Shown piece after piece: positions 1 through 64,000 of a stretch of DNA of 64,000 nt (within the stretch, counting starts at the first letter, position 1; each line of letters starts with the position of its first letter). The translations under genes were made by a program, and so were the position numbers. A model generated the notes under the pieces. The model searched no databases and was not told the origin of the DNA. It saw only the letters and a program-made list of their open reading frames with translations. Source of the DNA: Rhypophila decipiens (taxonomy: Eukaryota > Ascomycota > Sordariomycetes > Sordariales > Naviculisporaceae); contig MU858047.1 of NCBI GenBank assembly GCA_033297075.1, positions 496,001 through 560,000 of the forward strand. Reading direction: 5' to 3'.

Positions 1-417
1 TGAGCTTCATGGAAACACAAAATGACAAGCAATAAATGGCGTACAAACATGCTTTCGAAGAATGCCCGTCACTTCCTCATGACCCGTCAGATATGGCTCT
101 CCACCTTCTCAGTGCCCTGTCTGCCGATTTGTAGTAATTTGCTGGCTCGAAGTTGGGAAGGAGCCACGGGTCATTTGCTCCCACGGCACCTTCCCAACAC
201 ACCGACCACACTCTGCCCGGGCAGTGGGCAAAAAAATCTTCTACAGAAGCCGTCCCTGCACACTCCGAGTCCTCCCTCTCTTCTCCCTCTCGCACACTCT
301 CTCAACTTCCTCTCCCCCACACTGCGACTCTTCTCTGAGACATCCCTCTCATTCATCAATCGACTTGCACCAGCGGACGACTTTCAAGTCGATTTCTGCT
401 GCTTGCAGGTGGCCAAG
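1..417. other. 5' region of the C2H2 gene, pyrimidine-rich
   Basis: No gene is supported here. Positions about 235-345 are strongly C/T-rich on the + strand, typical of the leader or promoter of a highly expressed fungal gene, and directly precede the C2H2 start at 418. Long readings through this region have no recognisable protein character. Confidence 0.5.
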
Positions 418-1707
418 ATGACGACTGTCTTGTGCGAAATCTGCAACTTCGAGTCCGCCAATCGAGAAATCCTCATCACCCACTGGCAGGAGGAGGAGCG
501 TAAGGGAAATGGCCATTTACATTGCACTCTGTGCGTCAAGGTCTTCCGCAGCTACGGGGGCTGGGATATCCACCGTCGTAATGTGAGTTTAGCATCCATC
601 GCAGCCCATTCCCAGTTGTCCTGAAAACAAGCATCTAACCAACCCCCTCCATAGTTCCATGCCGCGAAGCAGAACCTAACCTGTCCCGGCTGTCACGACA
701 CCTTCTCCCGTGTCGGTGGCCTCATCGACCACATCGAGAAGGACGCATGCAAGGGCATCAAGAATGTCCAGCTCGACGATCGCCGCGAGGAAAAGCTTGC
801 ATTTGCAAGAGAGCTGCAGCGCCGCCACTATGGATTGGACCCCGACGCCGATGATGATAAAGCTGCGTCCATCATCGCCGAAAGTGTCTGCACCTCCGAC
901 AAGGGTCCGGCCAACTTCAGCAAGTATCTGTCCAAGATCGAGATAGGTGTAAGCCAACTTGGCCTTTCTGCGATTCGCCCGGGAGCAGAAGACACCATGC
1001 GTCCCAACCCGCTCCTCTTCCGCAAGCAGGAGAGAGACTTCCCCGAGCTTCCCAGTCAGAAGCAGCGAGCTGTGCCCACTGAGCCTGTCCAGGGTAATCC
1101 GGCATCCAACAACGATCCCTGGGCCGAGAAGAGAAATCTCTTCCCAAATGCACCACTCGCGGTCCGACCCGCGACCCAACAGCCTGAGGCTATCCAGCAG
1201 CCGGCAACATTCACCCAGACTGTCTGGGAGGATTGGGATCCCAATAACCCCAGATTCAGAGCCCAGAACCACTATAACAAGTTCACTGGCAGTTACAAGT
1301 GTCCTCACCCCCGTTGCCCCAAGAGCTTTGGCAGCGGAAACGCTCTTGTCACGCACATCTCAGCTGCCCATCGCAAGAACGCTATCCGCGTCGAGTGTCC
1401 GACATGCCTGAGAAAATTCGACAGTATTACTGCTCTCACTCAGCATGCCGAGTCACAAGCGAACAAGTGCAATGTCAGAGAGACGGACGAGTACCGGCAA
1501 TTTATGGACCAGCTCAGCGGAGGGATCGTCGACACTGCAGAGAAGCACGCCGATGGCACCAACAAGTACACAGTTCCGGAGGACGCTGTGCGTGCATTTG
1601 GCCCTCAACAGCTGTGGGAGCGGGCGCAGAAAGCCAAACAGGACCGACTTGAGAGGGAGCTCGAGAGGCTGAAGAATTATGTTCCCGAAAATGTCAACTG
1701 GGATTGA
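418..1707 (+). CDS. C2H2-type zinc finger protein
   Basis: Modelled as exons 418-582 and 655-1707 (intron 583-654, GTGAGT…ATAG, phase 0), giving 405 residues. Five Cys/His modules are visible: CEIC…H near residue 5, CTLC…H near 39, CPGC…H-x4-C near 64, then CPHPRC…H-x4-H and CPTC…H in the region 1300-1470. The last two are classic C2H2 fingers; the first three are looser and close together. The middle is disordered and Pro/Gln-rich, and the C-terminus has a charged helix (AQKAKQDRLERELERL). The start at 418 follows the CT-rich leader and opens straight into the first finger. Fungal proteins of this layout are nucleic-acid-binding and mostly uncharacterised; no target can be assigned. It is outside the metabolite cluster and probably a conserved housekeeping gene. 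A possible GTGTAAG…CAG intron at 947-988 is in frame and was not used. Confidence 0.85.
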
Positions 1708-2460
1708 GGAACTAGGACCGCCGCATGGGATGGGCAACGGACTAAATGGAGAATGTAAAATATCAGTAACAAGATGAGCGGGATGACAGAAGAGAGCGAT
1801 AGATTCAGATTTAGTTCAAGCACGAAGAACCAGGGGACGAATTCATTGCACTATTGATGTATCCAATTGATATGTGTATTGCAAAGTAGAGTGACAGAGC
1901 ATCAAAAAGGGAATCAATGCCTGGTGAGAACGATTGAAGTGAAGTTAGAGAACATGTTGTGGAGAGGGAGGTTTGACAGGTGACATCCAGAGGCTCAACA
2001 GGGATCTGTTGTGACATCCATGTCCTCTTCGGAATGCGTCCCGGGTCCGGGGTTGGAACCAGGAGCATGGCGATTGGTCAGGGGTTGAGCTGAGGCTGAC
2101 GGGCTTGGTGGAGACGTGTGAGACCCCCTGGATTTGCAGCCAGACGCCAACTTCCCGCCTAACTTCAACATCTCCACAAGCTTCATTTCTACTCCACGAA
2201 AAGAAAAAAAGCCCTTTCGACACGCTGGGATCAAAGTGTAAGACTAGCAGACGGTGCCCACGTCAATTCAATCGCGTGCATCGAACGATGGAGCGGTAGC
2301 GCTGGTCCGTCACGTCTCTCTGCCTGAGCCGCAACCTCCGAAACCCGACCAACAGCGACTGGCGACACCACCACCGACTTGCCCGAACACCGGGTTAATA
2401 TCACGATAATCCGCAGCACTTAATCCAATTTGGTCAGCACGTCGATTTCGGTGCCGGCTA
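1708..2460. other. Intergenic region before the palmitoyltransferase
   Basis: Holds the 3' end of the zinc finger gene and the promoter of the DHHC gene. No convincing gene, RNA or repeat is seen. Confidence 0.4.
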
Positions 2461-4461
2461 ATGGATCAGTTCCAGATCGCGCCATCAACACCATCATCCT
2501 CATCCCCCACTTCCTCGAACATGGCTCGCCGTTGGGCCCGGAAGATCGAGCGCTATTGCTGTTCCTGCGCTTCCTACATACCACTGGGATTCGTCTATGG
2601 GGGGACTTCGTGGGCCTTATACGTGGACGTGAGACTCAGCTCGTCGCCGTCCAAGGTTGAGTGGCTTGGTTAGAATCTCCCTCGTCTTCAATCGAAGTCT
2701 CTTACTGAATCTAACATGGTCTCCTCGATTGGTGCAGGTCGAACTACTGCCTTGGTCGCCGTAGGCCTCTACATCCTCCTCAACTGGTGCTATACCGTCG
2801 CCGTCTTCACCCCGCCAGGGAGCACTACGACCGACACCGGATACAGTAGTTTACCGACGCATAGCACGCACGCGCCCCCGACCTCGTTTACGGCCAAGTC
2901 GAATGGCGAGTTGCGGTTTTGCAAAAAGTGCCACGCGCGCAAGCCTGACCGGGCGCACCACTGCTCGACATGTGGCCGTTGCGTCTTGAAGATGGATCAT
3001 CACTGTCCCTGGCTAGCCACATGTATCGGACTCCGAAATCACAAGGCTTTCCTCCTCTTCCTCATCTACCTCACATTCTTCAGTTTCTTTAGCTTCCTCT
3101 GCACCGGCGCGTGGGTCTGGATCGAGATTATGAGCAACACCACCTACGTGGAGACACTCATGCCTATCAACTACATCATGCTCTGCGTCGTGTCGGGCAT
3201 AATATCAATCGTCGTCGGCGCCTTCACAGCTTGGCATGTCTACCTCGCCTGCCGCGGTCGGACCACCATCGAGAGTCTCGAGAAGACACGCTACCTGTCG
3301 CCGCTGCGCCGCAGCATGCAACAACTCTACGTGAACCAGCACACTCCAGGCGAGGGCGTCAATCTGACAGGGTACGGCCAACAACTCCTGGACATGCACC
3401 AAAACGCGATACCAGGAGTCACACGACCCGAAGAAGGCGAAGAAATCCGACACATGCCGGATTACCACGATAACGACCACAACGGCACCGGCACAGAAGG
3501 GCCTGAATTCCAGGCTGGCTCGCGGCGCTTCACATACGACGAAATGGAGCGGTACCGCGCCCGCAAGCGCTACGAAGAATACCTCGACGAGCAAGACTCC
3601 ACCAAGCTACCTAATGCGTTTGATCTTGGTACCAAAGAGAACCTCTTGCACCTTTTCGGCCCGGTCCCATATCTCTGGTTCTTCCCCATCTGCAATACGA
3701 TCGGCGACGGGTGGGCTTGGCGGCCGAACCCAAAATGGGTCGAGGCCCGTGATCGCATTGCGCGGGAACGGGAGCAGCAGCGCGAGCGGGAGAGGATGGC
3801 CGGGTGGGGAGGCGATGATGATTCGTCCTCAGCGCAAGCAACCCCGACAACAGCGACGAACGGGTGGCCAGATGCCCCGCGGGGTGCGGGCCGTCATTAT
3901 CTTGAGCCAGTGCAGACTCTTCGGTACGGCGGTGGTGGTAGCAATGGTAGCAACACACCCACGGGAACGGACTCGCCACGACGGACGCCTAGTAAAGCGG
4001 ACCGCGTCCTTGGTCGTGATCCGAATCTGTACATCGACGAACCTGAGTTCCTGCCGCCCAACCAGCGCAAAGACGCCGTCTCGATGCAGCGGTTAAATCG
4101 GTCTGGAAAAGCGCTGAATCGATTGTATCCCGAGGAAGTCACCGACGACGAAGATGACGATGATTATGCTGCTGTCGAAGAGAATGGAACGTTAGGGCAA
4201 AGCGAGAGAGAACGACAGGCCGAGGCCGAGAGGGAAGCCATGAATGTCGTTACCAATGGACGATGGGGCGGAAAAACTAGCAGCAGCCCGCCGAACGGTA
4301 CAAGTAGTAGTAATACCGGGGGCAGACGTCCAGGAGGCCTGATGTCACCACTCGGACCGAGACCTGGCGGGTTGGGTATCGGTTCGACGAGGACCCCATC
4401 AAGTGGGAGTGGGAATGGAACTGGACAAAATAACGGGCATGTCGATGACGGGGTTGATTAG
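2461..4461 (+). CDS. PFA3: DHHC palmitoyltransferase, Pfa3-like
   Basis: S-acyltransferase that would attach palmitate to cysteines of membrane proteins; yeast Pfa3 acts at the vacuole on Vac8. Exons 2461-2668 and 2738-4461 (intron 2669-2737; the GTTAGA donor is chosen because it is the one that keeps frame) give 643 residues. Seen: an N-terminal basic patch (ARKIERYCC) before TM1, the segment NWCYTVAVFTPPGS as in Pfa3 proteins, a zinc-binding Cys-rich domain (CKKCHARKPDRAHHCSTC) with the catalytic DHHCPW, two further hydrophobic spans, and the TTIE (TTxE) motif after the last TM. The last ~300 residues are low-complexity and acidic, a usual fungal extension. An alternative start is the in-frame ATG at 2521 (MARRW). 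Housekeeping function; no link to the cluster is implied. The Pfa3 assignment over Pfa4/5 rests on the N-terminal and FTPPGS segments. Confidence 0.82.
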
Positions 4462-4988
4462 TAGTAAAGTCATCTACCTCGGGTACATTTTGATGGCGTT
4501 TTGGGCTTGCTGTTTCTTTCTCTTTCTATTTTCTACTTTTCTTCCACCTTTCTTGTATAGATTGGGAAAGCGAGCGGGAAGTTCCGGGGTCCTTGGGTTA
4601 CCTCCGCACGTTGGAGGAGCTTGTAATTACCAGCGAGCATTGGCTTAGTCTGTATAGTCGATATTCGTAGTAACCTTTTGTAGCATATTATTCGTTTTGA
4701 AGAGAATATAGTATACCGATATACATACAAACCTATATACTACGGCTCTTGCACAATAAATGGAGTCGGGTAAGCGAACTCGCACCCTCGGGCCAGAATG
4801 CTACGCTCCTAGGGGGGACTGTAAGCATGCATGAGAGAGCAAATATGGAGTGAGCCTCTTATACGCAGCCTAACCTGAGACAGAATGAATTACACACTGG
4901 CAAAGATTTGGTATGTGTTTTGAAAGCGAAAAACCGCCATCTTTTCTCTGAACGACCACCAAATTTCTCGTCTTGCCGCTCACTCATA
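4462..4988. other. Intergenic; promoter of dioxygenase 1 with a GTAAGC half-site
   Basis: 3' end of the DHHC gene and promoter of the next gene. ACTGTAAGCA lies about 170 bp upstream of the dioxygenase start at 4989; a very similar string lies about 167 bp upstream of the other dioxygenase at 38925. It matches half of the palindrome found in the other cluster promoters. Confidence 0.35.
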
Positions 4989-5894
4989 ATGTCAACAACT
5001 ACCACAGAAACAATCACCACAACAGCGCCGTCGGACAGTCGACCCACGATGTCTCTCCAAGTAATCAGCTACTCGAAACTCAAGGCCCACGACGAGGCGG
5101 AGATAAAGACCCTCGTAGAAACAACCTGCAGCTCGGGGGCTTTCTTCCTAGACCTGAGCTCAGAAACGGAATCTCTTGCCCATCTCAACCCCGTACTCGA
5201 CGCCCAGCGCACTTTCTTTCTTGACAACGACCTAGAAGCCAAGCTGGCATATTCCGACGAGCAAGATGGACGCGGGTATGATAACTTTGAGGCAGTTTGC
5301 GTTCAGCGGATAAAGGTGAGCCCTACAGTGCCTACCTAACACCAAGTTTATGTACTAATGAACTGGTAGCTATCCCGTCAACAACAAAAAGAGGGCACCC
5401 TCCCACTCCCGCCCGTTCTTGAGGCTGTGTCTTTTCAACTAGACGAAATAGCCAGCTTCACCGACAGGGTGCTAAACCGCCTGTCCACAATTATCTACAA
5501 CAGCCACCACCTCCTCGGCAGCCCAGAAGTCTTCAAAAGAGAAATTATCCTGGACAGCGAAACCACAAACAAACACCCGGAAATATCGAATCTCTGTCTG
5601 GGCCTAGCCACCGCCCCCAAAATGACAGAACTCATGCCCGCCCATCTAGACGAAGACCTCTTGACATTGACATTTTACGATGAGCCCTTTCTCGAGGTCC
5701 AAGATCGACACACCCAAGAATGGAAATTGGTGAATACTTGTGTTGATGGTGTAGGGAATCACATGCCTATTGTCAACGTCGGTGAGACTTTTCAAGAGGT
5801 TTCGGGCGGGAAGTTGCACGCCCCGTTTCATCGGGTCAAGATGACTGAGCGGGAAATTGACTTGGTTATGTATGACTTTTGTGAGGGTGTTTAA
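4989..5894 (+). CDS. 2OG-Fe(II) dioxygenase-like protein (divergent)
   Basis: Exons 4989-5315 and 5370-5894 (intron GTGAGC…GTAG) give 283 residues. The N-terminal half resembles the DIOX_N domain of isopenicillin-N-synthase-like enzymes (VISYSKLKAHDE…AFFLDL). The C-terminal half has a possible iron triad: HLD in AHLDEDLLTLTF (HxD) and a distal His in APFHRV after VGETFQEVSGGKL. The usual RxS co-substrate motif after the distal His is replaced by EREID, and the C-terminus is short, so 2-oxoglutarate binding may be altered or lost. The N-terminal Thr/Ser-rich stretch and the first ATG (4989) after an in-frame upstream extension decided the start. It lies at the left margin of the cluster and could be a tailoring hydroxylase or an unrelated neighbour. 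Confidence 0.7.
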
Positions 5895-6212
5895 TTAGCT
5901 GGACATGTATTTGAGGCGGTTTGGAATCTATGTCTGTTCATAAGATGGATGGTATAAACGAGCTTTATTAGATTCGTGATGAGATGGAAAAGATTCTGTT
6001 AAGGTGGTTGGTTTGGTACTCACTTCCTTGTCGTAATAACAAAACTCAGTCTTATCCAACCTATGCTCAAGAGTTTACATTTATCTGAAATAACGAATTT
6101 CCTTGTCAACTATGTTTTCAGGATCAAAGAAGAAAGAAAAAAATAAACTTTATTTAGCCAACCACCATCGCTTACATCCCAGTCTAAATCAACAATCATG
6201 AGTTTTCAGCTT
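5895..6212. other. Convergent 3' region
   Basis: Short AT-rich interval between two convergent genes; only 3' untranslated sequence is expected and nothing else is seen. Confidence 0.4.
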
Positions 6213-8492
6213 TCAAGCTCCCAGGGCCTTCTCAATCTCCCCCCTAGCAGCCTCATACCCAGCAACAAACTCACCCAACCTACCCGTCCCCTCCAGATCC
6301 TCCAAAACCGCCTCAAAAGCCTCAGCCTTGCGCTCGACAATCCTCCCAAGAGCAGCTCTCCCCTGCCTACCAAGCAACTCCTCCCGACCAGCAACCCACA
6401 CCTCAAGATCCAAAAACCCCCGTGCAAGACCCAACAAAAACACTCCGTTTCTCTTCGGCCTCATAGCCCAGTCCAACATATCATATGCAAAATCCCTCCC
6501 TTCAGAACGCTCAGGACTTTGTTTACATGACGACCCTTCCAAAACGTCCTTGAGACAGCCCGGCTCAAAAAGCTGACGACGCCTGATTATTTCCAGTCCC
6601 AAAGAAACCAGGTCTGGTGTTTGTCTTTGACGGTGCAGTTGTTGATCCATACCCGCGATGCCAGAGTTATCCGAGAGGTACCCCAGGTCGGCGCGCAAAA
6701 TCTGGAGAGATAGAGCGGCCAGCTTGGTGGTGGTCTGGTAGGGTGAACTGACTGTGTTTTCGAGCAGGCAGGGGTGGGCGAACCAGAGGGCGAGGAACGC
6801 ATCCAGATTGACTGGGAGAGAAAGACGCAGATTTGTTGTTGCTGCAAGAGGTGCTCTTGAGATGAACCCTGGAGTGATAATAATCTTGCAGGGAGACCAT
6901 TCCTTCTGATGAGGAATAAAGACGGGGTGAGATGTTGCTGCGTCCGATTGTAGAGCAGAGAAGAGGTTGTTGTTGTTGGCTTTGGTGCCGACTCGTCGGC
7001 AGTACATCCCCCCAGGCAAGGAATCGTCTTTGGAGGGTAAAGAGTCAATCCACGTCCGCATGAGCTCCGTCTCAGAGTGCGTAAACGCGCCAAACATCTT
7101 GCCCTTCCACGAGAGCGAGTGCATGAGCATGCTTTTGGCGCTGTTGCCCCGGTAGACCCATGGCTTGGAGTCTGCGAGTGTAGTCAAGAACTCTTCCTTC
7201 CAAACATCGCCTTCTTCATGATCGCTCAAGCCGTCAAAAGGTGAATGCGGAAACGAAAACCAAGATGGCAACGCCCGTCCGCCAATTTTGGCCCGGCTGC
7301 TGCAGTGTATCCTCCCCGAGAGCTTGGCTTTTCTGTACAAAAGGTCTGCTACCTTGTCGTGGTAGTCATCTATTGTCTCATCTTCGTTGATGCTCTGGGA
7401 GAGGAGATAGCCAGCTTGGATTCTCTTCCAAGTAGATTCCAGATCATAGCCGGGAAGTCCAGGATTGTCCTTGATAATCTCCATCAGTCGAATTATGGCG
7501 TCGAGCGCCATGGCGGAGTGGCCCGAGTCGGCATTGTCGATGGAGATGTGCAGAGCGTAGTAATATGGCGAGATTCCGAACTCGGGCAAGTCGTGGGCTG
7601 CTTTCAGGTCGGCGGTCGCGAGAGACTCGAAGTGCAGGTTGAAGCCCAGGATCTCGGGCAGAAAGTCGTGTGGGAAGAGTGAGACGAGCAGCTGTCCGAC
7701 TGCGCTGCGCCAGGCCACTTGGTCATTGATTCCCGCTTTTTCTTGGTCGATAAAATCGGGGGAGTCACCATCTGGAAGATGGACATGGACGCTTTCAAGC
7801 AGTTGTTTGTACAGGACCACATGGTTCTTTTCGACATCACCATCGCCGAGTTCTTCTGACAATGTCTGCCACAGACTCCTTGTCACTGGTCTGAGGACAA
7901 ACGGGGTGGTGATTTTATGGACTCGAGCTATCCAGGCGCCGTCAACAAGGTTGAGGGGAGCGTTTCGTTTCAATCGCTCGGCCGCATCCTTGGGCGTCTT
8001 GTACAGAGATGGTCTGGAACCGGATTTTCTGTCTCGGACGTAGGCCTCGAACTCGTCCAGGATGTCATGGCGTTCGGCCTCGAGGAATTTGTCCAGTGCT
8101 GTTGGGTCGTACCTGGGGAGGTCGAGGATGCTTCTGGCGCGATGCTTGAAGCGGGCTAAAATAAGTCCTTCTTCCAAGAGACTTGAGAGAAGCTTTCTGG
8201 CTGTTGGAAGGATCTCTGGGTAGTCTTCGAGGTTTTGGACCTTGTAATAGACTTCTTTGTACACGTCGACTCGTCGGGCAGTTTTCTCAATTCTTCTCGA
8301 CCCAGTTGGACCATTTCCTTGAGATTTAGGTTTCGAATCGGGTGTGAAATCGACGCGAAGTTGCGGTGGTCTAGGCTTGGCTTGTAAAATTTGGGAGAGA
8401 AAGAAGAGGGCAGAGGCAGCAACAAGGAGGGCAGGAACTACCACGGGAACCCCAGGAAGGAAGCTGCTGTGCACAACAATAAAGTCCATCAT
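6213..8492 (-). CDS. Haem-oxygenase-like (HDO-type) iron-dependent protein, membrane-anchored
   Basis: Single exon, 759 residues, start ATG ATG at 8492. A hydrophobic segment at about residues 13-36 suggests an N-terminal membrane anchor. The family signature sits at about residues 300-335: LPEFG, then YYYALHISIDNADSGH, then SAMAL. This pattern of Glu304, His315, Asp319/322 and His325 is what Haem_oxygenas_2 (iron-containing redox enzyme) proteins use to hold one or two irons. Characterised bacterial members of the wider HDO group oxidise amino acids or fatty acids (for example UndA, BesC, SznF); the substrate here is unknown. The C-terminal ~300 residues are not recognised. It is transcribed divergently from UstYa1 with the shared GTAAGCTTA element between them, so it is probably a tailoring enzyme of the NRPS cluster. 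Confidence 0.72.
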   Translation of the reverse strand: MMDFIVVHSSFLPGVPVVVPALLVAASALFFLSQILQAKPRPPQLRVDFTPDSKPKSQGNGPTGSRRIEKTARRVDVYKEVYYKVQNLEDYPEILPTARKLLSSLLEEGLILARFKHRARSILDLPRYDPTALDKFLEAERHDILDEFEAYVRDRKSGSRPSLYKTPKDAAERLKRNAPLNLVDGAWIARVHKITTPFVLRPVTRSLWQTLSEELGDGDVEKNHVVLYKQLLESVHVHLPDGDSPDFIDQEKAGINDQVAWRSAVGQLLVSLFPHDFLPEILGFNLHFESLATADLKAAHDLPEFGISPYYYALHISIDNADSGHSAMALDAIIRLMEIIKDNPGLPGYDLESTWKRIQAGYLLSQSINEDETIDDYHDKVADLLYRKAKLSGRIHCSSRAKIGGRALPSWFSFPHSPFDGLSDHEEGDVWKEEFLTTLADSKPWVYRGNSAKSMLMHSLSWKGKMFGAFTHSETELMRTWIDSLPSKDDSLPGGMYCRRVGTKANNNNLFSALQSDAATSHPVFIPHQKEWSPCKIIITPGFISRAPLAATTNLRLSLPVNLDAFLALWFAHPCLLENTVSSPYQTTTKLAALSLQILRADLGYLSDNSGIAGMDQQLHRQRQTPDLVSLGLEIIRRRQLFEPGCLKDVLEGSSCKQSPERSEGRDFAYDMLDWAMRPKRNGVFLLGLARGFLDLEVWVAGREELLGRQGRAALGRIVERKAEAFEAVLEDLEGTGRLGEFVAGYEAARGEIEKALGA

Positions 8493-9012
8493 GACATTAG
8501 TCCACGATACGATTCGACTATGTACAGTTACATGTTACGAATACATACACATGCAGGTCTTAGCCATGAAAAGAAAGCCTTGGTATGATGGCTATAAGGG
8601 TGTCCTACAACCATGACATTCTACCTACGACCTTGTGGTATCCTTACCCTTCCGATATTGACAGCTTGATCACCATGATATTCCTCCAACTACCTACCTG
8701 AGCAAATACCCTAACCCTGATATCCGGTATGTCTCCTTGGAAGTAACAAAAAGTAGCCCGAGAAGGGGTCATTAGCCTCCATGTAAGCTTATCGTGTAAG
8801 CTCGACCAATCAGATTGCTCCAATCTTCTCAAAGCAGTAAGACCCTATTGAACCACCATACAACACTGGAAAGCAGCATTGAACGTTACGATCAGGCTGC
8901 CGCAAAGAGGTTTGCTGCCGATACAGCTGTCTGGCAAGGTTCCTAGAGCTTGCACATGAAGCTATTCCCAAATTTGCGTCTACACCTCACCATACTGCCC
9001 CCGAAGTGGACG
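8493..9012. promoter_or_regulatory. Divergent promoter HDO / UstYa1 with GTAAGCTTA sites
   Basis: GTAAGCTTA at 8783-8791 followed by a second half GTAAGCT at 8796-8802. The sites are about 290 bp from the HDO start (8492) and 225 bp from the UstYa1 start (9013). A telomere-like CCCTAACCCT lies nearby at about 8709. The same GTAAGCTTA core recurs in five other promoters of the window. Confidence 0.6.
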
Positions 9013-10293
9013 ATGTCTTCTGATCCTGAGTCCAAGTCATTCCTCCAAAATCGCGACGACGAGATAGACGACAGTCTAAGCGACGACGACGACGATGAAG
9101 GGCTTATTGTGCATGAGCATGAGCTCTTGAGCGGAGGCGACAAAAAGAGGACAGCCCCTGAGGCCTTCGAACGACGAAGTTTCACAAAAGGCTGGATTTA
9201 CCTCACGCTCAACAACATATTTCTTGGCGGGAATATTCTGCTGTTCGCTTGGATGTTCTGGGGAGTCCTCACTGTGCGAAGTTATTGTCCTGATGTTCCC
9301 TCATGTATGTTTTACACAAGTTCCCTACCATATTGTGAGAATGTCTGCAATTGTCCATCTGCTAAAATGCGAGCATGGATTAAACAGCTATACTTAGCCC
9401 AGCAATCGAGTACGAAGACAGAGTCATTGACCATCGGCGGAAACAACCAATTCCTCAAAGGATCAAAGATGACTGGTTAACCTGGGACAGGGGCTTTACA
9501 GGTGAGTTGACACATAGCCTCCATCAAGTAGAGATGCAATGTGCACGACGACTGATAACGACCAATAAATCCAGGAGAAATCTTTCGCGCAACAGAAGAA
9601 GACTTGAAATCCTCTGGTGTGTATTTCGATGATTCCTTGAAGCTAGAGAATGGGGGGTATCTGTCCGGTCTGGGTGTTATGCACGAGTTACACTGTCTGG
9701 TATGTATTATTCACAACTTCAATGTGACCACTATCAGACAAATAAGATTTGCTAATACTGTCGACTGAGCAGGCGTGGATTCAGCAAATGTACGCTGGCA
9801 AGAAAACAACACCATTTGAGCGAACTGTGCCCGAGATAGGCCATTTAGGTGAGCAGCCCCCGCAACATTCCCACTTTCTCACATGATTTGCACTCATGAC
9901 ATGTGAACTGAAAATTAATATCGATGTCTGCCAGATCACTGCATATACGTCCTCTTCCGGAGCATAACCTGCCGACCAGACCTCACGATAGGCGGCCTGT
10001 ACTGGGAGCCGTCTGACGAGGAAATGGGCCATGGGCATGAACACGAGGAAAGAAAAATGAAACGGGATTACGCTCACATGTCCATGAGTGGCGGCAGTCA
10101 TAGAGATGACAGGCACAAGGTACAGAAGTGTGTCAAGTGGGAAGGTGTTGAGGCCTGGCTGAAGATCAGACTCATCAACCAGACAAGTGATGATGTTTTT
10201 GAGGGCGTCATGAGCCCGGATGGCGTGGTGAGGCATGTACCCGCCTCTGAGCTGGGGGATAAGAAACGTGCTGTATCGACCGTGTTTGTTTGA
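9013..10293 (+). CDS. UstYa-like oxidase (DUF3328), copy 1
   Basis: Five exons: 9013-9304, 9403-9501, 9575-9699, 9773-9848, 9935-10293; 316 residues. The N-terminus is acidic and cytosolic, followed by one TM helix (about residues 60-85, GWIYLTLNNIFLGGNILLFA). The family's two metal-binding motifs are intact: HELHC at the end of exon 3 and DHC in DHCIYVLFRSITCRPDLT at the start of exon 5. Introns fall directly after HxxHCL and just before DHC, a typical family layout. The C-terminus is His/Met-rich (GHGHEHEE). UstYa-family proteins catalyse cyclisation, hydroxylation or chlorination of fungal RiPPs and of the NRPS product cyclochlorotine. The start at 9013 is preferred over ATG 8956 because it opens the usual acidic leader. 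It shares its promoter with the HDO gene. Confidence 0.85.
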
Positions 10294-10535
10294 GAATGGA
10301 CGTTTGTATAGAGTCGTATAAGGGCATCGTCTCGAAGGATTACAGCCCAAAATCTACCAAACGATGAACAACCAGCTTGCCTGCCTCAATATCACATCAT
10401 GAATCGTGAAAGTTCAACCATACGCCACCAACGCCATGCTCCCCACAGCACAAAACATTCTTCTGCTTCTGAGTGCTTCTCAGGGGGTATATAGATTACT
10501 TACAGTGTACCCATATCAACAAAAAGCCACAAACA

Positions 10536-10649
10536 GTCCTCGTAGCTCAGTGGTCAGAGCGCGGACATCGTTGCCTATTTCATACAGCGTTTGAGATTAG
10601 CGAGTTTTCCAGCTGAGTCTACTCGGCGGTTCGAATCCGCTCAGGGGCA
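10536..10649 (+). tRNA. tRNA-like sequence with perfect A and B boxes (intron-bearing tRNA or tRNA-derived element)
   Basis: A box TAGCTCAGTGG at 10543-10553 and B box GGTTCGAATCC at 10628-10638 match the pol III internal promoter consensus. The D stem GCTC/GAGC and a T arm (GGCGG, TTCGAAT, CCGCT) are well formed. The acceptor stem GTCCTCG/CAGGGGC has two wobble pairs and one C-A mismatch. The anticodon stem is weak (CGGAC with GTCTA); the best loop reading gives anticodon CGT (Thr) with an intron of about 45 nt after position 37, which is uncertain. The 5' flank overlaps no gene. It may be a degenerate tRNA or the head of a SINE, because a long hairpin follows directly. Confidence 0.5.
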
Positions 10650-10704
10650 TCTTCATATAGTTTGTGTTCTTTGGCAAAAGCAAGGTCCACGAACCATCCT
10701 CAAT

Positions 10705-10963
10705 ATCAATCCCAGCTGCTGTAGAATGATCAAAATCCCAAGCCCTCCACGGGCTAAAGAGCCAACAATGCTTGCAATCGCCCCTAATCCACTAATCTGG
10801 TGATTTTCCGATACAAACACGAAAAGTCGAACCATCTCATCGTGTTTGTATTGGCATATCGCCAGATCAGTGGGTTATGGGCGGTTTCAAGCATTGCTGG
10901 CTCTTCAGCCCCTACATGTATAGGGCTTGGAATTTTGATTATTTTGTAGTAGCTGGGATTGAT
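10705..10963. repeat. Large imperfect inverted repeat (MITE-like foldback element)
   Basis: Left arm 10705-10821 and right arm 10841-10963 are reverse complements with roughly 80-85% identity by eye (arm ends ATCAATCCCAGCT / AGCTGGGATTGAT), separated by a 19-nt loop. The element lies between two copies of a 14-nt string derived from the tRNA-like 3' end: GCTCAGGGGCATCT at 10639-10652 and GCTCGGGGGCATCT at 10966-10979. It has no coding capacity. Confidence 0.85.
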
Positions 10964-10979
10964 TAGCTCGGGGGCATCT

Positions 10980-11260
10980 ATTTTTGCTAGTTTGGCTACT
11001 AAAGCTGCCTACAAGGACAAAAAGGACTGGTAGTTTGCTAGTTCAAGTTTAATTTTTTTCTATATCACTTTTATGCAGAGACCATTGTCCCTTTTTCTTC
11101 ACCATGTCCACAGCCCGTTGTCACGATTCAGCGACATACTGGCTAGCCTTGGAGTGATTCCTCAAACGATTCCTCAAACACACCTGCATGACGACGAATA
11201 GACCTGATGATTTGCCATCACCGGAAGTTGTCATAAAAAGAATATACCCGACATGCATCC
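10980..11260. other. AT-rich spacer downstream of the foldback element
   Basis: T-rich sequence including TTTTT at about 10981 (a possible pol III stop) and the 3' flank of the UbiA gene. No gene is seen. Confidence 0.35.
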
Positions 11261-12411
11261 TCACACAAGCATCCTCTTAACGGCATAGTCAGCAAACAAA
11301 CCCGCCGAGATACTTCCACCCACGAGCCAAAAGTCGGTCCTGAACCACCAAGCACAGCTAGACGGCTCCATGAGATCAACCAGCCCGATCATGGCCACCA
11401 GCGATGCAGCCGTTCCAGCCACAGCAACGAGGTAGTATCCGGCAGAGAGGCCCAACACCGTGCCGGCGTGGATCAGCAGGCCGACCTGACCGACAGCCAA
11501 GACGGAGCACATGAGCTTGGTGCTATGCTGGAAGCGCACCGCCATGGACTTCACGCCCGCCTTGAGGTCGTCTTTCAGGTCCTGGTGGGCGTAGATGGTG
11601 TCGTAGATCATGGTCCAGAGGATGTTGGCCACGCAGAGGGATACCGTCGCCGAGGTGAATTGCGTCGTGGAGAAGGGGTTCACGCCGTAGGCGTGGCACG
11701 GCATGATGATTCCTGCTGAGAATGGGAAGCCGAGGATGAATTGGGGGTAGTTGGTGAATCTACTCTTCCATAATCACTTGTTAGAAAATGCGTAATCTTT
11801 TACGTCAGATTGAAAACTGGATTGTTCAGAAAATAGAAGAACCGAAAATACCTCTTCCCAAACGGATAAAGCGCATAAAGAGCCATCATAACAGCAATAT
11901 CAACCGCACACTCCCTCCCCGGGAAAAAGTAATCCGCAAAAACAGCACCAACCACCATCTGAGCCAGAGTAAAAACATGGCCTTGCAGTGTAGACACGGC
12001 ACCCCTAGCAATAGGTCGATTCCTGCATCGCACGACTTTGCGGTCGAAATCCTGGTCGATGTTGTCGTTCCAGGTACATGTCGCCCCGCGGAGGATGATG
12101 CACCAGACGAGGTAGACCACCGCGTCCTGAGCCAGCCGTCCAGGTCGGATGAATTGCTCCGAGATGCACGCTGCGTAGGCCATGCCCATCAGGTAGGGCG
12201 TGTAGAATGCGTAGAGGCCTGCGGGCCGGTCGAGGCGCATGAGCTGGGCGTAGGGGACCCATGAGGACGGTAACAGGGAGAGGAAGCCTGTTTTGGGGGG
12301 TGTGTATGGGGGACTGGACGTCGTTAGGGTGACTGTTACGCCATGTTGTTGTTGTTTCTCTGATTTGGGTGATGCCGCTGTGGTGGCGGTTCTGGACTGG
12401 GATTTGGACAT
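11261..12411 (-). CDS. UbiA-family prenyltransferase (integral membrane)
   Basis: Exons (minus) 11852-12411 and 11261-11759, intron 11760-11851 (GTATTT…GTAG); 352 residues. Transfers an isoprenoid chain from a diphosphate onto an aromatic acceptor within a membrane. The first Asp-rich motif NDNIDQDFD (NDxxDxxxD) is followed by the conserved RPIARG, and the second is in YDTIYAHQDLKDD. About eight to nine hydrophobic helices follow a 35-residue polar N-terminus with a Pro-rich stretch. Fungal meroterpenoid clusters use this type to farnesylate or geranylate aromatic acids; COQ2 is the housekeeping relative. No mitochondrial-type leader and the location in a cluster speak against COQ2. It is divergent from the O-methyltransferase, with a perfect palindrome halfway between the two starts. 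No PKS or aromatic acid synthase is visible, so the acceptor is unknown. Confidence 0.88.
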
Positions 12412-12597
12412 TTTGGCTGGCTGAGGCTCGAGTTGGATTGGGGGCTGTCTATCTGGTGGTGGGCAGGATTGGTAAGATACTGATAGTGAAGGTGATTAGC
12501 ATTGCTATCTCATATAGCCAATGCATTGAAGGATTGGATTTATGCTGGTTCCGTATACATGTGGAAGTTTGTTGTTGTGAGACGCGTAAGAAATAGG

Positions 12598-12609
12598 GGT
12601 AAGCTTACC
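12598..12609. promoter_or_regulatory. Perfect palindrome GGTAAGCTTACC between UbiA and OMT
   Basis: Twelve-base perfect palindrome, about 190 bp from the UbiA start (12411) and 200 bp from the OMT start (12806), close to the midpoint of the divergent promoter. It is the most complete copy of the element shared by the cluster promoters. Confidence 0.65.
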
Positions 12610-12805
12610 AGCGTGCGAGTCTGCTGGAATGTGGAGAAACACATCCAAAACATCACAACCGCAAGACATCGTTACTGATTATCTTCTCGTTTGTAGGTAT
12701 GTATTGCAAATGAGCCCTGATCGGTTACAGTACATAGTTAGTGCAGAGTCATCATTAGAGCTTTCGGGGAGCTACGACAAGAAAAAACACAGTAAACAAA
12801 ACACA

Positions 12806-14381
12806 ATGTCCAACCTACCCATTGTACCAGCAGGGAGCAGCTACCTATATCGGCAGCTCCAAGCTCTTTACAGACGTCTATTTTCCGGCAATTCCAAAGA
12901 AAATGAGCTGGGATCAGCGTTGACGACTCTCGAATCATTGCAGTCACAGATCAAAAGTGCCGGAGGAGACCTAGATCGTAACAAACGGGCTTCATTGCTG
13001 AAAGCGGCGAGAAATCTGGTTCAGGCTCTGGAGAAGCCTGAGGAAGCAGTCTTTAGGCAGTCATTTGAGGTAAATCATGAGCATCTGAAACTCCGAGGAC
13101 TACCTACTGTCTGTCAAGAAATGCTTGTTAACACTGGTTCAATTTTAAACAGACTCATACACGCTCACTATGTATCCGTCTGGCCGTGGATCTGAGGATA
13201 TTCCACATCCTCGTCGCTCGAGATGGCCAGCCGATCACATCAAGTGAACTGGCGGCCGAATGTGGTGCTGAAGAGCTCTTCATCGGTATGTTACATGCCA
13301 TAGAAAAAGATCTCCAAGGCCTGGCTAACAATCGCTGTCGTGGCACAGCCCGAATAATGCGTATCCTAACATCTCTCTCCTACGCCTCCGAATCCGGCTC
13401 AATCCCACCGTCCTATCTCGCCACGCCTCTCTCAAAAGCCTGCACAATCCCCCATCTGGAAGCCTACATAGTCCACACATACGAGCACGCGGCGCGAGTG
13501 ACCCTCTCCATGCCAGCCTACTTCAAACTGCACGGGTACAAATCGCCAACAGACGGTTCCAACGGGCCATTCCAGTACGCGCTCGGCACGAAGCTTCCAT
13601 ATTTCGACTACCTCCACGCCGACCCCGTCAAGTCCGACAGGTTCAACATCTGCATGAACGGAAACAAAGGCACCAGACGGCACTGGGTGGATTGGTACCC
13701 TGTTGATACACTTCTCGAGTCATTTGACCAGCAAAAGGCTGAAGTAGAAGATGCGAAAGTAGTAGGCGAGGAGCCAGTGTTTCTGGTAGACATGGGCGGC
13801 GGGAATGGGAAACACCTCCAGGTATTATTGCGCAAGTTCCCCCAGGTGAGCGGGCACTTGGTATTGCAAGACCTTCCCGGGACGATCAAAGCCCTGGAAG
13901 AAGGCAGTCATGACAATCTTCTGGACAAGGGGATTCGACCCATGGCTCACGATATCTTTTCACCTCAGCCGCTGAAAGGTAAGCTCACTTTATACCTCAT
14001 CTAAAATATCATGAAAGCGTGCCCCAAATTCTGACAACATTGTAATAAAAAGGAGCAAAAACATACTACACCCACTTCCTCCTGCACGACTTTCCCGACG
14101 ACAAATGCCGCGAAATGCTCCAACACGTCGCAGCGGCCATGACACCGGGCGGATACTCGCGGCTGCTGCTCAACGAGATCGTCCTCCCCTCGACCCGCTG
14201 TCCGTCCTTTTTTGCAGCGGCAGATATCACCATGATGGCTGTCCTCGCCGGGATGCAACGCACCAAAGAGCAGTGGGTTGAGCTTGTCGAGTCGGCGGGG
14301 TTGACTGTCGCCCAGGTTTGGAAGTCGCCGGATGAGGGTGACTTTGAGGGAATTGTGGAGGCTATTGTTGGGAAGGAGTAG
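12806..14381 (+). CDS. SAM-dependent O-methyltransferase (AOMT/caffeate-type)
   Basis: Exons 12806-13069, 13153-13285, 13349-13978, 14053-14381; 451 residues. Intron 13286-13348 is 63 nt and free of stops, but has GTATGT, a CTAAC branch point and CACAG, and its removal restores the family sequence LFI-ARIMRIL. Domains: an N-terminal helical part with a winged-helix dimerisation region (LRLAVDLRIFHIL…ITSSELAAECG), then the Rossmann methyltransferase with SAM motif VDMGGGNGKHL, DLPG and the catalytic-His segment THFLLHDFPD. Enzymes of this class methylate phenolic hydroxyls, less often carboxyls or amines. Pairing with the UbiA prenyltransferase on one bidirectional promoter suggests both act on an aromatic precursor; this is inference. 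The last acceptor could be 14052 or 14055, which changes one codon only. Confidence 0.88.
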
Positions 14382-14667
14382 ACTGCCGCCGACTTGTAGA
14401 GAAAGGAAGGCTTGAATGGGTACCTTACTGGCTTTTGTTGAGTTTTGGAAATTGGGAACAGAAAGGTCTTTCCATAATAAATGATGACGTTGATGTTTTG
14501 AACCTACCTTATCTATGAGAAAGTGGTGAGATATGAAGTCAGGAAAGTGCGATGGGATGTTTTCTGTTTCTTCCGTACCTCAAAATGAATTCTTACCAGA
14601 TTTCAACTTGTCACAGCTTCAGCTCAACTTCAACCCAGTGAATGTAATTAAGGCAAAAACTCTTGAT

Positions 14668-17600
14668 TCATGTATCTTTTACAGAGAGAATTGATCGACT
14701 CTCAAGGAAACCCCCCTGACGTTGCAAGACAGCGCGGAGAGCGTCAGATTCGCCACTGTCCTGCACCATACTCCAGAAATGACCCTTCTTGTTCAGCAGC
14801 TCAAGCGGTGTCCCTGTCTCACACAGCTTGCCATCTTTGATCACGATTAGCTTGTCGAAATCGGCCACAGTTCGTAACCTATGCGCGATGACAAGAAGGG
14901 TACTGTCGTGGAACTCTTGACGGATACTCTTCTGAATGAGAGCATCAGTGGCCACGTCCACCGAGCTGGTGGCTTCGTCAATCACCATGACCTTGGACCT
15001 AGTGAGAAGAGCCCGTGCAAGACAAACCAGTTGGCGTTGGCCCTGGGAGAGATTCAACCCGCCGGCCGATATCTTGAGGTCCAGAGAGTCAAACATGGTG
15101 GTTTGGTTACTGCCTGGCGACGAAATGAGATGTACACGTCTCAAGGCGAGCTTGACGGCATCGTCGTCATACTGACCCAGGGGGTCGAGATTGCTCCGAA
15201 GAGTGCCCAAAAACAAGGTAGGATCTTGTGGGATCAGGGTGATCCTGCTTCGCAAGTCTCGCAGTCTCATGCGGCCAATGTCGAGGCCATCGACAGTGAT
15301 GCTCCCAGACCGCTGATACAGAAAGCGGAGCATGGCCAGGGCAAATGAAGACTTGCCAGCCCCAGTGCGGCCAACTATGCCGACCCTTTGCATGGGGCTT
15401 ATGTGACACGAGAGGCCCTTGAGGACGTCATCTTGTGTTGGACCGTAACTCACGCGCAGGTCTCTGATGGAGATCTCTCCGTTCTGGGGCCAACCTGGGG
15501 GTGCATCAAACCCGTCGCGGGTCTCCTGAGAGATCTCGGAAAATTCGAGGATTCTCTCGGTGGCATTCATGTCAAGCTCCACATTGGCATACCGGTTGAC
15601 TACTTCTTCTGTCGCGGCAGTGTATCTGAATGTGAAAGAGAGCACGAGCCCGGCAAGAGATGCGCTCACGTTCTCAAACACAACAAAGATAGCCACCATC
15701 AAGGAGAAAACAGCCCCAATGGCACCTAATCTAAAGTTCATCCATTGAGTTACTAGTGAGAGTGACCAGGTTGACCGGCTTTGGTTGTCGATATGATGAA
15801 GCATTCGGTCTGTATACTCATTGACCCTGCCGTATGTACGGATAGAGCCGAGACCCAAGAGAGTGCTCTCGAGGAGGTCCATGACCGGCGACCTTGAGGC
15901 CGACTCGAGTCTTTTGACTTCTCTTGCTCCATGAAGAAATCTAGATGCATAGAGCGCCGTTGTACCGAGCAGAAAGATGACGGGAATTCCCAGATACAGG
16001 GCGACCCCAAGACTCATCATGGCAGTGATGACGGCCAAGACTATCGAGGACAAGAGCATGTGGGCGTCTCCAGGCAGCTTGGAGTCGAGAGTAGCCGAGT
16101 CGGCCGAGAAGCGGTTCAGAATGCGGCCAATGGGAACAGTATCCAGCCAGCGCAAAGGCGCTCCCAAAATGGCCCCTGTCAAGACGTCTGCCAAGTTTTG
16201 AGACGCCACGACCCCTGAATGGTAGACGACGGCGCATTTTACCGCCTCTCCGATGGCAGCACAAAGAGATATTCCGAGATAGATGGCCATGTAATATGCG
16301 TTATATCTCGTGTTTCCTCCGGACTGCGCTGGCTCAGACTCGGTCCACACCTTGACCCAGTATGCCCTCGCCAAGAGAGCCACCTGGGAGCCGACGATGA
16401 AGATGGCAGAGACGAGCCACCAAAGATAGCCTCCTGATGCAACGAGATATTTTCTGTAGACTCGTGCTTTCACGGACCCTACTTCACGAAATTCATCCTC
16501 GACAAATGTTTTGGGCTGCTGTATCTTTTGGTCGTTGCCATGAGTGGTTACTTGACTGGTCTGTTGTTGCAGAGCATCGGGCTCCGTGCTGTCAACGGTA
16601 GACGTGTACTTGGCCAGTTCGTCTTGTTTCATCTGCTCAGCTCGTCCGTCTCTACTCAGACGCAGAGCATAGGCAGCTCTTGGCAGACACAAGGCTAGGT
16701 GATGGGTAACGAGAATCCTAGTCCGTCCTTGCGCCAGTGGGCCGTCTAGACCTCGTTGGAGGATGTGAAGAGCAGTTCCCGAGTCGACAGCACTGAAGAT
16801 GTCGTCCAGAACCAGCGTGTCGGCTCTGGAATAAAGAGCTCGAGCAAATGCCATTCGCCAACATTGCCCGCCGGAAAAGTTGACGCCCCTGGAACCGACT
16901 TCGGTACGATCCCCATCCCCCAACTGGTCGAGGTCCGGAAAGAGACTGGCCCCATCGAGAGCCATATTGTACCGCTGTTGATCGAACGGTAAACCAGACA
17001 AAATGTTGTCGCGTAGACTGCAGTTTTCGAGCCAGGGAATTTGGGTTACGCAGGCCAGCGCGCCGCGTGTGATCCAATCGCCTCCATGTCTTGGCCGCGA
17101 GCGCGGGACCGATATCGTGCCGGAGAGAACATCTGCCTCGTCGATGATGGAGGCAAGAAGGAGACTCTTTCCAGAACCACTTGGGCCGACAATGACGCTG
17201 TAGATTAAGTTAAAGGGCCGGTTAGCGGCGGGATCTTGCGGAAGTCGGTGGACTTGAAATGGCCAAAGAAAAAGGGACGGTCCAGGGTTGGGGTTAGGGT
17301 TAAACCTACCTCAACTTCCCCTTCGGGAACTTGCATGACACCCTCAACAATTTAAACTGTGGATCCTTGGCGCTCTCATTTCTGTTCGACGCAGGCCAGG
17401 CGATTGTTGCACTTCTGAACTCAATCTCGTCGCCGCCATCATCAATCGTGCTCTGCACCTTATCTTCCCTGCCCAAATACTCTTGTATTCTGTCGCAACT
17501 GACGCGTGCGTCCAATCCCTGCATGATGCCATAAGGAAGCAGGGACAGGGCGAACTCGAGATTGCCAAAGACCTCGATGGACGTGAAGGCGACTGCCGCC

Positions 17601-19492
17601 GATAGCGACCCGTGAGTCCAGACATAGACGCCAAGGGCCACCACCGAAAGCAAAATCGGCGACGACACCCAAAAGAACCGCAGCACCACCGTCCACTTGT
17701 ACACGTTTCGTTGGTGTAGCAGTTCCTCGTTTCTCAACCCCATGACTTTCCTGTGCCATTGAGTCTCGGTGGCCGAGAACTTGATGGGCCGGACAGCTTG
17801 GAGGCATTCTGTCACCACCCGGATCTTCTCGTCTCTCTTGCTCATCAGGTTGCCTTGTGCCGCTGCATAGTGGCCTGACGCCATCATGTTCAGAGGCATC
17901 AGGACCGCCGGAACCAACAATCCTGCCCCAAAACTGAGGAATCCAATCATGCGGACAAGGATCACCGTGGCGACTGTGAAGGTCACAAATATGTGGACAA
18001 AAACATACTGCTTGGATGCGAACTCGGCCACTCGGGCGGTGTCAACAGCGACGAGGTTCATTACTCCCTCTCGTGTAAGATCCTCAGGCTTCTCTTTTCT
18101 GTTGTCCCCGCCGTCGCTGGAAGTATCGCCGTCGCTCAGGTCCTGCAAAGGCACGCTCTCAGTCACGTCCTCCTCGCTCGAAATGCTCTCCAGATCCGCT
18201 TCTTTGTTGTTCCCATTCTTCTTTCCGTTGACCGACGGCCTTGGTGGTGATGTTGTATTTGTACCGCCATCGCTTTCCTCAGTACCCTTGATATCCTTTG
18301 CCTCCAGGACCTTCTGGAAGATGACGGATGACAGCTGCGACCTGACTGGAATCTCCACAGCGCTAGAGGCATACCATGTGAGCCGAGTCAGGACCCACGA
18401 CTCAAACAGACGGGAGATACCAATTCCAGATGCCCAAAACCACAGTGAATTGGCACCCGTGCCAGCGGTTTTGTATTCATCTAACAACTCCAATGTCTTG
18501 AACAGGCAGTATGGGGGTCCATAGAGGGCTAGGCCGTGGACCACGGCTAGCAGCCACTCCAGCCAAAACCGGCCTCTCAGACTCTGGTATATGATCCTCC
18601 ATAATGGACGGCCTTTTCCTTTGCGCACAAAGGAGGCAAAATTCCGCTGCAGCTGCTTGGCCCTGGTTCCTTTGGTGAGGTATGGCAGATCGCCAAAGTT
18701 GATCTGCACAGCCGATGCTGTCTTGTCAAAGATTCGTTTGGCCCACGAGAAAGCAAGACTAACGCCATTGTCAGTGCATCTATCCGTTTGACTTCAAGTG
18801 AAGATCATCGACTCACTTGTCCAGGATCGAGACGTAATTCTGCTCGTCCACCAGCTCGCCTTTTGAGTACACTGCTGGCCGTCGAGGCAGACTGAGGGAG
18901 TTGAAACATATAGCCAAGGCAATGAGGCACTGAACCGCGCGACCGAACAAAATGTAGTCGTACGAGAACGGCCTCAGCGACTGCTTGGCATGGTATGGCT
19001 GGAGAATCTGGACCAACAGGACCAACCCCAGGCACCCACTCGATATCGCTATCAGAATGCTAATTCGAGAACTACGTGGATGGCAGGGACAAGTCTCGAC
19101 AAGCAACATTGTGCACTGCGAGGCCACCATGATCTACGGAAACGAGCATCAGCAAACTACCACCTCTGCTGTTTTGGAGCAGTGCGTCTCACCCACAAAC
19201 TCAGCGTCAAAACAGCATCCAACGACGTTGAATGCTCTACCGCATAAAGAATGACCATGCCGAGAGATACAGCCGATCCAAACACTCCACCAGAGACCAT
19301 TCGAGTCCTTTTCGAGCGGCTGCTGAAAGCTCGGAGAGCTGAGGGTGACGAGTGGCCATTGTGATCTTGGTATGTTCTCGTTTCTGACTTTAGCTGACAA
19401 TTCGATTTTCGGGCAAAGAAGAACGTTGCTAATACAGCAAGCACAATGATCCCATGTCCTGAATTCAGACGAAGTGGCTCGAGTGAGTCCAT
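14668..19492 (-). CDS. ABCC-type (MRP) multidrug exporter 1
   Basis: Four exons (minus): 19193-19492, 18817-19133, 17310-18758, 14668-17197; 1531 residues. Layout TMD0-TMD1-NBD1-TMD2-NBD2. NBD1: Walker A GPSGSGKS split from the upstream exon by intron 17198-17309, C-loop FSGGQ, Walker B LVLDDIFSAVD (Asp where NBD2 has the catalytic Glu, as usual in ABCC). NBD2: GRTGAGKS, LSQGQRQL, VMVIDEATSSVD. An acidic/Ser-rich loop (about residues 320-385) interrupts TMD1. The N-terminal TMD0 is short and the start at 19492 is tentative; an upstream exon may be missed. It sits back-to-back with the NRPS, sharing a promoter with the GTAAGCTTA element, so it is the likely exporter or self-protection pump of the NRPS product. 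Intron 17198-17309 contains a TTAGGG-type block. Confidence 0.9.
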
Positions 19493-19719
19493 CGTCACTG
19501 ATTTCCGCTAACAATAGAGAAGAGCGTTGCCGATTCGTTTGGAAGCTTTCGTTTTTACTGCATTGCTGCTTGCAGTTTCTCAATCAACTTGTCATCAGTC
19601 TGGCCATGAACTCGACATACGACGCAGAATATTTTCCATCATGCTCCAAATCTTTCAGTAGGTCCCCTGTGGCATTGGTTCGGTGTTGGGTCATCTCTGT
19701 GCAGAGTTGCATTGCCGGT

Positions 19720-19728
19720 GTAAGCTTA
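19720..19728. promoter_or_regulatory. GTAAGCTTA element in the ABCC1/NRPS divergent promoter
   Basis: GTAAGCTTA about 230 bp from the ABCC1 start and 420 bp from the NRPS start, in the 652-bp spacer 19493-20144. Same core as at 8783, 12599, 41620, 42760 and 47212. Confidence 0.6.
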
Positions 19729-20144
19729 TCGCCATCTGCCCACTCGCTGTATGCACCCTACACTGCATGCAGCGCTACCACCCGACCCCAGTGATCACGA
19801 CCCACGCCGCAGGCCCAATTCCGGGGAGCAGCTTAGCTTCACCAGGCTGGGCTTACAGTATAGGACCCGCTGTCTCATTGGCCAGAGCTTCACGGCTGTC
19901 ACCGAATACCGAGACGGGACGTTCCAAAGGATACAGCTGCTACTTGGTTGGAAACGGTAAAAGTGCTTTGAGCCTGGATCTACTCTCAGCCTACTGTCTC
20001 GATCTTGGGAACAAATGTTGAACGATCAGGCTTCACTGCAAATGTCGCAGCTTGTTGTTGCTGAAAAGGTTTGTGGCCGTTTATTATCAAGCACGCATTT
20101 CTCAGCCTCATAGCTAACGAAGCATTCCACAGCGCATCCCAGAT

Positions 20145-23100
20145 ATGGCTGCATACCGGGAATCAACGTCAGGGAACCATGTGGACCACGGCGTCTCTGC
20201 AACATCGTGGTTCCAATTGCTGGAATGGAATGGTTTGGCACCCGAAAATGCAAATAGTTGTATACACGATGCACTTCATGAGACTGCGATTCGACAGCCA
20301 GATGCCGTAGCACTGGAGGCTTCCGACGGTTCCTTCACCTATGCCGAGTTGGACGAGATTCTTCGCCGTCTATCATATTGGTTAATCGCTCAGGGTATCC
20401 AACCAGGGGATCATGTCCCCATCTGCTACGAAAAGTCGAGATGGGCCATCGTTTGTATGCTTGCTTTGCTCTACGCCGGAGCCGCCTTTGTACCCGTGGA
20501 CCCTGCTTCTCCGACTCAGCGTCTTCAGGCAATATGCAAGGTCACTGGAGCTCGCTTTGTGATCACGTCGCCTGCCACATCTCATGTCTTTGACGGATCT
20601 TTCGAAGAACAGGCGATCCTCGAGGTCAGCGCCGAGAGTATCGTCCAGTTGGCGCCCGTAGATGCCACATTTCAAGAGCCGGAAGTCAGACCGGACGATG
20701 TTGCATTCATCATGTTTACGTCCGGATCAACAGGTCAGCCCAACGGTGTTCCCATTCAACACCATGCTATGGTTACTGCAGCCATGGCGTACGGGGCCGA
20801 ACTGGGATTTGGTCCCGACACAGTGACAATTCAGTTCTCGGCTTTTGTTTGGCTACCATGTTCTGTAGAGATTATATCAACAATGATTTGGGGGTACGTA
20901 GCCCAAGTCCTTGCTACAGCAAATGCGAAAATATGCTGACATCTGTTGTTAGAGGCAAATGCTGTGTTCCCTCCGAGGATGAGCGTCTGAATGACACATC
21001 CAGCTTTATCCAACGCCATCAGGTCAACACCGCTGCTCTCACGCCTTCTTTCCTCTCGGTACTTGAACCATCAGATGTGCCATCACTCGCAACACTCATT
21101 ATTGGAGGTGAAAAGATCAGCCAGGAATTGATCACGAAATGGGCCTCGTTGGTCAAGATGAACTTGGTATACGGATCCACCGAGACCAACCTCGTTATCG
21201 TTCGGACTGTCCAGCCGGATGAATCCGGAAGCAATATTACCCTCAAGCCAGTAGGCTGCCGTGTTTGGCTCGTCGAGCCAGGCGACCCAGACCGACTGGT
21301 GGATGTTGGTGAGGTCGGCGAGATGGCGATCGAATCTTGGACTCTTGCACGTGGATACCTCGACAACCCTGAAAAGGAAGCAGCCAAATTCGGCCACACA
21401 CCAAAGTGGCTGACCGATCTCAGGCCAAACGCCAGACCAAGGCTTTGCCTTACGGGCGATATTGCTAAATTCCACGGTGACGGTACTGTTCAGGTCCTTG
21501 GCAGGCGAGACGACGTTGTTAAGTTGCGCGGCCAGAAGGTGGATCCGAACGAGGTCGAAAATGCTATTCGCCAGAATATTCCACCACATAGTCATGTTTC
21601 CGTTCTTGTCAGCACCGACGGACAGCACTTGCTTGCTTTTGTGGCACTGAACGGAGAAGGGCCGGGAAAGCGGGACAAGGAGGTGTATCTGAGAACAGAT
21701 GCGGAGGCTGCGAGAATTGTTCAGGCCATCAAGAGCGACTTGGCTGCACGACTACCTGCATTTCTGGTTCCGTCCCAGATCCTCACCTTGTATCAATTTC
21801 CGCTCACAGCGTCTGGCAAGCTCGACCGGCGAGAGTTGCTCAAGATGAGCGTAATCTCTCACGAGGCTGTTAGCAAAAGGGCGCCTTGTACCCCACACGA
21901 GATTATCATGCGCCAGCTTTGGTCGTCCGTATTAAAAGTCCCAGAGAGTCAGATCGGCCTGGACGACGGCTTCTTTCGACTTGGCGGGCACTCGCTTGCA
22001 GCCATACGTCTCGTCTCGGAGGCCCGGCAAAAGAACATGTCATTGAGCGTCAAGCTGGTTTTCGAGAATCCTACGCTGGATGCTCTCTCGAGATGTGCTG
22101 TTCGAGGTGCTGATATGGCTCAAAAGCTGACGATCGATCCGTTCCAGCTGGTTGGTGGCTTGTTGGACGCCGGGACGGCGGAGGAGCTGCTTGACGAGGT
22201 TTGCTTGCTGCACCCGGAGATCGAGAAGAAAAAGATCGAGGACATGTACCCATCTTCTGCTCTGCAATCCGGCATGATGGCATTGACCATGAGACAACCG
22301 GGCGCATATATCGCCCGATGCATTTTGCCCCTGGCTGCTTCGATCGATGTGACTAAGCTGGAGGAAGCATGGCGGGCGGCCAACAAACAATGTCCCATTC
22401 TCAGGACAAGAATTGTGGAATCATCGATTGGGACTCTTCAGGTGGTTCTGGAACAAGATTTCCATTGGACGACGGTGCATTCTGAACTGGAGGCATTTTT
22501 GCAGAAGGACCAAGAGCAATGTACCGATATGGGCTTGGGCTCTGGTCTTTCTCGGCTCACCGTGGTTGATGCTGGTATCCAAGGCCGGCATCTTGTCTGG
22601 ACAGCACATCACGCTATCGTCGATGCGTGGAGCATCAAGCTGACTCTTGGATTGGTCTCAAGTCTCCACAACAGCACCGTTGCTGAGCATGTTTTCCCTG
22701 ACTTCAACTTGTATATCCAACACCTGCTACAGATTGACCACAAAGCCGAGGCTCAGTACTGGGAGTCGTACTTGGACGAGAGCCCGCCGCTTGCATTTCC
22801 CGTTTTACCTTCGTCAACCTATACCCCCAACCCTACTTCATCAATGATCAGGACGTTTCAGGTTCCTGTGAACGCTGTGGGCAGCGGTGTGACCTCAGCG
22901 ACCAGGATTCGAGCAGCGTGGGCCCTCGTGTTGGCGCGGTACTCGAACCAGAACGACCTTGTTTTTGGCACGACTTTGAGTGGTCGTACTATGGACGTGC
23001 CCCAGATTGAGCATATCGTGGGGCCGACCATAGCAACAGTCCCCATACGTGTTCGGATGGACGAAGAAATGACGATTTCTTCCTTCCTCGACAGAGTCCA

Positions 23101-26100
23101 GAAAGAGGCTGCCGGCATGACAGAATTCGAGCAAACCGGGCTCCAAAATATCCGCCGCATCAGTCCGCAGCTACGGATTGCCTGCAATTTCCAGACTCAT
23201 CTTATCATTCAATCTGGAGAGGAGCTGCAACTGGAGCCAGCCAACATGCTGGGAAGTGAAGCAAGAGTTGATGACTGGGGAGCATCGGCATCATATGCTA
23301 TTAATGTCGAGTGCCGACTTGTAGGATCGACCATGACTTGCGACGTTGCGTTCGATGAGAAAGTCACCTCGAAAGAGCAAATGAATCGTCTTTTGATCCA
23401 CTTTAGTCGGTTTATTGACCATCTGTGTTTACAAGATGACAAAGTTTCGATAAACGACCTGGATATTATTACCCAGAACGAGATGGAGCAGATCTTCCGG
23501 TGGAATGGTCGTCTCCCAGATGCGGTTGAGTCTTGTGCGCACGAGGTGATCAGAGACGTGAGCCTTACCCAGCCGGACCATGCAGCAATATGCTCTTGGG
23601 ATGGGAGTCTGACCTACAAGGAGCTGGATGAATTCAGTAACGCCATATCAAAACGGCTTATTTCTGACGGTGTCATCTCCCCTGGCGACATCGTTCCCAT
23701 ATTCATGGAAAAGTCTCTTTGGGCAGTGGTTTCCATGCTTGCTGTCTGGAAAGCTGGCTGCGGATGGACGCTTTTGGACGCAGAACACCCTGAGGCGTGG
23801 GTCCAGGGTATTTTGGAGGATGCTCAAGCCAAGTTGGTTGTGTGCGATGCAGCATGTGCGACAATGATACCCGAATCTGTGGAAAGACTTGTTGTGAATA
23901 AACGAATGGTGGAAAAGTTCCCTCATGTATCCGAAGACGAATCGTGGAGAAGGCCGGATCCAGCAAGTCTTTCGTTTGTTCTCTACACCTCTGGCAGCAC
24001 TGGCAGACCAAAGGCCATCCCGCACACCCATAAAGCTTTCTTGTCAGGGGCATTGGCAAGAATACCCACCATACAACGAGACAGAAGCTCCAGAGTTCTC
24101 CAGTTCTCATCATACGCCTTTGATACGGCTATCGAAGATACCATCACTACCTTCCTTGTTGGTGGCACAGCATATATTCCATCCGACCACGAAAGGAACA
24201 ACAATCTCGTCGCCTACATGGACAAGATGGCCATTACCCACGCTGACTTTACACCGTCTTTCGCCACCATCTTGTCAGCTGAAGAACTTCCCAGCCTCAA
24301 AGTGCTCACTCTCAGCGGCGAGGTAGTCACGCACTCTCACAGAGATATCTGGGCGCACCGAGTGACGCTCATAAACTCTTACGGGCCAAGTGAGGTTGCT
24401 ATTATAAGCCACACTGGTCAGATTCGCCCAGATTCGCACCCTTCCAATGTCGGGATGAACTTGGGCTGTCTTGGGTGGATCGTCCGCTCAGACGACATCA
24501 ACAGGCTCAAGGAAATTGGAGGTGTCGGAGAGCTATTGCTGGAGGGCCCAATTCTCTCGAGCGGGTACATCAATAACCAGGAAAAGACTCAAGAATCATT
24601 CATTTCCAATCCGGACTGGCTTCCCGCGGACAAATTTGGAAAGCGCCGGTTTTACCGCACTGGAGATCTAGCGCGTTATGAAGAAGATGGGAGCATTGTG
24701 ATTGTGGGGAGGAACGACTCTCGTATGCGCAAGCTCCGCGGTCAGCGCATCGAGGTTAGCCAGGTAGAGATGGCAGTCAAGGAGAGCATCACCTGCGCGG
24801 TGGATGTTCTGGCTGACGTGGTGACGTTGTTCGACCGGCCTGGTTCTGAGTCGTTGGTGGTATTCGTCGCTTTGGGTGGAAGATATACCGAGGACGAAGA
24901 GCAGCTATCTTGTTGGTGCGCTGCGATTTATGAGCACCTTGGGAATAGTCTGCCTTCGTACATGGTTCCCGTTGCCATGGTTCCCTTGAGAGTGTTCCCG
25001 TTGACGGTACATGGGAAGATGGATCGGAAGAGCATGCTGAAATTGGTCGAGGGCCCCTCTGGCGAAGTGGTGATTCGCTACATCACACCAACATTGCACG
25101 CGTCGTCGGAAAGCCGGGCAATCACCTCGCCGGCCGAGATGTTCTTGCGGGATCTTTGGGCAGACACCTTGAAGGGGATCTCTGCTGACAGCTTGAGAAG
25201 CGACAGCAATTTCATCCATCTGGGAGGAGATTCCATTCTAGCCATGAAGATGGTCGCCCTTGGGAGTAGTAAGGGCGACAGGGAGGGTGTTTCTTGTGCT
25301 CTCACTGTGCGATGCATTCTGGGAAATCCGGTTCTGTCAGACATGGCACTGTCTATTGGAGTAGAGGGGACTAGGGCTCCTGAAAAGGTGGTTGGGTCAT
25401 TTCAGCTGCTTAATCTTGAGACGGAGGATCTGGCATCAACGATCAGCAGCTTGGCCGAGCTGTGTGGTTGCGATCCGAATTATGTAGAGGACACGTACCC
25501 CTCCACGCCTTTACAGCAAGGCTTGATGGCTCTTTCTATCAAGCGCAGCGGCACTTATGTGTCTCAACAGGTATTCGAGCTGCCAGATTCGGTCAATGTT
25601 GATCAATTCAAGGACGCATGGAACGCTGTCCATGCGGCTACGCCTATCCTCCGGACTCGCATCATCCAAGACAAGACCACAACAGTTCAGGTGGTGGTCA
25701 AAGAGTCAATCGACTGGGCCGAGGATGCGGACCTTGCCGACTACTTGCAACGAGACCGTTCGCTCCCAATGGGTCTTGGAAGTCGCCTTGCACGTTTTGC
25801 GATCGCCCACAAGTACGGTGTGCCGCATTTTGTTTGGACGATGCATCATGCCATTTATGACGGCTGGTCCGTATCTCTGGTTCTGGACTCGGTGACCAAG
25901 GCCTACGGTGGGGATTTCACTCCACCAGAAGCCCAATACAAGCAGTTCATCCAACACCTTCAGATCATGGAGAATGACGGCCATGCTGGGTTCTGGAATC
26001 AGTACCTAGATGGAGTGACGGAGACGGCCATTTTTCCTCGCCTGCCATCACCAGCTTCCTCGGTACAAGCAAATGCTTCGTTGGATTACACCATATTATT

Positions 26101-29100
26101 GCCTGACCAGAGACCAAAAGAGGCTACTTTGACGGCCCTCATATATGCGGCTTGGGGCATACTCGTCAGCCAGTACGTCGAATCTGCTGATGTTGTTTTT
26201 GGCACCACGCGAACAGGGCGAAGCGTCCCCCTGAAAAGCATCGATGAGATGGTTGGGCCAACATTTACGACAGTGCCCTTCCGAGTGACTGTTGACAGGT
26301 CGAGACCCATCTCCGAGTTGCTTGCGAGAGTTCAGACCAATATTACCGACATGATCTCGTATGAGCATCTTGGTCTACACAGCATCAAGGCCGTGGGCCA
26401 AGATGCCGCTGTGGCCTGCAACTTCCAGACATTGATGGTTGTCCAGCCCAAGCCAGAAGCCGTCGATGAATCATCCGATGGATCGGCCCCGGGTCTGTTT
26501 TCTCGCGCTTCTGTGTCGGGCGACATTTCAGACTTCAATCCATATGCCGTCATGCTCCAATTTCAGCTCTCACAGGACAGCATTGCTGTCAACTCCAGCT
26601 TTGACTCGAGGGTCATTGATGCCGCTCAGATGCAGCGTATCCTGTATCAGATGGAGCATCTCATTTATGAGCTATGCCAGTGTGAGCTCAACACTGCCAA
26701 GATTACAAAGCTCAATATGCTTTCTCCTCAAGATCACAATGAGATCATGGCATGGAACAACGGTGGCTTTGCGCCCGAGGCTGATCATTCTTTGATGCAC
26801 AAGGTCATTGAGGAGCAGGCGAGGCTCTACCCTGATGCGCCGGCGGTGTGTGTTTGGGATGGCAAGGAGCAACGGAACGTGTCTTACAAGGAGCTAGACG
26901 AGTATGCGACGAGGCTATCTTGGGAACTGGCGCGGTTTGGTGTCCAGGCTGAACAGATTGTACCCATCTGCAGCGAAAAGAGCTGGTTGCCGGTTGTTGC
27001 ACTTTTGGCTGTGTTAAAGGCTGGCGGCGCGTTCGTGCTTCTTGACCCGACCCATCCTAGGGATCGTCTGATGGGCATCGCCAAGCAGACCAAAGCTAGT
27101 TTGCTTCTGGCTAGCGAGGATGCTGCTCATCTGTTTGAGGGTGAGGACGGGTTGGAGGTCAAGGTATTTTCGGAGAGTTGGTTCAACAGTCTGCCAGATT
27201 GTTCTCAGGCGGAGACGACCGAGACTGTCGTCTCGTCGTCCAATCTGGCTTGCTTGGTGTTCACTTCAGGTTCGACTGGACGACCGAAGGGTATTCAATT
27301 GGAGCATTCTGCTGTGTGTACGAGTGTGCTGAGGGGTCATGGGCCGGCGCTGAACTTGACGAGGGAGAGTCGTGTGTTTCAGTTTGCTTCTTTTGCTTTT
27401 GACATGTGAGTCGTCCCAATTCTAAGATTTATGAGCTGGATTGCTAACGATCATGACAGGGCACTTTATGACATTGCCGGCACATTGATGATGGGCGGTT
27501 GTGTTTGCATGCCGACCGATACGACTCGCTTGAACGGGTTGGCCGACTCTATCAAGGCTTTGCAGGCAAACTGGGCTTTCTTCACACCGTCAACTGTCAA
27601 ATTACTCAGCCCCGATCAGATCCCATGTCTGGAGACGTTGGTTGTGGGCGGCGAGGCAGTCAAGCAAGAGACGGTTGACACTTGGGTCACCAGGGTCAAA
27701 TTATTCCAGTGCTCTGGTCCTGCAGAGACGACAACATGCGTGACCTGCGCAATGGCTCCCACGACAAACAAGAACAGACTCGGTCAGGGTGCCGGAGTGC
27801 TCTGCTGGGTCGCCTCGCAGGATGATCCCGATGTCTTGGCGCCGATTGGCACAGTGGGCGAATTGATCATCGAGGGAGCCACCGTCGCGCGTGGATATAT
27901 CGCGGATGAGCACAACGCCCTGGGACTCTTCATTCCCCAGCCCAAATGGGCTCGACCGACTCTGCCCGATGAGCCACCAGAGTCTCGGAGGTTCTACCGT
28001 TGTGGTGACCTTGTCCAGTATGACTCTGAGGGCAACCTCAACTTTATTGGCAGAAAGGATACACAGGTCAAGGTCCGAGGACAAAGAATTGAGCTTGCTG
28101 AGGTCGAGGAGTGCTTGAAGAAGGCGACGCGGAGCGATGTGGCAGCCGAGGTCATCTTGTCCCCGAATGAAACCCGGAGACCGATTCTGGTTGCTTTTGT
28201 GGGTGCCGAAGCCGCTGGCGAAAGTGATGCCTCCTCGAGGTCCGTCTGCTCCATCATCCATGAGCCGACCGATGATTTCCATTCCGAGATAGCTCGCTTG
28301 CAGGTCAAAGCAACTGCGTCCCTTCCGCCGTACATGGTTCCGTCCTTCTTTATTCCCGTGTCCCGCATACCGCTCAACAGTTCGGGCAAGGTCGACAGAA
28401 AGATGCTGAAGGCTCTGAGCGCGCAGCTCTCGGTTCACCATCTTGCAAAGTTCTCCTCGTCCGAATCCAAGTCGATATTTCCGGTAGAGACTCCAGTCGA
28501 GAAATTGGTGCAGATGCTTTGGGCCCAGGTGCTCAAAATCGACGCTGCTGCAATTGGGTCCAACTCCAACTTTCTTCACCTGGGCGGCGATTCCATTTCG
28601 GCAATGCAGCTTGTTTCGCTGGCCGCCGAGCAAAATGCCCAGTTGACTGTCGCGGATATCTTTCAGAATCCGCAGCTTGATAGGTTGGCTGCATGTGTCA
28701 CTTTTGTTGAGGAATCAAGCCATAAAGAACCGCTGGCTCAGCCGTTCGGTCTTCTTCCGGGCGGTACTGATGAAGACGGTATACGGCGCGAGATTGCGAC
28801 CAGTCTTGAGCTCGATGAAGGGCTCATCGAGGATGCTTATCCAGCAACTGCTCTCCAGGAAGGCCTCATGTTCTCTTCAATCCAGAACAGCGGGGCATAT
28901 ATCGCACAAGAAGTTTATGCCCTCCCTGACGATGTCGATATTGAGAAGTTCAAGCTCTCATGCGAGACTGTTTATCAGGCACATGCTATTCTTCGGTCGC
29001 GCATTACAGAGACAGAGTTACTCGGATGTATCAATGTTGTTCTGGGCGGCCGCATACGGTGGGTTGACATTGATATGGACGTTGATGAATACCTGATGAA

Positions 29101-32100
29101 AGACCAAGGCAAACCCATCGGCTTTGGAGAAGTCCTCTCGAGATGGGCTATTGTCGGGTCTGAGACCAAAGTCTTTGTCTGGACAAGACATCACTCTGCG
29201 TATGATGGTTACTCGTTGCAACTTGCACTTGACGATATCGATCGTGCATACAGAGGACATGGAGGAGAAAGTATTCCCTCGTCGCCGAAAACAAGCTTCA
29301 GAGATTTCATTCAATACCTCACTGAGAGGGATGCAGCCGGGAGTGTCGAATACTGGCAAAGAATGATGGGCGATGCTTCTCCTTCTGCGGTCTGGACATG
29401 TACAGGCAAACGAACAGATGAGCCAGTCATCAGCAAAGCCGACCTGCAGTTTGCGCTCTCACCGCGTCCTGGCTCGTCCATCACTTTATCCACACGTATT
29501 CGGGCTGCCTGGGCTCTGCTCTTGCAGAAGTACTCGGGTTCAGACCATGTTGTCTTTGGAGAAACGCTGTCGGGGAGGAATGTTCCTGTTCCTGGTATCG
29601 ATCACTGCCCCGGACCTGCCTTTGCAACCGTTCCCATTCATATCAAGACTTTTTCGTCCAACACGGAAACAGAGACCTTTCTCCAAGAGATTCAACACCA
29701 GTTCATCCAGATGATTCCGCATCAGCATTATGGACTGCAGAAGATTATGCAAATCAGTCCCGAGATCCGCGCAGCTTGCGAGTACGAATCTCTCCTTGTC
29801 ATCCAGCCCGAGCAATTTGTACACGAGAATTCCGTCCTCCGGCCTCTGAGAGAGGGTGGCAACTCCAATTTCTACACCAATGCCCTTACTCTGACCTGCC
29901 AGCTTACACAAGCGGGACTCGACGTCTCGCTTCATTTTGACCAGTCATTGCTTGGCGAGAGGCAAGCTGGGAGGATATTGAAACAGTTTGAGCATATCCT
30001 CAAGCAGCTCGCTGGCAGCGATGCTGGACCGCCCCGTCGTCTTTCTGATATTGATTATGTCTCAGCTGCGGATCTGGCCGAGATGTGCGAGTGGAACAGC
30101 AGCCCTCCTTCGGTTGTCTACGACACGATTCATGATGTCTTTACGGCGACGGCCAAGGCCTCTCCAGATGCAGTCGCTATTGATGCTTGGGATGGCACTT
30201 ACACTTATGCTCAACTGGATGACATGACAAACCGGCTTGCACACCATCTCATAGACCTGGGCGTCGGAGGCGGCCAGCTCGTGCCGTTAATCTTTCCTAA
30301 ATCTTGCTTCTTTATTATTTCCATTCTCGCTGTGCTCAAAGCAGGCGGGGGCTTTGTTGGCATTGCTCATGAAGATCCCCGGCAACGCATCAAGGCGATC
30401 TTGGATGGCTGTCAGCCCAAGATCGTCCTCGCATCGCCTGATTGCGCACCTCTTGCCGCTTCTGCGGGCTCAAAGGTTCTGGTGGTGACAGAGGAGCTTC
30501 TGGCCTATTTGTCTAGCGAGTCTAAAAGCGCACTTTCCGAGACCGCCAGCCCATCGGGTACGAGTTGCGCTGTCTTTACCTCTGGCTCTACTGGAACGCC
30601 CAAGGGCATCATCCTTGACCATACGCTGGTCTGCAGCAATGCCAGGGTGCACGCCCCAGGTCTCTCGATATCTTCTTCCACGAGGGTGTTGCAATTCGCA
30701 AATCATTGCTGGGACGCCATCTTCATCGAAGTAATTTACCCACTCATGTACGGCGCCTGCATCTGTGTTCCGGACAACCAGACTCGCTTTGACGGCTTGG
30801 TTGAAGTCATCAACAGAAACCGAGCGAATTGGATGTTCCTCACACCGACTACGGCAAGTCTTTTGGAGCCGAAAGATGTCCCAACCCTGACCACACTTGT
30901 CATTGGTGGCGAGGCCGCGTCCGATGCTGTGCTGAAGACATGGCAAGGTATCCAGGGGAACCTCTACAACATTTATGGCCCGGCCGAGTGTGGTGTGTTC
31001 TGCGTGTTCAACAAGCAACACAAGCTATCCAAGAAGCCGTCTGAGGTTGGTTCGCGGATGACAGGTCGCCTCTGGCTGTGCGATCCAGAAGATCATGAGA
31101 AGTTGGTTCCCATTGGGTGTGTCGGAGAATTGCTCGTTGAAGGTTACCTGTCACAGGGATATCTTGGTCAACCCGAGATGACTACCGCGAGCTTCCTCAA
31201 TACCACAAGTTGGCTGGAAAGAATTGGCAGATTTGAGAATTACTCGTCTGTCTACCGAACCGGAGATTTCCTTCGGTACAGGGACGATGGGACGCTGGAG
31301 GTTATTGGACGGAAGGACTTCCAGTTCAAGGTAAACGGTCAGAGACTCGACTCTGCCGAGGTCGAAAAGCAAATTATTTCGCATCTTGGTCCTGCCTGTC
31401 GCCATGTGGTTGTTGACAGGATTTCCAATCCTCGCCAGCCATCTTCAAAGCCCCTTGCTGCTTTTATCGTCATGGCAGATGCATTTTTCGAAGCAGAAGG
31501 GCCACCGATGAATATTGGCATTGACGAGAATCTGCGCATTGCATTCACGCGTCTGCAGAATTCACTCTCGGGCGCGCTGCCACGGTTTATGGTCCCTTCG
31601 CTCTTCATACCCATGAACCGCCTGCCTGTCACGGGAACGGGAAAACTTGACAGAAAGACGCTCCGAAATCTTTGTTCTGGGATTTCAGATGTTGACTTTG
31701 ACTCGTACCGGCTTTTGGAGAAGGACAAGGAGCAGCCTGTTGGTCATCTCGAGGTCAGACTCCAAAGGTTGTGGTCCATCGTCCTCAACACATCGGTTGA
31801 AAGTATCGGAAGACAAGACAAGTTCTTCAATCTTGGTGGCGACTCTATCATGGCTATGAAGCTGGTTAATCTGGCGAAGCGTGAGGGGCTTTTGCTCACA
31901 GTGGCTGCTGTTTTTAGATGGCCGAGCCTGATGGAAATGGCTGCACAGATTGGATCATCTTCTGGTGTTGAGAGAGAAGAGTCGATCAGCTCATCTGGAT
32001 ACACGGCGTTCTCGTTGGTCAAAGATTATGGACACTTGTCTCCGAGTGTGATCGCTAACCAGCTATCATGCCCGACGTCTAACATTGTCGATATTTATAC

Positions 32101-33787
32101 CGCTACGAGCTTTCAGTCGCAAAGTGTGGCAGCTACTTTGCTCAAATCACGGGGCATGCTGGGATATTTCCCTTTCGAAGGAACGGGGGACCTCGACCTC
32201 GATCGCCTCAAGGACAGTTGTACAACGCTAGTTCATACTCACGACGCACTTCGCACAGTATTTGTCCAGAGCTGTGGAGAGATTATTCAGGTCGTCCTCA
32301 ACAAGGTCCATGTCAAATTTCAAGTTTTCGAAACAAGCCAGGGTGATTTGGACGATATAGCATCACGGGTGATTCAGCGGGACGGACGCAAGCCTCTGCA
32401 GCTCGGGGATACGCTTGTCGCGTTTTTCCTTGTCAAGTCCAAATTCTCGAAGCAGTTCAGGCTTATTATTCGGATGTGCCATGCCCAGTACGATGGTCTT
32501 TCTGTTGCCTGCCTGTGGAAGACATTGCAAAAGACATATCAAGGCGAGGATATCACGACAGAGGATGGAGAACCATACTCGAAATACATGGTTGAGTACC
32601 TCAGACAGAGCAACGATGTTCAGTCACGCGCTTACTGGACTGGCCTTCTCCGGGATGCCACCGTTACGGAGGTGGTCAGTCGGACGAGACCAAGATATCT
32701 CATCAAGAGCAACAACGTCATCACTGTGACGAGGAACACGGCCACAATTCCCAAGTTGCATGGCATAACCACCGCGACAGTGATGAAAACCGCCTGGGCA
32801 TATGTGCTAGCAGAACTCTCTGGCAAGACCGAGGCTGTATTCTTCAGCACGGTCTCTGGTCGAAAAGCAGACATGGTGGATGTTGTAGGCGCCTGTCTGA
32901 ATATCATTCCCGTTCGGGTGGTCAATCTCACGGGCGGCCAAAACGTACAGGCTCTTCTCCAGAGAGTACAAGACCAACACACCTCAAGCATGGAGCACGA
33001 GCTCGTGGGACTGGACGAGATTGTATCCCGGTGCACGTCGTGGCCGAGATGGGGATACGCGGGTGGCTCGCTGATTCAGCACGATGGGGACTGGGTTGAG
33101 GATGAAGATGTCAACTCTATTCAATTGGGTGATGGAATCGAGTTGACTGCGTTGGAGGGAAGCATGCACCCTGGTGTGGGATTCTGTGATTTGGCGATTC
33201 ACTCGAGGGCTATTGGCCGAGGTGGTGGTGGAATTTCTGTCACTGTTAGCGCGCTGGCGGAGGAAATTGGCCGGGACATGGTAGGGTACATTTCTGAGAG
33301 GGTCTGTTGGTTTGTTGAGAATCTTGCAGCAGCTGCAGAGGGTTGTTTGGATGAGGAGCAAAACAACATTACCAGCACTCAGCAGCAGCAGCTGCTGCAG
33401 CAGTTCCATATCCCGCTCGAGGAGAAGACCAGGAGCAGCAAGGAGGTTCACGGCGGCAGAGGTGAGAGGCGCTCATGTTCGCCCGACTCGGACTCAGATG
33501 TGGAACTGTCACCGCCCCTAACGCCGGATGGTCGACGACACGCGCAGCTATACAAGATGTTGGAGGAAAAGTGGAGCGAGGTTCTTGGTCTTGGTGGTGA
33601 AGCGGCGGCAGATTTGTCCAAGTCGTTCTTTGAACAGGGCGGGGATATGGTCAGGGTCTGTTGTCTTGCTGATATGCTCAGACGGGAAGGGTACGAGGTC
33701 GATATGGAAGATTTGTTGTTGTTGTCGGATACATCTTCTGGAGGGGGGCGGTTTCATGATCAGTTGGCGTTGCTTGTTTCTTTGTGA
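20145..33787 (+). CDS. Nonribosomal peptide synthetase, (A-T-C)x4 with terminal degenerate T
   Basis: Exons 20145-20893, 20953-27405, 27460-33787; 4509 residues. Builds a peptide of four units by thiotemplate chemistry. Order with approximate residues of core motifs: A1 (TSGSTG ~195), T1 GGHSL ~593, C1 HHAIVDA ~801, A2 TSGSTG ~1262, T2 GGDSI ~1672, C2 HHAIYDG ~1881, A3 ~2354, T3 GGDSI ~2776, C3 HHSAYDG ~2977, A4 ~3441, T4 GGDSI ~3861, C4 CHAQYDG ~4074, a Gln-rich linker, and T5 reading GGDM ~4461. All four A domains keep the GK(L/M/V)DR lysine. A1 is odd: the FDxx motif carrying Asp235 reads WLPCSVE, so the alpha-amine anchor is missing, and its A3 motif has PNG for PKG. T5 has Met for the phosphopantetheine Ser, so it cannot be primed. 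No epimerase, methyltransferase or TE domain is seen; C4 is the likely release/cyclisation domain. A domains begin directly, with no loading C. The layout recalls HC-toxin/apicidin-type tetrapeptide synthetases but without their E domain. Confidence 0.95.
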
Positions 33788-33798
33788 TGAACTTGTCT

Positions 33799-33843
<45 letters not shown>

Positions 33844-33854
33844 TTTTTTTTTTT

Positions 33855-33895
<41 letters not shown>
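33799..33895. repeat. 97-nt near-pure poly-T tract downstream of the NRPS
   Basis: Almost uninterrupted T (only C at 33812, G at 33843 and GG at 33855-33856) starting 11 bp after the NRPS stop, continued by T/C-rich sequence to about 34036. It could be the 3' UTR of the NRPS, the remnant of a retroposed poly-A tail on the minus strand, or a stretch inflated by assembly. Confidence 0.85.
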
Positions 33896-34679
33896 CGATT
33901 GAGATTCTGGTCCTGTTGTTTTGTATCTTTTTTTTCTTTTCTTTTTTTGGTTGTGTATGACTGTCTGTCTAAGTTACTGGGTTTCGGCTTTCCTTTCCGT
34001 TTCTTTTTTTCTTTTTCTGTTTTTCTTTTTTGCTTTTGACGATGCTTGCTGGAACAGCCCCAAGATCAGGGTTAGGGTTAGGTATTTATTCTATAGGGCA
34101 CTCTTGGGATGCACCGAGGGTTAGGGTTATCGGTGGCGAAGCTGTCCAGGTCCAGAAGTTCATTTTGGGCTACCTTGATAGTCTTCGTATTTTTATTTTT
34201 TCGTCTTGTCAAATGAGAGTCTTTTGTTTGTCCTTCATTTTGGTCATCTTTGAGCTTTTATTTTCTCCTTGTTGCCTCCTCTTCACACCAGTTCAACGAC
34301 TCAGTCCGCAAGCAATATATAAGTACGTGACGTACATGTATTTCATCCATCTCCAGTGAAGTGAGTATTGTGAACTTGTGAATGAGACTATCCAATATAT
34401 GCCGCCCCCAAATAGCACGCAAGACCATTCAGAAGCCATGACAGGAACTAGATGGCTCATTTAGCCCTGTTTATTTTCGGCTCTCTTTATGCTACCTATT
34501 TTGTATCCAAGTGATGCTATATAAATTTTGTTCTCTCTCTCCCCATGCCCATCATTATTTGCGATTTATATCCCCAACTCTTGTAGCCATGCTGTTGGTA
34601 TGTTGAAGACGTCGTCGAATGATAGGGTGGTGTCAGCAACATCGAAAGGGTCGTCGTCACACTTGCTACTCCCTAGTAG
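33896..34679. other. Convergent 3' region with telomere-like blocks
   Basis: Between the NRPS and the bANK gene, both ending here. It contains GGGTTAGGGTTAGG at 34069-34082 and GGGTTAGGGTTA at 34118-34129. A short + strand reading just after the second block spells VIGGEAVQV, like the A-domain core between motifs A4 and A5. No complete gene. Confidence 0.5.
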
Positions 34680-36686
34680 TCAATGATCTTGGTGATGATG
34701 GTGCTGGTGTTGCTGTCGATGATGATGAGAAAAAGCAGCAGACCGGGTGGTCTGGGCACCACCATGCTGTTTTTGCTCCTCCTGTTGCTGGTTGTGATGA
34801 TTCAAGCCATCATCATCATCATCATCATCATCAAAAAGTCTCACAGGCTCGAGATAATTGGCATCGCAATCCAGGAGCAGCTCAACGATGTGATAGAACC
34901 CGTTCATGCCAGCAACATGTAAAGCGTTCAACCCAGATGAGTCTCTCTTGTCGACGCTCGCGCCAGCTTGCAAGAGGAGTTGGGCGACGGCCCGGTTTCC
35001 AGTCTCTGCAGCAATATGTAATGCCGTGCGGCCGTTGACGTCTTGTATATCAATGGTTTGGATGGCTATGCTGGCGCATTGTTGACAAGACATGTCGTTA
35101 TTGGTGCTGTTGTGTCTCTCACCACGAGAAGTATTATTATTTCCCCTATTTTCGTTGACCAGACTTTTGGGGTTATGACGTCTGCCAGTCTTGTTGTTGT
35201 TGTTGTGGTGCTGCTCGTCTGAGGAGTTATCATCATCATCATCTGCGGCCGAGTTTGATGTATTATGATGGCAGCACTGCATCTGGTCCATGTCGTTGTA
35301 TAAAAGCTCCTCTACAATCTCGGGGTCGCCACGCTGGACGGCAATGTGCAGCGCTGTTTGGCCCTGCGCGTCCTGGGCAGAGTAGTTGGAGGGCAGTCGT
35401 TGGAGTAGCATCTGGAGTATGGAGAGATTGGATCTTTCGGCAGCCAAGTGGAGGGTTGTGCGGCCGTCTTGGTATGGTATTATAGGCGCAGGTCTGGATG
35501 ATGATGGTGCTGGTTTGGAGACTGGCAACGAGGGGAGGCGAGAACTGGACCGCTGCTGCTGTGGCGGTGGTTGTGGTGCTTGGGATCGGGCTTGGGCTTG
35601 GGTAAATGTTGGTGGACTTGCTGGGTGGGATGCGTGTTGGGCACTCGCAGTGGTGGTGGTAGAGACCGGAGTTGGTGGCTAGGTCTATGAGTTACTGCTT
35701 GTTCTAAAGACTAAAAGTGGGAATAGTTGACTTACTTTAGTTGTGACAGGAGTAGGGGCCGGTGCCGGTGCTGCTCCTGATACAGCCTGGCTGTGATGTG
35801 CTGGAGAGGTCGATACTTGCCCAGGAGACGGCTGGACACTCCGGCTCTGCACGGGCGGCGTTGGAGCATCCATCCCCGATGTGTCCATAGCTGAGGTGTT
35901 GAGTGCATTGCTGGGCGAGTCGTATTCTTGCGCATTCGCCGAGGGTTGTGAATGGTTTGGAGACCTAGAGTAAAATCTGGCGCATTAGTATATTAGTATG
36001 CAATGAGATATTTACACGTGTCTGATCATGACTTTACCTGTTGTTCCGGTCACTCATATCGATGTCGTGGATATCCAAAGACTGATCCTGATTCCCGATG
36101 AGCATATCGGGTAAAAAGACGGTGTCGGATGCTAAAAACGCCGCGGTGGAATCAAAATCTGCCTGCATCGAGGCAAAATGGGAAGGATGTCCTTCAGGGC
36201 TGGCAAGTGCGACCGAGTCCAATGCCGAGACCGAAGCGGATGTCGGCATATGTGGGGCCGTATCAGCCGAAGTGGTGATCGGAGCTGGTACCGGTGCCGG
36301 AGCCGGTGCCGGAGCCGGAGCTGGAGCCAAAGGTGGGGCCAGTGAAAACACTGGTTCGGCCCGGACATGGTTTCCGGCCGTGAGACGATGGCTCCATTGT
36401 TGTTGCTGTTGTTGTTTTTGCTGTTGCTGTTGATGCTGCTGCTCCATTCCCTTTCTTCGAAGTCCTGTCACGAGAACATTCTTGTTAGAGGGGGGTCGTC
36501 ATCATTATTATGTTACATGCAGGGTGAACAATGAGACAAAGTCAACGGATTTGGGGAGACGCAACGGTATAGTCTTTGGGCATTCCTATTCTGAATTCGC
36601 CTTCGAATTCCCATATCCTCTATGTGACTCCAATCCTCATGCACCCCGAGATGGGCATGCAATGCCGTTTGTTCCACGGCCTTCAT
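34680..36686 (-). CDS. Basic-region/ankyrin (bANK) transcription factor, ToxE-like
   Basis: Four exons (minus): 36566-36686, 36038-36464, 35736-35964, 34680-35678; 591 residues. Exon 1 is short but decisive: EDWSHIEDMGI followed by the bZIP-type basic region RRRIQNRNAQRLYRLRRKG, which is created by splicing exon 1 to exon 2. A Gln-rich tract, Ala/Pro repeats and disordered sequence follow. The C-terminal 280 residues carry ankyrin repeats (DGRTTLHLAAERSN, QGQTALHIAVQRGD, NGRTALHIAAETGN, SGLNALHVAGMNGF), interrupted by low-complexity Asn/Asp/His inserts. No leucine zipper follows the basic region, which is the bANK layout of ToxE (HC-toxin) and Apf2 (apicidin), the pathway-specific activators of those NRPS clusters. 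It is the likely regulator here; whether it binds GTAAGCTTAC is untested. Confidence 0.85.
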
Positions 36687-38924
36687 ACTGTCTGCCTCTC
36701 AGGAATCTCAAAGTCCAGCGACAGAGGGTTCCCGGTGTTAAGGTCTTCTGGTCAGCTTAGGATTCGGAAAGTTTATTGGCCGTTAACGACCGAGTTCATA
36801 ACCGGGCCTCTTCCCACGTGCGAGGCTTCAACGCAACCTCCTTCTCGGGAATGTAGGGTTCGTTTAGGGGTCCGCAAACAGGTTCCGAGCAGCGACTGGT
36901 AGTGTTTGTGTTTCAGTGGTGATATAAACAAGCAGTTCCTGTACATTGGGGGAAAAGAAGCGTTTGTCCCTCCCTGATGGCTAGGAAGGCAGTAAATACT
37001 TTACTGTAGATAGTTCCATCCATTTAGATATTATCGTATATGCTTGCAGCTTAGGTGATCCTCCCAAAGTTCCCGCGAGGGGTTCCAGATTCCGGACGCT
37101 TGACAACTCCGCAACAATCCTTGTTTTGTTCTACTGTTTAGGGAGGCGACATATGTTCCTATACACATGAACAACGCATGCTGACCGTGGCCGGCCACTG
37201 AACATAGCAAGTCTTACACAGGAAACTGGCCCATATGGTATCTGCATGGTCCTTTCTCGGCAATGTGAACACAATGGATCGCCTCTCCCGATCGACAAGA
37301 GATATAGAGCGTTTCAGAAAGACTCGGGAGTTTGTCTGTACAACAAAGAGAAAGCTAAGACATTTGGTGATGATAGTGGATATCGCGAGGCGAATTCCAA
37401 ATCAGCCCCGAGGCGGAGAAGGGGCTCTTCGGAGAGGAGCAGAAGCAAGACCGGTTCGGGACGGATTAGAGGATTGATAACGGTGTACGGGCTACTGTAC
37501 AGCTCTTAGTCATACCTGCAGGACGCCCGCGCTGCTCCTTGGACCATCCTTTTTGGGATAGGTATACAGTACACAGTATTCGTAAACTGAAGTCCAAGTT
37601 TTGTTGAAGATACATTGAAATAAGGCTGCCCTGCCTTGTGGCCTGTAGTGTCGTTGTAGGAGTGGGCGGTAAGCTGACAGGTGGTATTGTGTGTGGGACT
37701 CAAGTGCTTGTTTGATGTGAAATCGCCGTAGCGTATGTACATACGGAGTACCGTTGGGTACCAAACTATGGCGCTGTGGATCCCGGTTTAGGGCGACTCC
37801 TTCCTTGGTGATTGCGCTCCATATGCCGAGCCTTTCCTTTGCTTTACTATTTAATACAATGTATTGTACAATACATCGCGGTTCGGTACCGCCCGGAGGA
37901 TCGAAACCCTGCAACGGCCCAAGAGCGTTGTAACCACTTCCCCACGACGGCCTTCAAGGATCGGGCATTTCGGCTCTTGCTACACCGACATTACTTTACA
38001 AAGTCTCGATCCTCACTGGGATTCCAAGCAAGGACTCCGTACGACTCGCGTACGACTGCATCATCCTTCGAAATTCGGCAGATGGATCAGTCGATATGTT
38101 GCCCATGTCAGGAAAACCTGACGGCTAATTGATACGGAGTACGGATACACCAGGACCTAACCCCTGATACAATATTTACAGCCGTAACCGTAGTAACCTT
38201 TACTCATGGCGATGTCCATTTCCATCAAGGACAAGCGACGGCAACACAACGAGGCGGGGGGAGCGGTTAAGGGGCTCAGAACACTTCACAACGCTTTACC
38301 AGCAGAGCGCGCTAAGTTTTTGCATGCAAACGTTCCAACATTGCAACACTAAGAAACTCTTCCCAGGCTTACATGTAGTTATCCCGAATAGGCAGGTCTC
38401 ACAGGTGACAAAGCAATCCCTCTACGACCCTAGCATTAAGATTGATCCCTTGCGGGGATCGACAGCCACCACTTTTTCTGAGGTTGAGCATATTATCGCC
38501 CTAGGGAAAAGAACCATGGAGGCTGAAAGACAGACAGCCTAGTCTCTGTTTCTGGACCCAGGAGGTAGGTAGAACAAGCAATTGCAACCCTCCTTTGACC
38601 GAGGCTGATGATGATTATCCATAGTGTGACGAGTGATGGACAAGCTGATCTCGTTCCAAGGCTCTAAGCCTTATGTCTCTCTGAACTGGTAGTAGTCCTG
38701 GGACGTAATATTGGGATTATAGCGTGCATGCATATATAACTTGTGTTACTTCCGCACTGTAAGCAAGTCGCCAGCCAGCTAGTAGCACATCTGGACCGGT
38801 CAGGCCCAACTGTTGCCCTATCCTTCACAATCCCATATCCGACCTGTGCTTTCCATTTGGGTACTAGTCCGAGTCCGAAGCTTAATTCACAAGGCATCAC
38901 ACACTATCCGACCCTGGCCCAACC
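36687..38924. other. 2.2-kb intergenic region upstream of bANK and dioxygenase 2
   Basis: Promoters of two divergent genes. Seen: CCTAAGCTG (minus-strand sense) near 36755 and 37045 upstream of bANK, an 18-nt perfect palindrome at 37859-37876, TACGGAGTAC strings near 37743 and 38134, GTAAGC half-sites at about 38363 and 38758 before dioxygenase 2. No supported gene; scattered short readings have no protein character. Confidence 0.4.
37859..37876. repeat. 18-nt perfect palindrome
   Basis: ATGTATTGTACAATACAT reads the same on both strands, preceded by another CAAT overlap. It lies in the bANK/dioxygenase 2 spacer. Function unknown; it could be a dimeric factor site or chance. Confidence 0.5.
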
Positions 38925-40043
38925 ATGACGGTGAATACACCATCTCACAATGAGGATATCGAACTGCCGCTCTTGGATGCCCGGCTCTTTCTCTCTGGGA
39001 CCCAGGATGAGCGCAAAGAATTCGCACAGGCTTTTACCAACTCCTTACTTGAGCATGGCTTTGCTCGCGTCATAAACCATGGCCTCGATGAGACCACGGT
39101 GGGTGAGCTCTTCGACTGGGTAAGATGGCACAAAACCCTCCTTCATACTCTATGTTTGTTCATATCAACTTACACTTTCCATAATTAGTCCCGAAAATTC
39201 TTCCAGCTCCCAGACAAAGTCAAGCAAAAAATAGAGCACAAGCCTGGCCCTAACCCTCAGCGCGGATGGAGTGCAGTTGGTTCCGAAAGCACGGCCAAGC
39301 TCTTCGGCCGACTCAACGGGAACCCAGACGGCCGGAAAATCTCCGAGACAGACGCCAAAGAGCACTTTGACCAAGGACCTCTCGACGACTTGGCCTTTCC
39401 CAACCGATGGCCCAGCGAAGATGCACTCCCCGGCTTTCGCCCTTTTCTGGAGCACTTTTACACCCGCTCTCACGAGATCAGCATGCACCTCCTGACTGCC
39501 CTGGAAGAAGGCTTGGACCTCCCCGCCGGAGCCTTCACAGATCGGTGCAAGTCAACCGCCGACGAGCTTCGTCTGAACCACTACCCCGAGCTGCAAATAC
39601 CCAGCGACAAGGCCCAGACGGGCGCAAATCGGGTATGGCTGCATACCGATCTGGGGATTATCACCTGTTTGTTCCAGGATAACATTGGCGGGCTGGAGAT
39701 GGAGGATCGTCGGTCCCAAGCGGCCGCAAAGCAAAGATTCCAGCCTATTCCGCCCGGAGCGAGGAGGGACGAGATGGTGGTCAACATCAGCGAGACCATG
39801 GAGCGGTGGACGAATGGGGTCTTGAAGGCGGGCAAGCACCTCGTCATGACGCCCAAGCGGGAGGATGTCACGACCGGGAATGTGACCATCCCCGAGCGCT
39901 TCTCGATCCCGTATTTTGTCAAGGCGAGTCGGGAGACTTCGGTCGGACCGCTGCCGTATTTTGTTAGTGACAATGCCCCGCCTGTGTACCCTGATATGAC
40001 GGCTTTGGAGTTTCATGCCCAGCGGGTTGCCAAGGCGTATTAA
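38925..40043 (+). CDS. 2OG-Fe(II) dioxygenase, isopenicillin-N-synthase family
   Basis: Exons 38925-39119 and 39189-40043 (intron GTAAGA…TTAG); 349 residues, the usual size for this family. DIOX_N: IELPLLDARLF…GFARVINHGLDE. Catalytic part: HTDLG (iron HxD) near residue 230, distal iron His in the segment WTNGVLKAGKHLV, and RFSIPYF (RxS, 2-oxoglutarate carboxylate). All ligands needed for catalysis are therefore present, unlike the copy at 4989. Fungal members hydroxylate, desaturate or ring-form secondary metabolites in the cytosol. Located between the regulator and UstYa2 with GTAAGC half-sites upstream, it is probably a tailoring enzyme of the NRPS cluster. A CCCTAACCCT block lies within the coding sequence (39248-39257). 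Confidence 0.88.
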
Positions 40044-40435
40044 CTCGAATTCATGTCACATTCTCCTTGTATTGCGACAAGCCTGGTTGAGCGGCTGTCT
40101 GGATTATTGAGTTTATGAGTTGAATAGAATAAAGAAACAATCTGAATTGTGGTTATAATACTCATGGAGCAATTGTTTTCTCTACACTGCGCAGGTCTTT
40201 CACGAATTGACCTTTTGTGCTGTACATGTGCAAAAGAAAATACTGGTAAGTGCGGCGGTTGAACGCGGGAATACATTTCAAGGTACATGTAATTATCACC
40301 ATTACCATTCGTAAGACGCACCATCTGTAAAATATCATATCACCAATTTCTCTCATTAAACTCATCACCAGACATCCTCACGGTCTCCAAATCAGCCCCA
40401 GAGAAGCACTCACCCCCAGATAATAGCTCCAGTCC
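40044..40435. other. Convergent 3' region
   Basis: 3' flanks of dioxygenase 2 and UstYa2; nothing else recognised. Confidence 0.4.
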
Positions 40436-41385
40436 TCACCACTTATTAACAACATGCTCCTCCATCCACCCATGCAATTTATCAAAATTCCGACACCGAT
40501 GTCTGGCATCAAAGTCACTCTTCTTCCCAATCGGCGCATCAGGCAAGATCTCGACCAACATGGGCGTGGTATCGCCATAGCACATGATTGTCTTTCGCAG
40601 CTCTTCAATACAATGGTCGACGTGCATCCTTTGTCCCACGGCCGTCGACTTGAGCGGCCGGCTCATGTTATGGCGGTCGTAGTAGTCCATGCCCCATGTG
40701 TACTGGCGAATGTAGTTGATGCAGTGCAGCTGGTGGAACATCATGACGCCCGCTGCGTAGCCGCCGTCTGGGAATTTCTTGAATTCCTTGTGGGGTCGGC
40801 CTTCGTTTAGGATTGGGATTTTATCTTCCGGGATGCGGATTTCGCCCACTGTGGTTAACGGGGGGATTAGCATTTGTGATTTTTGTTTGTCTCTGTTGGT
40901 GTTGTTGGGACTTGATTACTCTGCCACAACCTCGTCCATGTCTCCTCTAGCTCGGGCGTCGGTGGACCTCGAAACTCGGTCTTGTGGGCGAATTTGTTGT
41001 CAAAGTTGTAGTCATGATACTCCACGGCGTCGTTTAGTGGTGCTGTGTGCGAAAGTTAAGGTTAGAATAACATTTTTCTTGAGGAAAAAGTCCAAGAGGA
41101 GGAGAATGACTGACAGTACATGCTGAGCTTCTTGACGCATGTTGTCGTCCCGGGATGACTCTGCCCTATGAACAGCCCGGCGGAGAAGACGATGATGGTT
41201 GCAAAAAAGTATAATGAGTAACTGACAAGCTGGCTGCAGATGGTCGGTCTCTTGGCTGGTCTTGATGGACTGAGGCTCGCTTCGGAACCATCATTCTCAC
41301 TTGAAAACACCGGAGCGTATTTTCCCGTGTTGATACTACTGCTCCCCGACCGCTTAGGGTTGAAGAGATGTAGTATTTTTGACAT
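40436..41385 (-). CDS. UstYa-like oxidase (DUF3328), copy 2
   Basis: Exons (minus) 41115-41385, 40920-41042, 40436-40848; 268 residues. The first donor is GTCAGT (non-canonical third base), chosen because it restores LSMYSPLNDAVEY, the conserved YSP…VEY segment following the TM helix. The TM helix is at about residues 48-72 (VSYSLYFFATIIVFSAGLFIG). Both metal motifs are intact: HQLHC in MMFHQLHCINYIRQ and DHC in VDHCIEELRKTIMC. Expected to be a type II membrane protein with its catalytic part in the ER/Golgi or vesicle lumen, modifying the peptide by oxidation. It shares a promoter carrying two GTAAGC-type sites with the small secreted peptide at 41824. Confidence 0.85.
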
Positions 41386-41596
41386 TCTGTGGTTGAGTGA
41401 TGCTATTGACACACTGGTTGGAAGGCAGACGGTGGCGATGGCCTCAGATACTCCGAGCTTTCAACAAGCCGTGTCTGCAATACCTAGATAGACCCCCATG
41501 ACGAATTTACTGGATCCCGTCTGTGTCTAACCACGTGAACACAACCAGTGCGTTGTGGAGGAACCTATTGGATAGAACCCGCCCATTCACTGGCCG

Positions 41597-41628
41597 TGGC
41601 TTACACTGGTTGAGGCAGGGTAAGCTTA
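41597..41628. promoter_or_regulatory. Paired GTAAGC-type sites between UstYa2 and the small secreted peptide
   Basis: GGCTTACAC (reverse of GTGTAAGCC) at about 41598-41606 and GTAAGCTTA at 41620-41628, centred about 200-240 bp from both divergent starts (41385 and 41824). Confidence 0.6.
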
Positions 41629-41823
41629 TATCGACAACAGCCGTTGCCATTCACCCAGGTATTGCTCCATCCCCCAGCCAAACCACGCCCTCGCGCTCGC
41701 TAGCACCTATTCCTTCCCTTTTACCATTCATCACTGCCAATACTCACCGATCATATTAGCGCATTTCTGGCAATCCAATTGACCGCTGAAGAAAACAAAC
41801 CCAATTCCAGAAAGAAAGAAAAA

Positions 41824-42018
41824 ATGAAGCAATTCGCAACCGTCGTTCTCGGCGTCCTTCTCGCCCTCAAAGTCTGCCACGCAGCCCCAGTCGAGTGGGA
41901 GCCCCTCAAAGAAGCTCCCGCTGGCGTCGACCAGTCCAAGTTTGACGACCTCAGCTTCCCGTACCAGGATGATATCGAGGCGGCCGAGTCCCACGCTGCC
42001 GAGATTCTCGGACTCTAG
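41824..42018 (+). CDS. Small secreted peptide (candidate modified-peptide precursor)
   Basis: Single exon, 64 residues. Clear signal peptide MKQFATVVLGVLLALKVCHA with a probable cut before APVEW. The mature part is about 44 residues, acidic, without cysteines, without KR/RR sites and without internal repeats; it contains SFPYQDD with the only Tyr. It lies between two UstYa-like genes and shares a promoter element with one of them. Precursors of UstYa-modified RiPPs are small secreted proteins, but they normally carry Kex2 sites and repeated cores, which are absent here. It could be a single-core precursor, a cluster-associated secreted helper or an unrelated effector-like protein. The ATG is the first after the promoter and has an A-rich leader. 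Confidence 0.6.
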   Translation: MKQFATVVLGVLLALKVCHAAPVEWEPLKEAPAGVDQSKFDDLSFPYQDDIEAAESHAAEILGL

Positions 42019-43155
42019 CCTTGGTCAGTCCGGGTACATGGTGGTTCGTGCCAACGTCTCACTTTTTCTTCATACTCTCTTAAAAGTTTGGTAAGTCTCA
42101 TGTTTTCATCACGCCCTGGCATTTATTGCTGCTTTTCAGTGAACATGTACCTGCTGACACAGGGTCAGGAAAGAAGAGAAGTCAATACCACCACTCTAAC
42201 GCACCGCCGGGATACGATGAGGATTGAGCATGACGATATGACTGGAACGAAACAGATACTGTGTGGATTTTGCCTTTCTTGTTTTTCCTTTGAGCAATGT
42301 GTATGTAGTGGCCCGCAAGTTCATGTCTGGTATTTTCGGAATACCACATGAATTGGAAAATCTAGCACAACATTCAGCTGGTTCAACTCCCTATCGTAAT
42401 CCACAAAAGTCCGATTCCTATTCACGGATCCTGCGAGATCTCGGTGTTACCATTTTCGAGTATGGAATCATTTTTCTTACCTTCCTTTGCTGGTTGACCC
42501 TGCATGTTTTGCCACACCAGTAAGACCTCGTAAAACGGACCACGAAGATGACCACATGCAACCGGCTTTGCGAATTTCAAAGTTTCTTCTACCAGAAATC
42601 TTGAGCTATGGGTGTCTCACTCAGGTATAGTAGGACCGAATTGAACTTCGAGTTTTGTCCCTCGGATTCCTGTTGTAGATCGGATCGCGGGAGTCGGTGT
42701 CTGCGGAGTCCAACTACCGACCTACCGATACCATACCCGGTCAGCCGGTATCAGAGGACGTAAGCTTACACCCCACGATCGGATTTTAACGGCCGGCAGA
42801 GATGACGAGAACCCGTCCCCTTACCAGTACCCCCATCTCTGACTCAGCGACCTGCCAAAGTCATGGAAGTTACGACGTACTGGGTATGGAATGATTTCCT
42901 ACCGGGGAAGAAATGCCCGCCAAACCTGCCCCAGAGGATGACATACCGGATATCGACCTCGATCTTAGACGGTCTAGGTCATCCTGTCCCGCTCGGTGAA
43001 TCAGCGCCAATGGACTGGTTCCTTCCTTCGTAAATGCCCCCATAGTGCCATGACCATCACTGGGCCTAGTAGCAGCGCAAAGAAACGACCGAGATAACAT
43101 CTAGGTCCCTGAATGTATTATCCCATTTGACGTACGAGGGAAAACACGTCCCACC
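42019..43155. promoter_or_regulatory. Spacer with a GTAAGCTTAC site upstream of UstYa3
   Basis: The 1.1-kb spacer holds the perfect ten-base palindrome GTAAGCTTAC at 42760-42769, about 390 bp before the UstYa3 start. Around 42690-42760 there are several short CCGATA/CCGGTA repeats. No gene is supported. Confidence 0.5.
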
Positions 43156-44166
43156 ATGGACATCTTGAACGAAAAGGATCGTCACCATCATCGACGACGA
43201 CGACATCTGTCAGAGCGGGTTCCCTTATTCCTCATATCCAACATCACATTCATCATAATAAATGTGATCCTCTTGTTGGGTGGGAAGCAATGGGTCCATC
43301 TCAAGGATATACACTGTCCTAGAGTTCAGCATTGTGAGTGACTTCTTTGCCTCCATACCCTGTCCAGTTTCTAACGTGACCTCATCTGCCAGTCGGAAAC
43401 GCATTCAAGCACAGCTACACGACCTACGATGACTCCAAGATTCATAACCCTTTGGCTGGGTTCAACCATACGGATGAGCTCAAAGATGCGTGGGGGAGTC
43501 TTTTGACTCGTGAGTTTTGTTTTACTAATGAAATTGCCATCACTCAAGAACGATAGCTAACTCGTGATGGCAACAAAACACAGCTGGCGTCTTTCGGGTC
43601 TCCAAAGAAGAAGCCATTACTCTAGGCAAACTCAGAGAACAAAGCGTCCGCTTTGGGAACGGCGATGTGGCGCTCAGTTTGAACGTCTATCAGGAGTTGT
43701 ATTGTCTTGTGAGTACACAACCCTACCGCCCTACCCAAGCAACAAATCATACCTAGTTGCATTGTCTGCGTACGTGGTGCTGATATTGCACCAACAACAG
43801 AAATTCTTCAAACTAGACCTCCTCAATCCCTCCAGTCCAAGCCATATTTCCTCGCCCGCTCTGGAGGCCGAGAGACTGGACAAATGCATCAACATCATCA
43901 TGCAACAGCGCCTCTGTCGAGCTGATGTCTCGGTTGAGTCGTGGTACTGGAAGAAGCAGGACTATACCACGCCCTGGCCGAGGCCAAAATCTCAACGGCT
44001 GTGCATGGCTTGGGAACAGTTGGAGGATTGGCTAACTCGGCCTGGAAGACGGGTCTTGAAAGATGGGAATGGAGGCATGTTGGATGAGCCGGTGTATGGG
44101 CCGTGTGGGTTTAAGAAACCTGTGCGGACGGATCTGTTCTTCGATGGGGGGGTTATGTTTGGTTAG
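43156..44166 (+). CDS. UstYa-like protein (DUF3328), copy 3, motif-degenerate
   Basis: Exons 43156-43333, 43393-43509, 43584-43708, 43801-44166; 261 residues. The gene has the family structure: basic cytosolic tail (HHHRRRRH), one TM (PLFLISNITFIIINVILLLGG), and an intron exactly after the first motif. However both metal motifs are altered: HxxHC reads QELYC (both His lost) and the DHC motif reads DKC in DKCINIIMQQRLC. The cysteines remain. All splice junctions are clean and the frame is open, so it does not look like a decayed gene. It is more likely a non-catalytic partner, as UstYa-type proteins often work in pairs, or it has taken another role. GTAAGCTTAC lies about 390 bp upstream. Confidence 0.8.
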
Positions 44167-44578
44167 ATATTACGATGATTGGATCACCAATCGTGAATGA
44201 GTTGTGGTTGTTGAACTTTATCAGGCTGTCCCTCCAATATGTCTTCAACTCATCAGTGACAACTGCTTGACGGCGATGCTGCGGCTCTGGTACATGCATT
44301 CTACCTACAAATTCAGTGTTCTGGTTCATGATTGATACATTGAGTTGATATTCCCGCACACCGCAAACCGCGGTAGCGTCTTTCCTTTTCCCGAGGAGCT
44401 AACTACTTCTCAAAATATTGGCGTGCAGCGTGCAGCGTGTCTCTCTCTGTTGTCTCCAGAATATTCTTTTTTTAACCGCCTGCCCTCGCTCCTGACTTTT
44501 AAATCACCAAACTCACTACGATCAATTAATACCGACCATTTACCGACCTGAACTTCCTTGACTTCGTACCTAGGCAAC
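44167..44578. other. Intergenic spacer
   Basis: 3' flank of UstYa3 and promoter of the acidic protein. A GGCGTGCAGCGTGCAGCGTG short direct repeat is near 44420; no palindrome element seen. Confidence 0.35.
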
Positions 44579-45664
44579 ATGTCTGAGCATCCTGCAAGGG
44601 TGGAGCCCTGGGTGCGCTGGCTGTGCGGTGACCTGCCGCATGATCATCCCGACGCGGTTAAGATGATCGAGGCAGTAAAGAATGGGAAACGTTTCAAGCT
44701 TCCGAGCCATCTCAAACCTGCCCATATCTTGGGTGTGAGAACTCCAAGCGGCTGCTCTGACTATGAGGATGATGATGACGAGGACGATTATGATGATGAT
44801 GAGGATGAGGATGATGATGGCGAGGATAGCAAGATTGGACAAAATCAGGCCAGTAGCTCTGAGAAATCTGCCAACGATCCTGCTCCGGGGCAGAGCGTCT
44901 TGTCGCCTGAAGAGCGCGAGGTGGTAGATGAGCTTGCGAAACTCTTCAAAAGTCCGGGCTTCTTCATCAGGGATCTCGAGGGCGATTATGAAGCAGAAAA
45001 TTATGGGTGCGATAATGGAATGAATTATCCGGTTTATGATGACGATGAAGAGGATTCAGAAGAAGATGAGGATGATGCCGTGAACCGCCGATGGCGGGAA
45101 ATTTTCACGAGAGAGGAGGTTGCGCTGGATCTGGAATACGAGGCCGATTTACGCCCCGCTGCGTACGCCCAGCTCTCGGAGCTGGAAAAGCAGCATGGCG
45201 TCGGCCGCGTGCCTCTCATCCACCTTGACACATACAACGTCTACTGCAGCGAATACATGCGGCACTTTTGCCCTGATATGGAATGGAACAAATTCATTGA
45301 GTTTCATGTCCCCCAAAACCTGAGTCATTACACGGATGCCAATGGATATCCCGTGGACCGGAAGCTCGAGCGATATGAGAAGCTCCGGGGGAGTCTGTAC
45401 TTCTTTAGGAATGTTCGGCACCAGTTTCGCGAGCTTCCCTACCCCGAGTTTGCCAGTCGGGACCAGGTGGTCAAGGTTACGACCGAGTATGGGCAGCACG
45501 AGCTGGGGTTCAAGTTCCTCGGCGGCGGGTATATCGAGGTTGAGATCACTCGGGACACCATTGTAGCGGCGTTGCTGGAGGTTGGTGAGCGACTTCTTCA
45601 GTCCAAGATACAAGCTGCCCCGGAGGTATTCACCTTCATTGGAGAACAGCGCACTAGGTACTAG
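44579..45664 (+). CDS. Acidic hypothetical protein
   Basis: Single exon, 361 residues; start at 44579 (MSEHPARVEPW) chosen as the first ATG. No domain recognised. Two Asp/Glu-rich low-complexity stretches at about residues 62-85 (DDDDEDDYDDDEDEDDD) and 155-170 flank a short conserved-looking block (VVDELAKLFKSPGFFIRDLEGDY). The C-terminal half is a compact, non-repetitive globular region containing YCSEYMRHFCPDMEWNKFI and NVRHQFRELPYPEF. No signal peptide or TM. It lies between UstYa3 and UstYa4 but has no GTAAGCTTA site upstream, so cluster membership is uncertain. Confidence 0.75.
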   Translation: MSEHPARVEPWVRWLCGDLPHDHPDAVKMIEAVKNGKRFKLPSHLKPAHILGVRTPSGCSDYEDDDDEDDYDDDEDEDDDGEDSKIGQNQASSSEKSANDPAPGQSVLSPEEREVVDELAKLFKSPGFFIRDLEGDYEAENYGCDNGMNYPVYDDDEEDSEEDEDDAVNRRWREIFTREEVALDLEYEADLRPAAYAQLSELEKQHGVGRVPLIHLDTYNVYCSEYMRHFCPDMEWNKFIEFHVPQNLSHYTDANGYPVDRKLERYEKLRGSLYFFRNVRHQFRELPYPEFASRDQVVKVTTEYGQHELGFKFLGGGYIEVEITRDTIVAALLEVGERLLQSKIQAAPEVFTFIGEQRTRY

Positions 45665-45782
45665 GATGTGGACTCGGAATGGGAATGACGAAGGGAATTG
45701 CCGGGAATGCATTGGATAAATGCACATAGATTTCATTATACCAAGTACAACCATCCAACCAACAAAGAAATCTCAAACATAC

Positions 45783-46892
45783 TCACGGGTTCCCTTTCTT
45801 CCCTTTCTCGACACCCATGGCATAGACCTTCTCCGACTCAGCCCGAATGACACTCAACCGATCGCCCACCTCGCCCGTCTTGACCAGCGGAGACTGCCAT
45901 TTCTCCGCAAACTCAACCACCTTATTAATATCCCGACACTTCCTCGGCATAGCCAAATGAGCACCGTAAAGACTTACGTCCAGCGGCTCGAGGTTACTAT
46001 CTGCCGAGCAGAGCAAGGCTTGACGGAGGAGGTCGAAGCAGTGGTGCATATGAACTGGGTAGACACCATGTTGTTCTTTGCCCTTGCTGCCGTGGTCGTG
46101 TTGACGTTTTGATCCATGCTCTTTTTCGTCTTGTTTGTCCTTGTGGCTGTTTTGGTATATGAGTTCTCGGTCGATGAAGTAGTCTATGCTCCAGAGGCAG
46201 TGGAGGTGGTGGAATACGGCGATGGTGGAGGTATCGGGTGCTAATTCCGGATGACGGACATGGCCCTCACCGACTGAGGTAGTTTGGTGGTGTGTCAATA
46301 TTTCCCTTCTGGTGTTGAACACTGGATGATGATTCGGGAAAGCGAAAAGCGGGAAACTTACCAGGAAACAAAGTCGCCCACGCATCTTGCTTCTGCTCGC
46401 TCGTCAGGCCAGAAAACGTCGTGTTCCATATCATGTGCGATGGTGTATCCCCAGGCGGTGCTATTTGACTCTCCCATGTTAATGGCTTCATCTCTTGGCC
46501 GAACAGGAAGAATGTACTCGAAAAAACGTACGCAGCAACCCATCCCACGCATCATGTTCCTCATCGCCATTGCTTTCCGAACGAGCTTGCCACCTCATCC
46601 CGACATAAAACCCAACGATACTCGTAGCAGCCGATACTCCCAAAAGGGCCAGAATCACCGAGATACCATGCCACCTGCCGCCGCCGCTCCTCGACCTTGA
46701 CCTTGCTTGCCGCCCTGTTGGGTCAAATTTGTCGATAAAGTCACTCTCATCATCCTGGTCCTCCCGGTCGTGGTCCTTGTAACTCCCGTCTTCGTTCAAC
46801 AGAGTGCTGCTGCTGCCGCTGCTGCCGGTGGACGGCACTTCTTCAAAAACAATGGACCCTCGTCTGCCTGTGATCCATGATAGAAGGTTCAT
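45783..46892 (-). CDS. UstYa-like oxidase (DUF3328), copy 4
   Basis: Exons (minus) 46532-46892, 46362-46493, 45783-46273; 327 residues. The first intron would be only 38 nt (46494-46531, GTACGT…CAAG), shorter than the other introns here. It is the only junction found that keeps the frame, so a sequencing indel or a different exon boundary is possible. Long acidic/Ser-rich cytosolic N-terminus, TM at about residues 72-98 (GISVILALLGVSAATSIVGFYVG). Metal motifs: HHLHC in FHHLHCLWSIDYF and HC in HMHHCFDLLRQALLC, separated by an unusual 35-residue Lys/His/Asp-rich insert. Unlike copies 1 and 3 there is no intron between the motifs. GTAAGCTTAC is 320 bp upstream. Confidence 0.8.
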
Positions 46893-47445
46893 TGCCTTGT
46901 CGTTGCAGTCTTGCGTTTCTTGTTTTCTCTTTGAGGTCGTTGTTTGAGGATTTTGGTACTGATTTTGGCATCAAACTCCAAAGTGGCAGGCAAACCTCGT
47001 CGGTGTCCTTCTTGTTTCCGTTTCGGGATGTTGATCCAGGCTTTTGATACTGATTCTGGTATCAAAGTCCAAAGTAGTACACACAAAGGTCGTGATGCTG
47101 TTCGTGAACGCACTGAGAACAGGATGATGACTCTGTTCTTGGAATGTTGCCAAGTTATTGTGTGTAAGTGGTTGTGAGGGCGGGCTCTGATTGGTTGGAT
47201 GGAGGACGAGTGTAAGCTTACATACATTTTACAGTACAACCAACCTACCGGTACCAGTGAGTTCTGCCACTGAGTCCAGATGCGCAAGTATAATAAAGAA
47301 AACAAAATCTCATGGTAACATTTGGAAAGTAGGTTTTGTTATTGATGTGGACTGACAAATCCAGATAAATGATGTCTATCTTTGGACATTTTTCTACCCA
47401 GGTCCTTCCTGTAACTACCAGGTAAACTAACTAATCTTCATGACA
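46893..47445. promoter_or_regulatory. UstYa4 promoter with GTAAGCTTAC
   Basis: Perfect ten-base palindrome GTAAGCTTAC at 47212-47221. Between it and the gene is an imperfect direct repeat of about 30 nt (TTGGCATCAAACTCCAAAGT near 46965 and TGGTATCAAAGTCCAAAGTA near 47056). No other gene. Confidence 0.55.
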
Positions 47446-48420
47446 TCATATAACAGTGGCCCCTTGATCAAGCAGAAGCTGGACAGTCTCAATATCACCC
47501 TTGATGACCGAAAGCTGCAGGGCCGTGCGGCCAGACGAGTTGCGAATGTCGAGTGTGGCATTCGACGCGACGAGCACCTGGATTACAGAGTGGTGGCCGT
47601 GACGCGCTGCTAGATGGAGGGCCGTGTCGCCCATGTCGTCACGCAAGTTGACATCCATGCGTCTGCCAAGAAGTGTCTGGACGACATGGGCATGGCCGTA
47701 TTCCGCTGCTAGATGGAGCACCGTCTTTCCCAGCAGACTATCCAGGCCATCTCCCAAGAACAGATCGGGAGCAGGACCGGAAATGTCTTGTTTGGCGTGA
47801 TTAGGTGGGTTGTGGTGGTTTGGTTGAGCTGATAAGACGTTCATGTGATGATCAAAATCTTCTGCGAGACCAGGGATGAAGTTCCTGTGAAGATCTGATG
47901 AGCCTGACTCGGTGCTGCTCAGCTCCAGCGAAGGAGAAGACTGTGCTCTGCCACTGCCGCTGACTAGGTGATAGTTGTCTTGGAATTCGGGAGGGCTACC
48001 CAAGTCATGAAGCTCAGCTAGCAAAGGTGCTGCTGAGTGGTGATGATGACTGTAGCCATACTCATGACCATATCTGGGTTGGCGGTCTTGGTAGCTGGAG
48101 AACCGGCTGCTACGGCGGTCTAGCTGGGGAGACAAGGGCGGTCTCGATGATCTTGTGCTGGGATTGGGCCTGAAGCTCTTGGATGCTAAAGCAGGTAGTG
48201 CAGAGGCAGCGTCTGAGATTGAGGAGCGGTGACGGTGGTGCCGACGGGAGGAAGAGGGATGGCCGCAGCTGCCGCCGGTGGTGATGGAGTTTTGGCGATG
48301 GCCATTGACCCGCCCATGATGTGAATATGATCTGATCTTCTTCACGCCAGAGGCCTCTGTGAGCAGATTCAGACTTCCGCTTGCCGAGGGGTCTGAGCCG
48401 ATCTGGAGTTGAGCTGCCAT
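47446..48420 (-). CDS. Ankyrin-repeat protein
   Basis: Single exon, 324 residues, start ATG at 48420. The first ~215 residues are Ser/His/Arg-rich and disordered (HHRHRSS, HHHHSA). The C-terminal ~100 residues are three ankyrin repeats: GKTVLHLAAEYGHAHVVQTLLGR, MGDTALHLAARHGHHSVIQVLVA and SGRTALQLSVIKGDIETVQLLLD. It resembles the ankyrin half of the bANK regulator at 34680, but I find no basic region in the upstream sequence. It may be a bANK relative that has lost or hides its DNA-binding exon, or a plain ankyrin adaptor. No GTAAGCTTA site lies upstream. Confidence 0.8.
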   Translation of the reverse strand: MAAQLQIGSDPSASGSLNLLTEASGVKKIRSYSHHGRVNGHRQNSITTGGSCGHPSSSRRHHRHRSSISDAASALPALASKSFRPNPSTRSSRPPLSPQLDRRSSRFSSYQDRQPRYGHEYGYSHHHHSAAPLLAELHDLGSPPEFQDNYHLVSGSGRAQSSPSLELSSTESGSSDLHRNFIPGLAEDFDHHMNVLSAQPNHHNPPNHAKQDISGPAPDLFLGDGLDSLLGKTVLHLAAEYGHAHVVQTLLGRRMDVNLRDDMGDTALHLAARHGHHSVIQVLVASNATLDIRNSSGRTALQLSVIKGDIETVQLLLDQGATVI

Positions 48421-49981
48421 ATGAGGCTGCTACCAATGTCCATTGCTCGAGCACAACAGCGAGTCTTCTTCTCTCTCTGTATCAGCCCATCTCTAAAACA
48501 GGGCTCGCAGTACATAAATGGGAAAAGGAGAATGTCGCCATCCATTCTGAAACTCGAACCGGTCCCTTAGCCGACAACGAGACCCCGAGCGGAAAGGCCG
48601 TTCCAGTCCGATCATCACCCCGCCTTGGACCGATGGCCTGCTGCGATGTGTTGCCAATCATCGTGATGTAGCTGTTGCTCGGTCCATGCTTGGCGATGGC
48701 GATGGCGATTATGCGAATCCATTTTGGTGGAACGCGGATAAGCTGATGGACTGTGAGAGTGTTCGCCTGAAAAGGTCCAATGCTGCCAACAATTGGTGAC
48801 TAACCCCGCGTAGTTTTATTTCGTATGCAATATCCAATGTATTAGGTGGGCCGGAGCCGCCAGCCGTCAATGGCCGCGGTTGTTGGTTCCTCCCGATCCC
48901 GGTCAACCTTGCGGGAAAGTCTCACCATTCCCACCTTCCTTTCATAGACGATATCAGTGGGGTGAACCGGCATTCGTAATGATTCACATGCTATAGCTTC
49001 TCAAAGCAGAAGCTTGTTAGCGAAACTCACCGCCATTTTTATTCCGTAGTTGTTACGGAGTAGAACTAGACCTGCAGTCTTTACACCGAGTATGGAGGTT
49101 GAAAGGATCGCCGGATGAAACATCGTACGGAAGGAAGCGCTGGAAGACACTGTAAAAATCTCGGTTGGATATACTGTGAACTTGCCAGGCTAATTTTCGT
49201 GCTAGAGTACAATCGCGGTGTAGTGTATTCCGGAACACCTCTCTCACATCCCCATAACGTCGCCAGGGTGGCATCGCAGGTGCATCGCAGGAGTTACGAG
49301 TTCGCGATCAACGCTGCATCGTGGAGCCAGGCCTCTGCGGGGGCCCTTTTGAGGCTTTTCACCATCTGTGGGATGTCCCTTCCCCGTATACCCCCACCAA
49401 TCGTATAATCGTGTAGCGAACCCTGTACGGGGTATCTACCGTGGATGTGCATCAGAGAGGAAGGTTCGAGGCATGGTATCCGTATTACCGTACGGATGAT
49501 TTTTCGCATACCTGGTAATAATGTTTACCTTACCCCGTACTGTGCAGATGCAATGCAACCCAACATTGCTGACAAAGAGGATGACACTCTTATCTTGGTG
49601 AGATAATCACACACGGGTTGGATGTCGTGGTCGCGCAGACAGGACTCAGCACTTGTATGATCACCACACTCTTCACACGAGCACCCATCTCTGGTTTGTA
49701 CGCGTTGGTCCAATCTGACTGCTCTGTTCGGAGCGTACATGTCGTTGCGATACACCAGACACACCAGAGCGTCCGCACAGCAGTCGTACACTTCGAGTTG
49801 CTGTTGTGGTTTTGGTGGCTTTTAGCGCGTGGAATGCCCAGAGCGCCCTAAGACGCCCCTCCCGCAACCTTAAAGCAACCACAACAATTACTGCGTAGCG
49901 TCGCGGCGCCCAGCCTCCGCAACCGGGTCCGCCTGCTCTTCCGGCCTTGTCGTCGTCACTCGGCCCGACCACGTCGTCGCC
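48421..49981. other. 1.5-kb intergenic region between ankyrin gene and ABCC2
   Basis: Promoters of divergent genes. Contains TTACGGAGTA near 49050, several GTACGG/CCGTAC strings near 49420-49540, and no GTAAGCTTA element. No gene recognised. Confidence 0.4.
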
Positions 49982-52900
49982 ATGAATTCCTCGGCGCCGA
50001 GTCCCATCATTTGCGACGATGCCGCTTTCGGCCCCGTTATCAGCGGCTGTCGTCAAGACTTTGACTTTACACTGGCTTTCCAGCAGTACTTCTTTTCCGT
50101 CGCTCCTTCCATCTTTCTGTTGATTGCTGCCCCGCTCCGCATCCTCATCCTCCGACGCCACGAGGTCAAGCTCGATGGAGGCAACCTTTTGAAATACGCC
50201 AAGCTGGTAAGCCTTCCGTCTCATCATTTACACCGAGAAGTTGATACCATTAGAGATAATTAACTTGACATTTCCCATCGCCTTCCTCGTCACAAAGGCA
50301 ACCATCGCCGTATTCTCCTGTCTCCAATTGGCTCTCCTCGTCCTGTGGGCCTCACGTAAACATGTCCAAGGTGGACGTTCTTCCGCGTTGGCCTCGGTCT
50401 CCTTGTCACTGGCGGCAAGCCTGGCTCTTCTGCCGCTTTCCCACATGGAACATAGCCGCTCACTCCGCCCGTCCTTGTTAGTCTCGGGGTATCTTCTCTT
50501 GACTCTGGTGCTTGATATTGCAACCATCCGCACTTTTTGGTTATCGGCTATCACCGATGAACCCATCAGGGCCACCTTTACGGCGGCTTTTGCCCTGAAG
50601 GGCGTCCTCCTAGGCCTCGAGGCCATGCAAAAGAGAAGATTCTTTCTCACTGCCTACCAGAAGAGGAGTCCCGAGGAGTACAGTGGCCTGTTCGGCCAAG
50701 GGCTGATGTGGTGGCTCAACAGCATCATCTTCTTTGGTGCCAGATACTCGCTGAAGCCAAAGTCACTGTATCCCATCACTGCCGACATGGCTTCGGAAAA
50801 GTTGCATGCCGACTTTAGTGCTATCTGGAACCAGCAAAGGGGGCCAAAATCTCTCAAAAAGGCACTCCTTCGGTTGCTCTGGTGGCCCATCGTGGTTCCC
50901 ATCCTCCCAAGACTCGCACTCTTGGCCTTCACCATGTGCCAACCACTCCTCATCAAGCGCTTGTTGACCTATCTGTCGGATCCAAACCAGATAAAGGACG
51001 CCAAGGTTGGCTATTGGTTGATAGGAGCGACTGCTTTGGTTTATGTTGGCATGGCGGTACGTTTTTGCTCATATCATCTCCTCCCAATATTGGTACTGAC
51101 CTGGATTACGTTACCATAGATTTCTGGGGCAGTTTACTGGCACCGGCACTATCGCTTCATGACCATGATCCGGGGCACTCTTACCACGGCAGTGTACGGA
51201 AAGGCACTTGGGATGAACATCAATGCTTCCACAAGCGCCAAGACGGTGACCTTGATGAGCGCCGACTGTGAACGAATTGTCAGAGGTGTCATGGATTTGC
51301 ACGAGCTCTGGGCAAACATTACCCAAGTTGCCTTGGCCACCTGGTTGGTCGAGGTACAGTTAGGTGTAGCCTGTGTCGCACCAGTTGCCGTGACTTTGAG
51401 TACGTTTTCCAGCAACTTGACAACCTGTCCAGAATCATGGAGGCTGACATGGCTCTAGCAACTGCCTTCTTGACTGGATATGCCACCATGTACACGCCGG
51501 CATTTCAGATGCTGTGGATTGAGAAGCTCGAGTCTAGAATTGGTACGTCTTTTCCCTTCAATGTAGCATTGGACAAGACTGATGAGACATTCAGGCGTCA
51601 CTACTTCCATCCTGGGGGCAATGAAGGCCATCAAGATCAGCAGTCTCACCTCCGACGTCTTGAACCTCTTGAATAAAATGCGTCGCGATGAACTTGCTGC
51701 CGCCTCCAAATTCCGTTTCATCTCCATTATTACTGCCACCATAGGTGAGAAAAAATAACGCCACAAACTCCGCCTCGCGATCGATACTGACTGTAACCTG
51801 GGACAATATAGGATATGCTCCCCAACTCCTGTCCCCGGTGGTCACATTTGCCATGTTTATTGGCATTGCCAGAAGCGGCACAGCCACTCTTGATCCCGCC
51901 CGCATGTTCACTTCGATTTCCTTGCTCTACCTCATTTCCGAGCCCCTCTTCAACCTCTTTGCCGGCATGATGGAGCTCATGTCAGCTATTGGATGTATAG
52001 CCAGAGTAGAGCAGTTTCTTCAGAGCCCCTCTCGCACAGAAAGTCGGACAAATGGCCGCGCTGGCGAAACACGGGCTCATTCCAGCGATGACGAGAAGAA
52101 ATCTGGTTCAAACGCTGAGCTCTCTGGACTCGAAGTCCAGAACCAAGATAAGGCCTGCATTTCTGTCAAGGACGGCTCTTTTGGATGGGAGGATGAGTCT
52201 TCCCTAGTCCTGCGCAACCTGAACTTCTCCGTGTCTGCTGGCGACATTGTATTCGTCAAAGGCCCGGTCGGTTGTGGCAAGTCGACACTGATCAAAGCGC
52301 TCTTGGGAGAAACGCCCGTGTCTAGTGGCCATGTCATGCTTTCTACCATGGAGGTTGCACTCTGCGAACAATCGCCTTTTGTCATGGTACGTTCACCGTA
52401 AACTTGCGACTGGATCATTCATGCTGACCAGCGCATCTCCAGAACCTCTCCATCCGCAACAATATTACCTATTCTTCCGCTTTCGACGCAGATCTCTATG
52501 CCACTGTCATTGACTGCTGTCAACTGCGGCCCGATCTAGCGTCTATGGAGAACGGCGACAGGACGATTGTCGGAAGCAAGGGATTTTCTCTCAGTGCTGG
52601 TCAAAGACAGCGTGTTGTAAGTGTAGCCCTACCAATCACCCCACCAACCCGCTTTGTTTACTTCCCCCTTAAATCTTGGCAGGGGCTCCCATCCCAGTGA
52701 CCCACACACTGACTATATGTTAGGCACTTGCCCGAGCCGTCTATTCCCGCAAGAGAATTGCTCTCCTTGATGACGTGTTCAGTCAGCTGGATGCAGACAC
52801 ATCGGGTATTATCAGCAGTCGACTCATCAGCCCCAACGGGCTGTTCAGGCGCTGGGGAACCACTGTTATCCTTACTTCCTCCTCGGACCGGTTCCTGCCC

Positions 52901-54965
52901 TACGCTAACAGTGTCATTGAACTGAACGAAGCTGGAGAAATTGTCCGACAAGGCACCGCCAAAGACATCCAGACACCTCTTGACCCTCTGATTTCTGACG
53001 TCACCCCTTTCCCCCAATCCACACCAGAAGTTTCTTCCAATGCGACCAATCCTCTCATCAAAAAGGCAGACGATTTGGAAGTATCCCTTGCCAAAATAGA
53101 GACTGAAGCAACAGATGATTCCGATGCAACCACGCTTGAGGAGCGCCCGCCGTCTGACATCTCAGTCTACAAGTACTACCTGCAATCCGTCAACTGGAAG
53201 AGAGCGCTCATTTTCATGATCTTCCAGACATGTCTGGCCTTTTTGTCTTCCTTCCCGGTCGTCTGGCTAAAGTGGTGGACGGACGAGAGCCCAGCGCTGT
53301 GGGACAACAGGACGTCATATTACATTGGCATCTACGCCGCTCTGCAAGGCGCAGGGCTTGTAGCTTCGGGACTAGTCACTTGGTGGACTCTGAATATCCT
53401 CGCTGTGGCGATTGGCTTCCGTCTTCATGAGGTCTTGTCCGGCACTGTTATGGGGTCTACTCTCCAGCTATTCAGCTCGACGGATAGTGGCTCTATTTTG
53501 AACAGATTCACCCAGGATATTCAGCTCGCGGATATTCAACTTCCGCTGTCGCTTCAGATTGTCGTTACCAATTTGTTGACACTTGTCGCCCAGGCTGGGC
53601 TGATCGCCTCGGTGTCTCCCTGGATTGCGCTGAGCTACCCTGTTCTCTTGGCCGTCTTTTATCTGATACCCAAGTACTACGTGCGCACGGCACGACAGAT
53701 GCGGACACTGGACCTGGAAGAGAAAGCACCGCTGTATGCTCAGTTCCTCGAAACCCTGGAAGGCATGTCCACCATTCGCGCATTCTCATGGTTACATGCA
53801 TCATCGCAGCATAATTACAAGCTTGTCGACAAGTCGCAGAAGCCGTTCTATTTGATGTATGTGATTCAGAAATGGCTTGGTCTCGTCCTCGACTTTGCCG
53901 TGGCTTGTCTGGCTACCCTAGTTGTCGGGGTGGCCGTTGCATTGCGCGAGACGGTCTCGCCTGGGTTCACCGGTGTCTCATTGACTCAAGTCGTGTCGTT
54001 CACTTCATATCTCAAGATGATGATTCTCTTTTGGGCGCAACTCCAGACGGCCATGGCGGCGGTGGAAAGAATACGAAATTTTAGCCGGGATACCGAGACG
54101 GAAGAGGATCGTTCTGACAGTCCTCGGCTTGAACCACCTGCTAGTTGGCCCGCCCGGGGAGATGTGCAAATTGAGAAATTGTCTGCGAGGTATGTGGCCG
54201 ATGCCAAGGCCGCGACGCTTGATGGCGTCAGTCTGGAGATCAAAGCGGGAGAACATGTGGGTATTTGTGGCCGTACAGGAAGCGGCAAGACATCGCTTGT
54301 TTTGGCTATGATGAGGTTGTTGGATCCGTCGGAGGGAAGTATCAAGATTGATGGGCTGGATATCGCGTCTGTCCCGAGGGACATGGTTCGTTCGAGGATT
54401 GTCGGTGTTGCCGAAGAACCGTTCTTCTTTCCGGGAAGTGTCGGGCTTAATTTGGATCCGCATAGGGTGGCGACTGATGAGCAGATCATCCAGGCACTTT
54501 TGGAGGTTAAGCTCTGGGGCGTCTTTGAAGAGAGCGGAGGGCTGGATGGGAATTTGGTTCGAGAAAAGTTGAGTCATGGACAGAGACAGCTTTTGAGCAT
54601 CGCGAGGGGACTGTTGAGGGATGCGAGGATTTATATCCTTGATGAGGTTACTAGCAGGTATGTTTTCCGCCTTCATGTTGAGATGCTATTCATTTTAGTC
54701 GCTGGCTTTGCTAACCATACTGTGTCGCTTTGTAAACAGTCTGGACGCCGAGGCAGAAAAGACGATCAACCGCATCATCGAGACTCGTCTGAAGGGCCGT
54801 ACGGTCATATCGGTCGTGCACAAGATGGACTCAGCTCTTGAATTCCAGAAGATTGTGGTCATGGAAAAGGGCAAGGTCATCGAGTTTGATGACCCTGCGA
54901 GTCTCATGTCGCGGCCGTCCAAGTTTCGGGAGTTGGTCACCTCGGATCGGTCTAGTTCGGCGTGA
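49982..54965 (+). CDS. ABCC-type (MRP) multidrug exporter 2
   Basis: Nine exons: 49982-50206, 50256-51056, 51120-51399, 51459-51542, 51595-51744, 51812-52386, 52443-52616, 52724-54657, 54740-54965; 1482 residues. The N-terminus has the standard fungal ABCC form (FGPVISGCRQDFDFTLAFQQ…). NBD1: GPVGCGKS, LSAGQ, LLDDVFSQLD. NBD2: GRTGSGKT, LSHGQRQL, ILDEVTSSLD, the last split by intron 8. Exports conjugates or toxic metabolites across the plasma or vacuolar membrane. It is intron-rich compared with ABCC1, so the two are not recent duplicates. Lying past the last GTAAGCTTA site, it may be outside the cluster or be a self-protection pump at its edge. Confidence 0.92.
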
Positions 54966-57914
54966 GAATCCCGGGAGGAGGCAGACTCTGTATTCAGGTA
55001 CCTAGTGAGGCGCACTATGGAATGGGTTCGAGAGTTCAAAGGTAGTTGCGCAATTACTTTACAGGCTGGTCTCATGTGGGTTTAATTCGTGGGTTTGAGG
55101 TTCAAGTGTTGATAAATTCCCGCCATAAATATAAACCAATTTCCTTGAGACTTCCAACAGATTGATACAATTGACAAGTTCATGATATCGCTCATTTGGG
55201 ACTTGAGGCTTCCTCGGAGCCGTGGTACTCTGGTTGGCAGCTCAAGGCAAGCCGCCAGGGTTAGGGTTGTGGGTACATAGTACATCACACGGCAGTACAA
55301 ACCAGCATTATTACCAACCGGTATTTAGACTACAAACAAATTGCGAGCTAGCACATACGACTACAGTACATCTCGCTCCAATCGATTTTGAACCATCCCA
55401 AAATGCGGTAGCCCGTCGGCAGGGGGCGGCTACACTGAACCCCTGGTCGGTATGTACAACACTGAGCTGAGGTCTGAGACTACGGTAGGAAGATATTGGT
55501 TATGTCTCACACAGATAATCTGCCTGGGCTTGACCTGCTGGTCGCGCCAAGAGTCGGAATCAACTCAGCCCACCTCGACTTGAACCCGTATTTTGACAAC
55601 GTCCAGTCGAGCTGCATCGGTTTGGCTTGTGGAGTCACGCAAGGTTAGAGACGGGCTTGCCTCGTCCCATCTCACTCTCGATCTTGTCCTCGACTCAAGT
55701 CTAGATCTGTTTCACCCCGGACACCACCCTTCTGCCAAGGATCCTATCAAATGTCCATCTACTCACCGGTTTTTAAAAAAGAAATTCAGGGTTCAAGCAA
55801 AAAGGGAAAGAAAAGACAGGATGGGCCCAGTCGCTCGATCGGATCATGCGCATGCGTCACATTAGATCTCTTGAGCTCAAGCGAGATGCATGTAAGCATT
55901 ACATCGATGTGTCTGCATCGATGATCGATGCATGTATGCATACTCTATCTTATCCGTATGATTGGTTATACAACCCCCAGCACTGCGGGCAAGCAAGCTG
56001 AAGAGAGGCCGGTGTGGATTATCACCGAACCACAAGAATCCCCAGATTTTTCAAGTGCTTCATCGGGCCTAGTGTCGGCACTTGGGGGTGTGGTGCTGGG
56101 GTGATACAGGTGCCGTGAATGGGTTTCTCCGGCAGGCAGGTTTCTGCCCGCTGGCCCCGCTCTGCTGGTTCTTGTTGCGTTGTGAGTGAGGCAAGTAGAT
56201 CTTGATGAGGGCGCTGCACCCGCATGCGCTATTGATGCAGGGTCGTGTCGTCACAAACCCCTCCGGCTGAATCCGTCTCGGCTCGACATGTCACATAATT
56301 AGCGCGCAAACCGTAGATGGTTTCGTGGTGGCTTGCTGCAGCCTTGGGCCAATGATATCAGACTACAGGACGGTTTCCAGACCTGCTCACTCCTGCGCAT
56401 CAGGTTGTTCGTCTTTTCGTCTGTAATCACGCTCAACGATGAGGCTTGAGAGCGACGGAGAGATAATTGTGTGATGGGAAAGGATTGCAATATCAGACGA
56501 GATCGACTTTGTTCAGTTTGGCAGAGCAAGCTTATGTAGCAAAGGTAGATTCTAAAAAAGGAATGAAGCTTACTTATAGCGAAAATGCAGAGCTACGCCG
56601 GCTAGTCGACAGACTCGGAGATGGCGCGGAAAGTAACGTAAATTTTGCATATTTTACACTGCAGCCCACTTCAAAGAAGAGAAAAGTCTGCTGCCCTCAA
56701 GCAAAGCTGAGATTTTGATTCTTATTTGCTGGCGTGTGACTGACACGCATTTCTTTTCACTTCGTATTATCATTGACGGCATGTTGCGATATTTTCTCAT
56801 TGCTTTTTTTCAAAGGAAGAATTTGTGGCGTTGCTGCTGGGCCGCGAACCTTCTTTCGTGTTTTTATCTGTTTTTGCAACCCATATGAGAATTCATGCGT
56901 TTTTACTTGACGAGAAGTACCCTATGAGTCTGGATGTGGCTGGCGCTAGAGCTTGATATAATGATATCCAAAAGGCTAGACGCTTCTTCTTCACCTCGGG
57001 CAGACCTCTGCCCGGACTCGCTCGGTTGGGTGTCTCTGCTGACGAGGGTTGACTCTACTAGCGGCATTATATTCAAACCTACATGTATACTCCGCACCTG
57101 CCTGGTAGTTGGTGAAAATGTCTTGAAGGCGCAACCCTCGTTGTTGGCCAGCATTCGTCCGTCACGATGGATGATGCTATCCTGATCACAAGTTCACAAC
57201 TTGTTGCTGGGTATTCATCTTCAGCTCCAGCCGTCCGGTCGCTACCCACCATCACATTGCCAAGCAAATACCAATGATGGTGGTTGCAGAGGAGAGGAAG
57301 GCCACAAGGCTAAATCCAATCGTTATTGGCAGCCTCGAACTGGCGCTACTAGTATGTCTCAGCCTGACCGGTCTCTTAGGTAATTTGCGAGGTAGAAATG
57401 GCAGAAAGAAACCAATGATATTATATGCCGCAGCTCCAATCCTGGTTAACTCAAGGCCTCTGGAGCAGATCAAGGCACCGGTGAGATCGGCAGACCACAG
57501 ATCCGCGATCGGGGTGCGCGAACGCCTGCATGTGATCTAGACTGGGCCGAACAGGTACATACGCCGGTTTCTTTACCTGCAGTGCAAATCAATATTCTAG
57601 TAAGATGCATCTCCTTACTGTCTTGCAACCAATTCAACATCGCAGCTCACTTACACGGAGAATCAGAAATGTTCGATTTTGCAACCTCTTCATTATTCTC
57701 GTTTGTTTGAGCCAAACTGGGCATAGCAACTCTGTCACGACTCACGAACAAAGGCGCGAAGAACTTGTATATATTGCCGGGCATTCCCCCTGTTTTTTTC
57801 CTGCGATGCTATTCAAATCCATGCTCCAACTCCTTCATCATTCCCATCACAGTACCTTATCAACTCTCATCTACTCAATCTAGCACTCGCCCAGCTCAAA
57901 CTTCCTTGACAGCC
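54966..57914. other. 2.9-kb gene-poor interval
   Basis: No gene is supported. Seen: GGGTTAGGGTT at 55258-55268, an ATGCAT/ATCGATG-rich block at about 55880-55940, two AAGCTTA strings at 56528-56575 close together, and a minus-strand reading (about 57252-57538) with hydrophobic segments but no start codon or family match. Confidence 0.4.
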
Positions 57915-58730
57915 ATGTTCTTCACAAACGCTGCTATCCTTGGTCTTGCCGCAATGGTTGCCGCCCAGGGCAATTCAGACTTTGGGCATTGCGACCATAA
58001 CGCATGTCTCCAGCAAGTCCATCGAGCGGCAGCTGGGCATGGAACAGGCTACGCCGACTGTTCTTCGTTCCTCAGTGTCACCGTCACACCCGCAGCTTCC
58101 ACCACCACAGTGGTCGATACCGTGACCGTGACCACCACCACCGTTGTCGGCGCCGGTGGCCCTGTCCTCCGTGCTCGTCGACATGCCGCCCGTGTCGTAG
58201 CCCCCCGCCAGGTGACCGCCACTCCCACTGCCATCCCCGCCTACGCCAGCGGCTGCACCGCCAACCCCACTGCCTACGCCAGCGCCTGCTCCTGCATCGG
58301 GGTTCCCGGAGGCGCCACCACCACGGCCCCGGCTCCTCCCGACTCGACCGCCTTCTCGACGATCACGACCACCGAGACGGTCACCTCCACGTCCAGCCCA
58401 CCGGCGCCGCAGCTCACCGTCTTGAGTTACGACACTGCCCCGGGCTACTGCGGAGACGCACCATACAACCCACCCCCACAGGTCATCACCACCAACGGGT
58501 GCGCAAGTATCAACTCGAATAACGCTGGCTTCGGCACGTACGTTGCGGCCCCGGGTTGCACTTGTGTGGTCGAGTTCTACTCTTCCGCGGACTGCTCAGG
58601 CCCGCTCAACACCGATCCCTCGCCGCAGGACCCGACAAGCAATACCTGCTATAATAGGTTTAATCCATATGGACCTGTGCCTATAATCAACTTTAACTCT
58701 GTCAAGCTGGTTTGTACAGGTACTTGTTAA
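57915..58730 (+). CDS. Secreted Ser/Thr-rich cell-surface-type protein
   Basis: Single exon, 271 residues. Signal peptide MFFTNAAILGLAAMVAAQ, then a Cys-containing N-terminal block (CDHNACLQQVHRAAAGHG…CSSFLSVTVTP), a Thr/Val-rich stalk likely to be O-glycosylated, and a Cys-rich C-terminal domain (YCGDAPYNPPPQ…CASINSNN…CTCVVEFYSSADCSG…CYNRF). This is the layout of extracellular proteins common in filamentous ascomycetes, of unknown function. No GPI signal at the end. The start at 57915 is set by the signal peptide; a longer in-frame reading upstream lacks one. Confidence 0.82.
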   Translation: MFFTNAAILGLAAMVAAQGNSDFGHCDHNACLQQVHRAAAGHGTGYADCSSFLSVTVTPAASTTTVVDTVTVTTTTVVGAGGPVLRARRHAARVVAPRQVTATPTAIPAYASGCTANPTAYASACSCIGVPGGATTTAPAPPDSTAFSTITTTETVTSTSSPPAPQLTVLSYDTAPGYCGDAPYNPPPQVITTNGCASINSNNAGFGTYVAAPGCTCVVEFYSSADCSGPLNTDPSPQDPTSNTCYNRFNPYGPVPIINFNSVKLVCTGTC

Positions 58731-58844
58731 GAGTACATGCGAGGCATCACGTATTCGGGGGTTTTCTTTTCTATAGGGGCATACATAGTATGGTAGTACC
58801 ACGGAAGGGGAGGAAATATCATGAGCTACTAGGTTTCCATGATG

Positions 58845-59072
58845 GGGGGGGGGGGGGGGGGGGAGATATAAAGAGTTACAATTGAAGTTGGGCAGGGGGG
58901 TATATTGAATATCCAACAAAAGATAGNNNNNNNNNNCCCCACCACCGACCGCGCCCAGCCCCGCCAGCTCGCCCCCCGCCGCCCGGCCCCGCCCCGCGCC
59001 CCCCCCCCCAGATATAAAGAGTTACTAGTGAAGTAGGGCAGGGGGCTATAGTCTATATCCCACAACAGATTC
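58845..59072. other. Assembly gap flanked by a duplicated segment
   Basis: A poly-G run (about 58845-58862) leads into GATATAAAGAGTTAC…, then 10 N at 58927-58936, then an unusual C-only/GC block ending in poly-C at 59000-59009, then the GATATAAAGAGTTAC… segment again (59011-59072, about 80% identical by eye). The sequence around the gap is unreliable. Confidence 0.9.
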
Positions 59073-59889
59073 TTTTCGTTGTTTTTTTAGTGGGTGCCAG
59101 CCCGTGGCACCCCAGCTCTAGTCAGGAGGAGTAAGGACCTCAGAGGTTTTTTACTCCTCAACACACTCTTTTTGTTGGAGGAATTCAACACATTACCCCC
59201 AAGCTCCTGAGTTGACCGTGCTCACAACGACTCGTACGGTCAGGCCCAAGGGCCTGGCCAGCCATTGTGACCATGACAATGCCTTCTTTTTGGTTGTTGA
59301 TTTGGTTGTTTTAGTCCTCGCAGTGCGCCCTGCTCGTCTTTACTAGGTTTATAGTAAACCGTCAGATCAAATCGCTCACTTATAACTTTGTTCTTTGTCC
59401 ATATTAGTCCTGCTCTAATACCGCATACTCTCTTTGAAGTAGGCTCTAAACTGTTCTGCTTTAAGGCAAGGAATAGGGTGGCGAATAGTAATATTAGCTC
59501 ATCAAATACGTTAGTCTATCTATTGCACTTTAACAGCGTTATATAGTACTTGTAGCCCTACTCCTTGCCTTAGAGCAGTTAGTTCAGATCACACTTCAAA
59601 GACTAAAGATCATGAGGTAACCTATATCCGGAATCAATATTACTATTTCCTTTGGAGTTTAGCGCTCGAATTGAATAATAGAATAAACGAATTACTAGTT
59701 TGTATACTAGCTTCTTATTATAAGATCATAAAAGTGTGTTCAAAGTTGGAGTTGCAGAAAGTAATGGTAATTATATTTCTTTTCTAATGCCATTTGTGGC
59801 TAGAGTTTTGGGGGTGCTGGTGGTCAAGTTCAAGAATGCCAATCGTTTTCTTTCCATCTCCTCAGCATTACACTCGGAAAAAACCACTT
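59073..59889. other. AT-rich, TA-dinucleotide-rich relic sequence
   Basis: About 59390-59780 is AT-rich with many TA/TAG steps, consistent with RIP-type mutation of an old repeat. It contains an imperfect inverted repeat: GCTTTAAGGCAAGGAATAGGG near 59459 and CCCTACTCCTTGCCTTAGAGC near 59557. No open gene. Confidence 0.45.
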
Positions 59890-60963
59890 CTAGCTCATGA
59901 ACTGTTCCGCCTCCTTCCACGCTTGCCTCACCGAGCCGGGTGGATAGCGAACCATGTCTCTTTGGATTCGATGATACTCCGAGAACCCGATTGTTGCGTA
60001 GCCTCTTGTTGCGAACGCGTGCCACTTGGGATCTGATGGCGATCGACCAGCTCCGAGGCGATGGTACGAAGTGACGGTGATGGACCAGGACACCCTCGTA
60101 CACTTGTTGCCCCTTGTCTGATCGTTTGTGTCTGGATCTCTTGTATCTGGATCGCTTGTCTCTGCCTGTCGCTGCTCCACCACGGTGTCGTAGTCCGTAA
60201 GACACTTGTGGCATGATTCGAAAACTTCATGGCATGGCACAAAGAGATTCGTAGGAGTCGTAGGGGTTGGATGGAGCGTGTCGACAGTATATTGCAAAAT
60301 TAAAGAATTTACCGTGCGGACGTGCCCACAAATGCCGAAGTTACTGTCGACGACGGCATACCGCGGCTGTTGGTCGGTCCAGGGAAGCGTTCGCGTGGCC
60401 GATAGAAAGAGCTCGTCTCCGATGATCCGAGCGCTCCATTGCTCCCTCCACGGGGCAACCAAAGTGGTTTTTAGCTGAAACATGTCCAGCGATATACCGT
60501 TGGGCGCGCCGTAAAAGTGGCGGTTCATGGCGAGGCGGACGTGGTGATAGCTGATCGCGGCGGTGCTCATAGAGACGGAGGCGAGGTTACGTAGCCGGCA
60601 GTCATCTTGGTCGCGGTATAACAACCAGCTGCGGAGAGCCCAGCGCTTTGAATCCTGAGAAAAGCAATGAAGGACGGTGTGATTGTGACAATAGTACCAG
60701 CGATGGCCGCTGTCCTTCTCGAGAAGCAGCAGCAATGTTTCGAGGTCGGTGCTGTTTAGTTGTATTTTGGTCTTGGCCTGGGAGGATATGAGGCCAAAGA
60801 GGCTCTTGCAGGTCAGTGAGAGCGCTACTGCCGACGCTGGTGGCAGGTAATTGCAGCAGAGGTGCAAGATTATGTCGACGGGCAATTCCAAGAAGGGGCC
60901 TGGAGGTGGTCTGGCACTCCCAGTGCGAGTACCAGTTGACGGGAGTGACAAGTAGCTGCCCAT
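59890..60963 (-). CDS. F-box-like domain protein
   Basis: Single exon, 357 residues, start ATG at 60963 (MGSYLSLPS). An F-box-like motif lies at about residues 25-60: FLELPVDIILHLCCNYLPP followed by ASAVALSLTCKSLF. The rest is a fungal-type C-terminal region with scattered Cys/His (HEVFESCHKCLTDYD) and a Trp-rich end. Such proteins are substrate adaptors of SCF ubiquitin ligases or orphan members of expanded fungal F-box families. An upstream in-frame extension exists but starts without ATG context. No functional link to its neighbours is visible. Confidence 0.78.
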   Translation of the reverse strand: MGSYLSLPSTGTRTGSARPPPGPFLELPVDIILHLCCNYLPPASAVALSLTCKSLFGLISSQAKTKIQLNSTDLETLLLLLEKDSGHRWYYCHNHTVLHCFSQDSKRWALRSWLLYRDQDDCRLRNLASVSMSTAAISYHHVRLAMNRHFYGAPNGISLDMFQLKTTLVAPWREQWSARIIGDELFLSATRTLPWTDQQPRYAVVDSNFGICGHVRTVNSLILQYTVDTLHPTPTTPTNLFVPCHEVFESCHKCLTDYDTVVEQRQAETSDPDTRDPDTNDQTRGNKCTRVSWSITVTSYHRLGAGRSPSDPKWHAFATRGYATIGFSEYHRIQRDMVRYPPGSVRQAWKEAEQFMS

Positions 60964-61356
60964 TGTGCTTGGTGCTAGGAGAGCTGAAGGTCGAGTTGAA
61001 AGGGATTGAGCGGCAAGAAGCAATAGTGCGAGTTCAAATTTATATACCATTAGGCGGGTCGAATTTTGCCTTTTGAACTTGAAATGCAGGAACAGCTGAA
61101 ATTTCTGGCTTATGTGGATCTGATCTCTGAACTCTCCTGGAATGCCGAACAATTAGAGTTGATGGCGTCAAGGTGCGTTCCCAAGGATCCACACAGGTAG
61201 ATGGTTGTGGGTAATTGCCTCGGGTGGCTTTAATTCAGTTCTTCCTCTCTGCGGAATGGAATATCGATAGGGCCTGGTAAAAACGTTCCAATACTTTCAT
61301 ATACACATGCAGGCATCAGTCTTCTCATACACAGACACTACTTCTGTAGAATAAAT

Positions 61357-61606
61357 ACCTTGACCGGCTAGCCTAAGTGCCCTAACTGGACTGGAACAGA
61401 CGCCTTTACTAGCCAGAGTATATGTCTTGGCTTGCTGGAATATATGCCCCGACTGGCTGTATAGATTCTTTGACCAGACTGAAATAGCTGCCTTTACTGG
61501 CCAGAATGGACGCCTTGACTGGCTGGATAATGCCATGAGTGTGCTGGGACGGAGACCTTGAATCGTTGGAAATTTTGTCTCATTGGGCTGGAATAAATGT
61601 ATTGAC
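61357..61606. repeat. Degenerate minisatellite, ~22-23 bp unit
   Basis: About eleven diverged copies of a unit close to GCCTTGACTGGCTGGAATAGA, one after another. Period is not a multiple of three, so it is not an obvious coding repeat. It lies between the F-box gene and the RiPP precursor. Confidence 0.7.
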
Positions 61607-61985
61607 AGTTGAGGACTTAAAAGTCAATTCGACTGGTACTTGTAAATGGAAGTATCAGTGCCTATTTATCAAAAATATATATCTAGGTATTCTTCGAGGC
61701 AGCCCATAAAAGGGCTAATTGCCGCTATTTGCTATCCGTACTTCAAATATTTCCAACTATCATGGGGCCTAATGAGTGACGTGAGTGAATATGCCCTCAA
61801 ACAACACGTAGAAAAACAAAACATATCTAGGTAAACCACCAAGTTTAACCACTTGCTACCTAGCAGCCCGAGTGCACTGAAATTACATGCAGACATTCAA
61901 GTCAAGACATGCCCTAAACAAATCCCATTGACACGCGACGTTGTTGTTTACCTTACTTATGCACCCAGGTAGTCCAACCACCGAC

Positions 61986-62638
61986 CTAGAGGGTCTTGGC
62001 TCCATCACTCTCGGCCATAGCATCGGGAGCTCTCTTCTCGGGACTGGCGCGATACCTCCATGTCAAGCCATTCCAGAGCAGTTCGGCCTCGTCTTCTGTT
62101 TCGACCGCGTCAACCTCGGCCATAACAGCGGGAGCTCTCTTGTCAACGTGAACGACATTATCCCGGCGCTCGGGACTGGCACGATATCTCCATGTCAAGC
62201 CATTCCAGAGAAGCTCGGCCTCGTCTTCCGTTTCGACGGCCGAAGTGTCCCGCTTGTTTTCTATCGAATAAAAGGCGGAGTGTTAGTGAGTCGTAAGATA
62301 CATGTAGTCGGTAAGCTCCTGCAAGAGAAAATGGGAACAGAACAAATAGCGTGAAAGGCAAGATGAGAATTTCCACATAGACCAGGTAGCACAAAGACAG
62401 GCAACAGTAATTACTAGCCTTGGTGTGTATCGGGATGTGCAACAGCTCTTGCGGAAAGGGGAAGGGGCCTCCAAGCAACATTGGTGTACCCTTCCATGCC
62501 CTCGAAGCAGATCCACCCAGGCCTTGAACATAATTTCATGGGTGGTTGCTTACCGGGCTTGGCTGGATTTCCAGCTGGGGCGGCCAAGACGACTGCTGAG
62601 AGGAAGCTCAGGGATAGGATGGAGAGTTGCCACTTCAT
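61986..62638 (-). CDS. RiPP precursor peptide, Kex2-processed repeats (UstA/dikaritin-type)
   Basis: Exons (minus) 62554-62638 and 61986-62260 joined by a 293-nt intron (GTAAGC…GATAG; a middle exon cannot be excluded); 119 residues. Signal peptide MKWQLSILSLSFLSAVVLA, a short pro-region, then two copies of a ~24-residue unit ending LLWNGLTWRYRASPE, each closed by a dibasic site (ERR, EKR). Further KR sites lie before copy 1 (ENKR) and before copy 2 (VDKR). Within 24 aligned codons the copies differ at six positions, all synonymous, so the peptide sequence is under selection. This is the signature of ustiloxin/asperipin/phomopsin-type precursors, cut by Kex2 and cyclised by UstYa enzymes. A UstYa-like gene lies divergently at 63300. 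Trp and Tyr in the core are candidate cross-link residues. Only two repeats is low for the class. Confidence 0.82.
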
Positions 62639-63299
62639 TTTTCTTGCGGTAAACGGGAGGTGCTTCTTTAACTGGTTGTATTTGCGTTTTTGTGGGGTGC
62701 TTGTCGACAACGTTTGACTCCTTCTGATGTGACTAGGAGACTAAATACAAAGAGTTCAAAACAAACAGGACTCTGACTTCAATTTTATAGGACAGCGCCT
62801 ACTATGTTGCTTCGCCAAGATGATGCTTGGGGTATCCTATCTTCGGTGTTACCAGTAGAGAGCGGGGCAAGGTTCCTTACCCGGGCCGGATAACGGGGTT
62901 CATTCGGCGGTTCCGGTGATGAAAACTGAGACCGCCCCGCTCCGGGCCGCCGCTTTCCTATCGCACAGCTGTCCCGCCATAAACGTTGCGGGTAATCGTG
63001 CATAGCCTATCCACGGCAAGAGTCGGCAACCCATCAGAATCCCGGACACACAATGGCATTCCCTATCCGGGCCGGATAACTCCCGGGAACCAGGTAGGCA
63101 CCTGCGCCGGTACTTGCATAGCCTATCTCCATTTTACATGGCGTGGACCACAATTCAGATGGCCCATTGTTTAACCCCGAGACACTCAAATGCCCACCTT
63201 GACAGCAGAACATCCTCATGTGGGCCTACCATTATCTCTTCGTCCTATTTTTCCGGTTCCTTTCATCCCGTTCTTACCAAGTCCGTGTATCACTGAAAG
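62639..63299. promoter_or_regulatory. Divergent promoter of the RiPP precursor and UstYa5 with paired motifs
   Basis: Two exact direct repeats: CCGGGCCGGATAAC at 62881-62894 and 63067-63080, and GCATAGCCTATC at 63000-63011 and 63116-63127, alternating along the spacer. GC-rich sequence with CCGG steps is suited to Zn2Cys6-type factors. The GTAAGCTTAC element is absent, which argues for separate control from the NRPS cluster. Confidence 0.6.
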
Positions 63300-64000
63300 A
63301 TGATGGCCAAAGTCTTCAAGTTTCCACGTTGGGGAAAGACTGCCCGCTACCAGAAGGTTGAGGATGACGACGAGGAATCCAGAGGCAGGAGCGGAATACT
63401 ACCAGACTCTGAGAGCGACAGCCCCATAATTTCAGAAGAGACAATAAACGCCCATCGGTCCTCATTCCCAGCCGGCTCAAGACAACGAACAACCTACACT
63501 ACTGGTTTCACTATATCACTTATTATTACCAACCTTGTTACCTTAGCCCTTTGGCTATCGTCTCTTCACCGAATCGACCGATGGCTCCGAGATACTACCA
63601 ACTTTGACGATAAGCGAGCGTTTCTGGTAGGCCCAGCCCAAGTACCCGTCAGCTACGAGACTCGCAGATTCTCGCATATCCCGCTGGAGCGAGGTCCCGG
63701 AGGAGCCCATGCGGCCGACGAGTTTTGGCACAAAGTGGTCTCGGTTGGTTTGACACGCTTGACTGCAGAGCAGGCTGCCCTCGGCGGCTTGGGCGATGGC
63801 AAGACGTCAAGGGAGTGGAACACGACTGATTCATACGTCGGCGTGATGGGGACCTTCCACCAGCTACACTGTCTCGCTCGGTCTCGATACGCCATACTGT
63901 TTCCCGGAAGAATGAAGGAATTTGACGGAGATAAGACTGCACAAATCCATTTAGGTATGTCATATCATCAGCCCGGTCATTTTAATTTTAGCGATGTCTA
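63300..64000 (+). CDS. UstYa-like oxidase (DUF3328), copy 5, cut by window end
   Basis: Exon 1 is 63300-63954 (start MMAKV), followed by a donor GTATGT; the rest lies beyond the window. Visible: an acidic N-terminus (VEDDDEESRGRS), TM at about residues 72-90 (GFTISLIITNLVTLALWL), the segment FWHKVVSVGLTRLTAEQA, and the first metal motif HQLHC in TFHQLHCLARSRY. The exon ends with IHL just before the place where the second DHC motif is expected. It is transcribed away from the RiPP precursor, the usual pairing of a UstYa enzyme with its substrate gene; it is therefore the probable cyclising oxidase for that peptide. Confidence 0.85.
   Translation, partial: MMAKVFKFPRWGKTARYQKVEDDDEESRGRSGILPDSESDSPIISEETINAHRSSFPAGSRQRTTYTTGFTISLIITNLVTLALWLSSLHRIDRWLRDTTNFDDKRAFLVGPAQVPVSYETRRFSHIPLERGPGGAHAADEFWHKVVSVGLTRLTAEQAALGGLGDGKTSREWNTTDSYVGVMGTFHQLHCLARSRYAILFPGRMKEFDGDKTAQIHLGMSYHQPGHFNFSDV

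Follow-up and report, generated by a model that had tools for sequence, protein, structure and literature searches.

Studied members of the UstYa/DUF3328 family are copper enzymes that oxidize or cross-link peptides. To our knowledge few UstY products have a known structure, mostly with Tyr or Phe as the main building blocks. The ustiloxin core is YAIG in many copies, whereas the locus described here carries two copies of another sequence. Like our locus, the ustiloxin cluster has a Kex2-repeat precursor with DUF3328 genes, but it has two of these and a tyrosinase, as against five in our cluster and no tyrosinase on our contig; the phomopsin cluster shares with our locus a repeat precursor and five DUF3328 genes, but it needs a tyrosinase and has a Tyr core, whereas our contig is without a tyrosinase and our core region contains a pair of Trp and a single Tyr (both clusters as described in the available text of PMC7329392). 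The asperipin-2a cluster has a Kex2-repeat precursor, a UstY cyclase and, in the text available from PMC12048977, no peptidase gene, which resembles the pieces scanned here, but it has one DUF3328 gene rather than five (PMC7329392) and a different core. The UstY family, with a dicopper site, makes the Tyr-O to Phe-Cβ ether of asperipin-2a (PMC12186524). An earlier note on this DNA had likened the layout of the precursor to that in these three systems; the likeness holds for a Kex2-repeat precursor accompanied by DUF3328 genes and, with no tyrosinase, methyltransferase or peptidase matched in the scanned cluster pieces, breaks down for the gene content of the ustiloxin and phomopsin clusters.

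In the portion of the survey available to us (PMC7329392), 1758 of 7878 Kex2-processed repeat proteins had DUF3328 genes nearby, mostly at the next position, and some of these contained Trp, so the present cluster is not categorically new. Type P-3 of that survey, as here, has Trp in repeats beside DUF3328 genes, but its Trp is accompanied by Pro, a comparison with the present core made by description only. Three DUF3328 genes (CctO, CctP2 and CctR) occur in the cyclic-peptide cluster for cyclochlorotine, where CctR is copper-dependent (PMC12435403, text available in part). The cyclochlorotine backbone is nonribosomal, and this system resembles a separate left-hand cluster of our window more than the precursor cluster. 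A literature search, with most subscription journals outside its scope, returned no paper recognizable as describing this cluster or core, and the strings WNGLTW and WRYRASPE were absent from the same literature.

The window, the whole stretch of 64,000 nucleotides that was analyzed, runs from base 496001 to base 560000 of a contig of 844,360 bp, the full assembly being 45.7 Mb, and positions above 64000 continue its scale into the right flank. At ~62.0-74.3 kb (about 12.3 kb) we found a precursor gene, five UstYa/DUF3328 genes (UstY1-5) and a Zn2Cys6 regulator (Table 1), between an F-box-like gene on the left (59.9-61.0 kb, with a score just below the Pfam cut-offs) and an ankyrin-repeat gene starting at ~75.0 kb on the right. 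Very probably, judging from sequence, this locus is a biosynthetic cluster for a ribosomal peptide, in which the two-repeat precursor, divergent from UstY1, would be cut by Kex2, modified by UstY proteins and probably cross-linked. It most likely represents a UstY-type fungal RiPP with an unrecognized core region (two Trp, one Tyr) and a five-UstY set, and the predicted product is likely to be a new modified, probably cyclic, peptide. The earlier note had proposed a RiPP locus from the window, to be refuted if, among other things, no other RiPP gene followed on the right and there was no expression. Past the right end of the window lie four additional UstYa-family genes and the regulator, which together with a shared palindrome and signs of linkage in two relatives support the proposal. 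The same note had suggested extending the contig to the right for further enzymes; the extension supplied these UstYa-family genes and, in the scanned cluster pieces, no tyrosinase, methyltransferase or peptidase.

Table 1. Features of the predicted cluster, in window coordinates continued into the right flank.
Feature	Position	Strand	Details
Precursor exon 2	61986..62260	-	dibasic sites, both repeat copies, stop codon
Repeat copy 2	62037..62108	-	protein-identical to copy 1 (AVETEDEAELLWNGLTWRYRASPE), then KR
Repeat copy 1	62169..62240	-	AVETEDEAELLWNGLTWRYRASPE, then RR
Precursor intron	62261..62553	-	293 nt, GT-AG; starts GTAAGC, contains CTAAC, ends TAG
Precursor exon 1	62554..62638	-	hydrophobic N-terminus (predicted signal peptide); ATG at 62638; hydropathy peak; N-terminus same in P0001 and P0002
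Palindrome ATAGCCTAT	63002..63010		precursor/UstY1 divergent promoter; candidate regulator site
Second palindrome ATAGCCTAT	63118..63126		precursor/UstY1 divergent promoter
UstY1 exon 1	63300..63954	+	HQLHC; PF11807
UstY1 exon 2	64050-64321	+	HLAHC; past window end
UstY2	64880-65719 (L003:3380-4219)	+	PF11807; HAMHC/HIPPC
Zn2Cys6 regulator	~66217-68509	-	PF00172 (Zn_clus), E 1.8e-4, score 22 bits (cut-off 21); between UstY2 and UstY3
UstY3	70147-70884	+	PF11807; HQLHC/HWPHC
UstY4	72315-71432	-	PF11807; HQLHC/HADHC
UstY5	~73010-74280	+	PF11807; HRLHC/HDDHC; tentative model

The precursor gene encodes a 119-residue product, MKWQLSILSLSFLSAVVLAAPAGNPAKPENKRDTSAVETEDEAELLWNGLTWRYRASPERRDNVVHVDKRAPAVMAEVDAVETEDEAELLWNGLTWRYRASPEKRAPDAMAESDGAKTL, with dibasic sites at residues 31-32, 60-61, 69-70 and 104-105. 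As the earlier note had described, a unit bounded by KR and RR sites occurs twice; the two 24-residue copies are identical in protein and both end LLWNGLTWRYRASPE. Our recount also agrees with its six nucleotide differences over 24 codons, all of which are synonymous and fall at third positions. When six random changes were simulated under three transition weights, all were synonymous in 6, 7 and 10 of 60,000 trials. Selection is therefore likely to act on the repeat protein sequence; recent gene conversion would also make the copies alike. The signal peptide is predicted from hydropathy only, the N-terminus being hydrophobic and the same in two database proteins from other Rhypophila records (P0001 and P0002). 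Both of these, which are possibly predicted models, read across the exon junction proposed earlier (PAKLENKRD and PAKPENKRD) and have two copies each, which supports the two-exon model. A six-frame scan for repeats with dibasic sites over the window and right flank (99.5 kb) listed the precursor ORF only, and a search of the strain's own genome for a second precursor gene returned its own two exons plus two weak matches (E 1.05 and 9.15).

P0001 and P0002, at 93% and 91% identity, were the only proteins recovered at E up to 1 when 459 candidates were scored against the precursor. The window strain's own precursor had no row in this search though its UstY2 was in the database, so the gene may be unannotated in that strain's record. 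In both relatives the second copy differs between its two Trp (NGGLT and NDLT versus NGLT), reading WNGGLTW with an extra Gly in Rhypophila sp. PSN 637 and WNDLTW with Asp for Gly in the Rhypophila record V8F06, which we counted against the RiPP reading. These changes would shift the mass of a second-copy product by +57.02 and +58.01, respectively. Variable columns numbered 2 of 37 in the core blocks versus 11 of 56 in the rest of the mature region (p = 0.069), a difference that hints at a more conserved core but does not establish it. In Rhypophila sp. PSN 637, the precursor and the orthologues of UstY1 and UstY2 are each listed on a contig of 81,774 bp, and in the Rhypophila record V8F06 the precursor and UstY2 are both listed on a contig of 29,278 bp. 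The database gives no gene order, and these shared contig sizes are good but indirect evidence that the precursor and UstY genes are linked in two relatives too. No UstY1 orthologue of V8F06 was among the 13 proteins of the UstY1 search, which included seven homologues at 40-50% identity from Durotheca, Xylaria and Stachybotrys. The corresponding search with UstY2 covered 920 candidates and, at E up to 1e-10, found three proteins, all from Rhypophila, and UstY2 is 100% identical to QBC37DRAFT_409536 of Rhypophila decipiens.

A repeat protein of this kind could also release a linear Kex2 product, a pheromone or signal, that is not a UstY substrate. Alpha-pheromone cores of Sordariales are of the WC...CW type, unlike anything in this precursor, which has no Cys; this speaks against assigning the gene as such a pheromone precursor. 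The WC...CW pattern itself is too loose for a genome search (15 raw matches versus 3 in the control). In favor of a linear product, 6120 of the 7878 surveyed Kex2-processed repeat proteins have no DUF3328 neighbor (PMC7329392) and alpha-pheromone precursors likewise combine a signal peptide with repeats and dibasic sites (PMC6339444), as far as the available parts of both sources go. However, five UstY genes and the shared palindrome adjoin the repeat protein gene, and in the available survey text mating-factor genes hardly ever have a DUF3328 gene as neighbor (PMC7329392). We thus give the linear product a very slim chance.

The palindrome ATAGSCTAT is found at four places in the 99.5 kb text: 63002 and 63118 between the precursor and UstY1, 64733 before UstY2, and 72741 at the point where UstY4 and UstY5 diverge. 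UstY3 has a partial copy ahead of it (69890). Genome-wide there are 133 places in 45.7 Mb; 4 of the 133 lie within 9.7 kb here and all of these are upstream of cluster genes, for which a rough scan probability, uncorrected for how the motif was chosen, is 5e-4. The reversed motif, used as a control, has 166 places versus 133, so ATAGSCTAT is not enriched in the genome as a whole and is only clustered here. The longer form GCATAGSCTATSC matches the genome exactly at three places, including two at the cluster, and CATAGSCTATG has twelve places, again with two at the cluster. We spotted the word CATAGCCTA while reading upstream regions and tested it afterwards, a point counted against the RiPP reading. 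Motif choice was controlled with 300 random sets of four segments of matched lengths from outside these promoters, not restricted to intergenic DNA, taking the best 9-mer confined to each set. None of the 300 sets matched the five copies of CATAGCCTA over four segments; one reached five copies over two segments. No copy of ATAGSCTAT was present at four other UstY loci that we fetched. These data suggest that the precursor and UstY genes belong to one regulon. Separately, CCGGGCCGGATAA occurs twice in the precursor/UstY1 promoter (62881-62893 and 63067-63079), is absent from the rest of the 99.5 kb text, and is a second candidate regulator site.

A separate cluster occupies 20594-46403 of the window. 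It contains NRPS modules in two long open frames (20594-33784), a 2OG-Fe(II) oxygenase (39189-40040) and three UstYa-family genes (40439-40915, 43561-44163 and 45786-46403), and is possibly a cyclochlorotine-like tailoring set.

With NRPS modules and three UstYa-family genes on the same contig, the right-hand UstY array might tailor a nonribosomal peptide of the left cluster, as DUF3328 proteins do in cyclochlorotine with its three such genes (PMC12435403, available in part), and the repeat protein would be a bystander. However, the two UstY groups are ~16 kb apart, and genes for an ankyrin-repeat protein, an ABC transporter and an F-box-like protein lie between them; ATAGSCTAT does not occur in the left portion of the 99.5 kb text; and the precursor has an upstream region in common with UstY1 and the same listed contig sizes as the UstY1 and UstY2 orthologues in relatives. 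We consider this arrangement very unlikely compared with a ribosomal substrate for the right-hand array.

The part of UstY1 inside the window matches PF11807 (UstYa) at E 6.6e-9, in line with the HQLHC-bearing divergent neighbor of the earlier note, and its second exon with HLAHC lies just past the window. Genome-wide there are 67 PF11807 matches, counted per exon. UstY1-5 are mutually divergent (18-34% pairwise identity), each has a single N-terminal hydrophobic stretch, and the UstY5 model is tentative because it is one of 100 open splice combinations. An AlphaFold2 model of UstY1 (P0004, eight sequences) had a mean pLDDT of 44 and, with low confidence, put the pair of HxxHC motifs on two helices; a PDB sequence search with P0004 matched zero chains at E up to 1. 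Both HxxHC motifs are intact in four of the five genes. The exception is UstY2, in which a motif His is missing: the second motif is HIPPC in the window strain versus HIPHC in both Rhypophila relatives. In CctR, Ala substitutions at the motif His and Cys give inactive enzyme (available text of PMC12435403), and by analogy UstY2 may be inactive or altered in the window strain, unless the change is a sequencing error. This raises the alternative that the cluster is of the RiPP kind and is decaying in this strain, one UstY having lost a metal-binding residue. The precursor copies differ by synonymous changes only, the other four UstY genes retain both motifs, and UstY2 is otherwise a full open frame whose HIPPC could be an error of sequencing, so we think decay improbable; it would also be compatible with our preferred reading for the relatives. 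The UstY2 strain difference offers a natural test of the role of one UstY among five.

Under the 2015 proposal a dikaritin cluster includes a tyrosinase, a methyltransferase and either a transporter or a peptidase, some of which are missing from later clusters, and DUF3328 is cited as the class-defining enzyme (PMC12048977, available in part). Here a precursor with a predicted signal peptide and repeated cores between Kex2 sites lies near DUF3328 proteins with two HxxHC motifs (five PF11807 genes, four with both). The tyrosinase, methyltransferase and peptidase of the 2015 proposal had no match in the scanned pieces, and the tyrosinase none on the contig; we therefore file the locus under the DUF3328-based definition only. 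The Pfam scan covered the UstY pieces and three regulator pieces, and in these pieces there was no match to a tyrosinase, methyltransferase or peptidase, which we counted against the RiPP reading. None of 60 tyrosinase matches in the genome is on the window's contig (C3), which leaves the UstY proteins themselves as the candidates for cross-linking. The nearest methyltransferase-type match seen is a dimerization domain at 13.1-14.0 kb, 48 kb away, and an ABC transporter lies to the left of the precursor at a distance of 8-12 kb. Another contig of the genome carries a kexin-type P-domain gene.

The gene set is consistent with a pathway in which the signal peptide would direct the precursor into the secretory pathway, where UstY proteins, each with one N-terminal hydrophobic stretch, would work from the lumen. 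An acidic segment, AVETEDEAE, may be a recognition region, and the two LLWNGLTWRY segments would each contain the core and be oxidized there. Calculated neutral masses are 1860.9635 for LLWNGLTWRYRASPE, 1250.6309 for WNGLTWRYR and 1094.5297 for WNGLTWRY, less 2.0157 for every two-hydrogen cross-link. UstY enzymes would attack positions on Trp, Trp and Tyr, and Kex2 followed by exopeptidases encoded elsewhere would release the product. Trp may take part in the bond; modification at precursor residues Tyr54 and Tyr98 would be just as plausible. Tentatively, and with considerable doubt, we propose that a tyrosinase-free UstY array forges a Trp-centered macrocycle (Trp-Trp or Trp-Tyr via the indole) on WNGLTWRY. 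Such a macrocycle is unreported for the UstY copper family in the literature examined, part of which was available as excerpts. In the available survey text, repeats near DUF3328 genes are enriched in Tyr (65.6% versus 38.2%) and not in Trp (20.5% versus 24.5%; PMC7329392); we counted this against the RiPP reading, as we did the repeat number of only two. If the macrocycle proposal is true, the second-copy variants of the relatives would form a natural series of ring variants. A compact cluster with such variants would be a tractable system for learning which products dicopper UstY enzymes form from a Trp-rich core.

The four other UstY loci (C306, C251, C53 and C282; 10 kb each) were picked for several or strong matches rather than at random, and two of them (C53 and C306) contain a Kex2-repeat ORF. 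The recurrence of UstY genes with a repeat precursor in this fungus supports the RiPP reading and lowers its singularity. On C53, a Trp-containing Kex2-repeat ORF (L043:7811-8131, minus strand) has four TDNSAAGVVTWADVSKR-like units, with two UstYa matches on the same 10 kb. On C306, five KRYNGDDEGADKK-like units (L041:1420-1719, minus strand) lie near several UstYa matches, with a signal-like start upstream in another frame. In the window itself, a 64-residue ORF at 41824-42018 (plus strand), between the left UstYa genes, has a hydrophobic N-terminus, the string DDLSFPYQDD and no Pfam match, and is a possible single-core precursor. A further UstYa-family match at 9583-10161 has five in-frame stops and reflects either introns or a decayed copy.
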